From Pseudobutyrivibrio sp. YE44 (GTDB taxonomy: Bacteria > Bacillota > Clostridia > Lachnospirales > Lachnospiraceae): a DNA stretch of 64,000 bases. Shown here piece after piece: positions 1 to 64,000 of the stretch. Under the pieces are notes generated by a model. The model saw only the letters and a program-made list of their open reading frames with translations, did no database searches and was not told the origin of the DNA. The position numbers and the translations under genes are program-made. Numbering within the stretch: position 1 is the stretch's first letter; every line of letters begins with the position of its first letter. Where the stretch lies: the NCBI RefSeq assembly GCF_900104335.1, contig NZ_FMXT01000002.1:310001-374000 (forward strand), in the 5' to 3' direction.

Positions 1-1004
1 GAGTTGATTAGTCTTGGCTCTACGTTTATATAATCAGAAACGTAGCCTGAGTCACGATATTCCTCAAAGGCTTTTACTGCAGTCTTACCCATGCTGTCTG
101 CATCAAGAGTAACGGTGCTCTTTATAACCCCCTGCTGAATACCGGTGTATATAGCCTGAGACTCGTAGTTTCCAAACAAAAGCACCTGACCAACCTTATT
201 GTAATCAATCATTGATTGATAGAAGCTCTCTGTAGAAGTGGCATCCAAACATATTACAACTGGAGCCAGCTCATTCTTCATAAATAAATTCTGAATGTAT
301 TCTTCTGCTGCGAAAGCATTATTATCCTCAATTATTCTAATGTCAAACTCCAAAGGAGCATTTACAATATCCTCACCAGATAAGGCTTCCTGCATATTGT
401 TAACAAAGTTTCCCGCAACAGTCTCATTTATGGTGTTGTCCCCAATAACCATTACATGCTTTTGCTTTGTAATGTTGTCCATAAGAGATTTTGCGTAAAG
501 CTGTGCAATAGTATAGTTGTTTACACCAACAAAGCTGACACGTCTGCTGCCTGTTACATCATTTTCCAAAGTAATCACAGCTATTCCTTTTGAGGCTGCT
601 GAGTTAATGAGCTCCATAGTCTGAGGATTGTCATCCCCCTCCAAGAGAATGGCGTCACAACCAGACTCTATTGCCATCTCAAGAAGCTCTTCTTTGCTGT
701 AGTTTACGTCCACATTATCTGAGAGCAAATCCACATAGATGCCGTGGCTCTTTCCATATTCGTTGGCAGAATTGTAGACTCTCTGCCAGAAATCTGAATC
801 GTCATCTGATGAAATCATCACTACATAGGATTCGTACTGAGAATACTTAGCCTCACGAAGTAGATTGTTAGCCTCATTCATTCTTTGTCTAAAAAAGATA
901 AAGCTAATACATGTAGTTAAAAACATAAAAGCAACAGTGCATCCTGCTGCCACAACAAGAGCACTGCTGCTTTTTATTTTAATTTTATGCCCACCTAATT
1001 TCAT
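1..1004 (-). CDS. Sugar ABC-type substrate-binding protein (partial, 3' end cut by window)
   Basis: The frame is open from an ATG at 1004 to the left edge, so the C-terminus is missing. The N-terminus carries a short basic stretch and one hydrophobic segment (about residues 13-30: ALVVAAGCTVAFMFLTTC) acting as a signal or membrane anchor. The rest reads as a type 1 periplasmic-binding fold (Peripla_BP_4/ribose-binding type): a YVVMISSDDDSDFW opening strand, then CDAILLEGDD, VSFVGVNNY, VMVIGDN, and ATSTESFYQSM. The likely role is extracellular sugar capture or sensing. Preceded by GGGAG eight bases before the ATG. It lies 43 bp downstream of the next gene on the same strand, so the two may be co-transcribed. 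The transporter or kinase partner would lie left of the window. Confidence 0.75.
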   Translation of the reverse strand, partial: MKLGGHKIKIKSSSALVVAAGCTVAFMFLTTCISFIFFRQRMNEANNLLREAKYSQYESYVVMISSDDDSDFWQRVYNSANEYGKSHGIYVDLLSDNVDVNYSKEELLEMAIESGCDAILLEGDDNPQTMELINSAASKGIAVITLENDVTGSRRVSFVGVNNYTIAQLYAKSLMDNITKQKHVMVIGDNTINETVAGNFVNNMQEALSGEDIVNAPLEFDIRIIEDNNAFAAEEYIQNLFMKNELAPVVICLDATSTESFYQSMIDYNKVGQVLLFGNYESQAIYTGIQQGVIKSTVTLDADSMGKTAVKAFEEYRDSGYVSDYINVEPRLIN

Positions 1005-1047
1005 TTTAACATTATCTCCCAATTACATTAGGTTAATTATATTAGAA

Positions 1048-2181
1048 TTAGGTGGCGAAATCAACGTGTTGAACCCCTCCTGCATGACCATCTTTCTCAT
1101 GAAGGAAGATTCCGGATTTACGAATTTCCGCTGAGAGCTTTTGATCATCTCCTCGCTTCATCATATCAGTATCAATTCGTCCCAGGAAAATAGCTCCTAC
1201 ATCAGATTCCTTCAAGCCAAAGAGCTGACGTTCACCGTTTTCTGTAACTGTCATTATTCGGAGCTTTGCAAATACAGGATCGTTCTCATCAATCCATCCA
1301 TTGCCGTCTGAATCATACTCTGCCAGCTCTCCAAAACCATCTCCAGTTTTAGCTCCAAAGAGTTCCATGCCATCGTTAATCTCTCCATCTTCGTTTTTAT
1401 CCAGAGCAAGGAAACCAGAGCCTTTTCCAATATTATGAATATCATCCAGCTCTCCATCTCCATCTAAATCAAACAGGAAGGTCTGATCTGCAATTGAGGT
1501 TGGACAATCATCCAGATTAATCACCAGCGGGTCAATACAATGAATGTATTTTAGGCCCTCATATTCTTCACTAAACTCTTGGGTAAAGGATTCTGACATA
1601 GCAAAGCTGTAGTTAAAGCTTAGTCGCCTGCCATCAGCGGTTATGGCAGTACCTGTTGATGAAAACTCCACTGTTTGCTCCTCATGATAAAAGTATTCTG
1701 ACCTTACAGTTTGCATGTAAGTAGTGTTGGAGCCTAGTCCTCCTATAGTCTCTCCTTCACCACTATAATCCTCGCTACCATAGCCGAAGGTTTCCCTAAG
1801 CATTTGTCCCAGGGGGCTGTCCTCATCAATGTACCTACCTAGAAAAAACATTTTCAGCAGGTATTCCATGGTATGAAGTCTTACTTTTCTGTTTGCTGCA
1901 GCATTTAAGAGCGGATTTTCAGTGTCAACCTCCTTTACCTTTCCATTAGACCCTAAGGCATAATTTAGGGAAGATAGAAAGCCTTCTTCACCTATAGTGT
2001 TCTCCTTCTGGTCACCTTCTGCCCCAGCATCTTCTGCTTTTTCAATTTTGCTTCCATCCCCTAGAACCTGGATGTTTTCTAAATTGATAGCTGGTTTTGT
2101 TTCTGACTGAACAGTCAGCTTCATTTCTCTAGCGATGCTAGATTTCGAGGTCATAGAAACCTCAGAGTTTTGAATTACCAT
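1048..2181 (-). CDS. EF-hand/VCBS-like calcium-motif protein of unknown function
   Basis: A 377-residue protein without a signal peptide or membrane segment. The N-terminal 110 residues are polar and probably disordered. The central part is unassigned. The region around residues 235-310 holds three acidic loops of EF-hand/dockerin type (DLDGDGELDD, DKNEDGEINDGMELFG, DSDGNGWIDENDP). The arrangement (FLALDKNxDGxIxDGxELFG, then GFxELxxYDxDGNGWID) is one I associate with bacterial proteins annotated as VCBS-repeat or haemolysin-type calcium-binding. Calcium binding is inferred from the motifs. It might be exported by a non-Sec route, but the sequence does not show this. Its partner or pathway is unknown. 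Confidence 0.6.
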   Translation of the reverse strand: MVIQNSEVSMTSKSSIAREMKLTVQSETKPAINLENIQVLGDGSKIEKAEDAGAEGDQKENTIGEEGFLSSLNYALGSNGKVKEVDTENPLLNAAANRKVRLHTMEYLLKMFFLGRYIDEDSPLGQMLRETFGYGSEDYSGEGETIGGLGSNTTYMQTVRSEYFYHEEQTVEFSSTGTAITADGRRLSFNYSFAMSESFTQEFSEEYEGLKYIHCIDPLVINLDDCPTSIADQTFLFDLDGDGELDDIHNIGKGSGFLALDKNEDGEINDGMELFGAKTGDGFGELAEYDSDGNGWIDENDPVFAKLRIMTVTENGERQLFGLKESDVGAIFLGRIDTDMMKRGDDQKLSAEIRKSGIFLHEKDGHAGGVQHVDFAT

Positions 2182-2247
2182 GTGCTTTCCTCCTTTGAAA
2201 AACTAATAAAACATAATGGAAGAAAGTCCTTTTTCAAGCCATCATAG

Positions 2248-2280
2248 AAAAAACCAGGAAAACCCGCGGGCCTTCCTGGT
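2248..2280 (-). terminator. Rho-independent terminator of the glgP-CPBP unit
   Basis: Inverted repeat ACCAGGAA (2253-2260) / TTCCTGGT (2273-2280) around a GC-rich loop, followed on the minus strand by a T run (2248-2253). It lies 24 bases past the stop of the CPBP gene. Confidence 0.85.
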
Positions 2281-2303
2281 CTCTATGATAATCATCCGTG
2301 TAA

Positions 2304-3182
2304 TTATATATCGGAAAAAAACTGGCCATCCTTAACCACTGAAGAGCTGTTTCTCAATAAAATAATTGAGATGTAAGCTACCACAAGTGATGCAAGGCTG
2401 CACAAGAAAAATGTGATTAGATTGTCGCCTCCTGCCGGCAAGTCCATAACTCCAATCATGTTGTAAGCCATATGAATGACTATGGTAACAATCAGATTGT
2501 CATATAGATACATTATATATCCCAAGCCAAGGCCAAGAACAAAGGCATATACCCCCTGAAGCTTGTTCATATGGAAAGCTCCAAACAAAATGGCTTGAAC
2601 AAGGATTGCAAAATGTATTGGCATTACCTTTCTTGCGGCGAAGAAGGTAACACCTCTGAAGATAAACTCCTCACAGATTGGTCCAAGCAACACCGCATAA
2701 GCAATCATAATTGGTGAAATATGTTCAGCATCAAGTCCTGCTGCTTCTGTAAGGGCTTGATACTCCTCCAACCAAGCAGGAAAAGCTGAAGCTAAGGCAT
2801 TCATAAGATATACAGTCACATACTGCATAGAAACAATGAAAAGCACCATACCAAGTATCATTATTCCCCAGTTGTTCACCTGCATCTTCAAGCCTGCCAG
2901 CTTGCCATCTCTGTAGGTGTTTCGAAAGATTACAAGCATAAGTATGGCAGTAACCAAAGCATACATAAGTGATACCACCGCTATGCAATCTGCACTACTG
3001 TATTTGTGAACTACATCAAGCATAAAATCAGCATAGTCAGACTTTGTGGTAATAGAAAACTCTCTAACCATTACTAACTGCATCACAATAATAGCAACAG
3101 CAGTTTGAATTACCATCGCTAGAACTGTTGGAAGAAAAATCCATGGAATATGCTTGCGTCTATCTGTGTTTGTTTGATTCAT
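2304..3182 (-). CDS. CPBP-family intramembrane metalloprotease (CAAX/Abi type)
   Basis: A 292-residue polytopic membrane protein with roughly eight hydrophobic segments. The three CPBP/Abi signature motifs are present in order: EEFIFRG (EExxxR) near residue 170, FGAFHMN (FxxxH) near 203, and VIHMAYN near 240. These supply the glutamate and histidines of the proposed glutamic/metallo-protease site. The family includes prenyl-endopeptidase-like enzymes and bacteriocin self-immunity proteins; the substrate here is unknown. It starts 8 bp after the glgP stop and is followed by a strong terminator, so it is probably translated from the glgP transcript. No functional link to glycogen is evident. 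Confidence 0.8.
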   Translation of the reverse strand: MNQTNTDRRKHIPWIFLPTVLAMVIQTAVAIIVMQLVMVREFSITTKSDYADFMLDVVHKYSSADCIAVVSLMYALVTAILMLVIFRNTYRDGKLAGLKMQVNNWGIMILGMVLFIVSMQYVTVYLMNALASAFPAWLEEYQALTEAAGLDAEHISPIMIAYAVLLGPICEEFIFRGVTFFAARKVMPIHFAILVQAILFGAFHMNKLQGVYAFVLGLGLGYIMYLYDNLIVTIVIHMAYNMIGVMDLPAGGDNLITFFLCSLASLVVAYISIILLRNSSSVVKDGQFFSDI

Positions 3183-3190
3183 CTTGTGTC

Positions 3191-5647
3191 CTATCTTAAT
3201 ACCAGCTTATCTAAGTGCCAAATATCATCTACATATTCCTGAATAGTTCTGTCTGATGAGAACTTACCAACGTGAGCCACATTGTTAAGAGACATCTTAG
3301 CCCACTTCATCTTATCCTTGTAAGCCTCCTGAATCTTTTCATGAGTCTCACAATAAGAAGCAAAGTCCTTAAGAACGAAATATGTATCAGCTCTATCTGT
3401 ACACTGAGTATTTAATAATGAGTTGTAGATTGGTCTAAACAACTCTGGGTTGTCGATGCTATAGTAGCCATTAACCAGCTGAGAAAGCACCTTCTGAATG
3501 TGGTGATTGCTGTTCATGATGTCAACAGGGTTGTAGTCTCTGTTTCTCTCATGAGCAATAACCTCATCAGAACTCATGCCAAAGATAAAGATATCCTTGC
3601 CATCCAGCTCTTGGTACATCTCCACATTGGCACCATCCATAGTTCCAATGGTAACAGCACCGTTAAGCATAAATTTCATGTTACCTGTTCCTGATGCTTC
3701 CTTTGAAGCGGTAGAAATCTGTTCAGATACATCTGCTGCTGCAAAAATCCACTCAGCATTAGAAACACGGTAATCTTCAATAAAGACAACCTTCAGCTTG
3801 TTATCAATTGACTTGTCATTGTTGATAACAGCAGAAACGTTATTTATAAGCTTAATAATAAGCTTTGCATTTTCATATCCAGCAGAAGCCTTTGCACCAA
3901 AGATGAAGGTTGTTGGATAGAAATCCTTCTCTGGATGCTCTTTTATCTCGTTGTACAGATACATAACATGAAGGATGTTAAGTAACTGACGCTTGTACTC
4001 GTGCAAACGCTTTACCTGCACATCAAAGATAGAAGAAGGATCTACATTTACGTGGTTGTGCTCCCAAATGTATTTAGCCAAACGCTTTTTATTCTCGTGC
4101 TTGATTTCCATAAATTCCTTTAATGACTTTTCATCATCAAGGTATCTTTCAAGCTTTTTCATCTGGGAAAGATCTGTAATCCATCCACGTCCAATTCTTG
4201 AAATTACCCAGTCTGAAAGTCTGTAATTTCCGTGCATCAAGAATCGACGCTGAGTAATACCATTTGTCTTGTTGTTGAACTTTTCAGGATACATCTCGTA
4301 GAAATCGTGAAGGGAAACGTTCTTCAGGATTTCAGTATGAAGAGCCGCAACACCGTTTACACTATAGCTGGCTGCGATTGCCATATGAGCCATCTTAACC
4401 TGACCATCAGCAAGGATTGCCATACGATGAACTCTCTCATCATCTCCAGGGAACTTAGCCTTGATTTCCTCACAGAAGCGACGATTAATCTCTTCAACAA
4501 TCATGTATACACGTGGAAGAAGACCTTTGAAAATCTCCTCTGGCCACTTTTCAAGAGCCTCGGCCATGATTGTATGGTTGGTGTAAGCAACACAGTGAGT
4601 AGTAACCTCCCAAGCCTCGTCCCAACCAAGTCCATGCTCATCCATAAGAAGGCGCATAAGCTCAGCAACCGTAAGAGTTGGGTGCGTATCGTTCATCTGG
4701 AATACAACCTTTTCAGGCAAACGCATAATATCACTGTGATAGCGCAGATACTTTGCAATAGCACGCTGTAATGAAGCGGATACAAAGAAGTACTGCTGCT
4801 TTAAACGCAATTCCTTACCTTGAACATGATTATCATTAGGATAAAGAACCTCTGTAAGGTTACGAGCCAGGTTCATATCCTCAACTGCCTTGTCATAGTC
4901 ACCACGCTCAAAGGACGCAAGTCTAAAGACTTCCTTTGGCTTAGCATCCCAAATCATAAGGGTGTTAACCATACCATTATCGAAGCCTGTAATTGGCATA
5001 TCGTATGGTGTAGCAATTACAGAATTGTAGCCCTCGTGAATATATTTAGTAGAGCCATCTGGCTGATTCTCATAACGAACCCAGCCTCCAAACTTTACTT
5101 CAAATTCATACTCTGAACGCTCAAGCTCGAAAGGATAACGAGTCTGAAGCCAATCATCAGGAACCTCTTCCTGGAAGCCGTCGTTAATCTTTTGCTTGAA
5201 CATACCATAGTGATAACGAATGCCACATCCATAAGCTGGATATTGCAGGGTTGCCAAAGAATCCAAGAAGCAAGCCGCCAATCGTCCCAAACCACCATTA
5301 CCAAGGGCTGGGTCAGGCTCCTGATCCTCGATGAGATTAATATCTACATCAAGATCAGCAAGCGCATCCATGACCTCAGTGTAACCACGCATGTTGATCA
5401 TGTTGTTGCCTAACATACGTCCAATCAAAAACTCCATGGACATATAGTAAACGCACTTTGGATCCTGCTTCGTAAACTCCTTTTGAGTTGTAAGCCAGTT
5501 GTCAATAACCACGTCATTAACAACTTCGGAGCAAGCTCGATAAATCTCCTCCTCTGTGGCTTCCTCAAATTCCTTTCGGAACATGCTCTTCACACGGTCC
5601 TTAATTTCACGCTCAATTTCTTTAGTGCTTGGCATCTGCCTCTTCAT
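3191..5647 (-). CDS. glgP: Glycogen/starch/maltodextrin phosphorylase
   Basis: An 818-residue GT35 phosphorylase of typical full length. It releases glucose 1-phosphate from alpha-1,4-glucan ends with phosphate. The N-terminal region has the family segment YYMSMEFLIGRMLGNN followed by NGGLGRLAACFLDS. The C-terminal pyridoxal-phosphate segment EASGTGNMKFMLNGA places the cofactor lysine at about residue 658. The start is supported by a GGAGGGGG ribosome site 8 bases upstream. It heads a two-gene unit with the CPBP protease gene. Together with the pullulanase at 30220-32049 it suggests glycogen or maltodextrin storage and use. The upstream 300 bp carries unusual repeats described separately, which may affect its expression. 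Confidence 0.97.
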   Translation of the reverse strand: MKRQMPSTKEIEREIKDRVKSMFRKEFEEATEEEIYRACSEVVNDVVIDNWLTTQKEFTKQDPKCVYYMSMEFLIGRMLGNNMINMRGYTEVMDALADLDVDINLIEDQEPDPALGNGGLGRLAACFLDSLATLQYPAYGCGIRYHYGMFKQKINDGFQEEVPDDWLQTRYPFELERSEYEFEVKFGGWVRYENQPDGSTKYIHEGYNSVIATPYDMPITGFDNGMVNTLMIWDAKPKEVFRLASFERGDYDKAVEDMNLARNLTEVLYPNDNHVQGKELRLKQQYFFVSASLQRAIAKYLRYHSDIMRLPEKVVFQMNDTHPTLTVAELMRLLMDEHGLGWDEAWEVTTHCVAYTNHTIMAEALEKWPEEIFKGLLPRVYMIVEEINRRFCEEIKAKFPGDDERVHRMAILADGQVKMAHMAIAASYSVNGVAALHTEILKNVSLHDFYEMYPEKFNNKTNGITQRRFLMHGNYRLSDWVISRIGRGWITDLSQMKKLERYLDDEKSLKEFMEIKHENKKRLAKYIWEHNHVNVDPSSIFDVQVKRLHEYKRQLLNILHVMYLYNEIKEHPEKDFYPTTFIFGAKASAGYENAKLIIKLINNVSAVINNDKSIDNKLKVVFIEDYRVSNAEWIFAAADVSEQISTASKEASGTGNMKFMLNGAVTIGTMDGANVEMYQELDGKDIFIFGMSSDEVIAHERNRDYNPVDIMNSNHHIQKVLSQLVNGYYSIDNPELFRPIYNSLLNTQCTDRADTYFVLKDFASYCETHEKIQEAYKDKMKWAKMSLNNVAHVGKFSSDRTIQEYVDDIWHLDKLVLR

Positions 5648-5675
5648 ATCTCGTCCCCCTCCGTCTCGTTCACTC

Positions 5676-5695
5676 GCTGGTTACGTTCACAAGCC
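5676..5695. repeat. Short dispersed motif, copy 1 (glgP leader)
   Basis: A 20-bp stretch, GCTGGTTACGTTCACAAGCC, about 30 bases upstream of the glgP ATG. It resembles 17225-17244 (16 of 20 identical), which lies just upstream of the acyltransferase ATG on the same strand. The core also resembles the 38-bp tandem units at 5861-5974. Possibly one dispersed repeat family. Confidence 0.35.
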
Positions 5696-5782
5696 TTAGT
5701 GTCTCTCCGTTCAGCGTAGAATGCTTCACTTGAGAGACCTAAGAGCTTGTTACCTACCAGCTATTGTTAATCTGTTTAGATA

Positions 5783-5876
5783 GGCCGTAGTGGACAACCT
5801 CTGAGTGTTAGTTTTTGCAGAATATAGCGAAAGCGATTGCAAAAACTAATATCTCAGGATTGTACACGTAACGGCC
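5783..5876. repeat. 94-bp near-palindrome (long imperfect hairpin) between ileS and glgP
   Basis: Outer arms GGCCGT...CTCTGAG (from 5783) and CTCAG...ACGGCC (to 5876) pair with a few mismatches. The inner arms TTAGTTTTTGCA (5808-5819) and TGCAAAAACTAA (5838-5849) are perfect. The loop AGCGAAAGCG can form a further small stem. There is no adjacent T run, so a simple terminator is not supported. The 310-bp gap 5648-5957 holds no gene and consists mainly of this element and the adjacent tandem repeat. Confidence 0.75.
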
Positions 5877-5974
5877 GAGATAATACCTACGCATTACGGT
5901 TAGCCGTGACTAGCGAGATATTACCTACGTGTTACGGTTAACGTAACGGCCGAGCTATTACTTACGTGTTACCG
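5861..5974. repeat. Three tandem 38-bp imperfect repeats overlapping the ileS 3' end
   Basis: Units run 5861-5898, 5899-5936 and 5937-5974. Each contains GTTA/GTAC at the left, a CGGCCGAG or CTAGCGAG core, and TACCTACG or TACTTACG followed by a TTACG or TTACCG end. The third unit includes the ileS stop and the last five codons or so. Units differ from one another at several positions, so the duplication is not very recent. Confidence 0.75.
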
Positions 5975-8900
5975 ATAACGTTACTTTCTCGCCGTTGATG
6001 TTCCACTCTTTTACGTGGTCACCAGAAGTGCCCTCGAGGATTTCATCAGCAAGAACCTCGCCTGCGATTGCATCGCGGTTCTTAGCGAAGATTCCGTTGG
6101 CTTTCTCAGTTCCTGAGTAAGCTACGACGATGCGATCCATAACTTCGAAGTCTGCTTCCTTACGCATTGTCTGAATCTTAGATACGATTTCACGTACGAA
6201 GCCTTCCTCAAGAAGCTCTTCTGAAAGATTTGTATCGAGAACTACTGTTACGTAGTTGTCTCCATCTGCTACGAAGCCCTCTGTCTGAGCCATAGAGATA
6301 AGTAAGTCTTCCTCTGCAAGCTCGATAGATGCGTCAACCTCAGGCAATTTTAATACCCCATTTGCCTTAAGTTCTGCGTAAGCTGCATTGCCATCAAGAG
6401 ATGAAAGTGCCTTTTGAATTCCACCGAGGAACTTGCCATACTTAGGACCTACAGTACGAAGCTGTGGCTTAAATGAGTATGATGTGAATGATGAAACATC
6501 ATCTGTAAAGGTAGCCTTCTTAACGTTAAGCTCATCCTCGATGATTGAAACATACATCTCATCAAGCTCATGCTCAGCCTTGATGTACATCTGTCCGATT
6601 GGCTGACGGTTCTTGATGTTTGCTGTGTTACGGCATGCACGTCCGTGAACAACAATCTTGAGAAGCTCATCCATGTCTTCCTCAAGCTTCTTGTCAATGA
6701 ACTGCTCATTTACAACTGGGAAGTCGCAAAGATGGATAGACTCTGGTGCTGTCTTATCTACTGAGCGAACCATGTTCTGGTAGATTTCCTCTGTCATGAA
6801 TGGAATCATTGGTGCTGCTGCAAGAGCGATATCCTTAAGGCATGTATAAAGAGTCATGTAAGCATTAATCTTGTCCTGCTCCATTCCCTTTGCCCAGAAT
6901 CTGTCACGGCAACGACGAACATACCAGTTTGACATGTCATCTACGAACTCATCAAGAGCACGTGCTGCCTCTGGGATCTTGTATGAACCAAGGTTCTCAT
7001 CAACTGCCTTGATTGCTGAATTAAGACGAGAAAGAATCCACTTGTCCATAACTGCAAGCTTGCTAAAGTCAAGCTCGTACTTTGTAGAATCAAACTCATC
7101 AATATTTGCATATAAGATATAGAAAGCGTATGTATTCCAAAGTGTTCCAAGGAACTTTCTCTGGCCTTCCATAACTGCATTCTCACCAAATCTCTTTGGA
7201 ATCCATGGTGCTGAAGATGTGTAGAAGTACCATCTGATAGCATCTGCGCCCATCTTCTCAAGTGCGTCGAATGGATCTACAGCGTTACCCTTAGACTTAG
7301 ACATCTTCTGACCGTTCTCATCCTGAACGTGACCAAGTACGATAACGTTCTCATAAGGAGCCTTGTTGAAGAGAAGTGTTGACTCTGCCATAAGTGAGTA
7401 GAACCAACCACGAGTCTGGTCAACAGCCTCTGAAATGAACTTAGCAGGGAACTGCTGCTCAAAGACTTCCTTATTCTCGAATGGATAGTGATGCTGAGCG
7501 AATGGCATTGCACCTGAATCGAACCAGCAGTCAATAACCTCAGGTACACGCTTCATTGTGCCATTACACTCAGGACATGTACATGTAACCTCGTCGATAT
7601 ATGGACGGTGAAGCTCGATAGATTCTGCATCAGCGCGGCCTGAAAGCTCTGCAAGCTCCTTGCGGCTTCCGATTGAAATCTGCTTGCCACAGTCTGGGCA
7701 CTCCCAAATGTTAAGTGGAGTTCCCCAATATCTGTTACGTGAGATACCCCAATCCTGAACGTTCTCAAGCCAATCTCCGAAACGTCCCTTACCGATAGAA
7801 TCAGGAATCCAGTTTACAGTGTTGTTATTTTTAATCAGGTCATCCTTAACCTCTGTCATCTTGATGAACCATGATTCTCTAGCGTAGTAGATAAGTGGAG
7901 TATCGCATCTCCAGCAGTGTGGATACTCATGCTCAAACTTAGGTGCTTCGAAGAGCTGTCCCTTAGCATCCAAATCCTTAAGTACGTTTGGATCAGCATC
8001 CTTAACGAACTGACCAGCATAAGGTGTCTCTTCTGTAAGCTCACCCTTGCCATCTACGAACTGAACGAATGGAAGGTCATATTTACGTCCAACCTTTGCA
8101 TCGTCCTCACCAAATGCAGGAGCGATATGTACGATACCAGTACCATCTGACATTGTTACGTAGTCATCACATACTACGAAGTGTGCCTTCTTGTGCTGCT
8201 TTTCTGCTGCAACGCCTGCGCACTCGAAAAGTGGCTCATATTCCTTGTACTCAAGGTCTGTACCCTTGTAAGTCTCAAGAACTTCGTAAGCCTTAGCACC
8301 CTCTTCCTCAGCAAGCTTGCCAAGTACCTTGTCAGCAAGTGCCTCTGCAAGGATGTATGTGTAGCCATCAGCTGCCTTAACTCTGATATATGTCTCAACA
8401 GGGTTTACGCAAAGTGCAAGGTTTGATGGAAGTGTCCATGGTGTAGTTGTCCAAGCAAGGAAGTAAGCATCCTCTCCCTTGATTTTGAAACGAGCGATTG
8501 CTGAGCGCTCCTTAACTGTCTTGTAGCCCTGAGCAACCTCCTGTGCTGAAAGTGGAGTACCACAACGAGGACAATATGGAACGATTTTAAAGCCCTTGTA
8601 AAGAAGCTTCTTATCCCAGATTGTCTTAAGTGCCCACCACTCAGACTCGATGAAATTGTCATCGTAGGTAATGTAAGGATTGTCCATGTCTGCCCAGAAA
8701 CCAACTGTGCCAGAGAAGTCCTCCCACATTCCCTTGTATTTCCATACGGATTCCTTACATTGCTTAATGAAAGGCTCCATACCGTATTCTTCAATCTGTT
8801 CTTTTCCATTAAGACCAAGAAGCTTTTCAACCTCAAGCTCTACTGGAAGACCATGTGTATCCCAACCAGCCTTACGAGGAACGAACTTGCCCTTCATTGT

Positions 8901-9116
8901 CTGGTATCTAGGAATCATGTCCTTAATGGCACGAGTCTCAACATGACCAATGTGAGGCTTGCCGTTTGCTGTTGGAGGGCCATCATAGAATGTGTAGGTC
9001 TCTCCCTCTTTTCTAGAATCCATTGACTTCTGGAAGATATCGTTTTCCTCCCAGAACTTGAGCACTTGCTTTTCGCGCTCAACGAAATTTAAACTTGCGT
9101 CTACTTTGTTGTACAT
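5958..9116 (-). CDS. ileS: Isoleucyl-tRNA synthetase
   Basis: A 1052-residue class Ia synthetase that charges tRNA-Ile. The HIGH motif is at residues 55-58 within GPPTANGKPHIGHV, and the KMSKS loop (GQKMSKSKGNA) is near residue 600. The CP1 editing domain lies between them, with the TTTPWTLPSN segment. CxxC pairs occur around 510-550 (ECPDCGK and CTCPECNG). The length fits the long clostridial/archaeal-like IleS type. The start at 9116 gives the expected N-terminus. The final codons fall inside a 38-bp tandem repeat. No T-box leader is visible in the 109 bp upstream, which is unusual for a Firmicutes aminoacyl-tRNA synthetase gene. Confidence 0.97.
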   Translation of the reverse strand: MYNKVDASLNFVEREKQVLKFWEENDIFQKSMDSRKEGETYTFYDGPPTANGKPHIGHVETRAIKDMIPRYQTMKGKFVPRKAGWDTHGLPVELEVEKLLGLNGKEQIEEYGMEPFIKQCKESVWKYKGMWEDFSGTVGFWADMDNPYITYDDNFIESEWWALKTIWDKKLLYKGFKIVPYCPRCGTPLSAQEVAQGYKTVKERSAIARFKIKGEDAYFLAWTTTPWTLPSNLALCVNPVETYIRVKAADGYTYILAEALADKVLGKLAEEEGAKAYEVLETYKGTDLEYKEYEPLFECAGVAAEKQHKKAHFVVCDDYVTMSDGTGIVHIAPAFGEDDAKVGRKYDLPFVQFVDGKGELTEETPYAGQFVKDADPNVLKDLDAKGQLFEAPKFEHEYPHCWRCDTPLIYYARESWFIKMTEVKDDLIKNNNTVNWIPDSIGKGRFGDWLENVQDWGISRNRYWGTPLNIWECPDCGKQISIGSRKELAELSGRADAESIELHRPYIDEVTCTCPECNGTMKRVPEVIDCWFDSGAMPFAQHHYPFENKEVFEQQFPAKFISEAVDQTRGWFYSLMAESTLLFNKAPYENVIVLGHVQDENGQKMSKSKGNAVDPFDALEKMGADAIRWYFYTSSAPWIPKRFGENAVMEGQRKFLGTLWNTYAFYILYANIDEFDSTKYELDFSKLAVMDKWILSRLNSAIKAVDENLGSYKIPEAARALDEFVDDMSNWYVRRCRDRFWAKGMEQDKINAYMTLYTCLKDIALAAAPMIPFMTEEIYQNMVRSVDKTAPESIHLCDFPVVNEQFIDKKLEEDMDELLKIVVHGRACRNTANIKNRQPIGQMYIKAEHELDEMYVSIIEDELNVKKATFTDDVSSFTSYSFKPQLRTVGPKYGKFLGGIQKALSSLDGNAAYAELKANGVLKLPEVDASIELAEEDLLISMAQTEGFVADGDNYVTVVLDTNLSEELLEEGFVREIVSKIQTMRKEADFEVMDRIVVAYSGTEKANGIFAKNRDAIAGEVLADEILEGTSGDHVKEWNINGEKVTLSVTRK

Positions 9117-9182
9117 ATAAAGTAATTCCTTTCTATGAGGATATGCTTTCTCGTCACATATCCCTTCTCTTATTTTATATTG

Positions 9183-9212
9183 TAAAAACTCTGAAGCTGG
9201 TTAGACTTCAGA
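9183..9212 (-). terminator. Terminator downstream of the DUF4190-like gene
   Basis: Stem TCTGAAG (9190-9196) / CTTCAGA (9206-9212), followed on the minus strand by a short T run (9184-9188). It lies 14 bases past the stop at 9226, so ileS is probably transcribed from its own promoter in the remaining gap. Confidence 0.65.
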
Positions 9213-9225
9213 TTTCTAACCTAGA

Positions 9226-9708
9226 TTAAAGTGTTTCATCCTCCTGAAGAGATGGTTCTGTCTCTAACAAGTTTTCATACTCATTATAGAGCTCATCCAA
9301 ATCTTCATAATCTTCGCCATAGTTGTACTCATATTGATAATAAAGATTTGGATCATCCATGTATTCATCAAACATGTTTACAACGTTATTTACATTGCTG
9401 ATTATGAGCACCCAAGAAATGGCAAAGAGCACAATGGATAAGATAGATGTGACAATACCAACAATAGCCAAGCCACGTCCCTTCTTGTTAGGTCTTCCTG
9501 CATTTGATGTCAGAAAGATAATGCCAAGTACTATAGAAACAATTGATGTAATAATATTTAAACCAAAAAGAAAAAATACTAATGAAAGAAGGCCCAAAAC
9601 CAAGGCAGTTACTGCCAAACCATAATTAATTGGCTGATTGCTATCATCTGTCTGCTGATAGACTGGCCCCTGATAATAATATCCAGAATTTCCGTATTCT
9701 TCGTACAT
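9226..9708 (-). CDS. DUF4190-like small membrane protein
   Basis: A 160-residue protein with a Tyr/Gln-rich soluble N-terminus (about 30 residues), two or three hydrophobic segments (about 31-55, 55-72 and 85-107), and a strongly acidic, Tyr-rich C-terminal tail (for example YYQYEYNYGEDYEDLDELY). The order (INYGLAVTALVLGLLSLVF, then a glycine/lysine hinge NKKGRGLAIVG, then another segment) matches the DUF4190 type of membrane protein. Function unknown. Terminators on both sides suggest it is a single-gene unit. It shares the Gram-positive membrane-plus-soluble-tail style with the zinc-ribbon protein at 9859-11715, but a link is not shown. Confidence 0.55.
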   Translation of the reverse strand: MYEEYGNSGYYYQGPVYQQTDDSNQPINYGLAVTALVLGLLSLVFFLFGLNIITSIVSIVLGIIFLTSNAGRPNKKGRGLAIVGIVTSILSIVLFAISWVLIISNVNNVVNMFDEYMDDPNLYYQYEYNYGEDYEDLDELYNEYENLLETEPSLQEDETL

Positions 9709-9811
9709 GTTTTCTCCTATAAAATATACTTCACCTAATCTTAAATATTCTAACCTTTATTCAAGACAATTACAAGAGAACTGTCCCTAATTTACAGCTA
9801 TTCTGTCTACT

Positions 9812-9840
9812 AAAAAAGGCCTAGGGGAATCCCTAGACCT
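9812..9840 (-). terminator. Terminator of the zinc-ribbon protein gene
   Basis: Stem AGGCCTAGGG (9817-9826) / CCCTAGACCT (9831-9840), with a T run on the minus strand at 9812-9817. It lies 19 bases after the stop at 9859. Confidence 0.85.
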
Positions 9841-9858
9841 TTAAACTATAAATTTGAT

Positions 9859-11715
9859 TTAATAGAACCAGCACATATGTCTGTTATATACCAATTTCTT
9901 TTGATCTGAACCATCAGAATAGAAGTAGTTGCGCATACCCTCTCTTGCGAACACACCATGAGGAAGATCAAGCATTTCTATATCCCTTTCATCCTCCAAT
10001 GGATAATAACCCTTCATTTCTCCGTCCTTTCCGTAAAGCATATAGTTTACGAAAGGATCACAAGCAATGTTTGCGCCATACTCCTCGTTGTATTCAACAT
10101 CAGTGTCGATAAGTATGTATTCTTCTTTGTCTCTATTGTAGTAATAGAGACTAGCATCTCCTGTATATATAAATAAATCACGTCCGTCAGCACTTACGCA
10201 GTAATCAACTACTCGATTTGCATCATATACAACATATGTCTCTACATTAGTCAAGTTGATTTTATCCATTAGAAGCACGCCATTTTCAATGTACAATAGT
10301 CTGCAGCTAGAAAAATAATCAGTGCCTGGCTCTGTTGTTTTATGGGTAAGCTCTACAGCTTCAACGTATGTTCCACTTACAATGATGAAATATTGGTTGC
10401 CCTTTTTATCATTAATAACAACAGATTGTATATCATCATAGGATTGATAACCATCTGCAAATCCTCGCTTAGTAATACATCCTTTGTGTGAAATGCTATC
10501 AAGTCCAGTATCTAATACAAGGGTAGCTTCATCTATATTGTAACTGTCTGCAAAATAATATAATTCATCACCACTAACAATAAGTATTTTATTTCTACCA
10601 AATGTATAGTACTCATCGTAATCACCCTGATAGATTGACTTTACCTCGTCCTTATTCTGGAATTTTATTGTTTGGGTATCCTTGTCAAGATAAAAGAGAC
10701 CATCATCAATTATACCATCGGCAAGTGGTACACAGTTTCCCTCCACTAATACATGCTCCTCGGCAGTATAATCATTACCAGTACGGTAAGCATCTTCTGG
10801 CACCGTAGATTCGCATAGAGCAAGTTTACCATCTACATTTTTCTGATAATAGAAATGAACTTCTTTTCCACATCCTCCATCAAAGGTAAAACCTATAGAT
10901 GATGCTACAACGTTAGTTGCAATTTCTGTAACCTTATCCCGAAGGGAGTCTTCACAATAAAGTGTGCCAACATTAGGATCCTCTTCTGATGCAATTACAT
11001 AGATTGTATTGTATTCATCAATGGCTGTTGGGCAACATGCTTTATCATCCAGCTGGTGGAAGCCCTCTGAAAACTGATTAAAGATATAGCATTTACCGTC
11101 ACAGATAATTGCATTATTTTGGTTTTCATAGGTCTGAAAATACTCGAATTCCTTATCGCTAAGAGGATTTTCCTCAAAGGATTTCCCCTCTAATTCCATA
11201 GTATCCTCACGGCAATATGCAGCGAATTTGCTTCCTTCAAAAATTATGAAATCATCACCACCAGGCCATTCACTCTGAGTGTCCATGAAATCATATCTTT
11301 CAAGATCTTCATAGTATTCTGGATGGAACTCTCCCTCAGGGATTTTCACTTTACCTGAATGGCCTTCAGAAGACTTGTCATCCTTTTCCTGCTGAACAGT
11401 TTCAATACCGATGTCATCCTTGTGGGCTCCGAAGAACTTTCCTACTAATTTAAAGCCAATAACACAGGCTGAAATAAGAGCTATAACAGCAATTACTATT
11501 ATAATTACAAGAGCAACTGGGAACCCTTTTTTAGCAGGTTTGACAGTTGCTGTTGTCTGATTTACAGGCATTGAAGCAGCCTGCTGTGGTGCTGCAGGTT
11601 GTGTCTCCGCAGCTTTTGGTTCAGTTGGAATTGAAGTGGCAGGTACTTTTGCTCCGCAGTTTTCGCAGAACATATCCCCCGGCTTTAATTCCTTTCCGCA
11701 ATTTTCACAAAACAT
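9859..11715 (-). CDS. Zinc-ribbon, single-pass membrane protein with large extracellular domain
   Basis: A 618-residue protein. The first 25 residues form a double zinc ribbon (CENCGKELKPGDMFCENCG, two CxxC pairs). A Pro/Ala/Thr-rich linker follows, then one transmembrane helix (about residues 67-93, VALVIIIVIAVIALISACVI). The remaining 500 residues are presumably outside the cell. They are rich in Tyr, Asp and Glu and contain repeated short strands (LYYCxDS, LYYFADS, LYYYNRD) suggesting a beta-propeller-like or DUF5050-type fold. This fold assignment is inference. No catalytic motif was recognised. Flanked by terminators, so probably monocistronic. Possibly a sensor of the envelope; function unknown. 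Confidence 0.55.
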   Translation of the reverse strand: MFCENCGKELKPGDMFCENCGAKVPATSIPTEPKAAETQPAAPQQAASMPVNQTTATVKPAKKGFPVALVIIIVIAVIALISACVIGFKLVGKFFGAHKDDIGIETVQQEKDDKSSEGHSGKVKIPEGEFHPEYYEDLERYDFMDTQSEWPGGDDFIIFEGSKFAAYCREDTMELEGKSFEENPLSDKEFEYFQTYENQNNAIICDGKCYIFNQFSEGFHQLDDKACCPTAIDEYNTIYVIASEEDPNVGTLYCEDSLRDKVTEIATNVVASSIGFTFDGGCGKEVHFYYQKNVDGKLALCESTVPEDAYRTGNDYTAEEHVLVEGNCVPLADGIIDDGLFYLDKDTQTIKFQNKDEVKSIYQGDYDEYYTFGRNKILIVSGDELYYFADSYNIDEATLVLDTGLDSISHKGCITKRGFADGYQSYDDIQSVVINDKKGNQYFIIVSGTYVEAVELTHKTTEPGTDYFSSCRLLYIENGVLLMDKINLTNVETYVVYDANRVVDYCVSADGRDLFIYTGDASLYYYNRDKEEYILIDTDVEYNEEYGANIACDPFVNYMLYGKDGEMKGYYPLEDERDIEMLDLPHGVFAREGMRNYFYSDGSDQKKLVYNRHMCWFY

Positions 11716-11741
11716 TTTTTCATTATTCTCCTAAATTATAT

Positions 11742-11768
11742 AAAAAAAGCCTCCCCTCACGGGGAGGC
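11742..11768 (-). terminator. Terminator of the crotonase gene
   Basis: Perfect 8-bp GC stem GCCTCCCC (11749-11756) / GGGGAGGC (11761-11768) with a 7-base T run on the minus strand (11742-11748). It lies 11 bases after the stop at 11780. Confidence 0.92.
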
Positions 11769-11779
11769 ATAAAAGCTTT

Positions 11780-12583
11780 TTAGAAATCTGTAAGGTTTGC
11801 AGCACGTCTCTCAAGGAATGCGCCCATGCCCTCTGCCTTATCGTGTGTAGAGCATGTGATTCCGAAGAGGTTAGCCTCCATCTCAACAGCGTTCTTGATA
11901 TCCATATCGTAACCGTTGTTGATAGCAGCCTTTGCGATAGATACTGCATAGCTTCCCTTTGAAGCAATCTTCTTAGCCATAGCCTTAGCTGTGTCCATAA
12001 GCTCCTCAGCTGGAACTACCTTGTTTACAAGGCCAATTCTGTATGCCTCGTTAGCATCGATAGAATCGCATGTGAAGATAAGCTCCTTAGCGCGTCCCAT
12101 ACCAACAAGACGAGCAAGTCTCTGTGTACCACCGAAACCTGGGATGATACCAAGACCACACTCTGGCTGACCAAATGTTGCATTCTCAGAAGCGATGCGG
12201 ATATCACAAGCCATAGAAATCTCACATCCACCACCAAGAGCAAATCCGTTAACTGCACAGATTGTAACCTGTCTCATGTTCATGAGCTTGAAGAATGGAA
12301 CTGAAGCTCTCATACCAAATGCACGTGCCTCTGCTGCTGTAAAGTTAACCATCTCTGAAATATCAGCACCAGCAACAAATGACTTGAATGCGTTATCCTT
12401 CTTATCAGGACCACCTGTAAGAATAAGTACCTTTACATCATCTCTAGCCTCGATCTCTGTAAGTGCAACGTTTAACTCATCAAGAGTCTCGCTGTTAAGT
12501 GCATTAAGTGCTGCTGGACGTGAAATTGTAAGAACGGCAATCTCATCAGCAACCTCAAGCTTTAAATTGTTGAATTCGCTCAT
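11780..12583 (-). CDS. crt: Crotonase (enoyl-CoA hydratase/3-hydroxybutyryl-CoA dehydratase)
   Basis: A 267-residue crotonase-fold enzyme counting from ATG 12583. That start has AGGAGG six bases upstream; a longer reading from 12625 adds 14 basic residues and lacks such a site. The oxyanion-hole segments AFVAGADISEM and GFALGGGCEISMACD and the catalytic-glutamate region GQPECGLGIIPGFGG are present. Closest in character to clostridial Crt, which dehydrates 3-hydroxybutyryl-CoA to crotonyl-CoA in butyrate formation. It stands alone with its own terminator, rather than in a bcd-etf-hbd operon, so a different enoyl-CoA substrate is possible. Confidence 0.85.
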   Translation of the reverse strand: MSEFNNLKLEVADEIAVLTISRPAALNALNSETLDELNVALTEIEARDDVKVLILTGGPDKKDNAFKSFVAGADISEMVNFTAAEARAFGMRASVPFFKLMNMRQVTICAVNGFALGGGCEISMACDIRIASENATFGQPECGLGIIPGFGGTQRLARLVGMGRAKELIFTCDSIDANEAYRIGLVNKVVPAEELMDTAKAMAKKIASKGSYAVSIAKAAINNGYDMDIKNAVEMEANLFGITCSTHDKAEGMGAFLERRAANLTDF

Positions 12584-12686
12584 CGTAATCCTCCTCTTTT
12601 GGGTTCTCCCCAATTTTTTTCTCATGTATAATATAATAAATTATTGTTAAATCTTTGTCAAACCTAATAATAATCTATCATACCTC

Positions 12687-15245
12687 TTAATGATGCTTCT
12701 TCATCTTTTCTTTATTTTTGTACATATTTGCATCTGCACGCTGGAAAACATCCGCAACAAATCTATCATTTTCATTTATAGAAAAACCTGTTGCAATGGT
12801 AACCTTACCCTTCTTTTCATTAATAGAATTAATGGAGTTGATGTTGTCGATAATAGCATCCATGTTAGCGTAATCTCTCCCCTGAACAATGGCACAAAAC
12901 TCATCTCCACCAATACGATATACAGGGCTGTGAGCAAAAGCCGTACATATAATAGAACAGCCTTCTTTAATATAAGCATCACCAGCCTGATGTCCCATTG
13001 TATCGTTGACGTGCTTCAAGCCGTTAAGGTCAAATACAACAATTGCAAAGGCTAGCGGATTGCCTTCTTTAATAAGATCGTTCAAAGCAATTTCTGCATC
13101 CACATAGGCATGCTTATTCTTAACTCCTGTAAGCTCATCCCTTGAGGCTCTATCCTCGGCGGCAAGCAGATTCTCTGCATACTCCAGTTCTTTTTTTACC
13201 TGCTTATCCACATTCAATAGACCAATAATTAAGCGTGGTCCATCAAGCTCCTCTACCAAAGCAGCCTTCATACATACATATTTAGGCATTCCGTTTAAAA
13301 TCAATCTATAGTTTAATACAAACAAACCTGAATTTGATATCCGTTCAAGAATAGTCTTCTTGTCAAAATTCTTAATATACGCCTCCAAATCCTCAGCGTA
13401 TACTGCATCCTTACTCTTCTTTCTTGCGGTCTCAAAGAAATTTTCGCCAGCGTCCTCTAAATCAAGTTTTTCAAATTCTTGACTGGTCTTATATTTGATA
13501 TAGTTGTCTGTATTAGGATCAATTGCATATATGCACAAGAAATCTCCTGAAAGAGCGGAAATACGAGAGAAAGTGATACGCTCTTCCTTGATTCGTTCCA
13601 TTGTTTCTTTGTTCTTCATCTGTGCATCTACATTGTTGATTCCAATGATGATTTTATTTGCACCAGTTCTGATTTTTACAGCCTTTAGCATTACATAAGT
13701 AGGCTTTTCATCATTTATTATTCTATAGGTTAGTGAATATGTGCCACATTCTTTAATCTGCTGGATAACGGCCTCTTTACTAAAAGATGCATTGAATAAT
13801 TCCAGGTCATCCCTATAAAGCATTTTTTGAGCATCATTTTTTGATATATCGAAGAAATCTGTTCCTTTTCTTTCAACGGTCACATCCCTATTAGAACCAT
13901 CTGGACTGTATTGAACATATTCATCAGTATCCAAATCTACAAAAAACAGAGTAATATAATCCTCTGAAAGAGCTCTAGCAATATAGTTGTAAGTAAGTGT
14001 ATCATTTGCAGGCTGTTGTTCTGTAACTGAAAGTATAACTATCGCTACAGCATTCATACCAGTTTCTGGATTTTGAGCAATCTTTTGAATGAAGAGCTGT
14101 ACCATTTTTCCGTCCTTGGTACGGTCTTCAACGATTTTTCTACCACCTTCCATAGCACAATGTCGAACAGAATTTAGCGCATAATAACCTACTGAACGTT
14201 CATGTCCTTCAAAATAATAGGTTTCAAAAACTGCATTCGTAAAGAAGTTACCTTCCAAAAATATTCTGAACTGTTTATTACCACGAACAAAGGAAAGTTT
14301 TTCGTTATTTACCTCAACTATAGCCATTGGCAAGGTGTCAAAATAGTCATCCAGACTATCATCAGTAGCTCTAGCAAAGGACAAGTCATAAAGACTGATT
14401 TTGCCAACAGTAGAGTAATAATCTGTTTCCTTAGGATTCTCAAAACCTATAGCCTTACCCTCTCTATATCTGGCAAAAATCTGCTCTCTGGTAACTGGCT
14501 TACAATAATGGAAGCCCTGAAGCTTTGAACAGCCAACATCCTTCAGGAATCGAACCTGCGCCTCATCTTCAACACCCTCAGCGACAGTGTCAACGCCTAT
14601 TGCCATGGCCATCCTTACCATTTCAGTAACAACGACTTTTATGGAATCCTCATTGAGCCGATTAATAATTCCAATATTAATCTTAACAAGGTCAAAATCC
14701 ATAGCTTGCATAAGAAGTGGAGCTGAATCTCCGCAACCATAGTCATCCATCCATATCTTAAAACCTAATCGAGCAAACTCCTTGAGCTGACCAATAACAT
14801 ATTCATTATTTCTGCCGATAGCACTTTCCGCTATCCCAATTGCAATCATTTCAGGCGCAATATTACTAGCCTGAACGCGTTTATAAACTTCGTCAACTAT
14901 ATCGCAGGCATAGAAATCTATTTGAGAAAGATTAATAGCATTAGGAACAACATAAAGACCACCTTCAGTTTGAGCCTGCAACTTATCAAGAACTTGTTCT
15001 AAAACATACAAATCAAGTTTATGCACCAAGTTCACAGCCTCTAAAACAGGGATAAACTCCATAGGATTTAAACAGCCCATAATTGGATCATCCCATCGAA
15101 CCAAAGCTTCCTCATCACAAACCCTTCCATTAGAAGATCTTATGATAGGCTGGTAATAAACCTCAATCCACCCCTCCTCCAAAGCTCGGTCAAAGTTTTC
15201 AATTAAATACTTACTCTTGTCAAATGTTGTTTCCTTAGATATCAT
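12687..15245 (-). CDS. Bifunctional c-di-GMP enzyme: EAL - PAS-like - GGDEF
   Basis: An 852-residue cytosolic signalling protein with no membrane segment. An EAL phosphodiesterase domain fills residues 10-265 and keeps its key residues: DEEALVRW, NLSQIDF, IAESA, the MDDYGCGDS metal loop, VAEGVE and KLQGFHYC. Residues 300-670 hold three PAS-like sensory repeats; the paired phrases YITLFFVDLDTDEYVQYSP and FLCIYAIDPNTDNYIKYKT show two of them are related. A GGDEF cyclase domain ends the protein with intact GGDEF at 779-783. The order (EAL first, GGDEF last) is the reverse of the usual GGDEF-EAL fusion. Both halves look active. Probably links an unknown signal to motility or adhesion. Confidence 0.9.
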   Translation of the reverse strand: MISKETTFDKSKYLIENFDRALEEGWIEVYYQPIIRSSNGRVCDEEALVRWDDPIMGCLNPMEFIPVLEAVNLVHKLDLYVLEQVLDKLQAQTEGGLYVVPNAINLSQIDFYACDIVDEVYKRVQASNIAPEMIAIGIAESAIGRNNEYVIGQLKEFARLGFKIWMDDYGCGDSAPLLMQAMDFDLVKINIGIINRLNEDSIKVVVTEMVRMAMAIGVDTVAEGVEDEAQVRFLKDVGCSKLQGFHYCKPVTREQIFARYREGKAIGFENPKETDYYSTVGKISLYDLSFARATDDSLDDYFDTLPMAIVEVNNEKLSFVRGNKQFRIFLEGNFFTNAVFETYYFEGHERSVGYYALNSVRHCAMEGGRKIVEDRTKDGKMVQLFIQKIAQNPETGMNAVAIVILSVTEQQPANDTLTYNYIARALSEDYITLFFVDLDTDEYVQYSPDGSNRDVTVERKGTDFFDISKNDAQKMLYRDDLELFNASFSKEAVIQQIKECGTYSLTYRIINDEKPTYVMLKAVKIRTGANKIIIGINNVDAQMKNKETMERIKEERITFSRISALSGDFLCIYAIDPNTDNYIKYKTSQEFEKLDLEDAGENFFETARKKSKDAVYAEDLEAYIKNFDKKTILERISNSGLFVLNYRLILNGMPKYVCMKAALVEELDGPRLIIGLLNVDKQVKKELEYAENLLAAEDRASRDELTGVKNKHAYVDAEIALNDLIKEGNPLAFAIVVFDLNGLKHVNDTMGHQAGDAYIKEGCSIICTAFAHSPVYRIGGDEFCAIVQGRDYANMDAIIDNINSINSINEKKGKVTIATGFSINENDRFVADVFQRADANMYKNKEKMKKHH

Positions 15246-15292
15246 CCGCCAAATGCCCCCATTATCTAGCTAATATTAAAGAACAAAATACA

Positions 15293-15961
15293 TTAAACAC
15301 TTAATCTTCTTTGAATCTCGTATACTACCTCTCGACCTCTAAAAATAATTGCTCCTACAAAGAGCATAAAACTAACAAGCAGACACACTATCCATTCAAC
15401 AGGACAGTTTTTCTTTAAAATGTAGAATGCAATGTATGGCAAAATTCCAATAAGCACGTTTGTCAAAAGATATGCCATAGCATTTCCACTTTTATCAATC
15501 ATTGAAAAAACAAAGTTTGCAATCATGGTAGCCATAACAACGTTTGGCATTACCCAATAAATAGCAATCTTTAAAAATCCGAAATAATAAGCCGTGATGC
15601 ACAACATTATCATTACAATTACAACGTTAATTGATAAAACTCTGGCTGCATCCATTCCCTTTTTAAACACTCTTTTAACAGCAAACTCAAAGGCTAATAT
15701 CCACATAAGCACCAACAAGCTCCAGTGAAAATCACCATAAGGCTTAAGTGTAAGGTTGAATAAATAATCTAATCCCAAGGATGCAATGATTATTATCCAC
15801 GCTATAAAAAGCTGCAGCTTATAAAACAACGATTGAAACTTAAGTATTGTCTGAGTAGGGAAATACTGTTCCTCTGGCTCACCCATCAGTCGGCTTTGGC
15901 ACAAAGGACACTTTTTTAAATCCCCACCAACTTCTATTTTACAATATGGACAATTCTTCAT
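15293..15961 (-). CDS. Zinc-ribbon membrane protein (DUF6320-like)
   Basis: A 222-residue protein with an N-terminal zinc ribbon of two CxxC pairs (CPYCKIEVGGDLKKCPLCQ) followed by about six transmembrane helices from residue 48 onward. I associate this layout with DUF6320 proteins found beside acyltransferases in Lachnospiraceae; the assignment is from memory. Its ATG overlaps the stop codon of the acyltransferase by one base (TAATG), a sign of translational coupling. Together with the hydrolase at 17249 it forms a three-gene unit. Function unknown; a membrane partner of the acyltransferase is a reasonable guess. Confidence 0.6.
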   Translation of the reverse strand: MKNCPYCKIEVGGDLKKCPLCQSRLMGEPEEQYFPTQTILKFQSLFYKLQLFIAWIIIIASLGLDYLFNLTLKPYGDFHWSLLVLMWILAFEFAVKRVFKKGMDAARVLSINVVIVMIMLCITAYYFGFLKIAIYWVMPNVVMATMIANFVFSMIDKSGNAMAYLLTNVLIGILPYIAFYILKKNCPVEWIVCLLVSFMLFVGAIIFRGREVVYEIQRRLSV

Positions 15962-17208
15962 TATCGAATCACCTCCGTAGCATATGCTCTAACCTTCATG
16001 CCATCTTCAGTGAGCCCACGCACAAAGCTTTTAATAACTCTGGTGTTTGAATATGGTGAAGTGACGCCTAATGTAAGAACCCCGTTGTAACTACTCATAA
16101 CCATAAATAAATTTGCAGAGCTGCAGAAGCCACTGTAATTACTAATCATAGGCACCAGCTCTTCTGGCGGTCTTTGTACTCCCAGGTTGGAAAGAACCAC
16201 CGATACCTTCTTATCTGTAACCTTTGAACCATAACGTACAACCATCTGCTTTATAAACAGTGGAACTGCACGTATTGGAATAAAATATTCCATGGTTTCA
16301 AAGTTGTCCATCTGCTTTTTAATGTTTTCTTCTGCAAGATTTTCCTTCAGCTTCTCATCAAATTCCTTTGCCAAATCCTCGAAGGAAATATCCTCTGTAA
16401 ACACATGGGATACATTAACGTTGTTGAAGAAATTTCGAGAAGTTCTACTTGGATAGTAGTTTCTCAAATTAACAGGCATAGAAACATTTATCGGAAGTTT
16501 TTTCTTTCTAGGAGGCATGTCATCCTTTATAGCCATCATAAGTCTCGCTCCGATGTAGCTGGTAAGGCCGACGCCCACTTCCTTAGCCTTTGGCAGGATA
16601 TCTGCTGTAGGCACCTGTAGCTCAAAAAACTGAAGCTGATCATATGGAAGTTTTAAACCACTAGGCTGGTATGCTCTTTTAAGAGTGGAAGCCTTTAAAG
16701 ATATGTTTCCAAAAAACTGCTTGTAACTATCTTGATTTAATTCGTCAACAGACGCACCTGAATGCACCGCCACATCTCCAAGCTTGTCTGGATATTTAAG
16801 CTTTAAATAATCCACCACAAGTATGTTCAAAAACTCCAAAGCACCTGTTCCATCTGATATTGCATGGAACAAATCAAGATTAATTCGGTTGCGATGATAG
16901 GTAACCTTATAGTGAAGCATCATATGACCTGGCACATAAAGCCTTGGACATACTCTACCATGCTCCTCCTCAACCACTGGAACCAAATCTGTATCTTCCA
17001 TGTAATGCCAAAAAATCCCGCGACGAATTCTCACTTGGAACTGAGGTCTTTCCTGGAGTGCTGAAAGCAGAGCCTCATTCAGAAGCTCTGGATCTATATC
17101 TTCCCAAAGGGTGCAGCTGACCCTGAGGGTTCTAGTGTCTCTTTTTGCTGCTGTAGCTAAGAATACCTTCGCTACATTATCAACTTTATACCAATTCTCT
17201 CTACTCAT
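15961..17208 (-). CDS. Condensation-domain/alcohol acyltransferase-like protein
   Basis: A 415-residue soluble protein of the chloramphenicol-acetyltransferase-like superfamily. The HxxxDG catalytic signature is visible as FHAISDGTGALEF near residue 120, and the downstream region has the NFFNNVNVSHV and VSVVLSNLGVQ segments typical of condensation/acyltransferase proteins. It probably transfers an acyl group to a hydroxyl or amine; the substrate is unknown. It is translationally coupled to the zinc-ribbon membrane protein downstream and lies 40 bp after the HSL-type hydrolase. The combination suggests lipid or ester modification at the membrane. An NRPS origin is unlikely since no carrier or adenylation domain is near. 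Confidence 0.7.
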   Translation of the reverse strand: MSRENWYKVDNVAKVFLATAAKRDTRTLRVSCTLWEDIDPELLNEALLSALQERPQFQVRIRRGIFWHYMEDTDLVPVVEEEHGRVCPRLYVPGHMMLHYKVTYHRNRINLDLFHAISDGTGALEFLNILVVDYLKLKYPDKLGDVAVHSGASVDELNQDSYKQFFGNISLKASTLKRAYQPSGLKLPYDQLQFFELQVPTADILPKAKEVGVGLTSYIGARLMMAIKDDMPPRKKKLPINVSMPVNLRNYYPSRTSRNFFNNVNVSHVFTEDISFEDLAKEFDEKLKENLAEENIKKQMDNFETMEYFIPIRAVPLFIKQMVVRYGSKVTDKKVSVVLSNLGVQRPPEELVPMISNYSGFCSSANLFMVMSSYNGVLTLGVTSPYSNTRVIKSFVRGLTEDGMKVRAYATEVIR

Positions 17209-17224
17209 CTAATATCCTTAGTCC

Positions 17225-17244
17225 GCTAGTTACGGCTACAAGCC
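17225..17244. repeat. Short dispersed motif, copy 2 (acyltransferase leader)
   Basis: GCTAGTTACGGCTACAAGCC, 17 bases upstream of the acyltransferase ATG. It matches the copy in the glgP leader at 16 of 20 positions, and its reverse complement overlaps in sequence with the second unit of the 38-bp repeats (CTAGTCACGGCTAA). Confidence 0.35.
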
Positions 17245-17248
17245 TCCT

Positions 17249-18169
17249 TTAAGTACAGTAAATTTCGTGGGATACGAAGTCGGCAACACGCTTCATGGCG
17301 CGGCCGGCTACAGGTAGCGGCATCTGTTGGTACACGTGCCAACCATCCTTCTCCACATCAAGTTTTGCTTTGCCACCTGCCTTGTTAATCTTTTTCACAA
17401 GGGCTGCGCTATCTTCATAAAGAATTTCAGTTTTGCCCACCTGAACAAGAGCTGGTGGGAAATGCTGAAAGTCTCCATTTATTGGACTATATATTGGATC
17501 AGCCGGCTCTACATCTGTTCCAATAACAACATCACGAACCGACTCCACATAATTCTTTGTAAGAATTGGATCCTTTCCATCATACTGCTGGTAGGATTTT
17601 GAAGTGGCAGTCATGTCAGTCCATGGACTGAACAAAAGCAACATTCTAGGAGGATTTTTCCCTTCTAGAAGGACCTGCTGTGTCAAACACACCACCAAAT
17701 TGCCTCCTGCAGAATCTCCAGCCATAATAATATGATTATTATCATAGCCATTGTTAAGAAGATAGTTCCATACAGCTGTACCATCTTCTAAGGCTGCAGG
17801 ATATTTGTGTTCTGGAGCAAGCCTATATTCAAAGGATACCACTGTAAAACCTGTGGACACAGCAAGCTTTGAAGCAATAATTCTAGCGTAAGCTAAACCA
17901 CCACAGGTGTACCCTCCACCATGGGCGTATAAAATAACATACTGAGGATTATGAGCCAACTCTGGTTTGATTCGTTCACACTTAAGGTCACCTACAAGAA
18001 AATCTTCCATACTAACACCAGAGGTAGGAGCCGCAAGCTTACCTGCCAATTCCATGGCGGCTCGCTGCTTTTTCAAATCCTCCTCCGTAAGAGATTTTCC
18101 AGCTATTGAATTGACGGCTTTAAGCGCTTTCATCAGTGGATCACTGAAGTTTATATTAAGTATGGCCAT
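17249..18169 (-). CDS. Alpha/beta hydrolase, hormone-sensitive-lipase (HSL) family
   Basis: A 306-residue esterase/lipase-type protein. It has the HSL oxyanion-hole motif HGGG (YAHGGGYTCGG, about residue 83), the nucleophile elbow GDSAGG (about 153-158), an Asp region PADPIYSPI (about 230) and a C-terminal His in DGWHVYQ (about 281). It hydrolyses short-chain esters, with the natural substrate unknown. No signal peptide, so it should be cytosolic. It is the first gene of the set with the acyltransferase and the zinc-ribbon membrane protein. An acetyl-xylan or feruloyl esterase role is less likely because it lacks a secretion signal. Confidence 0.82.
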   Translation of the reverse strand: MAILNINFSDPLMKALKAVNSIAGKSLTEEDLKKQRAAMELAGKLAAPTSGVSMEDFLVGDLKCERIKPELAHNPQYVILYAHGGGYTCGGLAYARIIASKLAVSTGFTVVSFEYRLAPEHKYPAALEDGTAVWNYLLNNGYDNNHIIMAGDSAGGNLVVCLTQQVLLEGKNPPRMLLLFSPWTDMTATSKSYQQYDGKDPILTKNYVESVRDVVIGTDVEPADPIYSPINGDFQHFPPALVQVGKTEILYEDSAALVKKINKAGGKAKLDVEKDGWHVYQQMPLPVAGRAMKRVADFVSHEIYCT

Positions 18170-18414
18170 AGTCTCTCCATCAAATCATATTTGTTTTTAT
18201 TATACTTATTTTCATTGTGTTTTTCTATTCTTTCTGTGAAATCTGTCCATGAAAAAGATGTTAAATAATTCACATATACATAATACTCAAAATATTTGCA
18301 GAGTTCACAGTTTATTCACATTTTACACACAATTTGGCACCATTTGTGAACAAACAAATGGTATAATTTACAGGAGTTAAGAAAAAAGCATAGTCTTTTT
18401 TAGGGGAGGCGCCT

Positions 18415-18612
18415 ATGGATATTGCTCAGCTTTCCATGAATTTAAGTCAAAGTCAATTGCTTAGTGCAGTGGGGACTGCCATGCTTGGCAAGAGCTTAGA
18501 TGTCATGGAGGGACAAGTCGAGGCAATGACAGAGGGGATGAATATGAATTCTCCATCTCTTGAAAGCCTGGTCTATCCTACTTCGGGAACATCCATAGAT
18601 TTGCGCATTTGA
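18415..18612 (+). CDS. YjfB-family putative motility protein
   Basis: A 65-residue protein resembling the YjfB_motility family of Firmicutes (MDIAQLSMNLSQSQLLSAVG... with a helix and a polar, Ser/Thr-rich C-terminus). The family is found in the motility regulon of Bacillus-like bacteria; its mechanism is unknown. A GGGGAGG ribosome site sits 7 bases before the ATG, and a TATAAT (18362-18367) supplies a -10 element. I see no sigma-28 box. It is transcribed alone, ending at the terminator at 18646. Confidence 0.7.
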   Translation: MDIAQLSMNLSQSQLLSAVGTAMLGKSLDVMEGQVEAMTEGMNMNSPSLESLVYPTSGTSIDLRI

Positions 18613-18645
18613 GTATGAAATGTATTTGGGTTAAAATACGTGGAA

Positions 18646-18671
18646 AGAGCCTACTGCATGGGCTCTTTTTT
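18646..18671 (+). terminator. Terminator of the YjfB-like gene
   Basis: Stem AGAGCC (18646-18651) / GGCTCT (18661-18666) followed by a T run. The stretch 18613-19031 (419 bp) holds this hairpin, a candidate small RNA at 18812-18895, and the terminator of the glucosidase gene; no protein gene is supported in it. Confidence 0.8.
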
Positions 18672-18811
18672 CATGGCAAAATTACTTTATTTAACATGTA
18701 AACACACCGGAAAACCAAGTGGTAAGCAATTCACAAATAATCTTTTTCTTTTACTTTTTTATTCACAGATTTTCCATTATTCGTTCAAACTAACTTTGTA
18801 TTATAATTACA

Positions 18812-18895
18812 TCGCAAGACAGAAGCGATGAACCATTTTTTTCATAACATTATTCTCCCTTTTGAAGAGGACGCCCCGCCGGCGTCCTCTTTACT
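18812..18895 (+). ncRNA. Candidate small RNA with two hairpins
   Basis: A TATAAT (18802-18807) precedes a short stretch with two stems: CATCGC (18810-18815) / GCGATG (18825-18830), then a strong terminator-type stem AGAGGACGCC (18866-18875) / GGCGTCCTCT (18881-18890) followed by TTACTTT. The yjfB-like transcript already ends 200 bp earlier, and the next gene on this strand is far away, so this hairpin needs its own transcript. The -35 element is weak. It could instead be an orphan terminator left by a deleted gene. Confidence 0.35.
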
Positions 18896-18950
18896 TTGTA
18901 CATATTTTTTCTGGACCCTCGGCTTGATGCAAACCTAGCTTACAGGAACA

Positions 18951-18989
18951 TAAAAAATGGAGCCTCTTACTTACGTAAGAAACTCCATT
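18951..18989 (-). terminator. Terminator of the bglF-glucosidase unit
   Basis: Stem AATGGAG (18956-18962) / CTCCATT (18983-18989) with an inner CTTAC/GTAAG pairing and a T run on the minus strand (18952-18957). It lies 43 bases after the stop at 19032. Confidence 0.85.
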
Positions 18990-19031
18990 ATTTCCGTGAC
19001 TTTTATAGGAAAGCTAAATACTAACCAAATT

Positions 19032-22500
<3,469 letters not shown>

Positions 22501-22576
22501 CTATAATTTTTACTTAAAATTTATCTTTTTCAGGCCCTGCGCACTGACCTGCAAAATTCTTATTGTGAAAATGAAA

Positions 22577-22664
22577 ATAAAAAAACCTGTACACAATCAT
22601 AGAGACATAATTCGACTCTATATTTGATGTACAGGTTTAGCCGACTCTATCGCCGTAACTATCC
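22577..22664 (-). promoter_or_regulatory. Second RAT/terminator switch, between bglG and bglF
   Basis: On the minus strand, a RAT-like element covers 22664-22633: it starts GGATAGTTACGG, has a central loop, and ends GGCTAAACCTG, matching the LicT/BglG target pattern (GGATtGTTAC...GGCaAAACC). It shares its final AACCTG with the 5' arm of a long terminator (stem arms 22584-22605 and 22616-22637) that ends in a T run at 22577-22583. RAT and terminator are therefore mutually exclusive. The RAT begins inside the last codons of bglG: its GGATAG is the final Gly codon plus the stop. Confidence 0.85.
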
Positions 22665-23504
22665 TACAACTAATTCTTTTCTTTCTGTGATTCGAGAAAT
22701 ATGTACTACCAGGTAGAGCATTTCCTCATCTGTAATTTCCTCGTTTGGATACTTTGATTCCATGTAGCTTTTAATGCGATTTGCACATTTAAGAGCATCA
22801 GGAAACTTTTTCTTAACCATCCCAAACAAATCCCCATTATCAACCGGATAATACTCGTGCTTTTCAGCCCTCTGTAAAAAGTATTTCAAATGGGTAATGA
22901 ATCTTTCATAAGACAAAGTGTTTTCATTTAACTCTGAATTGAAAGTAAACTTAACAATGCTGACTATATCATTAATCATCTCTGATGTTTCAAGAGTATG
23001 ATGCATGTTACCATCTAATTCCGCATTTACGATATGAAGTGCGAAGAAACCAGCTTCGTCTTCTGGCAGCTCAACGCCAAGCTCTTTCTGAATAATCTCA
23101 AGTGCGTGACATCCAATTTCAAATTCCACCTTGTAGAAATTCTTAATTTCCCAAAGAAGCTTATTTCGTAAATACGTACCAGTCTTTGCTCGCTCTATAG
23201 CGTATCCCAAATGATCTGTCAGGGTGATGTAGATGTTGTTGCAAAGACGTTTATTAATAACTGACTCTGCATATTTGATAATCTCATCTGCCACCTGAAT
23301 CTGTTCATAGGGCATTTCCGAAACCAGCTGCTTAAACTGCTCGCTTGGTTTGTCCATGACAAAAGTCTTTTCAATTTTGCTTTCGTCTATCTCATCTCCA
23401 TTTTTCTTCTGGAAACAAAGACCGCAACCTGTATAAACTATTTCGTTCCCCTTGTCGTCTGTGGCCAAGGCTGCATTATTATTTAAAATCTTTTTAATCT
23501 TCAT
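22659..23504 (-). CDS. BglG/LicT-family transcription antiterminator
   Basis: A 281-residue regulator counted from ATG 23504, which gives the canonical RNA-binding start MKIKKILNNNAAL. The longer reading from 23576 adds residues that run through the leader terminator and should be ignored. The N-terminal 55 residues form the CAT RNA-binding domain, and two PRD domains follow with the regulatory histidines (for example LTDHLGYAI and ALHIVNAE; then THLKYFLQR and LVVHISRI). It binds RAT hairpins to prevent early termination. It is encoded upstream of its presumed phosphorylating partner bglF, and both genes carry RAT switches. Confidence 0.93.
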   Translation of the reverse strand: MKIKKILNNNAALATDDKGNEIVYTGCGLCFQKKNGDEIDESKIEKTFVMDKPSEQFKQLVSEMPYEQIQVADEIIKYAESVINKRLCNNIYITLTDHLGYAIERAKTGTYLRNKLLWEIKNFYKVEFEIGCHALEIIQKELGVELPEDEAGFFALHIVNAELDGNMHHTLETSEMINDIVSIVKFTFNSELNENTLSYERFITHLKYFLQRAEKHEYYPVDNGDLFGMVKKKFPDALKCANRIKSYMESKYPNEEITDEEMLYLVVHISRITERKELVVG

Positions 23505-23531
23505 TCTAGTGATTCTTTCTAAAAATTTCTC

Positions 23532-23631
23532 ATAAAATAAAAAACGACCAAATCGCTCCCATACATAATAACACATCCACTGATAGCGGATAAAGGGCGA
23601 TTCAGTCTTGCCTGCCTTGCAGTAACAATCC
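23532..23631 (-). promoter_or_regulatory. RAT antiterminator and overlapping terminator in the bglG leader
   Basis: On the minus strand the RAT covers 23631-23603: GGATTGTTACTGC at its start and GCAGGCAAGACTG at its end, close to the consensus. Its last bases (GACTG) form the 5' arm of a 13-bp terminator: arm 1 at 23607-23595, arm 2 at 23560-23546 with one bulged A, followed by a T run (23545-23532). This is a textbook self-regulating antitermination leader. A possible promoter, TTTACA/TAAAGT with a 17-base spacer, lies farther upstream. Confidence 0.92.
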
Positions 23632-23763
23632 GAACTTGTTTTGTTTATGGGAATACTTTAACGGTAATTCGTCCACTTGTAAATAGCCTAAAAGCATTTT
23701 TTACGTTATCTACAAATTACAAAGCTCACAATTTGTTCACATTTCACAAAGATAATTAAATCC

Positions 23764-23793
23764 AAAATAAAGGACCCAGACTAAGCTGGGCCC
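23764..23793 (-). terminator. Terminator of the GlcNAc-type PTS gene
   Basis: Stem GGACCCAG (23772-23779) / CTGGGCCC (23786-23793), then TTTATTTT on the minus strand. It lies 12 bases past the stop at 23806. Confidence 0.85.
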
Positions 23794-23805
23794 ATGTGAA
23801 ATCAA

Positions 23806-25245
23806 TTACATTAGTTTTTTAATCTCATCATATACAAACTGAACTTTTGGTCCTACCACAACCTGAACGGTAGTCTTTGATGGACGAATAACTCCAGGAA
23901 TTCCTGTCGACTTAATCTTCTTTTCATCCACCTTGGTATAGTCCTCAACCTCTACACGAACTCGTGTAGCACAGTAATCGTATTCTTTAATGTTTTCCTT
24001 TCCACCTAATCCCTCAAGGATTGTGCTTGCCATAATTGCAAAATCAACATTTCCTAGCTCAACATTTTCATCCTCTATCTCGTCATCCTCACGGCCAGGA
24101 GTCTTAAGATCAAACTTCGTAATTACGAATCTGAAAACCACATAATATACAACACCAACAACAATACCGATTGGAATTAAAAGCCAAGGTTTCACTGCCA
24201 TAGGTGCCTTAAAGCTCAGAACCCAGTCTACCAATCCTGCCGAGAAGTTGAAGCCAAGTCTAAATGGAAGAACGCTACAAACAGCGGCAACAATACCAGA
24301 AAGAATAGCATGTACCAAGTAAAGACCTGGTGCCATAAACATGAATGAAAACTCAAGCGGCTCTGTAATACCTGTAAAGAAGGATGCGATTGCGCCTGCT
24401 ACCATAAGTGAATAAACTACCTTCTTCTTTGAGTCCTTGGCTGTATGGTACATTGCAAGAGCACCTGCTGGAAGACCGAACATCATTACAGGGAAGAAGC
24501 CTGTCATGTACTGTCCAGTTACGCCCTTTACAGCACCGTCTGCACCTGACCAGAAAAGGCCAAGGTCATTAATGCCTGCAGTATCAAACCAGAATACTGC
24601 ATTCAACGCATGATGCAAACCTAGAGGAATAAGAGCTCTGTTAAGCATGACATAGATACCTGTACCTACAGGTCCAATATTTACAATTGCCATACCAAAG
24701 GCAACTAATGCTGCGAAGATTGCAGGCCATATGAAATAAAGAACCGCAGAAACTGCACAAGAAATAATGGCAGTGACAATGGCAACGCATCGTTTACCAC
24801 TAAAGAAGGCCAGCCAGTCTGGAAGCTGGGTATTTCTGAAACGATTGTAGCAGGTGGAACCGATAATACCTGCTAAGATACCAATAAAGGCATTGCTAAT
24901 CTTTCCAAAAGCCGCTGGAACTTCAGAAGGATCAACACCTCGATACATTGCAACCGCATCTGCACTAAGAAGTGTTGTAATCATAAGGAACGAAACGATA
25001 CCAGATAAGGCACTTGTTCCATCATGATCCTTAGCCATACCAACTGCAACACCTACAGCAAACAAAATAGGAATCTGGTCGATAATAGCTGATGCCGCCT
25101 TAATTAAGAAGGCTGCAATCATGCTGTTTGCGCCCCACCCAGATGGGTCCATCCAATAACCAATTCCGTACAGAATACCTGCTGCCGGAAGTACAGCTAC
25201 TGGAAGCATCAAGGATTTACCAATTTTTTGCAAATACTTCATCAT
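23806..25245 (-). CDS. nagE: N-acetylglucosamine/glucose-type PTS transporter EIICB (no EIIA)
   Basis: A 479-residue PTS permease. The EIIC domain (about 1-385, ten or so helices) opens MMKYLQKIGKSLMLPVAVLP and has the family features FTGITEPLEFSFMF and HALNAVFWFD. A C-terminal EIIB domain carries Cys425 in YDYCATRVRV. There is no EIIA domain, so it must borrow one, for example from BglF (His566) or a gene outside the window. Divergent to nagB and nagA, which supports GlcNAc specificity. Without that context it could also be a glucose transporter. Symbol given by homology and context, not by certainty. Confidence 0.85.
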   Translation of the reverse strand: MMKYLQKIGKSLMLPVAVLPAAGILYGIGYWMDPSGWGANSMIAAFLIKAASAIIDQIPILFAVGVAVGMAKDHDGTSALSGIVSFLMITTLLSADAVAMYRGVDPSEVPAAFGKISNAFIGILAGIIGSTCYNRFRNTQLPDWLAFFSGKRCVAIVTAIISCAVSAVLYFIWPAIFAALVAFGMAIVNIGPVGTGIYVMLNRALIPLGLHHALNAVFWFDTAGINDLGLFWSGADGAVKGVTGQYMTGFFPVMMFGLPAGALAMYHTAKDSKKKVVYSLMVAGAIASFFTGITEPLEFSFMFMAPGLYLVHAILSGIVAAVCSVLPFRLGFNFSAGLVDWVLSFKAPMAVKPWLLIPIGIVVGVVYYVVFRFVITKFDLKTPGREDDEIEDENVELGNVDFAIMASTILEGLGGKENIKEYDYCATRVRVEVEDYTKVDEKKIKSTGIPGVIRPSKTTVQVVVGPKVQFVYDEIKKLM

Positions 25246-25428
25246 AATCTTTTTCCCCCTTCTAATAAATGATAAGATAATTATAACATTACAGCTTTAT
25301 TTTTAGAATATTCTCACTATTTAATTTATGATTAATTTGCAACTTATGTTCATAACTAAAGAATAAACCTCAGTTGTTATGTTAAATTTAAACTAGTTCT
25401 AAACAAATAAATCTGGGAGGTGCCAACT

Positions 25429-26193
25429 ATGCGAGTTTACAAAGCAAAGGATTACAACGATCTTAGCAGAAAAGCTGCTAATATCATCTCAGCTCAAATC
25501 ATTATGAAGCCCGATGCAGTTTTAGGGCTAGCCACAGGTGAATCTCCCATCGGCACCTACAAGCAACTGATTGAGTGGTACAATAAAGGAGATTTGGATT
25601 TTTCGGAAATACGAACTGTAAATCTGGATGAATATAAGGGATTAGCCGCAGACAATCCACAAAGCTACGCATACTATATGCATACCAATCTGTTTGATTC
25701 CGTAAACATACCTGCAGTAAATATAAATATTCCGAATGGACTTGAGGATGATTCTGTAAAAGAATGCATGCGCTACGACAATGTCATTCATCAATTAGGT
25801 GGTATTGATTTACAGCTGCTTGGTATTGGTGGAAATGGGCACATTGGCTTTAACGAACCTGGCAACAATTTCAATAAAGAAACTCACTGTGTCACTCTCA
25901 CTGATAATACAATAGATGCAAACGCCAGATTCTTTGCCTCAAGAGATGAGGTTCCAAGGTACGCATATACCATGGGAATAAAAAATATTATGCAAGCAAA
26001 GAGCATTCTTTTGATTGCCTCTGGAGAGGCTAAAGCCCAAGCAATGTATGATTCCTTCTATGGACCAATCACTCCAAACGTTCCAGGCTCAATCCTTCAG
26101 CTTCACAATAATGTTACCGTGGTTGCAGATGAAGCAGCACTAGCGCTAATATTAAAGGAACACGAAATTACATCAGGAGGTCTTATCAAGTGA
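25429..26193 (+). CDS. nagB: Glucosamine-6-phosphate deaminase
   Basis: A 254-residue deaminase/isomerase making fructose 6-phosphate and ammonia from GlcN6P. The ATG at 25429 is preferred because GGGAGG (25415-25420) lies eight bases upstream; the GTG at 25420 would place the ribosome site too close. Characteristic segments: GLATGESPIGTYKQL, VNLDEYKGL, and GIGGNGHIGFNEPG with the active-site histidine. The stop overlaps the nagA start codon by 4 bases. Part of the GlcNAc operon facing the PTS gene. Confidence 0.96.
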   Translation: MRVYKAKDYNDLSRKAANIISAQIIMKPDAVLGLATGESPIGTYKQLIEWYNKGDLDFSEIRTVNLDEYKGLAADNPQSYAYYMHTNLFDSVNIPAVNINIPNGLEDDSVKECMRYDNVIHQLGGIDLQLLGIGGNGHIGFNEPGNNFNKETHCVTLTDNTIDANARFFASRDEVPRYAYTMGIKNIMQAKSILLIASGEAKAQAMYDSFYGPITPNVPGSILQLHNNVTVVADEAALALILKEHEITSGGLIK

Positions 26194-27296
26194 TAATAAA
26201 GAACGGAAAAATATTTAGAGATGATAAAGGTTTTGTTGAAGAGGACCTTCTTATATATGATGGAAAAATCACTGATGATGTTGCAAAAGCATCCTTGGAC
26301 GGAAAGATAATTGATGCATCCGGAAAGTATGTGATACCTGGACTTGTGGACATTCACTCTCATGGAGCTGTTGGACATGATTTTTGTGACGCCTCTGCTG
26401 AGGGCTTAAAGGAAATTCTTCGATATGAAAAGTCTGTAGGAGTTACTAGCTACTGCCCTACTTCTATGACGCTTTCTAAAGAGATGTTACTCGATATTTT
26501 TAAATCGGCCAAAGAGATTTCACCTGACGCTGAATTGGCATCTATAGTTGGAATAAACATGGAGGGACCTTTTATTTCTGATGCGAAGAAAGGTGCTCAG
26601 AATGGAAAGTACATACACAAACCAGATGCCACATTTTTTGATGAATGCAACGATGCCACTGGGAGATTAATCAAGCTTGTTACCTTAGCTCCAGAAGAAG
26701 ATGGAGCACTTGAATTTATTGAAGCTTGTAAAGATAAAGTTGCAATTTCTGTTGGTCACACAGCTGCTACCTTTGATCAAGCTGACATAGCTTTCAAGGC
26801 TGGAGCCAATCATGTCACCCATCTTTGCAATGGCATGCCACCTTTCAACCACAGAGAGCCTGGTGTCTTTGGGGCAGCTATTGAAAATGAAAATGTTATT
26901 GTGGAATTAATTTGCGACGGCATACATATTCATCCTGCCATGATTCGTACAATTTTTAAGCTATTTGGATGTGACAGAGTTGCCATTATTAGTGACTCTA
27001 TGGAAGCTACCGGAATGCCTGATGGTGATTATGAACTTGGAAAACAGCACGTGATTAAAAAGGGAAATCTTGCAACACTAGAGGATGGCACCATCGCCGG
27101 TTCAGCCACCAATCTTTTTGAGGGCATGAAGTGCGCCATAGAATTTGGAATACCGGCTGAAGATGCCATAAAATCTGCCACGACAACCCCAGCCAAAAGT
27201 ATTGGACTGTACCCAGAAATAGGATGTCTTGAAGTTGGTTCAAAAGCAGATGTGTTGCTCTTAGATGAAAAATTCAACTTAATACAAGTAATTTAG
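26190..27296 (+). CDS. nagA: N-acetylglucosamine-6-phosphate deacetylase
   Basis: A 368-residue amidohydrolase-superfamily enzyme. It starts at GTG 26190, overlapping the nagB stop (GTGA), which indicates translational coupling. Metal and catalytic segments are visible: DIHSHGAVG (residues 53-61 region), NMEGPF, VGHTAA, THLCNGMPPF, and SDSMEATG with the catalytic aspartate. It removes acetate from GlcNAc6P so that NagB can use the product. Confidence 0.96.
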   Translation: MIIKNGKIFRDDKGFVEEDLLIYDGKITDDVAKASLDGKIIDASGKYVIPGLVDIHSHGAVGHDFCDASAEGLKEILRYEKSVGVTSYCPTSMTLSKEMLLDIFKSAKEISPDAELASIVGINMEGPFISDAKKGAQNGKYIHKPDATFFDECNDATGRLIKLVTLAPEEDGALEFIEACKDKVAISVGHTAATFDQADIAFKAGANHVTHLCNGMPPFNHREPGVFGAAIENENVIVELICDGIHIHPAMIRTIFKLFGCDRVAIISDSMEATGMPDGDYELGKQHVIKKGNLATLEDGTIAGSATNLFEGMKCAIEFGIPAEDAIKSATTTPAKSIGLYPEIGCLEVGSKADVLLLDEKFNLIQVI

Positions 27297-27329
27297 ATGA
27301 AAAAATCCAGGCCATCTAGACCTGGATTT
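27297..27329. terminator. Bidirectional terminator between nagA and the aminotransferase gene
   Basis: Stem AAATCCAGG (27303-27311) / CCTGGATTT (27321-27329). The minus strand has a T run (TTTTTTCATC) for the aminotransferase gene; the plus side (TTTAATATTTC) is a weaker exit for nagBA. Confidence 0.85.
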
Positions 27330-27341
27330 AATATTTCATTC

Positions 27342-28631
27342 TTATTCTGACTTTGCATTAATAAGCTTCTCAAGGTATGCGATTCTAGCACATACTGTAA
27401 AGATGTTTGCTGCCTGCTCAAGCTCTTCGATTGGAGGAAGAGATGGCGCAAAACGAATGATAGAATCGTTAGGGTCCATGTGATATGGGAATGGAGCACC
27501 TGCTGGTGTAAGCTTAACACCTGCTTCAGCTGCTAAATCTACGATACGAGTAGCTGTTCCCCTAGGAGCATCAAAGGTGATGAAGTATCCACCCTTTGGT
27601 GAAATCCAGCTACCACATCCTGGCTCAGCCAAATCTCTTTCCATTGTCTTAATAACAAGTTCAAACTTAGGACGAAGAATCTTAGCATGCTTTTCCATGT
27701 GTTTGCTAATAGGCTCAACATCTGCAAAATATCTTGCGTGACGAAGCATGTTAATCTTGTCGAAACCAATTGTCTGAACTGTAAGTGTCTTCTTAATCTC
27801 CTCACGATTCTTGTGATTACATGCAATAGCGGCGATACCACCACCTGCGAAAGTAATCTTTGATGTAGAAGCAAACTCAAATACAAGATTTGGATTGTCT
27901 GCTTCCTCACACTCGTGAAGGATATTTAAAATCTTGCTCTTTTCTTTATATAAATGATGTACAGCATAAGCATTATCCCAGAATACTCTGAAGTCCTTTG
28001 CTGCTGGCTTAAGATTTGCCATACGGCGAACAACCTCATCAGAATATACAATACCCTGAGGATTAGAATACTTTGGAACACACCAGATACCCTTGATGGT
28101 GTCATCTGCAGCCACAAGTCCTTCGATAACATCCATATCAGGACCATCTTCCTTCATTGGGACATTAATCATCTCAAATCCGAAGTGCTGTGTAATTGCG
28201 AAATGTCTGTCGTAACCTGGAACTGGACAAAGCCACTTAACACGTTCAAGCTTGCACCATGGTGTGCAGCCATCGAAACCAAACATATAACCGCGAGCAA
28301 CTGCATCAAACATCATATTAAGTGATGAGTTTCCGCCAACAATTACCTGCTCTGGCTGGCAGTCCATAATCTCTGCAAAAAGATGCTGTGCCTCAACGAT
28401 ACCCTCAAGCTGTCCGTAGTTTCTTGTCTCTACACCATTCATGCACTTCATAAGTGACTTTCCATCGAGAATATCGAAAAGTGGCATAGAAAGATCAAGC
28501 TGCTCTACAGATGGCTTTCCTCGGCTCATATCCAGCTTAAGGCCCTTTGCCTGCCATTGCTTGTACTGGCTGGTAAGAAGCTCCTTCTCTGCTGCTAATT
28601 CATCTAGTGACATTTCGCTGTACTTTTTCAT
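27342..28631 (-). CDS. PLP-dependent aminotransferase, aspartate aminotransferase (class Ic-like)
   Basis: A 429-residue fold-type I PLP enzyme. Features: LDMSRGKPS N-terminal substrate loop, ETRNYGQLEGI, VGGNSSLNMMFDAV, VPKYSNPQGIVYSD, DNAYAVHHL, and the cofactor-lysine segment FASTSKITFAGGG. This pattern fits the class Ic aspartate aminotransferase family (Pfam Asp_aminotransf) that differs from AspB. Substrate by family: aspartate and 2-oxoglutarate; alternative amino donors are possible. It follows rarA by 20 bp on the same strand, so they may be co-transcribed. Confidence 0.85.
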   Translation of the reverse strand: MKKYSEMSLDELAAEKELLTSQYKQWQAKGLKLDMSRGKPSVEQLDLSMPLFDILDGKSLMKCMNGVETRNYGQLEGIVEAQHLFAEIMDCQPEQVIVGGNSSLNMMFDAVARGYMFGFDGCTPWCKLERVKWLCPVPGYDRHFAITQHFGFEMINVPMKEDGPDMDVIEGLVAADDTIKGIWCVPKYSNPQGIVYSDEVVRRMANLKPAAKDFRVFWDNAYAVHHLYKEKSKILNILHECEEADNPNLVFEFASTSKITFAGGGIAAIACNHKNREEIKKTLTVQTIGFDKINMLRHARYFADVEPISKHMEKHAKILRPKFELVIKTMERDLAEPGCGSWISPKGGYFITFDAPRGTATRIVDLAAEAGVKLTPAGAPFPYHMDPNDSIIRFAPSLPPIEELEQAANIFTVCARIAYLEKLINAKSE

Positions 28632-28651
28632 TGGGTAAACCTTCCTTTTGT

Positions 28652-29974
28652 TTATTTATCATTACGTACCTTATCTAAGTACTCATTGATAACTTGTTCA
28701 TAGCCTAGATTTCCTGGGCGATAGAAATCTCCGATTTCCAAACCTTCAGGTAGGTATCTTTGATGTGAAAAATGATTTGGAAAATCGTGAGCATATTCGT
28801 AGCCGATGCCGTGGCCCAGCTTTCCAGCTGATTTGTAGTGGGCATCCTGCAGGTGAGTTGGTATTTGTCGCGTGGTGTTGTTTTTCACCTCAGCCAAGGC
28901 CAAATCTATGGCTCCGTAGGCCGAATTTGACTTTGGTGCGCAAGCTACGTATGTGGCTGCATGGGAAAGGATAATTCGCGACTCCGGCATACCGATTCGC
29001 TCCACTGCAAGGAATGCATTTGTTGCAACAACCAGTGCCATAGGATCTGCATTTCCAACATCCTCTGAAGCACAGATGCAAATACGTCTGGCGATGAACT
29101 TTGGATCCTCCCCAGCATAAAGCATTCTGGCTAAATAGTAAACTGCTGCATCTGGATCCGAGCCTCTCATACTCTTAATAAATGCAGAGATGGTGTCATA
29201 ATGATTATCGCCATCTTTGTCGTATTTTATAACACGACGCTGAATACATTCACTGGCCACATCTATTGTAATATGTATTTTTCCATCTTCAGCTCTGTCT
29301 GTTGTGAGCACACCAAGCTCGATAGCTGTAAGAGCGCTTCTGGCATCTCCATTTGCTATATCAGCAAGGAAATCGAGAGCTTCATCATCAATGATTGCCT
29401 CGTAGCTGCCAAGGCCCTTTTCCTTATCAGTAAGTGCGCGCATAATCAAAGTCTTTATGTCTGATGCCTCAAGTGGCTTCAGCTCAAAAATGATAGACCT
29501 TGAAAGAAGAGCTCCATTAACCTCAAAATAAGGGTTTTCTGTGGTGGCACCAATCAAAATGATTGTACCATCTTCAACAAATGGAAGCAGGTAATCCTGC
29601 TGTCCCTTGTTGAATCTATGAATCTCATCTATAAACAAGATAGTCTTTTTGCCGTAAGCCCCGAGCGTTTGCTTAGCGGCTTCCACCACGGCCTCCATGT
29701 CCTTCTTTCCCGATGTGGTGGCATTTATAGATGTAAATTCCGCTGATGTGGTATGAGCAATAACCTGAGCAAGAGTGGTCTTGCCTGTACCAGGTGGCCC
29801 ATAAAATATAATAGAAGAAAGCTTATCTGCCTTTATGGCACGATATAGGAGCTTGTCCTTACCGATAATGTGCTGCTGCCCAACCACCTCATCAAGAGTG
29901 GTAGGACGAAGGCGCGCTGCAAGAGGTGACTCTTTTTTCTTTGCTTCCTGTCTCATGTAATCGAATAGATCCAT
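28652..29974 (-). CDS. rarA: Replication-associated recombination protein A (AAA+ ATPase)
   Basis: A 440-residue AAA+ clamp-loader-like ATPase acting at stalled replication forks. Walker A is GPPGTGKTT (about residues 59-67), Walker B is LFIDEIHRFNKGQQD, sensor 1 is IGATTENPYF. The C-terminal MgsA domain ends HQRYLPEG.. FYRP. N-terminus begins MDLFDYM, which fits the family's SSB-interaction style. The 246 bp upstream of its start carry a promoter and repeated decamers, described separately. Confidence 0.95.
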   Translation of the reverse strand: MDLFDYMRQEAKKKESPLAARLRPTTLDEVVGQQHIIGKDKLLYRAIKADKLSSIIFYGPPGTGKTTLAQVIAHTTSAEFTSINATTSGKKDMEAVVEAAKQTLGAYGKKTILFIDEIHRFNKGQQDYLLPFVEDGTIILIGATTENPYFEVNGALLSRSIIFELKPLEASDIKTLIMRALTDKEKGLGSYEAIIDDEALDFLADIANGDARSALTAIELGVLTTDRAEDGKIHITIDVASECIQRRVIKYDKDGDNHYDTISAFIKSMRGSDPDAAVYYLARMLYAGEDPKFIARRICICASEDVGNADPMALVVATNAFLAVERIGMPESRIILSHAATYVACAPKSNSAYGAIDLALAEVKNNTTRQIPTHLQDAHYKSAGKLGHGIGYEYAHDFPNHFSHQRYLPEGLEIGDFYRPGNLGYEQVINEYLDKVRNDK

Positions 29975-30040
29975 GTGATACCTTCCTATTTCTCCGAATT
30001 ATTAGCACAAACATTATAGCACAAACGTTCGTTCTTTAAA
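29975..30040 (-). promoter_or_regulatory. rarA promoter with two direct repeats
   Basis: On the minus strand a TATAAT -10 lies at about 30014-30019, with TTTAAA 16 bases upstream as a weak -35. The decamer TAGCACAAAC (plus-strand form) occurs twice, 30003-30012 and 30017-30026, overlapping the -10. This could be an operator; no known consensus was matched. Confidence 0.4.
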
Positions 30041-30099
30041 ATAAAAATAGTATCAAAAAGCTTTCACTTTAGCTTGCTAAAGTAATCACTTTTGATACT
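30040..30099 (-). terminator. Terminator of the pullulanase gene
   Basis: Long stem from AGTATCAAAA (30049-30058) with CTTTTGATACT (to 30099) and inner CACTTTAGC / GCTAAAGT. On the minus strand it is followed by TATTTTTATTTTA. The stop of the pullulanase gene is 121 bases before it, so the 3' untranslated part is long. Confidence 0.7.
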
Positions 30100-30219
30100 A
30101 TACTATAGTTTTTTTCAGATTACAATAAAAAATTTGTCTATGGCGGACATTTGTCCGTAGTACACAAAATCAATCCTCATATACTGCTTCTTATATAAAA
30201 AGTTCACAAGAACCTTTTC

Positions 30220-32049
30220 CTATGAATTAACAAGGATTTCAGCAGATATTGGTGGTACAAAAAGGCTATCCTCTTCCTCAGGTAATGAAATATTCACTGA
30301 AGTGGCATTTGGATTAAAGGCTATGTAGATTTCCTTGGCATCATCAATTACAACCTCTCCATCCTTGTTTTCAAAATGGAAGGCTAATACATTTTTGGGA
30401 AGATTCTTTAATGGCTTCACATTTTTTGAAACCTCTTCACCACTTTCCAAGCGAAGAAGACCGTGTTTTTTTCTGAATGCGATTAATTTCTTATAATATT
30501 CAATATTCCTTCTATACTCTTCCTTATCTACATTGGACCATTTAATTGCATTGACTGCATCTGAGGATTTGTAGCTGTTTGACTCAAAGCTACCATCCTC
30601 CTTTACTTTACTTCGAAGCATCTCCTCTCCTGCCTGCATCAATGGCATTCCTGCTGCAAGCATATAGAAGGCAGCACAAAGATTGTTCATTTTAATAAGT
30701 GTCTTTCTGTCTACATCAGGTCTGGATATAGCAATTCTATCTATAAGAGTGTTGTTATCATGGCATGAGGTATACTGAACTATCTGAGATGGATTGCAAC
30801 TCCAAGGCTCCTTTGCCATAAAGGAATTTGCCATCTGCTTTTCCATCTTCTTGGCGCCAGTAGCCCAGCCAATTTCATCCTTTTCAAATACACTACCCTT
30901 AAGGCCGTCTCGCATATTGTCATTGAAGTATCCAAAACCTGGTGTAAGTCCCGCCGCTTCCTGGGTCGCAAGGGTAACATTCTTTTTTGTTACCTCTGTA
31001 GACATAGTCCAGCCTTCACCATAAAAGATTACGTCTGGATGATTTTTATGCACCTCGCTTACAATCTCATTGATTGTATCCACATCAAGAAGTCCCACCA
31101 AATCAAATCTAAAACCATCAATGTGATATTCATCTGCCCAGTAGCAAACAGAATCCACTATAAACTTTCTTACCATCGGACGCTCTGAGGCTGTATCATT
31201 GCCACACTCTGAACCATTGGAATAAACTCCCTTGGAGTTAATTCTAGAGAAATATCCAGATGTTAACTTGTTAAAGCAAAAATCATCCCCAGAATAAACA
31301 TGGTTGTAAACCACATCCATTACAACTGATAAACCAGCATCGTGAAGAGCCTTAATCATCTCCTTTGCTTCTCTTACTCTAACTGCTCCATCATAAGGAT
31401 TAGAGGAGTAAGAGCCCTCTGGCACATTATAGTTTACAGGGTCGTATCCCCAGTTATACTGACTGTCAGTGTCATCCCTTTCATCCACTGAGCCATAATC
31501 ATATATTGGCATAAGCTGAACGTGAGTAACCCCAAGGTCTTTTATATAATCAATTCCTGTAGGATTCCCCTTGTCTGTTTTTGTACCTGTATGACAAAAG
31601 GCAGTATATCTTCCTTTGTCAGGTATATTTCCTGATTCATCTATAGAGAAATCTCTAACATGCAACTCATATACCACCGCATCTGTAATTCTATCTCCTG
31701 CATGAGGATTTTTGTCCTGGCTCCAGCCTTCTGGATTTGTGGAAGCTAAATCAATAACCATAGCGCGCTGTCCGTTGACGCCAACAGCCTTTGCGTATGG
31801 GTCGCAAGCCTCTATAGACTTACCATTTATTACAACTGTATATGTATAGTAGACTCCCGCAAGATTTTCTTCTACCTCAAGGGACCATACACCATCCTCT
31901 TCTGATTTCATAGGAAGAGACTTAATCAAGTCCTTCTTCCAATAATCCCCCGTAGAATAAAGATTTACAAAAGCCTCATTAACTGTTGGTGACCAAAGAG
32001 AAAAAGTAGTCACCGATTCACCGTATATTGCTCCAAATTCTTTTTTCAT
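30220..32049 (-). CDS. pulA: Type I pullulanase (GH13, CBM48-containing)
   Basis: A 609-residue debranching enzyme that cuts alpha-1,6 bonds in pullulan, glycogen or limit dextrin. ATG 32049 has GGAGG six bases upstream; the reading from 32064 would start inside that ribosome site. An N-terminal CBM48-like domain (about 1-110) precedes the GH13 barrel. The pullulanase signature YNWGYDP (near 205) and catalytic regions DGFRFDLVG, FYGEGW and SCHDNNTL are present. No signal peptide, so it acts inside the cell, in keeping with glgP in this window. Confidence 0.93.
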   Translation of the reverse strand: MKKEFGAIYGESVTTFSLWSPTVNEAFVNLYSTGDYWKKDLIKSLPMKSEEDGVWSLEVEENLAGVYYTYTVVINGKSIEACDPYAKAVGVNGQRAMVIDLASTNPEGWSQDKNPHAGDRITDAVVYELHVRDFSIDESGNIPDKGRYTAFCHTGTKTDKGNPTGIDYIKDLGVTHVQLMPIYDYGSVDERDDTDSQYNWGYDPVNYNVPEGSYSSNPYDGAVRVREAKEMIKALHDAGLSVVMDVVYNHVYSGDDFCFNKLTSGYFSRINSKGVYSNGSECGNDTASERPMVRKFIVDSVCYWADEYHIDGFRFDLVGLLDVDTINEIVSEVHKNHPDVIFYGEGWTMSTEVTKKNVTLATQEAAGLTPGFGYFNDNMRDGLKGSVFEKDEIGWATGAKKMEKQMANSFMAKEPWSCNPSQIVQYTSCHDNNTLIDRIAISRPDVDRKTLIKMNNLCAAFYMLAAGMPLMQAGEEMLRSKVKEDGSFESNSYKSSDAVNAIKWSNVDKEEYRRNIEYYKKLIAFRKKHGLLRLESGEEVSKNVKPLKNLPKNVLAFHFENKDGEVVIDDAKEIYIAFNPNATSVNISLPEEEDSLFVPPISAEILVNS

Positions 32050-32188
32050 ACACACCTCCATCACTAATGTTTATTTTTAGCTTAAAAGTGAGATGAATGC
32101 AATAGGTTATTCGCGTAACTACTTTTACATTTTTTCTATTTTATTAAATTGTAATACTACACTTTGCTTTTAGACTCATTCGTGACTT

Positions 32189-33679
32189 TTATAATATATC
32201 TACAAAGTCATACTTTCTAAGATTCATCTTGACCAATTTATCACTCTGGAAAGTAATAGCATCTGCACTGACTTCAGTATCTATCTTCATTGATGCAGCA
32301 TACTTACCACCATTAAAGAAAAGTTCCATACTCCAACGATCAAGAACAACTCTCAAATCAATCTTTCCATTTTCAAAATCCACTGGAAATTCTCTTGTAG
32401 AAAGAGCAGATATTTTATATCCGCTTCCACTTCTATCTAATTTACAAATTCCCTTTCTGGCATCAAGCTCGATAAAGGTCTGATGCTTTTCATCCTTAGC
32501 AACACAGATTTTGAATATATAATCCTCATTTCCTTGCTCTGGTTTAAGATCAATTTTCATGTCTAAAACTCTACCATAGACACCATCAAGAGACATTTCC
32601 TCAGAAATTCTAACATCTGAATAAGCAATCTGATTGTTATAATAAGTTTCCAGCTCTTTTACAGGTTGTTGATACACGTATCCACCAACATCCCAAAGCT
32701 CTCTAGGCAGAGTCATCATACCAAAGAATCCATGGTTATCATTGCCATAATCCTTGGTTTCCCAGTTTTGCATCCAAGCAATCATGATGCGTCTGCCATC
32801 CTTCGACTCAAGGGTCTGAGCAGCATAAAAATCTGTGCCAAAATCTATTGGTTGAATCTTGTTTCTATTGAATTCAAATGGTGCAGTTTCCTTTCCAACC
32901 AAGAAAAAGTTGTTAAAACCAGGCAAAATTTCATATCCATCACCCTCTGTCTCCTGAGGGCTGACGATGAGTACCTGGCTATCACCAAGAGCAAAATAAT
33001 CAGGACACTCCCATACACGACCTACTTCCCATTTACTCTCATCCAACTGCTTCAAAAAATCCCAATGAAGCATATCTTCACTTTCAAAGACAAGAACGTT
33101 ACCACAATCTTCTCCATCCATATTTACGGCGATTGTATAGTACTTGCCATCACGGTAAAGAATCTTTGGATCTCTAAATTCATATTTATTATTGCCCTCT
33201 GGAATCAGTTCCTTCGGAATTACAGGATTGCAATCCACCTTTTCGTAGTCAACTCCATCTCCAATGGCAACACACTGCTGCTGATAGCACTTTTCCTGAC
33301 CATTTACGACACCAGCCTTTGTAATACCTGTATAAACAAGCAGGTGCTTTCCATCAGGTGTTTCAATGGCACTTCCAGAGAAGCATCCCTCTGCGTCTTC
33401 ATCACTATCAGGAGCAATTGCGCATGGCAATAAATCCCACTTTATAAAATCCGAAGTCTTAGAATGACCCCAGTGCATAGGTCCCCAGTGATTATCATAA
33501 GGATAATACTGGTAAAAAAGATGATATTCACCTTTATAAATTGAAAAACCATTTGGATCGTTAATCCAACCTACTGTTCCTGTAGCATGAAAAGCTGGAC
33601 GGTCCGTCACCTTTCCCTGCTCTGTTGATTCTTTTTCATATTGACGTGCCATAGCCAACTTTTCTGTAATCATAATCAC
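32189..33679 (-). CDS. scrB: Sucrose-6-phosphate hydrolase/beta-fructofuranosidase (GH32)
   Basis: A 496-residue GH32 enzyme, cytosolic (no signal peptide). The nucleophile Asp41 is in VGWINDPNG, the RDP stabiliser is in YEFRDPKI, and the acid/base Glu is in VWECPDYF. A C-terminal GH32 beta-sandwich follows. It starts at GTG 33679 with GAGGGG upstream; ATG 33673 is an alternative. Divergent to a LacI-family gene, with operator-like sites between them. No sucrose transporter is adjacent, so the substrate may be sucrose, sucrose 6-phosphate or short fructans. The symbol is a family-based choice. Confidence 0.85.
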   Translation of the reverse strand: MIMITEKLAMARQYEKESTEQGKVTDRPAFHATGTVGWINDPNGFSIYKGEYHLFYQYYPYDNHWGPMHWGHSKTSDFIKWDLLPCAIAPDSDEDAEGCFSGSAIETPDGKHLLVYTGITKAGVVNGQEKCYQQQCVAIGDGVDYEKVDCNPVIPKELIPEGNNKYEFRDPKILYRDGKYYTIAVNMDGEDCGNVLVFESEDMLHWDFLKQLDESKWEVGRVWECPDYFALGDSQVLIVSPQETEGDGYEILPGFNNFFLVGKETAPFEFNRNKIQPIDFGTDFYAAQTLESKDGRRIMIAWMQNWETKDYGNDNHGFFGMMTLPRELWDVGGYVYQQPVKELETYYNNQIAYSDVRISEEMSLDGVYGRVLDMKIDLKPEQGNEDYIFKICVAKDEKHQTFIELDARKGICKLDRSGSGYKISALSTREFPVDFENGKIDLRVVLDRWSMELFFNGGKYAASMKIDTEVSADAITFQSDKLVKMNLRKYDFVDIL

Positions 33680-33696
33680 ACCTAACCCCTCTAAAT

Positions 33697-33877
33697 TTGT
33701 GCAAATGTAAAATTAATGAATGTAGTTATTTCACATATGCACTTTATTATAGCTAGTATACTTACATATACCATCTTCGTCAATACAAATTTACATTTGC
33801 ACAATTTTTATTATATTTTACACTGTATACCCTATGATTTTTTTACATTTGACACATTATTTTTGGTCTTTTATAAT
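33697..33877. promoter_or_regulatory. Divergent scrB/lacI-type promoters with three operator-like repeats
   Basis: Two sigma-70 promoters are visible. For the regulator (plus): TTGACA (33849-33854), 17-base spacer, TATAAT (33872-33877). For scrB (minus): TTGACG (33783-33778), 17-base spacer, TATACT (33760-33755). A 15-bp motif, TTTACATTTGCACAA, occurs at 33790-33804 and inverted at 33697-33711; a variant TTTACATTTGACACA at 33842-33856 overlaps the regulator's -35. The sites sit where a repressor could block both promoters, and the one over the regulator's -35 suggests self-regulation. Confidence 0.8.
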
Positions 33878-33915
33878 ACAATCAAATAATAATGATACTT
33901 TTAAGGGGTTTATAA

Positions 33916-34971
33916 ATGTCAGATAAAGTTACAATCCAAGACATTGCAGATGCTCTTGGATTATCTAGAAATACCGTTTCAAAGGCTATTAATAACACTG
34001 GTGTCCTTGCTGATTCAACTAGAGAAAAGGTTTTGAAGAAAGCAGTAGAAATGGGTTATAAGCAATTTTCTTACATTGCATCAATGCCAAACTCTGCACT
34101 TATGGGACAATATTCTTCAAAAAAAGCTGGTGAAATTGCAGTTATGCTAGGTGGTGTGGTAGATGGTTCTCATTTTGCCACCACCATGTTAGATAAATTT
34201 CAGATGGAAATATCCTCTTTAGGTTACACCATGACCATCCACAGAATTTCAGATGAAAACCGTAGCAAGAAAGAGCTTCCCGTCACCTTTATTCCTGATA
34301 ACACAAAGGGAATCCTATGTGTAGAGCTCTTTGACTATGAATATTGCAAGATGCTGACAGCGCTGGGTATTCCAATGCTTATGGCAGATGGGCCAATAGA
34401 GTCCTTTGCGAAGGGCTTAGATGTTGATATGCTTCTTATGAACAACACAAATTGTATCTTTGAGATTATAGCTAAGCTAAAGCTCCAAGGCATTACTAAG
34501 ATTGGTTTCGTGGGAGAGATGAATCATTGTCGTTCCTTCTTTGAAAGATATGCTGCATTTAGAGATGCCATGTACCTCTGCGGTTTATCCATAAATGAAG
34601 ATTATAATTTGACTCAGGTGCATGCTCACGGCCCAGAGTACCCAGAACACTTATTTAAGGCCTTATCTAAAATGAAAGAACTACCAGAACTGTTTATTTG
34701 CGCCAACGATTTTGTTGCTATAGATTTATTACAAGGTCTAAAAAAAATGAATAAGAGCTGCCCTGATGATGTGCTAATATGTGGCTTTGATGATTCGCCG
34801 GAGTCTCGTTTTATTACACCTGCACTTACCACCTGCCACATCCACTCACAGATTCTTGGTTTCTCGGCAGCACAGCTTTTAATATCAAGAATCAATCAAC
34901 CTGATTTAAATTACAGAACACTTTATGCTGAGACCGATTTGATTATCCGCGAGTCTACAGCTATTAAATAG
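33916..34971 (+). CDS. LacI-family transcriptional regulator
   Basis: A 351-residue repressor with an N-terminal helix-turn-helix (VTIQDIADALGLSRNTVSKA, residues 4-23) and hinge helix, followed by a type 1 periplasmic-binding-like sugar sensor domain from about residue 75. Segments GEIAVMLGG, GFVGEMNHCRSF, ICANDFVAI and ICGFDDSPESRF follow the family pattern. Divergent to the GH32 gene, so it probably represses it in the absence of sucrose or a fructan-derived inducer. An AAGGGG ribosome site precedes the ATG. Confidence 0.9.
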   Translation: MSDKVTIQDIADALGLSRNTVSKAINNTGVLADSTREKVLKKAVEMGYKQFSYIASMPNSALMGQYSSKKAGEIAVMLGGVVDGSHFATTMLDKFQMEISSLGYTMTIHRISDENRSKKELPVTFIPDNTKGILCVELFDYEYCKMLTALGIPMLMADGPIESFAKGLDVDMLLMNNTNCIFEIIAKLKLQGITKIGFVGEMNHCRSFFERYAAFRDAMYLCGLSINEDYNLTQVHAHGPEYPEHLFKALSKMKELPELFICANDFVAIDLLQGLKKMNKSCPDDVLICGFDDSPESRFITPALTTCHIHSQILGFSAAQLLISRINQPDLNYRTLYAETDLIIRESTAIK

Positions 34972-34980
34972 CAAATAAAT

Positions 34981-35009
34981 GACCCTCATCTAATATTTTG
35001 ATGAGGGTC
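34981..35009. terminator. Convergent terminator between the LacI gene and sdaAA
   Basis: Ten-base perfect stem GACCCTCATC (34981-34990) / GATGAGGGTC (35000-35009). T-rich but interrupted tracts on both sides, so termination may be partial in either direction. Confidence 0.7.
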
Positions 35010-35041
35010 TACTATTATCATTTTATACAATTAAACCTACT

Positions 35042-35902
35042 CTAGATGGATTCTTTAATTCTCACACCAGTAGGTGTAGCAGCAACTCCACCATTACCTG
35101 TTTCTTTGATATCTGGATTCATGCTCTTTCCGATGGCACTCATAGCGTCAAACACTTCGTCCGCTGGAATTCTGCTTTCAATGCCCGCCATTGTGAGCTC
35201 CGCTGATGTAACTGCATTCATAGCACCACATACATTTCGCTTCACGCAAGGCACCTCCACAAGTCCTGCTACAGGGTCACAAGCAAGTCCAAGAAGGTTC
35301 TTAAGAGCCAAAGCTGCAGCATTAGCACTCTGCTTTCCATTACCGCCTTTAAGATATACAAGGCCTGCCGCCGCCATTGAGCTAGCTGAACCAATCTCTG
35401 CCTGACAGCCTCCTTCTGCTCCTGCAAGGGATGCACGCTTTGCAATCACAGCACCCACTCCTGCTGCCACATACAAAGCTTCTGTCATCTTGTCATCAGA
35501 AAGTCCAAGCTTTTCCTGAGTAGCAATAAACACTGCTGGAACCACACCACAAGAGCCTGCTGTTGGAGCAGCAACAATTCGCTTCATACATGCATTACCT
35601 TCTGCTACTCTAAGGGCAAGCTCCATAACTCGTCCTGCGAACTCTCCCACAAGTGGCTGGCCCTCATCTAAATACTTTCTGAGAAGACCTGCTTCGCCAC
35701 CTACCAGACCACTATTACTTCGTATATGCGAATCATAGTTTAAAGCCGACTCCTTCATAGCTATATACATTTTTTTCATTGTTTCGAAGGATTCTTCCTT
35801 AGATACTGCACGCTCTCTGCAATCATCCTCCTGGACTATTTCCCAAAAAGGAGTTCCAGTCTCCTGCTCCTTCAAATATATTTCTTCTATAGAATCAAAC
35901 AT
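35042..35902 (-). CDS. sdaAA: L-serine dehydratase, iron-sulfur dependent, alpha subunit
   Basis: A 286-residue alpha chain. It converts L-serine to pyruvate and ammonia with the beta chain, using a [4Fe-4S] cluster as Lewis acid. Cluster cysteines are expected in APTAGSCG, LACDPVAG and VPCVKRNVCG; all are present. It follows the beta-subunit gene by 9 bp. The fermentative role is amino-acid degradation to pyruvate. Confidence 0.95.
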   Translation of the reverse strand: MFDSIEEIYLKEQETGTPFWEIVQEDDCRERAVSKEESFETMKKMYIAMKESALNYDSHIRSNSGLVGGEAGLLRKYLDEGQPLVGEFAGRVMELALRVAEGNACMKRIVAAPTAGSCGVVPAVFIATQEKLGLSDDKMTEALYVAAGVGAVIAKRASLAGAEGGCQAEIGSASSMAAAGLVYLKGGNGKQSANAAALALKNLLGLACDPVAGLVEVPCVKRNVCGAMNAVTSAELTMAGIESRIPADEVFDAMSAIGKSMNPDIKETGNGGVAATPTGVRIKESI

Positions 35903-35911
35903 AACATACCT

Positions 35912-36571
35912 CTATCTTGGTGAATAATATGAGACTTTCATAATGCCTTCCTGTCTTTCAAGTTCCTGTCTCGTCTCCACCGGAACCTCATCATCACACT
36001 CAATTACCATTACTGCCTCTCCACCACGATTTTTTCTATGAAGCTGCATAGTCGCAATATTAATGCCCTGCTTTCCAAGAAGGCTTGTAACCTCGGTAAT
36101 ATAGCCCGGCTGATCCACATTATGAACTATAAGGGTTGGACTCTCACCTGAGAAAGAAACATCCACCCCATCAAGATGGCACACTTCTATTCTTCCTCCA
36201 CCAAGGGATGCCGCCACAACCTCAACAACAGCTCCGCTGGCACCAGTCATAATTATCTTTGCAGAGTTTGGATGAGCATCACCCAAATCAATAGCACTTA
36301 TGGTAAAATCCAAGCCCTGCTCTTTTGCAATCTCAAAGCTCTCTGGAATTCTAATATCATCGACTTCCAGCCCCACAAGACCTGCAACCAAAGCTTTATC
36401 TGTACCATGGCCTTTACCTGTCTTTGCAAAGGAACCATGCAAATATATCTCTGCCTTCTTTATTTTCTCACCCATAAGCTTGTAGCATACGTTGCCAATT
36501 TTCGCTGCACCAGCTGTATGGGAGCTGGAAGGGCCAACCATAACAGGCCCAATAATATCAAATAAATTCAT
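35912..36571 (-). CDS. sdaAB: L-serine dehydratase, iron-sulfur dependent, beta subunit
   Basis: A 219-residue beta chain. The N-terminal SDH_beta domain has GPVMVGPSSSHTAGA (residues 8-22), and the C-terminal region (about 145-219) is an ACT domain for serine or ligand sensing (PTLIVHNVDQPGYITEV). It heads the two-gene operon with sdaAA. The 159 bp upstream contain the terminator of the next gene and no recognised regulator site. Confidence 0.95.
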   Translation of the reverse strand: MNLFDIIGPVMVGPSSSHTAGAAKIGNVCYKLMGEKIKKAEIYLHGSFAKTGKGHGTDKALVAGLVGLEVDDIRIPESFEIAKEQGLDFTISAIDLGDAHPNSAKIIMTGASGAVVEVVAASLGGGRIEVCHLDGVDVSFSGESPTLIVHNVDQPGYITEVTSLLGKQGINIATMQLHRKNRGGEAVMVIECDDEVPVETRQELERQEGIMKVSYYSPR

Positions 36572-36663
36572 TTGTTTCTCCTGATATATGAATTAATAAC
36601 ATAGATTAATTCTACATCACAGTATTATACTGTCAACCATCCACTCTGATAATTAATCTACAA

Positions 36664-36700
36664 ACAAAAAAGTAGACCATTCATAAAAAATGGTCCACTT
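36664..36700 (-). terminator. Terminator of the lipoprotein gene
   Basis: Stem AAGTAGACCATT (36670-36681) / AATGGTCCACTT (36689-36700), T run on the minus strand at 36666-36671. Confidence 0.88.
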
Positions 36701-36730
36701 CATAGTGTATGAACTATAACAACTCAAAGA

Positions 36731-37222
36731 TTAATCACATTTTGTCAATGACGCTCCACCGCTATATGTATCTGCAAATTCATCCTCTGACCATGTGCCA
36801 TAATACTCCATAACACTAGGATCTTCTTCGCTGGTTTGGTAGATATATTGTATACCTTTTGCAGATTCAGCCTTAACTCGGTAAATTCCCGTAGATACTT
36901 CTTCCATGGAATCAATCTTATCAGAGTGATCTACTTCAAATTTCCCATCATCGGTCATTGAACCATAATTAATTTCTGAGTCAGTAAATTGAACATAATA
37001 TTCAGCAGGATATGCCTTATCTTCACCTGTCATTGAAATAGACTGCCATGTTCCACTTAATGAAGATGAATCTGTCGAGCTAGTGACTGTCTCCACTTCC
37101 TCAGAAATCTCGGTAGAGTTATCCGACTCAAGGATTTCATCTACTGGTTCTTCCTTGACACCACAGCCTACAGCACCTATTACCATCGCTGCAACAAGTA
37201 AAGTCATTATTTTTTTTCTCAT
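36731..37222 (-). CDS. Hypothetical lipoprotein
   Basis: A 163-residue protein with a lipoprotein signal peptide (MRKKIMTLLVAAMVIGAVGC), lipobox cysteine at residue 20. A Ser/Thr/Glu-rich linker (about 25-55) follows, then a roughly 105-residue soluble domain (GTWQSISMTGEDKAYPAEYY...). The GTW opening and alternating strand pattern suggest a small lipocalin-like or beta-barrel domain as in other clostridial lipoproteins, which is inference. Own terminator; no operon partner. Function unknown. Confidence 0.65.
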   Translation of the reverse strand: MRKKIMTLLVAAMVIGAVGCGVKEEPVDEILESDNSTEISEEVETVTSSTDSSSLSGTWQSISMTGEDKAYPAEYYVQFTDSEINYGSMTDDGKFEVDHSDKIDSMEEVSTGIYRVKAESAKGIQYIYQTSEEDPSVMEYYGTWSEDEFADTYSGGASLTKCD

Positions 37223-37360
37223 TGTATTTCTCCTTCGTAAAACATAAGGTGGAGTTACATTGATTTGTCATAATCCCCGCAAGCTATTAATTATATGCTT
37301 ACCACCGTACTACTCAAGATAATACACTAGAAGAATCTATTTTGCAACTCACATCCTTAT

Positions 37361-37759
37361 TCAGCTTTCCTTGTCCGTGCCGAGCTTACCATGCTTTTCG
37401 TAGTTGGTGATACGTGAGGCTTTGTTGTTGTCGTCCACGAACACAACCTTTGGTTTGTGGCCTTTTGCTTCATCGACATCCACAGTGCAGTAGCACATGA
37501 TTATAACATGGTCGTTTACTGATACACAGCGGGCTGCTGCACCGTTGAGACAGATTACTCCGCTTCCTCGTTCACCTGCAATAGTGTATGTCTCAAAACG
37601 ATTTCCGTTTTCCACATCCACAATCTGAACCATCTCATATTCTAAGATGCCTGCTGCATCAAGAAGATCCTCATCGATGGTGATGCTTCCTACATAATCA
37701 AGCTCTGCCTGTGTTACTGTTGCTCTGTGTATTTTACCCTTAAGCATTGTTAAATTCAT
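37361..37759 (-). CDS. panD: Aspartate 1-decarboxylase (pyruvoyl enzyme)
   Basis: A 132-residue proenzyme making beta-alanine from aspartate. Self-cleavage occurs between Gly24 and Ser25 in DYVGSITID, the conserved site that creates the pyruvoyl cofactor. Further family residues NGNRFETY and [11 protein letters not shown] are present. It is the last gene of the panG-B-C-D unit, 15 bp after panC. The 138-bp stretch downstream to 37222 shows no clear terminator. Confidence 0.96.
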
Positions 37760-37774
37760 AATATTACGTCCTTC

Positions 37775-38620
37775 CTATTCAACAATAAAGTTATCAATTA
37801 ATCTAACCTTTTCTCCAAAGTACACAGCAACAGCTGTAAGGATAGGTCCATCAATCTTGTCTACCTTCTGGAGCTCATTCCAGTCAACGATTTCTACGTA
37901 ATCCACTCTTGCAAGAGGCTCAGACTCAATAATGTCTGTAACTGTATTGATTACCTTAGTTGCATCCTTCTCGCCAGAACGAACCATTTCCTCTCCCTTT
38001 GTAAGTGCCTGGTGAATGATGAGAGCCTTTGCTCTCTCTTCCTCTGAAAGATATGTATTACGTGAGCTCTTCGCAAGACCGCTTTCCTCACGAATGATTG
38101 GGCAGCCAACTATCTCGATGTTGAAGTTTAAGTCACGAACCATGCGCTTTACAATTGCAAGCTGCTGCGCATCCTTCTGTCCGAAATAAGCCTTATCTGC
38201 CTCTGTAATATTGAAAAGCTTGCTGACTACAGTACAAACACCATTAAAGTGAATTGGACGGCTCTTGCCGCAAAGCTCCTGTGATAAAGTATCCACCCCT
38301 ACATATGAATGGAAACCATCAAGATACATTTCAGATGGTTCTGGATGGAAAATCAAATCTGTTCCAAGACCTTCGCATAATTCACAGTCAGCCTCGAAGT
38401 CTCTTGGATATGTAGCTAGATCCTCCTTTGGTCCAAACTGAATAGGATTTACAAAATCGGAAACTATTACTTTGTCGCACTCCCCACGTGCACGCTTTAT
38501 AAGACTGGCATGTCCCTCATGTAAATACCCCATTGTTGGTACAAGACCAATTGTAAGTCCTGCCTTCTTCCATTCCCTAACATTATCCTTCACTTCTTTG
38601 ATTGTTGTAGCTTTAATCAT
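37775..38620 (-). CDS. panC: Pantothenate synthetase (pantoate-beta-alanine ligase)
   Basis: A 281-residue ATP-dependent ligase joining pantoate and beta-alanine. The HxGH-type motif is GYLHEGHASLI (residues 31-41), and the KxxS-type region is GLAKSSRNTYL. Full family length. 12 bp after panB. Confidence 0.97.
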   Translation of the reverse strand: MIKATTIKEVKDNVREWKKAGLTIGLVPTMGYLHEGHASLIKRARGECDKVIVSDFVNPIQFGPKEDLATYPRDFEADCELCEGLGTDLIFHPEPSEMYLDGFHSYVGVDTLSQELCGKSRPIHFNGVCTVVSKLFNITEADKAYFGQKDAQQLAIVKRMVRDLNFNIEIVGCPIIREESGLAKSSRNTYLSEEERAKALIIHQALTKGEEMVRSGEKDATKVINTVTDIIESEPLARVDYVEIVDWNELQKVDKIDGPILTAVAVYFGEKVRLIDNFIVE

Positions 38621-38632
38621 GATTATCTCCCT

Positions 38633-39517
38633 TTATAACATTACCTTTGAATCATCAATAGTAACCTTGAATTCTGTAGTTTTAGCGGCTTCACGAACAG
38701 CCTCCATAACCTCTGAATCGATCTTGAAATTGTGCTCTTCTGTTGGGAATGCCTTAGACTTAACCTCTGAATCATACTCCTTGAAGGCACGCTTCATTTC
38801 TTCTCCAATATTTGCAAAGTGCTTTACGAACTTTGGCTTGAAGCCTGAGAACATACCAAGCATATCCTGATATACAAGCACCTGTCCGTCACAGCCTGAA
38901 CCTGCACCAATACCGATTGTAGGAATTGTAAGCTCCTGAGAAATAAGTGTTGCAAGCTCTTCTGGAACACACTCTAAAGTAACCATGAATGCCCCTGCTG
39001 CTTCTACAGCCTTTGCATCCTCAAGAATCTGAAGAGCACGCTCAACGTTCTTTCCCTGCACCTTAAAGCCACCAAAAGCATTAATTGACTGAGGTGTAAG
39101 ACCGATGTGTGCAACAACTGGAATATCCGCATTTACGATAGCGCTAATCTGCTCACAAACAGAAGCTCCTCCCTCTAATTTAACAGCCTGTGCATGGCCT
39201 TCCTTAATAAGACGTCCTGCATTTTTAACTGCATCATAAACTGATGTCTGATAAGACATAAATGGCATATCTGCCACAAGAAATGTATCCTTAAGGCCTC
39301 TTGAAACACTTGCACAGTGATGAATAATATCATCCACTGTAACAGGAAGTGTATCGCTGTAGCCCATCATAGTCATTCCAAGGGAATCACCAATCAAAAT
39401 AGCATTGATTCCTGCTTCCTCCATAAGGCATGCTGTTGAGTAATCATAACAAGTAAGCATGCTGATTTTTTCTCCGTCTCTCTTCATCTGCTGAAGAGTA
39501 GTAACTGTGTTTTTCAT
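38633..39517 (-). CDS. panB: 3-methyl-2-oxobutanoate hydroxymethyltransferase
   Basis: A 294-residue barrel enzyme making ketopantoate from 2-ketoisovalerate and methylene-tetrahydrofolate. Motifs: [38 protein letters not shown], and [10 protein letters not shown]. Start overlaps the panG stop by one base (TAATG style), implying coupling. Confidence 0.96.
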
Positions 39518-40377
39518 TATTCTTCTAAGTCCTCCTGGGTGTTTAATAAAGCTTCCAAATCACTGTAATCTCTGTTAGAATTCTTTCTCTTTGCAATCTC
39601 AACAGTTTTCCTTGAAAGAACTTGATAAATGTCTCTATCAATTCCATCAAAGGTATTTAAATGCTTTTGCACTGTTCCAACATCATTTCGCTCTATTGGA
39701 CCAGTCAATGCATTTTCCGTACCCACAGCTAAAACCTTATTCACATTGCCTAGCAATAAAGGCGCTATTGCATCACTTAATTGCTCCTCTGAGAATCCGC
39801 ATATACGAAGTTCATCCTCCGCTGCCTGAATAAGAGCAACTACAAGATTTGAACAAAGTACTGCTGCACCGTGGTAACGTGTTTTCACATCAGCATTAAT
39901 CACTGTGTACTTCAAACCACTGGCTTCAAGTAAAGCCTTGATATCACTAATGTGACCTTTTTCTCCTTCGATTGTAAAAAGCGATTTTGGAAGTTCCTGG
40001 TATGATTTGTATCTATCTGATACAGCCAGTAATGGATGGACCGAGAAACCGAACGCGCCAGTTTCATCAATACCTTTAAAGATTTCTGAAGATAAAGAAC
40101 CGCTGCAATGACATATCATTTTTCCAGCTATAGACATATGCTTAAGCTGCTCCCACACCACTGAAATTGCATCATCGGGAACAGTAATAAACACTGCATC
40201 ACATTCTTTAATTAATGTCTCTAAATTTGAAAAATGTTTTGATTTGGTAAAATCCGCTGCCTCAGCGGCGGACGAAGATGTGCGACTATAAAAGCCTACA
40301 AGATTGTGCTGGGTAGTGGCAAAAAGCATTCCAAGGGAACAGCCTACTTTACCAGCGCCTACAAATCCAACCTTCAT
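39517..40377 (-). CDS. panG: Rossmann/DUF2520 ketopantoate reductase, PanG-like
   Basis: A 286-residue NAD(P)-dependent dehydrogenase from ATG 40377 (GGGAGG eight bases upstream; the GTG at 40386 is too close to that site). N-terminal Rossmann domain: [17 protein letters not shown] (glycine-rich loop), then [10 protein letters not shown] and [10 protein letters not shown]. The DUF2520 C-terminal helical domain starts near residue 120 and includes [18 protein letters not shown]. Not PanE-like. It matches the PanG type of ketopantoate reductase described in Francisella and predicted in other Firmicutes. Placed first in the pan operon with no panE seen here, it fills the missing step. Confidence 0.8.
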
Positions 40378-40554
40378 GGACACCACCTCCCTTTAATTAG
40401 CAAGGTGACACAGTCTCGTTCAAAAATGATACAAGCACTCCAACGGGTCTACAATTTTAAACTTAGAAATCATAAGGGTATAGTTTCTTTCGAATACCAT
40501 CCGAGGGACACTATACCATTTGTGAGGCACTATGTAAAGACCTCCCAACTACAT

Positions 40555-41182
40555 AAGTCTTTTTACTATTCACAGTCTATATGAACTCTAAACCTGAAGT
40601 AACCTCCTACTATGTAGGTATAGGTTCAATCACAAAATAATGATTCTCTAAATGCCGCATGTAGCTTTTCTTATTGTGGGCGTTCTTTCAATTCTTTGCA
40701 CTTTGGAGCTACTGTATGTATTGCTCAGACACACTCTATTTTCGGTAATGCTCCCCCTCAGGGTATATAACTATCAGTTGCTGGAATTTGAAATGCGCTT
40801 AGTAAAATAAAAAGCAGGTTTTGCATGTATAGGCAGCAGCCGCTAGGACGGCGGCTGCAGTGGTCACTTGAGACACGATGTTGAATGTGCCACGGTGACT
40901 ATACATTCAAAACCTGCTTTTTTAATTTTACTTAGCAAATGGAGTATGGAAGCAACTGATAGTTATATACCCTGAGGGGGAAGCATTATTTATACTTACA
41001 AGTGTCTGAGCTATACATACAGTAGCTCCAAAGTGCAAAACCAATGAAAGGACACCCACTAAAAGCTACATTTGCAGCATTAAGAGAATCTATTATTTTT
41101 GCTCAAATTCACCTATACCTACATAGTAGGAGGTTCCTTCAGCTGTTATATTATAAGAAGACTGTGAATAGTAAAAATGACT
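40555..41182. repeat. Large imperfect inverted repeat, about 630 bp, gene-free
   Basis: Arms 40555-40822 and 40909-41182 are reverse complements with matching blocks separated by variable stretches. Paired blocks: 40555-40578/41159-41182; 40601-40625/41111-41135; 40642-40670/41061-41090; 40695-40732/41002-41039; 40749-40782/40951-40985; 40800-40822/40909-40932. The centre (40823-40908) adds its own stem (GTTTTGCATGTATAG / CTATACATTCAAAAC) and a GCAGCCGC/GCGGCTGC hairpin. The 839-bp gap 40387-41225 has no coding frame that fits; 40477-40517 holds a smaller hairpin GGTATAGT/ACTATACC. Could be a large structured RNA or a foldback mobile element. Confidence 0.85.
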
Positions 41183-41222
41183 TCCTGTGGGCTGCTTTAC
41201 GGTAAGCCCACAAGAAGTTATT
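41181..41222. terminator. Bidirectional terminator beside the DUF1934 gene
   Basis: Stem CTTCCTGTGGGCT (41181-41193) / AAGCCCACAAGAAG (41204-41217). Plus side runs into TTATTTTTTT, minus side into TCATTTTTAC. It can end the DUF1934 transcript and any transcript running rightward through the inverted repeat. Confidence 0.85.
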
Positions 41223-41225
41223 TTT

Positions 41226-41636
41226 TTAGTATGCTACGTCAATTTCCATGGAGGTTTTGATTGGTTCGCCGCCTGCTAAGATATCGTAATCGATGAGGAT
41301 TTTGATGGATGTGCTTTGCTGCATCACATCGTAGCGTTTGGTGAACACCTCCAGGTCCAGGGTTCCTACAGGAGTGCTGTAGGCATTTACAGTCTTTTTA
41401 CCTGGGAAGAGCTCGAGCTTTGAACGAAGAGCTCCCTTCTGGGACATGGAAAGACTCCTTCTGTCGAAGGAAATGAGACAATCTATATCTCCATCCTCTG
41501 TAACACGTTTGTAGGAGATATATCTTTTGTCTTCACGATCCATAAGAACCCCAGCGTATTGTTCTTCGGTAGATTCCTGTTCTCCGCCCATCTTTTGTGT
41601 TGAGCGAAGATAAATCACACATTTTTGTCCTGCCAT
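41226..41636 (-). CDS. DUF1934 (YwiB-like) beta-barrel protein
   Basis: A 136-residue calycin-like protein of the DUF1934/YwiB type: KCVIYLRSTQ, YAGVLMDREDKRYISYKR and TPVGTLDLEVFTKRYDV fit the family pattern. No signal or membrane segment. Function unknown. Third gene of an ispE-gntR-DUF1934 run; it begins 10 bp after the gntR stop. Confidence 0.75.
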   Translation of the reverse strand: MAGQKCVIYLRSTQKMGGEQESTEEQYAGVLMDREDKRYISYKRVTEDGDIDCLISFDRRSLSMSQKGALRSKLELFPGKKTVNAYSTPVGTLDLEVFTKRYDVMQQSTSIKILIDYDILAGGEPIKTSMEIDVAY

Positions 41637-41646
41637 ATTTTATCCT

Positions 41647-42321
41647 TTATTTTTGTTCTCTGATGACTTCACGCACAGCATTGATTTGATTAGAAAGATG
41701 TGTGTGAATAATGTTTTTAAGGAAGTCAACATCTCTTCTGTCGAAGCCGTCGATAATAGTTTTGTGCTCCTCAATAAGCTGAGAGTACACTGAAGGATTC
41801 TTTACATATTCATATCTGTAACGATACATCTGCTCACGAGCAGAGTTTATAATGTTTTCAAGCTTTGGGTTTGCAGCTGCTGCATAAATCACATCATGGA
41901 AGGCCTCATCAGCCTCTACAATACTTCTAACATCGTCTGTTCTTGTGGCAGCTTCAAAAGCCTTCATGGCTTCCTTAAGCTCTACAAATTGAGCATCTGT
42001 CATACGCTCACATGCACAGCTGACAGCAAGGGCATCAAGAGCATCTCGTACCTCAAGCACATCCTGTAAGTCCTTTTCTGTCATCTTTGCAACCTGGGCT
42101 CCCTTGCGAGGAATAGTTACAGCAAGCCCTTCCTGCTCTAACATTCTGATTGCCTCTCTGATTGGAGTACGGCTAACACCAAGCTTATTTGCTAGGTGCA
42201 TCTCCATAAGTCTCTCCCCTGGTTTTAATTCCCCCTTAAGTATTGCCTCTCGAAGCGTGTTGAACACCACGTCTCGAAGTGGCAAATAATCGTCCATCTG
42301 TAGTGTAAGATTTTCGGTCAT
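41647..42321 (-). CDS. GntR-family transcriptional regulator (FadR/FCD type)
   Basis: A 224-residue regulator. N-terminal winged helix (residues 10-75: LRDVVFNTLREAILKGELKPGERLMEMHLANKLGVSRTPIREAIRMLEQEG pattern, given here only by position) and a C-terminal FCD domain (about 90-215) with metal-ligand-like residues in EADEAFHDVIYAAA. It lies between ispE (17 bp) and DUF1934 (10 bp). The target and ligand are unknown; it may be simply housed within the unit. Confidence 0.88.
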   Translation of the reverse strand: MTENLTLQMDDYLPLRDVVFNTLREAILKGELKPGERLMEMHLANKLGVSRTPIREAIRMLEQEGLAVTIPRKGAQVAKMTEKDLQDVLEVRDALDALAVSCACERMTDAQFVELKEAMKAFEAATRTDDVRSIVEADEAFHDVIYAAAANPKLENIINSAREQMYRYRYEYVKNPSVYSQLIEEHKTIIDGFDRRDVDFLKNIIHTHLSNQINAVREVIREQK

Positions 42322-42338
42322 TACGTTCTCCTTTTCCG

Positions 42339-43214
42339 CTAGTTTTTGTTGTTAAACAAAGTAGTAAGATAAAGCTGCTTAACCATACCGCTTTGAGTTA
42401 AAGCCTCCTTTGCAGCGCGAGCTGTCTTATTATCTTCAAAAAATCCAAATACAGTTGGGCCACTACCACTCATCATGGCACCGACTGCCCCATTATCCAT
42501 CATGTTCTGCTTGATATCAGCAATGATTGGATGCATAGGAATGGTAACCTCCTCTAATACATTACCCATATGACCACAAACAGCCTTTAAATCCTGGGCT
42601 GTAATATCTTTAATAAGCTGGTCGATGTCTGGATGCTTTACATTATCAAAGCATGCATCCAAAGACTCGTACACCTGCTTAGTGGATACCGAAATACCTG
42701 GTTTTGCAATTAAGACCGGGCATTTAATCATTGGTGGAAGAGGGCTTAATACCTCTCCAATACCCTCAGCTAAGGCTGTGCCACGCATAACACAATATGG
42801 CACGTCTGCTCCAAGCTTAACGCCACGAGTCATTAAATCATTTCTTGATAAACCTAGATTAAACAGTTTATTCACTGCAAACAGAACTGCTGCACCATCT
42901 GTAGAGCCACCGGCCATACCTGCAGCGACCGGGATGTGCTTTTCCAAGGAAATATGCACTCCCTCTTTTATTCCAAATTCTTCAATAAGAAGCTTTGCAG
43001 CCTTTATACAAAGATTATCATCATCTACTGGAAGGAACTTAAGATTGGTACTCATAGAAACTGTACCATCCTTCACCTTTTCAACAGTAAGCTTGTCGAA
43101 AAGATTGACAGTCTGCATAATCATGCGGACCTCGTGATATCCGTCCTCTCTAATGCCTGTAACATCAAGGCCTATGTTAATTTTTGCTAATGCTTTTACA
43201 TCAATTTTATCCAT
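42339..43214 (-). CDS. ispE: 4-diphosphocytidyl-2-C-methyl-D-erythritol kinase
   Basis: A 291-residue GHMP kinase of the non-mevalonate isoprenoid pathway. Substrate loop KALAKINIGLDV at the N-terminus and the ATP motif PVAAGMAGGSTDGAAVL (near 93-109); third GHMP motif GAMMSGSGPTVFG near the C-terminus. It heads the ispE-gntR-DUF1934 run. The 205 bp upstream face the sigma-28-type promoter on the other strand. Confidence 0.95.
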   Translation of the reverse strand: MDKIDVKALAKINIGLDVTGIREDGYHEVRMIMQTVNLFDKLTVEKVKDGTVSMSTNLKFLPVDDDNLCIKAAKLLIEEFGIKEGVHISLEKHIPVAAGMAGGSTDGAAVLFAVNKLFNLGLSRNDLMTRGVKLGADVPYCVMRGTALAEGIGEVLSPLPPMIKCPVLIAKPGISVSTKQVYESLDACFDNVKHPDIDQLIKDITAQDLKAVCGHMGNVLEEVTIPMHPIIADIKQNMMDNGAVGAMMSGSGPTVFGFFEDNKTARAAKEALTQSGMVKQLYLTTLFNNKN

Positions 43215-43327
43215 ATCTAATTCACTATTGCACTTTCTTGTACTTTGTATTCAATCTATATAAAATTTTAACAAAGTAACCACACATTTACAAGGATTTT
43301 GTATTAAAATAAATACAATCTTAAAGG

Positions 43328-43355
43328 TAAATTATTCTCAACAAGTTTCCGATAA
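43328..43355 (+). promoter_or_regulatory. Sigma-28 (SigD)-type promoter
   Basis: TAAA (43328-43331), 16-base spacer, TCCGATAA (43348-43355), against the SigD consensus TAAA-N14/16-GCCGATAT. It sits about 65 bases before the ATG at 43420. This suggests flagellar/motility control for the gene. Confidence 0.65.
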
Positions 43356-43419
43356 AAAGAATAGGAAAAGGATTTCCATCTGGTTTAGTAATTTAGCCAC
43401 AGAACAAGGAGGTTTTTAT

Positions 43420-44109
43420 ATGGATATTAATACTCTTGGAAATGTTACTTCTAACATTTCAACCACCTATACCAAACCAACAGAAACTGAAGAGCCTAAA
43501 AAGGAAGCAGCTGATACTGGGGCAGTTGCCTATGACAAGGATAAGGCTTCTAAATTCTCAGATACTGCTGCTGTGTATGAAAAATCTACTGAAGATACAG
43601 CTGTAAAATCTGACAAGTATTCGAAGGCAGATCGCACAGCTCTAATTCAGCAGCTTAAGGCTGACCAGGAAAAAATGATGAACAATCTTCTTGAAATCGT
43701 TCAGAAGACCATCGCTGGTCAAGGAAGCACCTTTGCTATAGCTTCTCAAGATGATATGTGGAAATTCCTTGCAGAAGGAAAATTCACAGCTGATCCTGAC
43801 ACTATTGCAAAAGCAAAAGAAGATATCTCCGAAGATGGATACTGGGGCGTTGAGAAAACCTCTGATCGTATCCTTGAATTTGCAAAAGCACTTTCTGGAG
43901 ATGATCCTGAAAAAGCCGACGAACTTTTAGCAGCCTTCAAGAAGGGCTATGAGCAGGCAACTGGTACATGGGGAAAGAAGCTTCCTGAAATTTCTTCTCA
44001 GACCTATGATGCAGTTGTTAAAAAATTCGAGACTTGGAAAAACGGTGGCAAAGCTGATAACACAGAAGCTTCAGAAAAAGCTGAAGCTGCTGCAAAATCA
44101 GAAGGATAA
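43420..44109 (+). CDS. Conserved hypothetical protein, probably in the motility regulon
   Basis: A 229-residue, highly charged soluble protein without a signal peptide. The first 75 residues and last 15 are Lys/Glu/Ala/Thr-rich and probably flexible. A helical core (about residues 70-210) contains LIQQLKADQEKMMNNLLEIVQKT and the more conserved-looking YWGVEKTSDRILEFAKALSG and GKKLPEISSQTYDAV. This core recalls hypothetical proteins co-regulated with flagella (DUF5610 style), which I cannot confirm. An AAGGAGG site and the sigma-28-type promoter support expression with motility genes. Single gene with its own terminator. Confidence 0.6.
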   Translation: MDINTLGNVTSNISTTYTKPTETEEPKKEAADTGAVAYDKDKASKFSDTAAVYEKSTEDTAVKSDKYSKADRTALIQQLKADQEKMMNNLLEIVQKTIAGQGSTFAIASQDDMWKFLAEGKFTADPDTIAKAKEDISEDGYWGVEKTSDRILEFAKALSGDDPEKADELLAAFKKGYEQATGTWGKKLPEISSQTYDAVVKKFETWKNGGKADNTEASEKAEAAAKSEG

Positions 44110-44156
44110 GACTCCTTGAATATTGCTGACAAGTAAGTCAGCAACCTATATAGATT

Positions 44157-44197
44157 GCACCCAACCTGTTTTCAATAAACGGGCTGGGTGCTTTTTT
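44157..44197 (+). terminator. Terminator of the motility-regulon hypothetical gene
   Basis: Stem GCACCCA (44157-44163) / TGGGTGC (44185-44191) extended inward by GTT/AAC, then a T6 run. A smaller hairpin, TTGCTGAC/GTCAGCAA, precedes it near 44123-44144. Confidence 0.9.
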
Positions 44198-44256
44198 GTT
44201 TTGGTTTTATTAATGTGTAAAACAGAAATTGAAATTGTAATTGAAATAATTAATAG

Positions 44257-46659
44257 TTACTTAACCTCTGTATAGATAGTCTTTCCAATGCTGCCACTTC
44301 CCTGGAAACCAACTTCAATAGACTGACCATCAGCTATTGTCTTGTTCCATTCTACAGGTGTGATTACATAATAATCACCTTCGGTTTTAACACTCATATT
44401 CCAGCTAGAATCGATTTTAACTTCGCTCTTCTTAAGCTTAAGTGTCCAACCGTTCACTGAATTACCAGTGTTGTTTGTAAGCTTAAGGCTTACATTATAG
44501 CCGCTACCCCAGCTGCTGATTGACTGGCTAACCTCAAGACCGCTGGCCTTTGTCTGCTCTTCCTTAGGCTGAGTCTCCTGCTTTGGCTCCTCCTTAGGCT
44601 GCTCCTGCTTAGGCTGTGTTTCTGGCTTAACTTCCTGCTTTGTTTCCTGCTTTGGCTGGCTCTCCTGCTTTGTAGCATTCTTAGAACCACCATTTACAGG
44701 CTCAAAAATCCATTCCTGGTTTGGATTACCATAGAATGACCACTGGCATACATTTGTACCATCTGTCTTACCGTGGTTGTATACATCGATGTACTTTGTC
44801 TCTGAAGAGCTCTTTGTACCGATTGTATATACACCGCTGTTCTTTGTATTCTTTACGATGAACTGCTGTGCATCGTGACCATAAGCTGTGTAAATCTGAA
44901 GATTTGCACCATCCTCATCCTTGCCGTTTGCTACGTCAAGCATGAAATTACCAAGGCCTGACTTAAGAGTGATGTAACCATTACCCTTATTTTCAACATA
45001 CCACTTCTGGCCCTGTACACCTGTACCCTTGCTGATGATTACATTTGTTGCAGCCTTTGCGCTGTCACCTTCAACAGTAAGGTATCTCTGAGAGTTTGTG
45101 TTCTTAAGGTAGTACCAACCATCTGCAATAGTTGCTGTTGAGTTTTTATTTACGTTACCCTCTGTTGGCTGTGGCTGTGGAGCTGGCTCCTGTGAGCTAC
45201 CGCTTCCCTCGCCTGCCTTCCAACGATCGAATGCAAATGTTCCACGGAATACAAAGCAAATATCCTTTGTTCCAGAAATTGAGCTGATGTTTCCTGTAAA
45301 GTCCTTGAAAGAACCGTTTGTGTTTGAAATATTGATAGTTCCAAGAAGCTTTCCAGACTGGTTACCTTCTCTTACTTCAATGCTTCCGTTTCCGCTACTC
45401 TGTACAGTTGCTGTAATAGCGTTTGCGCCCTTTGAGAACTTAACGCCCTTAACCTTTGTGAAATCACCGTTGCTGATATCAGATACCCATGCTGAGCCGT
45501 CTCCGTTACCCTTGCAAGTGATTCCTGCCTGAGTGAACATTGTCTCTGCCTGTACCCATGAATATGGATCAACAGAAGGATTCATTGGCACACCAGAAAG
45601 TGTCTGGTTAACTGTGCTGATTCTTCCGTTTGATACGTTAACTCTATCAATATGAGTTGTTCTATAACCTAAGTTCTGACGAACTACCTGTGACTCTACT
45701 GTGTGAGTATGGTATGCCATATAGTAGTTGCCCTTGAACTCGAAAATCTGGTGATGGTTGTTACCATCTGAACCTCTAAATGAAGAACCTGGGTTTGCCA
45801 TGATTTCACCCTGGTGAGTGAATGGTCCCATAGGGTTCTTACTTGTCATAACCTGGATAGTTGCATTTCTAAATCCATTTCTGCAGTTCCAGTTTGAACA
45901 GTATGAATAGTAATAAGTGTTACCAATCTTGTTGATACCTGAATCCTCGAAAAGATATGGAGCATCAATCATAGCTGCCTGGCCAACTGTACTTGTCATA
46001 TCGTTGCCAAGTCTGATAACACGTGCTGTCTGTGGATGTGCATCTCTTCCTGCTGGAACACCACCACCGAAGTAAAGGTATCCTGTTCCGTCGCTATCTA
46101 CTAAAACAGCTGGATCGAAAAGCCATTCAACGTTACAGTTTGGTGTAGACTTTGTAATGAAAGCATGTCCAACTGGGTCACGCCATGGACCTGTTGGGCT
46201 ATCTGCTGTAAGAACGCCGATTGAGCTTGCATTGTTTGCAAAGTATAAGAAGAACTTATCCTTGCCGTTGATTCTCTTCCAACATACTGTTGGAGCCCAT
46301 GAGTTGCTTGCCCACTTTGCAGCACCATTTCTTCCTGCAATGTTGAAAGCACCATGGTCTGTCCAGTTAACCATATCCTTTGAAGAATAGCAATTTAACT
46401 GATTAATCTTTGCATAAGTGTTTTTGTTGTTACCAGCAAATTCCTGTGTGTCATTTGTGGTGTAAACATAAACTGTATCATTGTAAACCATAACACCAGG
46501 ATCTGCTCCATAGCTCTGGGTTACTATAGGGTTGTTCTCATTGTCCCCCTTTACATAGCTTCCGTTAATAACAGAAGCTGCCTTTGCATCAACGCTAAGA
46601 CTAAAAAGCATAGCACCTGTTAATGCAAGGCCAAAAAATTTCTTTATGTATTTATTCAT
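44257..46659 (-). CDS. Secreted GH43 arabinofuranosidase/xylosidase with CBM6, ricin-like and CBM2 modules
   Basis: An 800-residue secreted enzyme from ATG 46659 (GTGAGGA upstream; the earlier start at 46746 would place 29 non-signal residues before the signal peptide). Signal peptide 1-27 (ends VDAKAA). GH43 catalytic domain about 45-365: base Asp53 (GADPG), Asp182 (FDPAV), acid Glu238 (FEDSG). CBM6-like domain about 366-482 (ends FAFDRW). Linker rich in Pro/Gln/Thr. Ricin B-like (CBM13-type) domain about 512-655. A second Lys/Gln/Pro/Glu linker, then CBM2 about 705-800 (SWGSGYNVSL, NGWTLKLKK). It likely removes arabinose from arabinoxylan. Its C-terminal modules closely match those of the xylanase upstream. 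Confidence 0.9.
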   Translation of the reverse strand: MNKYIKKFFGLALTGAMLFSLSVDAKAASVINGSYVKGDNENNPIVTQSYGADPGVMVYNDTVYVYTTNDTQEFAGNNKNTYAKINQLNCYSSKDMVNWTDHGAFNIAGRNGAAKWASNSWAPTVCWKRINGKDKFFLYFANNASSIGVLTADSPTGPWRDPVGHAFITKSTPNCNVEWLFDPAVLVDSDGTGYLYFGGGVPAGRDAHPQTARVIRLGNDMTSTVGQAAMIDAPYLFEDSGINKIGNTYYYSYCSNWNCRNGFRNATIQVMTSKNPMGPFTHQGEIMANPGSSFRGSDGNNHHQIFEFKGNYYMAYHTHTVESQVVRQNLGYRTTHIDRVNVSNGRISTVNQTLSGVPMNPSVDPYSWVQAETMFTQAGITCKGNGDGSAWVSDISNGDFTKVKGVKFSKGANAITATVQSSGNGSIEVREGNQSGKLLGTINISNTNGSFKDFTGNISSISGTKDICFVFRGTFAFDRWKAGEGSGSSQEPAPQPQPTEGNVNKNSTATIADGWYYLKNTNSQRYLTVEGDSAKAATNVIISKGTGVQGQKWYVENKGNGYITLKSGLGNFMLDVANGKDEDGANLQIYTAYGHDAQQFIVKNTKNSGVYTIGTKSSSETKYIDVYNHGKTDGTNVCQWSFYGNPNQEWIFEPVNGGSKNATKQESQPKQETKQEVKPETQPKQEQPKEEPKQETQPKEEQTKASGLEVSQSISSWGSGYNVSLKLTNNTGNSVNGWTLKLKKSEVKIDSSWNMSVKTEGDYYVITPVEWNKTIADGQSIEVGFQGSGSIGKTIYTEVK

Positions 46660-46719
46660 GATTATCCTCACATGTTTTGTGTTCTTTAAAAACAGAGTCC
46701 AGTTTTGTAGCTCTCTAGC

Positions 46720-46759
46720 TAAAATAAAAGAGTGGCAAAACCGCATTTGACACTCTTTT
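46720..46759 (-). terminator. Terminator of the xylanase gene
   Basis: Stem AAAAGAGTG (46726-46734) / CACTCTTTT (46751-46759), then TATTTTAG on the minus strand. It separates the xylanase and GH43 transcripts, at least in part. Confidence 0.8.
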
Positions 46760-46808
46760 ATAGTTTACTTGAGGGATGAAGTATTATTTTTGTTTATAGT
46801 TTTTTTGA

Positions 46809-48899
46809 TTACTGAAGCTTAGCGTCGATAGAACTTCCAATGCTTCCGCTACCCTGGAAACCGAACTCGATTGACTGACCATCTGCGATAGTCTTGTTCC
46901 AATCAACTGGTGTGATTACATAATAATCACCCTCAGACTTAACGTTCATGTTCCAGCTAGAATCGATTTTAACTTCGCTCTTCTTAACCTTAACTGTCCA
47001 GCCATTTACTGACTTTCCAGTCTTGTTCTCAAGCTTAATGTTAACGTTGTAGCCGCTTCCCCAGCTGTTGATTGACTGGCTAAGTGTAAGTCCGTCTGCT
47101 GCTGGCTTTGTCTCTTCCTTAGGCTGCTCTGTCTTTGGCTGTTCCTGCTTTGGCTGCTCTGTCTTAGGCTGCTCCTGCTTTGGCTGTGTCTGTGTAGTAG
47201 GCTTTGAGCTAGAGTTGTTTACTGGCTCAAAGATCCATTCCTGATTTGGGTTACCATAGTATGTCCACTGGCATACGTTTGTGCCATCTGTCTTACCGTG
47301 GTTGTAAACATCAACGTACTTTGTACCCTTAGAAGACTTTGTACCGATTGTGTAAACGCCGTTGTTCTTTGTATTCTTTACGATGAACTGCTGAGCGTCA
47401 TGAGCATAAGCTGTGTAAATCTGAAGATTTGCACCATCCTCATCCTTGCCGTTTGCTACGTCAAGCATGAAATCGCCAAGACCAGACTTAAGTGTGATAT
47501 AACCATTTCCCTTGTTCTCCACATACCACTTCTGGCCCTGTACGCCTGTACCCTTGCTGATGATAACGTTTGAAGCTGCCTTTGCGCTGTCACCTTCAAC
47601 TGTAAGGTATTTCTGAGAGTTTGTATTCTTAAGATAGTACCAACCGTTAGCAATGTTTGCTGTAGAGTTGTTGTTTACATTCTCTGTGCTAGGCTTTGTC
47701 TCTGGCTTTGGCTGAGGCTGTGTCTGGCTTGAAGCGCCACCAAATGTCTCTGTGTAAGCCTGGATAGCCTTGTAGTAAGACTGCTTTGGATTACCTGGTG
47801 TAGAGAAAAGTAATGGCTTAGAGTTGTTGATCCATGTTGTCTGATCTGAAAGACCCCACCATGTGATACCAGTGATCTTTCCACCATTCTTCTTAGCACC
47901 GTTAACCTGCTTTAAGAGGTTGTATGTGTAGTTAGCCATATCAGCATCACCCTTGTTAGTGATGTCAAGCTCTGTAATCTGAACCTCAAAACCAGCTCTA
48001 AGGAATGCGTTAAGAGCTGCCATGTAGTAATCTACTGAAGGATAGTTTGTTCCAAGGTGTGACTGCATACCAACACCTGCACAAACCTTCTTGCCCTGGT
48101 TGATATAGTTAACAAGTGTAATAACCTTGTCTTTTTCAATGTAAGTATTGAAATCGTTATAGAAAAGCTTTACAGAATTTGTAAGCTTGAAGTACTCAAG
48201 TGTCTCATAAGCATAGTTGAATGCTTTCTTTACGTATGTAGCATTTGTCTTGTTGCTACCGTAAACTGCTTCCCATCCTGAGTTCTGTGCATGAAGAACT
48301 TCGTTACAAACATCCCAAGCATATACAACGCTACCATACTGGTTTGTGTATACGTGGTTCATAACTGTCTTAACATACATTTCAAGACGAGCGTCCATTG
48401 TCTGCTGGTTTACAAAACCCTGTCCGCCGCTGTAACCATTACGGAAGAACCATGATGGTGTCTGTGAGTGCCATACAAGTGTATGAGCTCTCATCTTAAG
48501 ACCATTGTTGTAGCAGATCTTCATAACTTCATCAACTGTGTTGAAGTTAATCTGTGGTACGTACTGCTCTTTGTAATTGTCTGGGATATAATAGCCCTGA
48601 TTTTTTGCCTGTGAAACTGAGATAAGTCTTGCTGAACCACCAAGTAAAGCATCTGGCTTCATCTCATTTTCGAGAGTAATAGAATTGTAGTGCTGCTTTA
48701 GAATTGAAAGCTGCTTTGCATCACGAAGCTGATACAAATTGATACATGTTCCTGAATAACCATACTTTGCACCGTATGTGTTCAGGAGAGTTTCATTAGC
48801 TGCCTTAGCATCTAATGTCGATACTGAGACGCACATTGTAAATGCGCACACGAGTACCAGGAGTTTTGAAACAAAACTCTTGAAGATGTTCTTTCTCAT
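46809..48899 (-). CDS. Secreted GH10 endo-1,4-beta-xylanase with ricin-like and CBM2 modules
   Basis: A 696-residue secreted enzyme. Signal peptide 1-33 (ends LDAKA). GH10 barrel about 38-385 with acid/base Glu200 (WDVCNEVLH) and nucleophile Glu310 (QITELDIT). Ricin B-like (CBM13-type) module about 417-560 (NGWYYLKNTNSQKYLTVEGD). A linker with four EQPK-type repeats (about 561-602). CBM2-type module 604-696 with the SWGSGYNVN and NGWTVKVKK patterns. It cuts the xylan backbone, and the GH43 partner trims arabinose side chains. An AGGGGGAAT site precedes the ATG. Confidence 0.94.
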   Translation of the reverse strand: MRKNIFKSFVSKLLVLVCAFTMCVSVSTLDAKAANETLLNTYGAKYGYSGTCINLYQLRDAKQLSILKQHYNSITLENEMKPDALLGGSARLISVSQAKNQGYYIPDNYKEQYVPQINFNTVDEVMKICYNNGLKMRAHTLVWHSQTPSWFFRNGYSGGQGFVNQQTMDARLEMYVKTVMNHVYTNQYGSVVYAWDVCNEVLHAQNSGWEAVYGSNKTNATYVKKAFNYAYETLEYFKLTNSVKLFYNDFNTYIEKDKVITLVNYINQGKKVCAGVGMQSHLGTNYPSVDYYMAALNAFLRAGFEVQITELDITNKGDADMANYTYNLLKQVNGAKKNGGKITGITWWGLSDQTTWINNSKPLLFSTPGNPKQSYYKAIQAYTETFGGASSQTQPQPKPETKPSTENVNNNSTANIANGWYYLKNTNSQKYLTVEGDSAKAASNVIISKGTGVQGQKWYVENKGNGYITLKSGLGDFMLDVANGKDEDGANLQIYTAYAHDAQQFIVKNTKNNGVYTIGTKSSKGTKYVDVYNHGKTDGTNVCQWTYYGNPNQEWIFEPVNNSSSKPTTQTQPKQEQPKTEQPKQEQPKTEQPKEETKPAADGLTLSQSINSWGSGYNVNIKLENKTGKSVNGWTVKVKKSEVKIDSSWNMNVKSEGDYYVITPVDWNKTIADGQSIEFGFQGSGSIGSSIDAKLQ

Positions 48900-49035
48900 T
48901 TACAGTATTCCCCCTACTGAATTAGATTTTTTTCTAACTCCGCTCCCTCAAGTAATACAATTGTAACTTACTTAACATTTTTGTAATTTACAAATCTTGC
49001 GCTATTTTTAGCAAATCTTGTTCTATTTTGCACAA

Positions 49036-49068
49036 AAATAAAACTCATGGGGTTTTACGCCCATGAGT
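49036..49068 (-). terminator. Terminator of the AgrC-like gene
   Basis: Stem ACTCATGGG (49043-49051) / CCCATGAGT (49060-49068) with TTTTATTTTT on the minus strand. The 230-bp region 48900-49129 otherwise holds only the upstream part of the xylanase gene and AT-rich sequence. Confidence 0.85.
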
Positions 49069-49129
49069 CAATAATATTATATATATTTTTCATGATGTTT
49101 TTATGCACAATTTATTAATTTTGTTTCAT

Positions 49130-50434
49130 TTATGTATTTTCTACTATAAGAGTTTGAATAAAATATTCGTTCTTCATTTCTGTCATCTTATTAACATTAG
49201 GGTATCTACGCAATATCTCACTTACATTACTAAGCCCTATGCCTCTTCCCTCACCTTTTGTACTTACAGCATGTTTTTCCATTTCATTAATAGCAATGCC
49301 TTTATTTATGAAGGAATTCATAACCACTATAACTACTGAATTACTGTCTAACACCACATTAAACTTTATTTCCTTACTCTCAGTCTCCAATGCAGCTTCC
49401 ACAGCATTATCAATATATATACCAAGTATTCTTGTTAAGTCGATTACACCCATAGAAATACTTGGAATGTCATCTACAATATCTACAAATATCTTTAACC
49501 CCATATTCATAGCATTTATCAGCTTCGCTGACAGCATTCCTTTAATGGCTGGCTCCTGAATTCTGGAAAGCTTGTGCAAATGATATTTATCCTGATTAAT
49601 CTTTTCATTAGTAGGAAGGATTGTATCCTGATAATATTTGCGTAATCCATCCATATCATTATTATCAATATACCCAGATAACGTCAAAAGAACATTGGTG
49701 TAATCATGTTTGAAGGAACGAAGTTCTTCATACATATTCTCTATCTGACAAGTATACTCCACCAGATTTCGATGGTTTTCATCTTCATGTTTAGCTTTCT
49801 CACTTGCCTGTATACTTTTTGTTACAGCAATGAACACTACCATAATAATTACAGCTTGAATAAAATAAAGCAATCTGTACCAATTTTCAGTTTTAAGATC
49901 AAGTTGAAGATTACGTAGCTGCCACCCATTAATCAAAAAAATAAGTGTAGAAACTGCCAACATTAAGCTTGTAGATATAACAGCTTTTCTTGAATTGGTA
50001 AATTGCAGTGTATTGAAATAGAAAACAAATATTTTTCTAATTAATAGTGACACCAGTACGAGAAGTATGGTAGTCAAAATACAATCAAGCAATAAAATTT
50101 GTCGAGTTGCATTATAGTCTATTGAAAATAGAGCAAATATCATATTAACAAACTGGTTAGATAACACACCTAGCATATACGTTCCAGGAACCAACAGTAT
50201 CGTTAATAAATCTCTTCTAAAGCAGAAAAAAAGAATCAAAAAACTGATTGGGAAAAAAATAACCACTTTTAACTCTGAGCAATTATCAGACATGGTCAAT
50301 ATAAATGCAATCATCATTAACACAATACTTAAGATTCTATTTTTAAATTCTATTTTCTTTGGCCATAATATATTTGCCGCCGCTGGCATCCATATGCTAG
50401 ATATAATCAAATCAAAACTAATCATATCTTTCAC
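49130..50434 (-). CDS. AgrC-like sensor histidine kinase (GHKL type)
   Basis: A 434-residue quorum-sensing-type kinase. The first 205 residues make six or so membrane helices. The phosphoacceptor is His243 in FKHDYTNVLLTLSG, as in HPK10/AgrC kinases. The GHKL ATPase domain covers about 330-434, with the N-box GIYIDNAVEAAL and the GRGIGLSNV G-box. It has its own promoter: TTGAGT (50488-50483), 17 bases, TAGAAT (50465-50460), minus strand. It should sense the cyclic peptide made from the AgrD-like gene next door and signal to one of the LytTR regulators. Kinase-regulator pairing is not resolved by sequence. Confidence 0.88.
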   Translation of the reverse strand: MKDMISFDLIISSIWMPAAANILWPKKIEFKNRILSIVLMMIAFILTMSDNCSELKVVIFFPISFLILFFCFRRDLLTILLVPGTYMLGVLSNQFVNMIFALFSIDYNATRQILLLDCILTTILLVLVSLLIRKIFVFYFNTLQFTNSRKAVISTSLMLAVSTLIFLINGWQLRNLQLDLKTENWYRLLYFIQAVIIMVVFIAVTKSIQASEKAKHEDENHRNLVEYTCQIENMYEELRSFKHDYTNVLLTLSGYIDNNDMDGLRKYYQDTILPTNEKINQDKYHLHKLSRIQEPAIKGMLSAKLINAMNMGLKIFVDIVDDIPSISMGVIDLTRILGIYIDNAVEAALETESKEIKFNVVLDSNSVVIVVMNSFINKGIAINEMEKHAVSTKGEGRGIGLSNVSEILRRYPNVNKMTEMKNEYFIQTLIVENT

Positions 50435-50556
50435 CTTACTCCCTACTTTTCTCTAATGTATTCTACTCTATCATGTAATATTACTCAATACGAATAATCC
50501 GCCTTTTTATTCTCGAATGTTTCAAAATTGTTCATTTTATAATTAATTATTTACTT

Positions 50557-50618
50557 TTAAGACTAGATTAAGACATTTCATTACAATATTTTGCATAAAC
50601 AGATATACCTAGTACAAT
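50557..50618 (+). promoter_or_regulatory. agrD-like promoter with upstream TTAAGAC repeats
   Basis: TTGCAT (50591-50596), 16-base spacer, TACAAT (50613-50618). TTAAGAC occurs at 50557-50563 and 50568-50574, an 11-base period upstream of the -35. The same heptamer, inverted, lies at 51422-51428 between agrB and the first response regulator gene. It could be a LytTR-regulator target, though the classical AgrA spacing differs. Confidence 0.5.
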
Positions 50619-50664
50619 AATACTCGTAACAAGCAATTATTATTTATCCAAGGGGGAATAAAAA

Positions 50665-50805
50665 ATGAGAAATCAAATTAAAAACGAAATCAAGAAACTA
50701 GGAACTAACGCATGTCAAAACCAGAAAAAATGTGTAACATTATTTCATTCAGTTCCAATTCCAGAAACCTTAAAGAAGAGCAATTGTCAAAATACTCCTA
50801 AGTAA
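50665..50805 (+). CDS. AgrD-like cyclic autoinducer peptide precursor
   Basis: A 46-residue peptide too short for the usual ORF cutoff. It has GGGGGA nine bases upstream of the ATG. The N-terminal 13 residues are charged (MRNQIKNEIKKLG), followed by NACQNQKKCVTLFHSV and the C-terminal segment PIPETLKK, which matches the PxPExLK end of clostridial AgrD peptides. Cys17 and Cys23 are both candidates for the ring; CVTLF from Cys23 would be a five-residue thiolactone. It lies between AgrC and AgrB, on the opposite strand from both. The role is inferred from the neighbours and the C-terminal motif. Confidence 0.75.
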   Translation: MRNQIKNEIKKLGTNACQNQKKCVTLFHSVPIPETLKKSNCQNTPK

Positions 50806-50810
50806 AAGAA

Positions 50811-50845
50811 GGCATCCTGATTACTCATCAGGATGCCCTCTTTTT
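50811..50845. terminator. Shared terminator between agrD and agrB (convergent)
   Basis: Ten-base perfect stem GGCATCCTGA (50811-50820) / TCAGGATGCC (50828-50837), then CTCTTTTTA on the plus strand. The agrB stop at 50821 falls inside it, and it can terminate both genes. Confidence 0.85.
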
Positions 50846-51369
50846 ATCCACATAATTTCCGTACATATTTGGACAGCCATTATACTTCCTATAGCGTTTA
50901 TTCCAATGCTAAAATATGCTATTCCCATGCACGCCAACAATAAAATAATATACACTATTATCTGGACATAATATCCTTGCTCATGGTAGTTGTAATATAC
51001 TCCTATACCAATAATGCTTAGTAAGATTATGCCTATGGATGCATAAAGAATACGTACAGGAATATCTATATGTAAAAATATAACTGGTGCGATAAAACAG
51101 GTAAATACAGAATAAAATGTACATATTACATTATTAGAAAAATGTCGCCCCTGTATAATCTTCCTTGATAGTAACACAAAGAATGTGCTTAACATCGATA
51201 TTATTAGATTTCCTGTCAACACTCCCAATATAAATATTAACGTGGCTTTTAAAAACTCATTCAGGAATACTTCTATGCCATAGACAGTCAGCGTTCTATC
51301 ATACTCAGAGTCCGTTTCATTTATAATAAATTTCGCTAAATATTCTGCTAAATTATGTTGCATTTTCAC
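50821..51369 (-). CDS. AgrB-like membrane peptidase
   Basis: A 182-residue membrane protein of the AgrB family that cuts and cyclises AgrD. Catalytic His76 and Cys83 sit in GRHFSNNVIC, close in position to the S. aureus pair (His77/Cys84). Four to five membrane helices follow. It has a GAGGTG site eight bases upstream. Convergent with the peptide gene and divergent from the first response regulator gene, an arrangement unlike the usual agrBDCA order. Confidence 0.9.
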   Translation of the reverse strand: MKMQHNLAEYLAKFIINETDSEYDRTLTVYGIEVFLNEFLKATLIFILGVLTGNLIISMLSTFFVLLSRKIIQGRHFSNNVICTFYSVFTCFIAPVIFLHIDIPVRILYASIGIILLSIIGIGVYYNYHEQGYYVQIIVYIILLLACMGIAYFSIGINAIGSIMAVQICTEIMWIKRGHPDE

Positions 51370-51391
51370 ACCTCATATTTACATATTACTT

Positions 51392-51428
51392 TTGACTATA
51401 TACCCTAAAACAAGTAAAATAGTCTTAA
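51392..51428 (+). promoter_or_regulatory. Promoter of the first LytTR regulator gene
   Basis: TTGACT (51392-51397), 17-base spacer, TAAAAT (51415-51420). The heptamer GTCTTAA (51422-51428) overlaps the expected transcription start and is the inverse of the TTAAGAC seen before agrD. Confidence 0.6.
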
Positions 51429-51476
51429 ATTACACATTTACTAGTTATTGTAACTAAATACACGCAAGGAGTCTAT

Positions 51477-52202
51477 ATGCTAAACATTTATATTTGTGAA
51501 GATAATCCAGAACAGCGCAATTTGATAACCAATTATGTTAAAAATATTATTCTAATTGAAGACTATGATTTAAGTTTACAATTATCAACTGACAATCCCC
51601 ACGAAGTTTTAAAAGCAATAGATGAAAATAAAAATGTTGGCCTTTATTTTTTGGATATTGATCTAAGCTCTGACATTAACGGTCTCACTTTGGCTCAACA
51701 TATACGCCAGAAAGACCCACGAGGCTTTATTGTATTCGTCACTACACATTCAGAAATGTGCTATATGACTTTTACTTACAAGGTTGAGGCGATGGATTTT
51801 ATTCCTAAGGACGACAAGGATAATCTTCATTCTCGTATACATCAGTGTATAAACAATGCGTATGCACGCTATTCTTCGTCAAACAATCATTCCAGCAAGA
51901 TATTTGCTGCAAAGATTGGAGATAAAGAATACTGTATTCCACAGGATGACATTCTTTACATTGAGACGTCTCCTACTCCACATAAGATTATTTTACACAC
52001 AGAAAATAGCTCTCTAGAATTTAAAGGAAAAATCAAAGAAGTTCATAATGCATTGGGTAATAAATTTGCCATTTGTCATAGATCAACTGTTGTAAATAGA
52101 AATCATATCAAAGAAATAGACTTAAAAGAACGAACTGTTACACTTAGCAACGGTGAAGTTTGCATCGTTTCGTCTAGATACATTCATTCTTTGTATAAAT
52201 AA
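51477..52202 (+). CDS. LytTR-family response regulator (AgrA-like), copy 1
   Basis: A 241-residue regulator. Receiver domain 1-120 with phosphoacceptor Asp60 (YFLDIDL), acid residues EDN at 8-10, and Lys in FIPKDD. The LytTR DNA-binding domain covers about 140-241 (DILYIETSPTPHKIILHTEN, FAICHRSTVVNRNHIKEID). Its N-terminal sequence MLNIYICED is shared with copy 2, so the pair arose by duplication. It opens with CAAGGAG nine bases before the ATG. Confidence 0.92.
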   Translation: MLNIYICEDNPEQRNLITNYVKNIILIEDYDLSLQLSTDNPHEVLKAIDENKNVGLYFLDIDLSSDINGLTLAQHIRQKDPRGFIVFVTTHSEMCYMTFTYKVEAMDFIPKDDKDNLHSRIHQCINNAYARYSSSNNHSSKIFAAKIGDKEYCIPQDDILYIETSPTPHKIILHTENSSLEFKGKIKEVHNALGNKFAICHRSTVVNRNHIKEIDLKERTVTLSNGEVCIVSSRYIHSLYK

Positions 52203-52222
52203 TATGACATATCCTCAACAGC

Positions 52223-52260
52223 AAAAAACTCTTAAGTAATTTTTTTACTTAAGAGTTTTT
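52223..52260. terminator. Bidirectional terminator between the two LytTR genes
   Basis: Long stem AAAAACTCTTAAGTAA (52223-52239 region) / TTACTTAAGAGTTTTT (52245-52260). It has T-rich sides in both directions. The stop codon of copy 2 begins at 52260. Confidence 0.85.
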
Positions 52261-53003
52261 TATACGCTTTTCTTTTCAAAATATCTCAATCCCGATTTCA
52301 GTCTTATTGACATGGGACATTCGCTTCCATTGGATAAAATCACCTGATTTTTATTATAATCAACGCTGGATATTTTTTCTTTGTTAATTATAAAGGATCT
52401 GTGGCATCGATAGAATTGTTCATCTAACTTACTTTCCACATCTTTCATATTTCCCGCAAACTCTATTTCACAATTTTCTCCATGTAAAAGAATTTTACGG
52501 CTAGCTTCAGATACTTCAAAGTATAATATATTATCCACTGGAACCATCTTGATTTTATCACCTAGCTTTACACTAAATGTTTTTTCATCATCTTCTGGAT
52601 TCTGATTGCTTAGACAATCACAATTAAGGAGACAATTTTTAACTCTTGAATCCATATCTCGATAATTATCCTTGATGATGAAATCCATTGCTTCCACCCT
52701 ATAATTAAAGGTCAGATAAGACATCTCCGAATGAGTGGTCACAAATATGATAAAACATCTTGGTTTGATTTTTCTAAGCTCGCTAGACAATTCAATTCCA
52801 TTCATTTCTTGACCCAAATCTATATCTAGGAAAAAAATGCATTCATTATCGTCTTTACGAACCAGCTCCAATATTTTGTATGGATTATCCGTATCACATA
52901 CCACAGTAAACCTTAATTCTTCTTCTTTAATGGCTTTATCTACACTTTTAACTAAGGCTTCTCTCTGATTTAATTCATCTTCACAAATGTATATGTTCAG
53001 CAT
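52260..53003 (-). CDS. LytTR-family response regulator (AgrA-like), copy 2
   Basis: A 247-residue regulator, closely related to copy 1 in the receiver (MLNIYICEDELNQRE, Asp60 in IFFLDIDLGQEMNG). The DNA-binding LytTR domain is about 140-247 (NILYFEVSEASRKILLHGEN, YRCHRSFIINKEKISSVD). The ribosome site GGAGAAA lies inside an inverted repeat that could hide it (53009-53086). Convergent with copy 1. It may serve the same kinase or a separate signal. Confidence 0.92.
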   Translation of the reverse strand: MLNIYICEDELNQREALVKSVDKAIKEEELRFTVVCDTDNPYKILELVRKDDNECIFFLDIDLGQEMNGIELSSELRKIKPRCFIIFVTTHSEMSYLTFNYRVEAMDFIIKDNYRDMDSRVKNCLLNCDCLSNQNPEDDEKTFSVKLGDKIKMVPVDNILYFEVSEASRKILLHGENCEIEFAGNMKDVESKLDEQFYRCHRSFIINKEKISSVDYNKNQVILSNGSECPMSIRLKSGLRYFEKKSV

Positions 53004-53008
53004 ATTAT

Positions 53009-53086
53009 TTCTCCATACTTGTCAGCAAATATCTTCTCTGTCTTTTTGCATTTTTATAATATCATCTGACAAGTAATATATGGAGA
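53009..53086. promoter_or_regulatory. Inverted repeat covering the copy 2 ribosome site
   Basis: TTCTCCATACTTGTCAG (53009-53025) pairs with CTGACAAG...TATGGAGAA (53066-53086), with a 5-base insertion in one arm. On the minus strand the 3' arm includes GGAGAA, the ribosome site of the response regulator gene. It may be an RNA structure blocking translation or a palindromic operator. Confidence 0.6.
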
Positions 53087-53131
53087 AACTGTCCTGAATG
53101 GCTCATATTAGGTTCTGAACGTAACAATTAG

Positions 53132-55714
53132 CTATCTAGCGCTTAGAGTGTTGCCATCAGAATCAATAGTGATAGTGCTGCCCTCGTGGATATCTCCACC
53201 AAGGATGATTTTAGCAGCCATGGTTTCCACATTCTTTTGGATGAAACGCTTAAGTGGTCTAGCACCATATACTGGATTATAGCCCTGGTCAATTACAAAC
53301 TGCTTTGCAGCATCTGTAAGCTCAACCTTAAGCTGTCTGTCAGCAAGTCTGTCGTTAAGCTCTACCATAATCAAGTCGACAATGCCACCAATGTTGCCCT
53401 TTGTAAGAGGCTTAAACATAATAATTTCGTCGAGACGATTTAGGAACTCTGGACGGAAGGAATTTCTCACCTCATTCATTACCATATCATTTGTGGCACT
53501 GGTTATCTCGCCAGTGTTCTCATCAATACCTTCAAGCAGATACTGAGAACCAAGGTTTGAAGTCATAATAATGATTGTGTTTTTGAAATCCACAGTACGT
53601 CCCTGAGAATCTGTAATTCGACCATCATCAAGTACCTGAAGCAATACATTGAATACATCAGGATGTGCCTTTTCAACCTCGTCGAAAAGAACAACTGAGT
53701 ATGGCTTACGACGAACTGCTTCTGTAAGCTGTCCGCCCTCATCATAGCCTACATATCCTGGAGGCGCTCCAATAAGTCTAGATACACTAAACTTTTCCAT
53801 GTACTCGGACATATCAAGTCGAACCATTGCGTTCTCATCGTCAAAAAGTGCCTGTGCCAAGGTCTTTGCCAACTCTGTCTTACCAACACCTGTTGGTCCT
53901 AAGAACAGGAATGAACCGATTGGCTTAGATGGGTCTTTGATACCGGCCTTTGAACGGATGATAGCTTCTGATACAAGCTTAACTGCATCATCCTGTCCCA
54001 TAACTCTCTTGTGTAATTCCTCGTCCAAATGAAGCGTTTTGCTTCGCTCTGTCTCATTTAATTTAGCAACTGGGATGCCGGTCCATCTTGAGATGATTCG
54101 AGCAATCTCATCCTCAGAAACATTTTCATGAACAAGATTTGCATCACGGCTCTTTAGCTTTTCTTCTGCTTCTGCAAGCTGAGCTTCAAGCTGTGGCAGA
54201 CGACCATACTGAAGCTTTGCTGCCTCCTCCAGATCATACTTTTGCTGAGCAATTTTTATCTGGCCCTGAACATCATCTAGCTCTTCTCGAACCTTAGTAA
54301 CATCCTCTACCAGCTTCTTCTCATTATCCCATGCAGCCTTCTTTGTGTTGTAGTCATCGCGAAGCTCTGAAAGCTCCTTTTGAAGGTCAGCAAGTCTATC
54401 CTGTGAAAGCTTATCTGTTTCCTTCTTAAGGGCTGCCTCTTCAATTTCAAGCTGCATAACTCGTCTGTTCATTTCATCAAGCTCTGCAGGCATTGAATCA
54501 AGCTCAGTCTTAATAAGAGCGCAGGCCTCATCCACAAGATCGATAGCCTTATCAGGAAGGAATCTGTCTGAGATGTATCTATTTGAAAGTGTTGCTGCTG
54601 AAACAAGAGCCCCATCGGTAATTTTTACACCATGGAATACTTCGTAGCGTTCCTTCAATCCACGGAGAATTGAAATAGTATCTTCTACCGTTGGCTCATC
54701 AACCATAACAGGTTGGAAACGACGTTCAAGTGCAGCATCCTTTTCAATGTATTCTCTATACTCATCAAGAGTGGTGGCACCGATACAGTGAAGCTCACCG
54801 CGGGCAAGCATAGGCTTTAACATATTGCCTGCATCAAGGCCGCCATTGCCATTTTTTCCTGCGCCGATGATTGTATGAAGCTCATCAATGAAAAGAATAA
54901 TCTCTCCATCCGAGTTTTTAATCTCATCAAGAACTGCCTTTAATCTTTCCTCAAATTCACCCTGATACTTGGCGCCTGCAATCATAGAACCAATCTCAAG
55001 AGAGAATACCTTTTTATTTTTAAGTGCATCTGGCACATCACCACGAACTATACGCTGAGCCAACCCCTCAACAACAGCCGTTTTACCAACACCAGGCTCA
55101 CCAATAAGAACCGGATTGTTCTTGGTCTTACGGCTAAGTATACGGATGACATTTCTGATTTCCTCGTCACGACCGATAACAGGATCAAGTTTGTTTTCTC
55201 TAGCTCGCTCTACCAGGTCATAGCCATACTTTTCAAGGGTGTCATAGGTAGCCTCAGGATTATCCGTATTTACGGTTTGATTTCCACGAACTGTAGCAAG
55301 CACTGCAAGGAAGGAATCCCTTGTAATACCAAACTCTTTGAAGATGTTTTTAATTGGAGTGCTAGGCTTTTTAATCATAGCAAGCATCAAATGCTCCACT
55401 GAAACATAGCTGTCTCGCATAGCCTTAGCTTCGTCCTCAGCGTAAGTAAGAACATAATTCAAATGCTGACCTACCCTCAGCTCGCCACCTTGTACCTTTA
55501 CTCTGGCACTTAGCGCTGCGTCTAACGCATTTACGAATTGATTAATATCAATGTTCATCTTGCTAATCAAGGATGGAATTAACCCATTTTCCTGACGCAT
55601 TAACGCCATCAGCAAATGCTCCTGTTCCAACTCCTGATTGCCATACTCCATTGCTATCTTTTCACAGCCATTAATGGCCTCTATAGATTTCTGAGTAAAT
55701 TTTTGGATGTTCAT
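53132..55714 (-). CDS. clpB: Protein disaggregase ClpB (Hsp100)
   Basis: An 860-residue AAA+ chaperone that rescues aggregated proteins with DnaK. N-terminal Clp repeat domain (1-150), first ATPase with Walker [14 protein letters not shown], a coiled-coil middle domain (about 405-525, heptad-rich) that distinguishes ClpB from ClpC/ClpA, and second ATPase with Walker [14 protein letters not shown]. Its AAGGAG site is clear. The CIRCE operator about 110 bp upstream implies HrcA control. Confidence 0.97.
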
Positions 55715-55731
55715 AAACTCTCCTTTCCCCT

Positions 55732-55779
55732 AGGCTTCCCCTTGAGGGGAAGCTGTCAGCAAAGCTGACTGATGAGGTG
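55732..55779. repeat. REP-like double-hairpin element in the clpB leader
   Basis: AGGCTTCCCC..GGGGAAGCT (inverted repeat) followed by GTCAGC..GCTGAC and GATGAGGTG. This layout, with the GATGAGGTG ending, resembles a palindromic repeat common in Lachnospiraceae and related genomes. It lies between the CIRCE promoter and the clpB ATG. Confidence 0.65.
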
Positions 55780-55823
55780 TTTCTCTAATAACTTCCTAAC
55801 TTAATTATGTTATAAAACAAAAA

Positions 55824-55850
55824 TTAGCACTCGTCAACACCGAGTGCTAA
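55824..55850 (-). promoter_or_regulatory. CIRCE operator and promoter of clpB
   Basis: TTAGCACTC (55824-55832), nine-base spacer, GAGTGCTAA (55842-55850): a perfect CIRCE, the HrcA target. On the minus strand TTGACG lies in it and TATAAC follows 17 bases later, forming a promoter that HrcA would cover. Confidence 0.95.
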
Positions 55851-55879
55851 TAATTTATATTTTTTTAAGAATTATTATA

Positions 55880-57910
55880 TTAAACTGCTTCAGAGATATG
55901 CTTCTCCTTAACAATATTCTTGCAAGCCAAATATGTGACCGCAAAGTATCCACCATATATAACAAGAATAATTCCAATTGTAATATAACTATTTGTACTT
56001 ATATGCAGATGCATGAAATCTTCAACCAGTTTGATGATTTTTGATACAGCATATAAAGAAGCAATTAATGCTGGAATCAATGGTGCAATAAAGAATATAT
56101 CAATCTGTTTGAACAAAGTGTGGAATAATAATTTATTATCAACACCTAATTTCTGAAGCAATCCATATCTGAAAACATTGTCTGCTGTTTCTGCCAACTG
56201 ATTTAATGAAAGGATTGCTGCACAAATTATAAAGAATATCAATCCTATATAAATAGAAAGAAGTATTACAACTGCTACCATACCATAATAGGTATCATAT
56301 AGAACTGTTTTTTCTGTATAACGATAGCCTTCTGTTTCCCATTCTAATCCAATTGGAATCATCTTATTCAATACTTCCTCGGTATTGGTCTCAGGCTTAT
56401 AGTTTACCAATAGATAATTTGCTTCTTTATTAAGGTTTGCTACCACACTATCTGGAACAATTATTGTTCCTCTGTCATTGTTTCCTATGGCTGTCATAAA
56501 GTATGTTTCTTGTAATACTTTATCAAATGCATTTGTTAATTCTTTTCCTCCAATTTCCAATGGACTATTGCTATTAACAAATTTAGAAATATACTTTATC
56601 GTTCCTTCATAGTTACAATTTACTGCATATTGATTATCGTAAAGAACTATTCCTTCTTTGCCTTGCATCTCCAAAGACTTATTGAAATCAGAAACAGAAA
56701 TGATACTAACCTCACAATCAGGAATAACTTTGTCCATTCTCCATAGCTTTACATTTTGATTTTTAAATAAATCCTTATATTTTATATCACTATTATAACA
56801 ACTAATCTGTGTGTACTTTTCAGCATAATTGTTAAAGTCTATATCACGTCCTGCAAAATATTCAATTACGTCTTTATCACCAGATATCTTTACTTGATCT
56901 TCAATCATAAGATCAAATGGAGTTGCTGACTGGGCTAACTCGTTTACTGTAATAGCTGTACTTATTCCGGCTGTTAATCCACATATAGCAATAGTTAGGA
57001 TTCCACAAATAACCGCTAATATTAAATAGTTTGTTCTAATCTTACTTCCAATCTGCTGTGCTAAAAATACATTTAGCTTTCTATAATATAGCTTTTTGTT
57101 GGATTTCAAAATATTTAAAATTACAACCGCCGAAGAATAAAACAGTAATATCATTCCCATTGCCACAAGACATACCGCCAAGTGATATAGATAATTACCT
57201 TTCTTTGGCAACAATCCATATTTGTTAAATATCATTCCAGCAACCACAAATGATGCTATTGAAATCACAAATAAAAGCACCTGCAGATAGATATTATTAA
57301 ATTGCAATACTTCGTTTTTACGTTCTGCTCTAATCAAATCAATTGGTTTTAAACTAGATATGCTTTTCACATTAAATAAAAGAATAATCAAGAATATAAT
57401 TACAAAGCAAATTATAGTTTTACATATTGCTGATTTTGAAAAAACAAATGTATACTTCCCAACATCAATCGCAAAAAGTTTAAGAGCAATCACTCCCAGC
57501 CCCTGAGAAACTAATAGCCCAATAGCTAATCCGAAGACTAAGGAAATTGCGCCAACACAAAGTGTTTCCCCTGCAAACAATCTAGCAATCTGTCCCTTTT
57601 CCATTCCAAGGATGGTATATACTCCTAACTCTTTTTTTCTTCTTTTCAAAAGAAAACTATTTGCGTATACCATCAGGAAACCAAGAACAATTGCTATCAC
57701 AACAGACAATACAGTAGTCATCTGGCCTAAAGACTCTGAAAAAATACGCTTGGTTGAGGATAACTGTGTGAAAGCCGGCTGATCCTTTATAGAATTAAAT
57801 GCATAAAACATGCTTACGGATATCATAAGTGTTAAGAAATATATGGCATAATTCTTCACATTTTTCCTAACATTTCTAAATATTAATTTAAGCGATGTCA
57901 TTTTCCTCAC
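55880..57910 (-). CDS. BceB-type ABC transporter permease (FtsX family)
   Basis: A 676-residue membrane protein with about ten helices and a large extracellular domain between helices (about residues 330-540), as in BceB/YtsD-type permeases that give resistance to peptide antibiotics. An FtsX core (QMTTVLSVVIAIVLGFLMVYANSFLLKRRKKELGVY region) is present. It overlaps the ATPase gene by 23 bases. With the LanM/LanT genes upstream, self-immunity or peptide sensing is the likely role; no BceRS kinase or regulator is in view. Confidence 0.85.
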   Translation of the reverse strand: MRKMTSLKLIFRNVRKNVKNYAIYFLTLMISVSMFYAFNSIKDQPAFTQLSSTKRIFSESLGQMTTVLSVVIAIVLGFLMVYANSFLLKRRKKELGVYTILGMEKGQIARLFAGETLCVGAISLVFGLAIGLLVSQGLGVIALKLFAIDVGKYTFVFSKSAICKTIICFVIIFLIILLFNVKSISSLKPIDLIRAERKNEVLQFNNIYLQVLLFVISIASFVVAGMIFNKYGLLPKKGNYLYHLAVCLVAMGMILLFYSSAVVILNILKSNKKLYYRKLNVFLAQQIGSKIRTNYLILAVICGILTIAICGLTAGISTAITVNELAQSATPFDLMIEDQVKISGDKDVIEYFAGRDIDFNNYAEKYTQISCYNSDIKYKDLFKNQNVKLWRMDKVIPDCEVSIISVSDFNKSLEMQGKEGIVLYDNQYAVNCNYEGTIKYISKFVNSNSPLEIGGKELTNAFDKVLQETYFMTAIGNNDRGTIIVPDSVVANLNKEANYLLVNYKPETNTEEVLNKMIPIGLEWETEGYRYTEKTVLYDTYYGMVAVVILLSIYIGLIFFIICAAILSLNQLAETADNVFRYGLLQKLGVDNKLLFHTLFKQIDIFFIAPLIPALIASLYAVSKIIKLVEDFMHLHISTNSYITIGIILVIYGGYFAVTYLACKNIVKEKHISEAV

Positions 57911-58658
57911 CTCCTAACACGGATACAATCTCCATTATCTCGTGAAAGAATGTTTTACGCTCCTTATTGCTTCTATGTATTTCTTTAAAAATCTTTCCAT
58001 CCTTTATAAAGAGAATTCTCTTGCAATAACTTGCCGACATTGCATCATGTGTTACCATGAGTATTGTTGCTTGCTTCTTTTCATTTAATTCATCAAGCAT
58101 TCCTAACAACATCTTTGATGATTTTGAATCTAAGGCTCCAGTTGGCTCATCTGCTAGAACCAACGATGGATTTGTAATCATGGCTCTGGCAGCAGCTACT
58201 CGCTGCTGCTGTCCGCCTGACATCTGATATGGATATTTATCTAATACCTCCGTGATATTCAATTCATTAGCGATCTTATCAATACGGTCTTCAATTTCAG
58301 AAGCATTAACCTTATTAATGGAAAGCGCCAATGCAATGTTTTCTCTTGCTGTTAATGTATCAAGCAAATTGAAATCCTGGAAAATAAAACCTAATTTATT
58401 CCTTCTAAATGTAGATAAGGCTTTTCCCTTCAAGGATGTAATATCTTCATCATCTACATATATATGACCGCTGGTTACGTTATCAATAGTTGAAATACTA
58501 TTTAAAAGCGTTGTTTTGCCTGAACCAGAAGCCCCCATAATTCCAATAAACTCTCCTTCTTCCACATTGAAGCTTATATGGTCTACTGCCTTTGTAATGT
58601 TCCCATTTTTTCCATAATGCTTTTGAATGTCATCTACTTTTAAAATAACTTTTTCCAT
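57888..58658 (-). CDS. BceA-type ABC transporter ATP-binding protein
   Basis: A 256-residue ATPase of the MacB/BceA type: Walker A GASGSGKTTLLNS, Q loop FQDFNLLD, signature MSGGQQQRVAAARAM, Walker B LVLADEPTGALD, and D-loop. It has a GAAG-type site and lies 42 bp after the LanT-like gene. It powers the BceB-type permease encoded next. Confidence 0.93.
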   Translation of the reverse strand: MEKVILKVDDIQKHYGKNGNITKAVDHISFNVEEGEFIGIMGASGSGKTTLLNSISTIDNVTSGHIYVDDEDITSLKGKALSTFRRNKLGFIFQDFNLLDTLTARENIALALSINKVNASEIEDRIDKIANELNITEVLDKYPYQMSGGQQQRVAAARAMITNPSLVLADEPTGALDSKSSKMLLGMLDELNEKKQATILMVTHDAMSASYCKRILFIKDGKIFKEIHRSNKERKTFFHEIMEIVSVLGGEENDIA

Positions 58659-58700
58659 TCTGTCCTCACTTCCTTTGCTAAAACACTCTGTTTACATATA

Positions 58701-60842
58701 CTATGCGGACTCCTGATAGAGTTCTTTGTATTTTCCATTCTTTTCTATCAACTCATTATGCTTACCAATTTCTACAATTTCGCCCTGATCTAAAACTACA
58801 ATTAAATCTGCATCAATAATTGTTGAAAGTCTATGGGCGATAACAATCTGAGTTGTTCCCATTTGTTTTATTTCATCTGAAACGTTTCTCTCATTTATGT
58901 TATCCAACGAACTAGTCGCCTCATCAAGTAACAATATTTTTGGTTCTCCAATGATTGCTCTAGCTAAAGCTATACGTTGTCTTTGGCCACCAGAAATATT
59001 AAGTCCCATCTCAGATATTCCTGTTTGATATTTCATAGGCATGCTTTCAATTTCATCATCAATATTCGCTATTCTACATGCCTTTCTCACATCTTCTAAT
59101 CCATAATTTTCTCTATTCATAACGATATTGTCATAGATTGTATTGCTGAATAGTACTATGTCTTGAGGAACAATTCCCATTTGTCTGCGTAAAGGTCTTT
59201 GTGCCCATTTATCTATCTCTTTTCCATCAAAGAATATATCTCCTTCAGATGGCTTGTATAAACCAACCAATAGCTTTGCTAATGTGCTCTTACCTGACCC
59301 AGATTTTCCAACAATTGCAACCTTCATGCCCTTATCGATATCTAAATTTATATTCTTAAGAATTACTGGTGAATCTTTTGTATATTTAAAACAAACGTTT
59401 TTAAGCTTAATATTTCCTTCGATTCTTTCTTCTCTTGGGATATCCTCTACTACCTCTTCTTTGCACTTCATGATATCCACCAAGCGTTCAAAAATAATGT
59501 TGCTGTTAATCATACTCTGCCACATATTTAGAACCGATGATGATACCCCGAAGAAAGTAGCTCCTAAGGAATAGATTGCCACTATAGCTCCCATCGTGAG
59601 TCTATTCTGTTCTACAAGATATATTCCCCAAAATAGTAGAAATGCTGGCGATGCAAATTGTAGTAAAGAATTAATAGTTCCTATAAGGTTAGATACTTTT
59701 TCATTTTCCCAGTTCTTATCATAATATTTCTTATAGGCACTGCTCCATGTGTCAAAAATGTCATCCTCTATTGCACACATTTTTATTCCCATCATGGCGT
59801 AAACAGTTTCCATTTGAATGCTTTCAACCTTGCTCTTGCTTGCAACAATGGAACGATTATTCTCTACAATAATATCTTTAGTTACACCAATGAAAACAAC
59901 ATTAATGACAAATAATATTGCAGCCGCAATTCCTAATTCTTTTGATAAGGATAAAATATAAGTAAAGATAACAATACCTGCTCCACAATCTAAAAAAGAT
60001 GTTATAAATTGATTGGCAAATATATCCTTTATTCTTAAGCTACCATTTAATGAATAAATAATATCTCCACTACTTCTAAGTGCAAAAAACTTAAATGGTA
60101 TTCTCAATAAATGCATAAAAATATTAGTATTAATTGATTTATCAATCACTACTCGCAGCTTTGCAAGGCTAAAATTTCTAATAAGGCTAACTATAAAATA
60201 CATAATACTTAGCACTGCAAAACCTATAAACAATGCATTTCCTGTATTTATCCCTTTTTGCATCATTAAATCGTCTATTATACGTTGTATAATAATCGGA
60301 ACTCCCAAGGTAAATGCGTAAACGATTAATGATAAAAATAGAATCCTGACGTATAATTCTTTATTTTCAAAGATATACCTAAGAAAATATTTCCACGGTT
60401 GTGTCTTTTTTTTGTTAGGATGAAAATGCTCTCCTGGACGAGGCGTAATCGCATAACCTGAATAGCCAGCCTCCAGTTCGCTTAATGACAAATGATATCT
60501 TCCTATCGCCGGATCAACAACTGTCGCTTTACCATTTTTCATTTTTTCCAAAACGATAAAATGCTTGTTTTTCCATAGAATAATGGATGGATTATCAAGT
60601 GCATCAAGTTCATGCACAGGGATTTTATAACTCTTTACAATAAATCCCTTTTTTTCCAACAATTGCTTTATTTGTAAAAAAGAACTTCCATCTCGTCCTA
60701 CTTCTAAATCTTTACGTAATTCTTCCATGGGAATACTATTCTTATAGTATCGATTTATCATACATACGCATGTCAAACCACATTCAGTTTTTTGCGATTG
60801 TGCCACAAAAGGCACTCTCCTTTCATGCTTTATCACACTCAT
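58701..60842 (-). CDS. LanT-like C39 peptidase/ABC exporter
   Basis: A 713-residue bacteriocin exporter. N-terminal C39 protease: catalytic Cys21 (KTECGLTCV), His94 (KNKHFIV), Asp110 (VVDPAIG). It would remove a double-glycine leader during export. A six-helix membrane domain spans about 165-450. The ATPase has Walker A GKSGSGKSTLAKL, signature NISGGQRQR, Walker B ILLLDEATSSLD. It follows LanM by 34 bp. Confidence 0.93.
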   Translation of the reverse strand: MSVIKHERRVPFVAQSQKTECGLTCVCMINRYYKNSIPMEELRKDLEVGRDGSSFLQIKQLLEKKGFIVKSYKIPVHELDALDNPSIILWKNKHFIVLEKMKNGKATVVDPAIGRYHLSLSELEAGYSGYAITPRPGEHFHPNKKKTQPWKYFLRYIFENKELYVRILFLSLIVYAFTLGVPIIIQRIIDDLMMQKGINTGNALFIGFAVLSIMYFIVSLIRNFSLAKLRVVIDKSINTNIFMHLLRIPFKFFALRSSGDIIYSLNGSLRIKDIFANQFITSFLDCGAGIVIFTYILSLSKELGIAAAILFVINVVFIGVTKDIIVENNRSIVASKSKVESIQMETVYAMMGIKMCAIEDDIFDTWSSAYKKYYDKNWENEKVSNLIGTINSLLQFASPAFLLFWGIYLVEQNRLTMGAIVAIYSLGATFFGVSSSVLNMWQSMINSNIIFERLVDIMKCKEEVVEDIPREERIEGNIKLKNVCFKYTKDSPVILKNINLDIDKGMKVAIVGKSGSGKSTLAKLLVGLYKPSEGDIFFDGKEIDKWAQRPLRRQMGIVPQDIVLFSNTIYDNIVMNRENYGLEDVRKACRIANIDDEIESMPMKYQTGISEMGLNISGGQRQRIALARAIIGEPKILLLDEATSSLDNINERNVSDEIKQMGTTQIVIAHRLSTIIDADLIVVLDQGEIVEIGKHNELIEKNGKYKELYQESA

Positions 60843-60876
60843 TTATAACTCCAATCTTTATAACAGTGATTTGTTG

Positions 60877-63800
60877 TTAAGTAAGACTTAAAATATCAAT
60901 CAATTCTTCATCTGCGATTAAGGATAAACCTACTCCACTAAGCCCGGTCATTAAACTCCAGTCTTCTTTGAGTATTAGCTTATTCCAATATCTATACAAA
61001 TACCTATTCAAAAAGTTTTGCTCGGTATTTACACATTTTTCAAAAAGATCTTTATCTTTTAAGACTCTTGCACTCTGTTTAAGGAGTAATATACTGCCCA
61101 TATCACCATGACAAATACTACTATCATTTCCAAACCCAGTTCTTTTAAGCTGGGCACATAACGTATTTATTTCATCGAGAAGCATATCATCCTTCCACTT
61201 TAAGTCCTTTAATATGAGCTTTTCTAATAGTAAGCCCCCAATTCCATTACACCAGGAATAATAGTGAGCTCCTTTTCTAAATCTCCATTTTCCTGTTTCT
61301 TTATCAAAACCATTTTCCCTCTCATAGCGTAGTGCTTTGTTAATACAATCTTTCAGCACATCATTTTTTGTAATATCGTATAAACGAGCCATTTGAGAGA
61401 TAACACCAGCATTTCCGTGTGCATAGCCTATATTATCTATAAACCAGGTATTTTTATCGTCATCTACCTCCTGGGCACACTCTACAAGCATATTTCCCAA
61501 ATATTCTAAGAAACACGAAATAGAATTTTTCTTCCCCCTAAACCCTAATTTGTATGCCGCTATATATACACCAAGTATTCCAGTCATTCCGGAAAGAAAA
61601 TCAATTTGGTTTTCATTCTTAATGTATTCTTTTAACGGACATATATTGTTTTCTAATATATTTTCAATAACTTCTGCATTTAATTTGGAACTAAAACCGT
61701 TTTTATAAACATATAACGCCATATACAACTCAGACGCTATTCCTGTAAAAGCTCCCCAACCTTCATAATCTTCAGGAACTTCATGTTCCAACAAATGCTT
61801 TAGAACTGGACCGAAAGTTTTTTCAGCCATTCCTAGATACTCTTTTTTTCTAGTCTTTTTATATAATTCGTAATAAAAATAAGCCAAGCCTCCATTACCA
61901 CGATAAATAGAAAGACCTATTGGAGTGATTCTATAATAATCATTTCCAAATCCCATCATTCCAATCCACATAGAATGATTTTCATTTTCTATAGCCTTAT
62001 TAATACTTCTTTGACCACATAAGTTTGCTATCTTTTCTGCCGTAGCAATATTACCTTCATGTATTTCTATTTCCTTATCATTTTCAACAAAAACTGTTTT
62101 TGTTTTTTCAGGTAAATCAGTTTTTATCTTGCATCCCAGAAAGCTTTGATTAATAAGTGCTAGTTGACGTTGGCAATCTGTTAAATCCATAGTTTTTACT
62201 TTCTTTTCTAAAGTATCAACAACAGTCTGCCCTTTATTTATTTGATGAAATGCCTTCCCATCATTTGTATATAATTTATCCTTATTAGCCACAACAAAAA
62301 ATATTGGTATATCGCCTCTATTTAACTCATTGTACTCATATTGATATACATTCTTATATTTCCATTCATCCTTTTGAACTAGAAACATTCCTAATCTGCA
62401 TAAATAAATATTTCTATCCCATTTATTGTGTAAAAGATCTGGATGAAAACCTGTTTCGATTAGCTGATTATACACATTGGTATTTTTAATAATCGCACGG
62501 CTTTCTATATCACCAAAAACCGATTTAATTTCAGCTATATAAGCTTCTTTATTACACTCTATCCAGTTATATACTTGCTGAAACCCATCTCTTATTACCT
62601 CTAAATAATCTGTGCAGCCCACAGGCTTTCCATTGATTACTGGATGATTTTTGTTTGGAAGGATTTCCTTATTTACAAACTCAATTCTTACATCAGTAGA
62701 CCCTACATTTCTCAAAACTTGAGTCTTGAAAGGTGAAAATTGTTTACAAGCTCTACCTATTCCACCAACTTCCATAACTTCATTGGTTTTCATATTAGGC
62801 AGCAAAGTCGGTAACAAGGCTGTTCCAATTACAGACTCTTCAATCTTTTTGCTCACCTCAAAGATAATGTTTTCTTGTAGTTCATTCTCAAAAGAAACAT
62901 GCAATAATGTCTCCATATCAATTAAAACTGGCGTATTTCCGTCAGCTATTACATTTTCGCTATGGAAATCTTTAGCATTAAACGTATAAAGCACGCATAA
63001 TAATTGACCAATTTTATAATAAAACTCGTTTATCTCCTGGTCAGATTTGCATTCATTATTATCAATCTGTTTCATAAATCCTGCATTTCCAACATCCCAA
63101 ATTTTATATGTAAAATCTGCTTTATATTCTGGACAGTTCTCCTTTAACCATTTTTGAAATTTAATAAAAGATTTCTCTATTTTCATGCTTCGTGGCTTGT
63201 AGTAAACGTTTCCATTATTAAACGTTAATTTCACTACACTTCTACCACCATTATGAGTATCCCCCTGGCCAATTTCTAATTCTTCCAATGTATCAAAATT
63301 GAAATCAATAGTTCTATTTTTTGCACATTCAATATTCTCAAAAATCTCGCCAATATAAACGTATATATCTCGAACTCTTATATCTAATAAACGTATAAGT
63401 TCAGGATAGATACTATATATTTCTTTTAAATATTCAGGATTTCTTAGTAGTTGCTTGCAATAGTACTCATTTTTTTCTTCAGAGTTATTTCCTTTTAATA
63501 GATTTTCCTCCTCAGCAATTCCTGTTTCCTGTACTAGGGTTCTATATCCCATGTTCATAAGCTTAAAATAAATATTTTTGAATAGCTTCTCAGTAAATTG
63601 CTTTTTATCCTTTATGAATTCAGCACTATTAATCAATTCAACATATTTTTCGTAGTATCCAGCCACTATAGGTTCAAAGAAATACAACCACTGACAATAC
63701 TTTTGCAAAACATCATCTAGTTTCTGCATCTCGCTAGGAATATGGTTAAATTTTCCAAAATATAACGCATTTATGTCTTGTGCGTTCTCCTTTTCGCGGC

Positions 63801-63939
63801 ATTCAATCACTTCTTCTACAGTCTTATCTAAAATGGTAGTGATAATTCGATTGTAGTCCTCATCATTTTTTATCTCAGGAAAAAAAGATCTCCAAAATGC
63901 CGCTACTTTTTCTCGTTCCTCATTTACAACTTGTTTCAT
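60877..63939 (-). CDS. Class II lanthipeptide synthetase LanM
   Basis: A 1020-residue bifunctional enzyme counted from ATG 63939 (GGAGG ten bases upstream; TTG at 63957 is inside the ribosome site). N-terminal DUF4135 dehydratase domain to about 620, with YKPRSM and the HSENVIADGNTPVLIDMETLLH region. C-terminal LanC-like cyclase from about 660, with zinc ligands Cys897 (WCNGIGG), Cys943 and His944 (CHGDMG), and the base region GYAHGNAG. It dehydrates Ser/Thr and forms lanthionine rings. The substrate peptide is not in the window. The butyrivibriocin OR79 system in Butyrivibrio has a comparable LanM. Visibly AT-rich. Confidence 0.93.
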   Translation of the reverse strand: MKQVVNEEREKVAAFWRSFFPEIKNDEDYNRIITTILDKTVEEVIECREKENAQDINALYFGKFNHIPSEMQKLDDVLQKYCQWLYFFEPIVAGYYEKYVELINSAEFIKDKKQFTEKLFKNIYFKLMNMGYRTLVQETGIAEEENLLKGNNSEEKNEYYCKQLLRNPEYLKEIYSIYPELIRLLDIRVRDIYVYIGEIFENIECAKNRTIDFNFDTLEELEIGQGDTHNGGRSVVKLTFNNGNVYYKPRSMKIEKSFIKFQKWLKENCPEYKADFTYKIWDVGNAGFMKQIDNNECKSDQEINEFYYKIGQLLCVLYTFNAKDFHSENVIADGNTPVLIDMETLLHVSFENELQENIIFEVSKKIEESVIGTALLPTLLPNMKTNEVMEVGGIGRACKQFSPFKTQVLRNVGSTDVRIEFVNKEILPNKNHPVINGKPVGCTDYLEVIRDGFQQVYNWIECNKEAYIAEIKSVFGDIESRAIIKNTNVYNQLIETGFHPDLLHNKWDRNIYLCRLGMFLVQKDEWKYKNVYQYEYNELNRGDIPIFFVVANKDKLYTNDGKAFHQINKGQTVVDTLEKKVKTMDLTDCQRQLALINQSFLGCKIKTDLPEKTKTVFVENDKEIEIHEGNIATAEKIANLCGQRSINKAIENENHSMWIGMMGFGNDYYRITPIGLSIYRGNGGLAYFYYELYKKTRKKEYLGMAEKTFGPVLKHLLEHEVPEDYEGWGAFTGIASELYMALYVYKNGFSSKLNAEVIENILENNICPLKEYIKNENQIDFLSGMTGILGVYIAAYKLGFRGKKNSISCFLEYLGNMLVECAQEVDDDKNTWFIDNIGYAHGNAGVISQMARLYDITKNDVLKDCINKALRYERENGFDKETGKWRFRKGAHYYSWCNGIGGLLLEKLILKDLKWKDDMLLDEINTLCAQLKRTGFGNDSSICHGDMGSILLLKQSARVLKDKDLFEKCVNTEQNFLNRYLYRYWNKLILKEDWSLMTGLSGVGLSLIADEELIDILSLT

Positions 63940-64000
63940 TAAATTAAAGACCTCCAAACCATTTATCTCATTACATTTAGTCTTTTAGAGATATTAATAA

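Follow-up and report, generated by a model that had tools for sequence, protein, structure and literature searches.

A palindromic MITE-like element of Pseudobutyrivibrio with a TwoAYGGAY RNA motif at its apex

Introduction

TwoAYGGAY (RF01731) is an RNA family whose function has been unproven since 2010. It is predicted, in PMC4333381, to bind CsrA through paired GGA hairpins. Rfam types it as cis-regulatory, and the table of the 2010 discovery paper enters 'n' under cis-reg. In inverted repeats, homogenisation of the arms and inversion of what lies between them are described as results of template switching (PMC8604942, PMC8794818). Among the literature matches listed, going by their titles and abstract openings, none describes the element reported here. 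The CsrA-binding prediction is prior art; what is new here is the mobile, palindromic setting of the RNA.

The palindrome and its apex

The window, a stretch of 64,000 nucleotides from Pseudobutyrivibrio sp. YE44, contains a near-complete palindrome of 614 bp (table 1), one of some 30 copies dispersed in that genome. An earlier note on this DNA had described an imperfect inverted repeat with no coding gene, able to fold into a rod, and each of these statements was borne out. Self-BLAST gives an imperfect palindrome at 40555-41183 (L001 1501-2129) whose arms are 75.8% identical, far beyond chance at an E value of 5e-108; the matching blocks measure 19 nt (100%), 32 nt (97%), 38 nt (97%), 62 nt (81%) and 27 nt (93%). 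The predicted RNA fold of the whole has an energy of -342 kcal/mol and a z score of -24.6, equalled by none of 20 shuffles. No open reading frame of at least 60 aa lies inside the palindrome; a mechanical 92-aa GTG frame (40306-40584) only overlaps its left end. A pan motif (RF01749) at 40408-40503 on the minus strand, scoring 40.5 bits against a cut-off of 36.2 beside pantothenate genes, is ordinary; it is a neighbour of the palindrome and lies outside it.

Table 1. Parts of the copy in the window (positions are those of the window; TIR, terminal inverted repeat).
Feature	Position	Strand	Basis or remark
Whole element, MITE-like, 614 bp	40562..41175	+	Ends placed by TIR match; palindrome
Left TIR, TTTACTATTCACAG, 1 mismatch to the consensus GTTACYATTCACAG	40562..40575	+	Consensus from 12 sibling copies
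Right TIR, same sequence as left	41162..41175	-	TIR match
Left arm	40576..40786	+	Inwards from 40643 common to most own-genome copies; outside this it changes faster
Right arm, complement of left arm	40948..41161	+	Up to ~41089 common to most own-genome copies
Apex, TwoAYGGAY RNA motif (RF01731)	40787..40947	+	54.3 bits, curated cut-off 43; covariation in relatives
Apex hairpin 1, loop UAGGACG, a degenerate AYGGAY	40836..40858	+	Read from sequence and model alignment
Apex hairpin 2, includes ACACGAUG; AYGGAY lost	40860..40893	+	Read from sequence and model alignment
Left flanking 8-mer, TAAGTCTT	40554..40561	.	Possible decayed target duplication with right flank
Right flanking 8-mer, AATGACTT	41176..41183	.	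Flank comparison

The earlier note could name no RNA class that the arms resemble. The centre matches TwoAYGGAY above the curated cut-off. In 35 sequences chosen from 10 genomes, 15 of the 16 predicted pairs show changes on both sides, and the GGA loops are mostly conserved. The apex carries a true, covarying TwoAYGGAY signature, and with it the element carries a candidate CsrA-binding RNA. Neither hairpin of the window copy retains an exact AYGGAY loop. At least one exact loop is found in 4 of 19 copies of the same genome, in 46 of 48 copies of the sister species (G021) and in 26 of 32 cores from other genera; at least two are found in 0 of 19, 7 of 48 and 6 of 32, respectively. Since exact loops are so rare in the YE44 genome, its copies would be mostly worn out if CsrA binding matters, and the window copy, both exact loops lost, is probably a relic as a candidate binder. 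Because two exact AYGGAY loops are seldom found together, the idea of a paired site rests on near-matches. A pattern scan for csrA found no match in 983 kb, which covers parts of genomes and is uninformative.

Distribution

How widely is the sequence dispersed? With the 628-bp stretch as query, 70 matching pieces were found in its own 3.24-Mb genome, which merge into about 30 places (L012 and L013 abut contig ends, as do L006 and L008, and each pair could represent a single copy). The feature is thus not a single-copy RNA locus. At E <= 0.001 all 24 other members of the genus have a match and none of 16 genomes outside it does; the weakest two genus matches, those of G020 and G004, lie at 3.5e-4 and 6.6e-4.

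The RNA motif reaches further. Among 246 genomes from the order, RF01731 matches occur in 19 (above the cut-off in 15); the 14 control genomes have none. Ten of 20 motif loci outside the genus have no palindrome, seven have one of 224-274 bp, little beyond the motif itself, and three have one of 392-431 bp. We conclude that the long palindromic form is largely confined to this genus. In the other genera, where the ends were inspected visually and no further, terminal repeats are not established. In the sister species, on the other hand, 48 of 49 RF01731 matches fall within a palindrome, 532-725 bp long in 43 of the 48 and 223-337 bp long in the other five. The position of TwoAYGGAY, a known candidate regulatory RNA, at the tip of a mobile element with about 30 copies suggests that it is carried here by mobile DNA.

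Ends and sites of insertion

A 14-bp inverted repeat, (G)TTACYATTCACAG, terminates the palindrome. In the window copy TTACTATTCACAG stands at both ends (40563-40575, plus strand; 41162-41174, minus strand), exact over 13 bp, and a search of the 64 kb for TTACYATTCACAG with at most one mismatch found only these two matches, both at the palindrome ends, against 0.15 expected. Twelve related copies of the sister species, aligned with their flanks, end sharply at GTTACCATTCACAG (GTTACC/GGTAAC). Of the 48 copies examined in that species, both TIRs are preserved in 19, with no more than 3 mismatches in 14 and spans of 607-654; in the remaining 29 one end or both cannot be recognised. Recognisable TIRs are absent from most copies in the YE44 genome.

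Does insertion duplicate the target? The flanking 8-mers of the 19 TIR-bearing copies of the sister species agree at 8 of 8 positions in four cases and at 7 of 8 in one, whereas shuffled flanks give expectations of 0.19 and 0.17. Elsewhere, eight TIR-bearing copies, the window copy included, have no perfect duplication; their flanks agree at 1, 1, 1, 3, 4, 5, 5 and 6 of 8 positions, so that the evidence for duplication rests on the sister species. In the window copy the agreement is 5 of 8, not significant against the null, and its flanks are a possible decayed duplication.

Where the interiors of two copies are almost the same, their outer arms agree in large part too, and the sequence outside the element does not. 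Thus L255 and L261 are identical at 0.99 of positions in the core, 0.94 in the inner arms, 0.92 in the outer arms and 0.59 beyond the element.

Occupied and empty sites complete the picture. At the window locus G017 has a gap of about 246 bp without a palindrome between the syntenic genes; among 20 genomes with the left-hand gene, that of YE44 included, these two alone have both the following gene and the GntR gene within the 1.5 kb covered. At the gltD locus a long palindrome is present in 9 of 27 fetched loci, one of them running off its contig, and the other 18 have no palindrome above 120 bp (two of these, L071 and L088, end at contig ends). Among the 28 loci read that correspond to L015, the long form is confined to that of the window genome, and the longest palindrome elsewhere measures 232 bp (L172). 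Dispersed copies, no transposase gene, TIRs and empty sites, together with target duplications in the sister species only, are strong evidence that the feature is a MITE-like, non-autonomous palindromic transposon.

Search for a partner transposase

If the element does not move itself, what moves it? A scan for the end motif returned 85 matches, against 26 for the reversed pattern. In 20 stretches holding 32 of the 85, from eight genomes of which the sister species is not one, no transposase gene with the same ends was found. The earlier note had set its reading against the chance that the arms are the ends of a transposase-bearing element. As regards mobility that chance has largely come true, in view of the siblings with TIRs and target duplications; the transposase-bearing relative is the part that was not found.

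One candidate was an IS4-family insertion sequence (NF033592) of G003, of which the element would be a MITE with common ends (L287 501-2196; L274 494-2203). GTTACTATTCACAG, with 0-1 mismatch, adjoins the ends of this insertion sequence on both sides in L274, on the left in L287, and also in L294, L295 and L299, and subgroups of IS4 are described as making duplications of 7-13 bp (PMC2266710). The insertion sequence's own ends, however, are CAATGTCATTWAGTTAAG, common to IS1675 (L303) and the relatives L296 and L301, and situated inward of the motif. On this view the motif would be the site of insertion, with 9 bp duplicated: ATTCACAGT in L287 and ACTGTGAAT in L295. L274, where the motif is inverted on both sides without a direct duplication, fits this target reading poorly and to that extent favours common ends. 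Given IS1675 and its relatives, which make a target site the probable role of the motif, we rejected the insertion sequence as autonomous partner; the relationship is largely refuted and very unlikely. No IS4 transposase was found in viral contigs.

In L287, L274 and L295 the insertion sequence appears to insert into GTTACTATTCACAGT and so to use the ends of these elements as its targets. A second small element of 187-194 bp also has GTTACTATTCACAG ends, with 0-1 mismatches (L275, L276, L277, L278, L281, L282, L283 and L284). It consists of two hairpins flanking a conserved linker that resembles ACTGGAATCAGTG, some copies have weak, sub-threshold matches to Clostridiales-1 (RF01699), and in the seven copies compared the flanks agree at only 2-5 of 8 positions. 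IS1182-like pieces near the end motif in L288 were rejected as partner, the motif there belonging to a deleted 192-bp element. In L294 the 8-mer CAGGGTTT precedes both GTTAC-end motifs (1736-1757 and 2775-2797), about 1 kb apart.

An intergenic, palindromic repeat of high copy number also recalls the REP/BIME repeats moved by a Y1 (RAYT) transposase. Yet Y1_Tnp matches occur in only 10 of 29 genus genomes; the sister species, with its 49 motif copies, has none, and in the YE44 genome all matches are partial, several of them lying where a contig stops, so that an intact gene may still exist there. The unit, moreover, is 610 bp long, with 14-bp TIRs and 8-bp duplications. We consider such an origin so improbable that we set it aside.

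Evolution of the arms

The two arms of a copy resemble each other more than they resemble the arms of other copies. Over 110 nt outside the shared part, 20 copies of the YE44 genome give a match of 0.82 between own arms, 0.48 across copies and 0.33 after shuffling. For whole outer arms the own-arm match is 0.84; a few cross-copy pairs are higher than usual, up to 0.85, chiefly among L001-L004. The inner, shared part matches across copies at 0.863. The arm profile of the sister species is similar.

Are the arms complementary because a transcript must fold? The rod RNA would then be the selected product and its dispersal incidental. The very strong fold and the covarying apex favour this explanation, and mismatches within the arms bear on it further. 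In 42 palindromes, not all of them independent, the numbers of G.U and A.C mismatches are 59 and 99 in the outer arms, 101 and 129 in the inner arms, and 174 and 75 in the core; the 48 copies of the sister species give 92 and 89, 109 and 92, and 131 and 86. The excess of G.U in both cores is what a rod RNA would lead one to expect, though isolated mismatches there, counted in the sister species, number 1 and 1; in the same species isolated inner mismatches lean to G.U, 31 to 14. In the outer arms, on the other hand, G.U is about equal to A.C or A.C is favoured, which is not what selection on RNA gives. These arms are also copy-specific, which, like the sharp ends and target duplications of the sister species, counts against a rod RNA as the selected product; we regard that explanation as unlikely. 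The structured RNA proposed in the earlier note is upheld for the apex; conservation of the arms as RNA is not supported.

Orthologous copies indicate how the arms may change instead. Of three orthologous loci, two show concerted change: the columns at which both arms differ number 29 between L064 and L068, where 9.8 are expected, and 11 between L028 and L030, where 2.0 are expected. It is scarce in other pairs (L028/L029, 1 column; L029/L030, 1; L024/L047, 0; L064/L065, 2, mostly gaps). Swapped arms account for 28 columns in L028/L029 and 24 in L029/L030, and L024/L047 is a mixture of 47 and 9. At two sites close to the gene ends, L028 has one reading in both arms, L030 has the other in both, and L029 has one arm of each kind. 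Since the outer arms are copy-specific, have no consistent G.U signature, change in concert and flip, the pattern, judged from sequence comparison, is better explained by template switching from arm to arm at the DNA level than by selection for an RNA rod. We hold with moderate confidence that the palindromes are maintained through DNA-level copying between arms.

At the two ends of many copies in the YE44 genome stand terminator-like hairpins, each the inverted counterpart of the other. Several copies fill the whole space between the stop codons of two convergent genes and have such hairpins in pairs. In L007, L009, L015, L017 and L053 the hairpins of the outer arms, inverted on both sides, have like stems and different loops. 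Compared with L029, the left gene of L030 (~1261) apparently takes part of its stop codon from the copied arm, leaving the protein one residue shorter. A simple MITE leaves the terminator-like inverted ends unaccounted for. Stop-to-stop copies would result, to judge from the few orthologues, if arm copying were kept in check by selection on the ends of genes.

Alternatively, the outer arms might be host flanks, insertion having made an inverted duplication of the adjoining terminator and 3' region. The stop-to-stop palindromes (in L005, for example, equal sequence follows both stops and the coding tails differ), the stop codon of L030 and the paired terminator-like hairpins all speak for this. 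Near-identical siblings at different loci, however, have common outer arms (L255/L261), which disfavours inverted duplication of the target site as their general origin; the palindromes of the sister species keep to the length range given above in 43 of 48 cases regardless of gene context; and the direct 8-bp duplications fall outside the palindrome. Host flanks are in our judgement a decidedly unlikely source.

Might the absence of SbcCD explain why such palindromes are tolerated? SbcC/SbcD-like pairs (NCBIfam) occur in 4 of 29 genus genomes, G003, G012 (in pieces), G015 and G019; SbcD is above its cut-off in three genomes and SbcC in none, a cut-off that only 1 of 14 controls reaches. Weak Mre11/SbcD-like matches occur in the remaining genus genomes. 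As genomes with SbcC/SbcD match the element too, and weak matches occur elsewhere, no conclusion can be drawn.

Discussion

We think it likely that the window contains an old copy of a MITE-like, non-autonomous transposon of about 610 bp, palindromic from end to end, whose arms are kept self-complementary by arm copying. Its odds are somewhat reduced by two observations, the lack of perfect target duplications outside the sister species and the scarcity of concerted change in several orthologous pairs. A transposase would act on its ends in trans, and insertion would often take place next to the end of a gene. During DNA replication the long arms would then template each other, by template switching or arm conversion; each copy would thereby stay self-complementary even as its outer arms grow apart from those of the others, and the middle would sometimes be flipped. 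If the element is transcribed, the two apex hairpins might be displayed on a rod of about 300 bp, and a working copy might bind CsrA through its GGA loops.

A bolder proposal is possible, if doubtful: that the transposable palindrome spreads candidate CsrA decoys or 3'-end regulators in Lachnospiraceae-type genomes, the RNA tip occurring within unrelated arms and ends in other genera, so that the RNA and not its shell would be selected, and arm-to-arm copying keeping the palindromes intact. Its odds are lowered because half of the 20 loci outside the genus have no palindrome and only three exceed 280 bp.

In one genus TwoAYGGAY sits on the tip of a multi-copy transposon, and its copy number there mirrors mobility as well as selection. 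Natural copies that have kept or lost their loops make the prediction of a CsrA sponge testable. The copies also amount to dozens of parallel natural experiments on the survival and homogenisation of long palindromes in bacterial chromosomes.

How does the element compare with known systems? Like REP/BIME repeats it is an extragenic palindrome, but REPs are given as 20-40 bp (PMC3733652), and the element has no RAYT link in the sister species. With the CsrB/RsmZ-type sponges of CsrA it shares paired hairpins with GGA loops, for which CsrA binding is predicted (PMC4333381); unlike them it has at most two candidate sites and a multi-copy, mobile setting. Its arm homogenisation and spacer inversion resemble quasipalindrome template-switch mutation (PMC8604942, PMC8794818, PMC7202029). 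The first of these studies is concerned with short inverted repeats in yeast and the second with RNA-gene stems, whereas the arms here are about 300 bp long and dispersed through a bacterial genus. The apex has the two hairpins and basal stem of the TwoAYGGAY model and scores above its cut-off, but both loops of the window copy are degenerate and the RNA is here the tip of a transposable palindrome. Finally, the element is non-coding and dispersed, with TIRs and, in the sister species, target duplications, as are bacterial MITEs. It differs from them in being palindromic over its whole length, in carrying a conserved RNA domain, and in having arms that are self-complementary yet diverge between copies.
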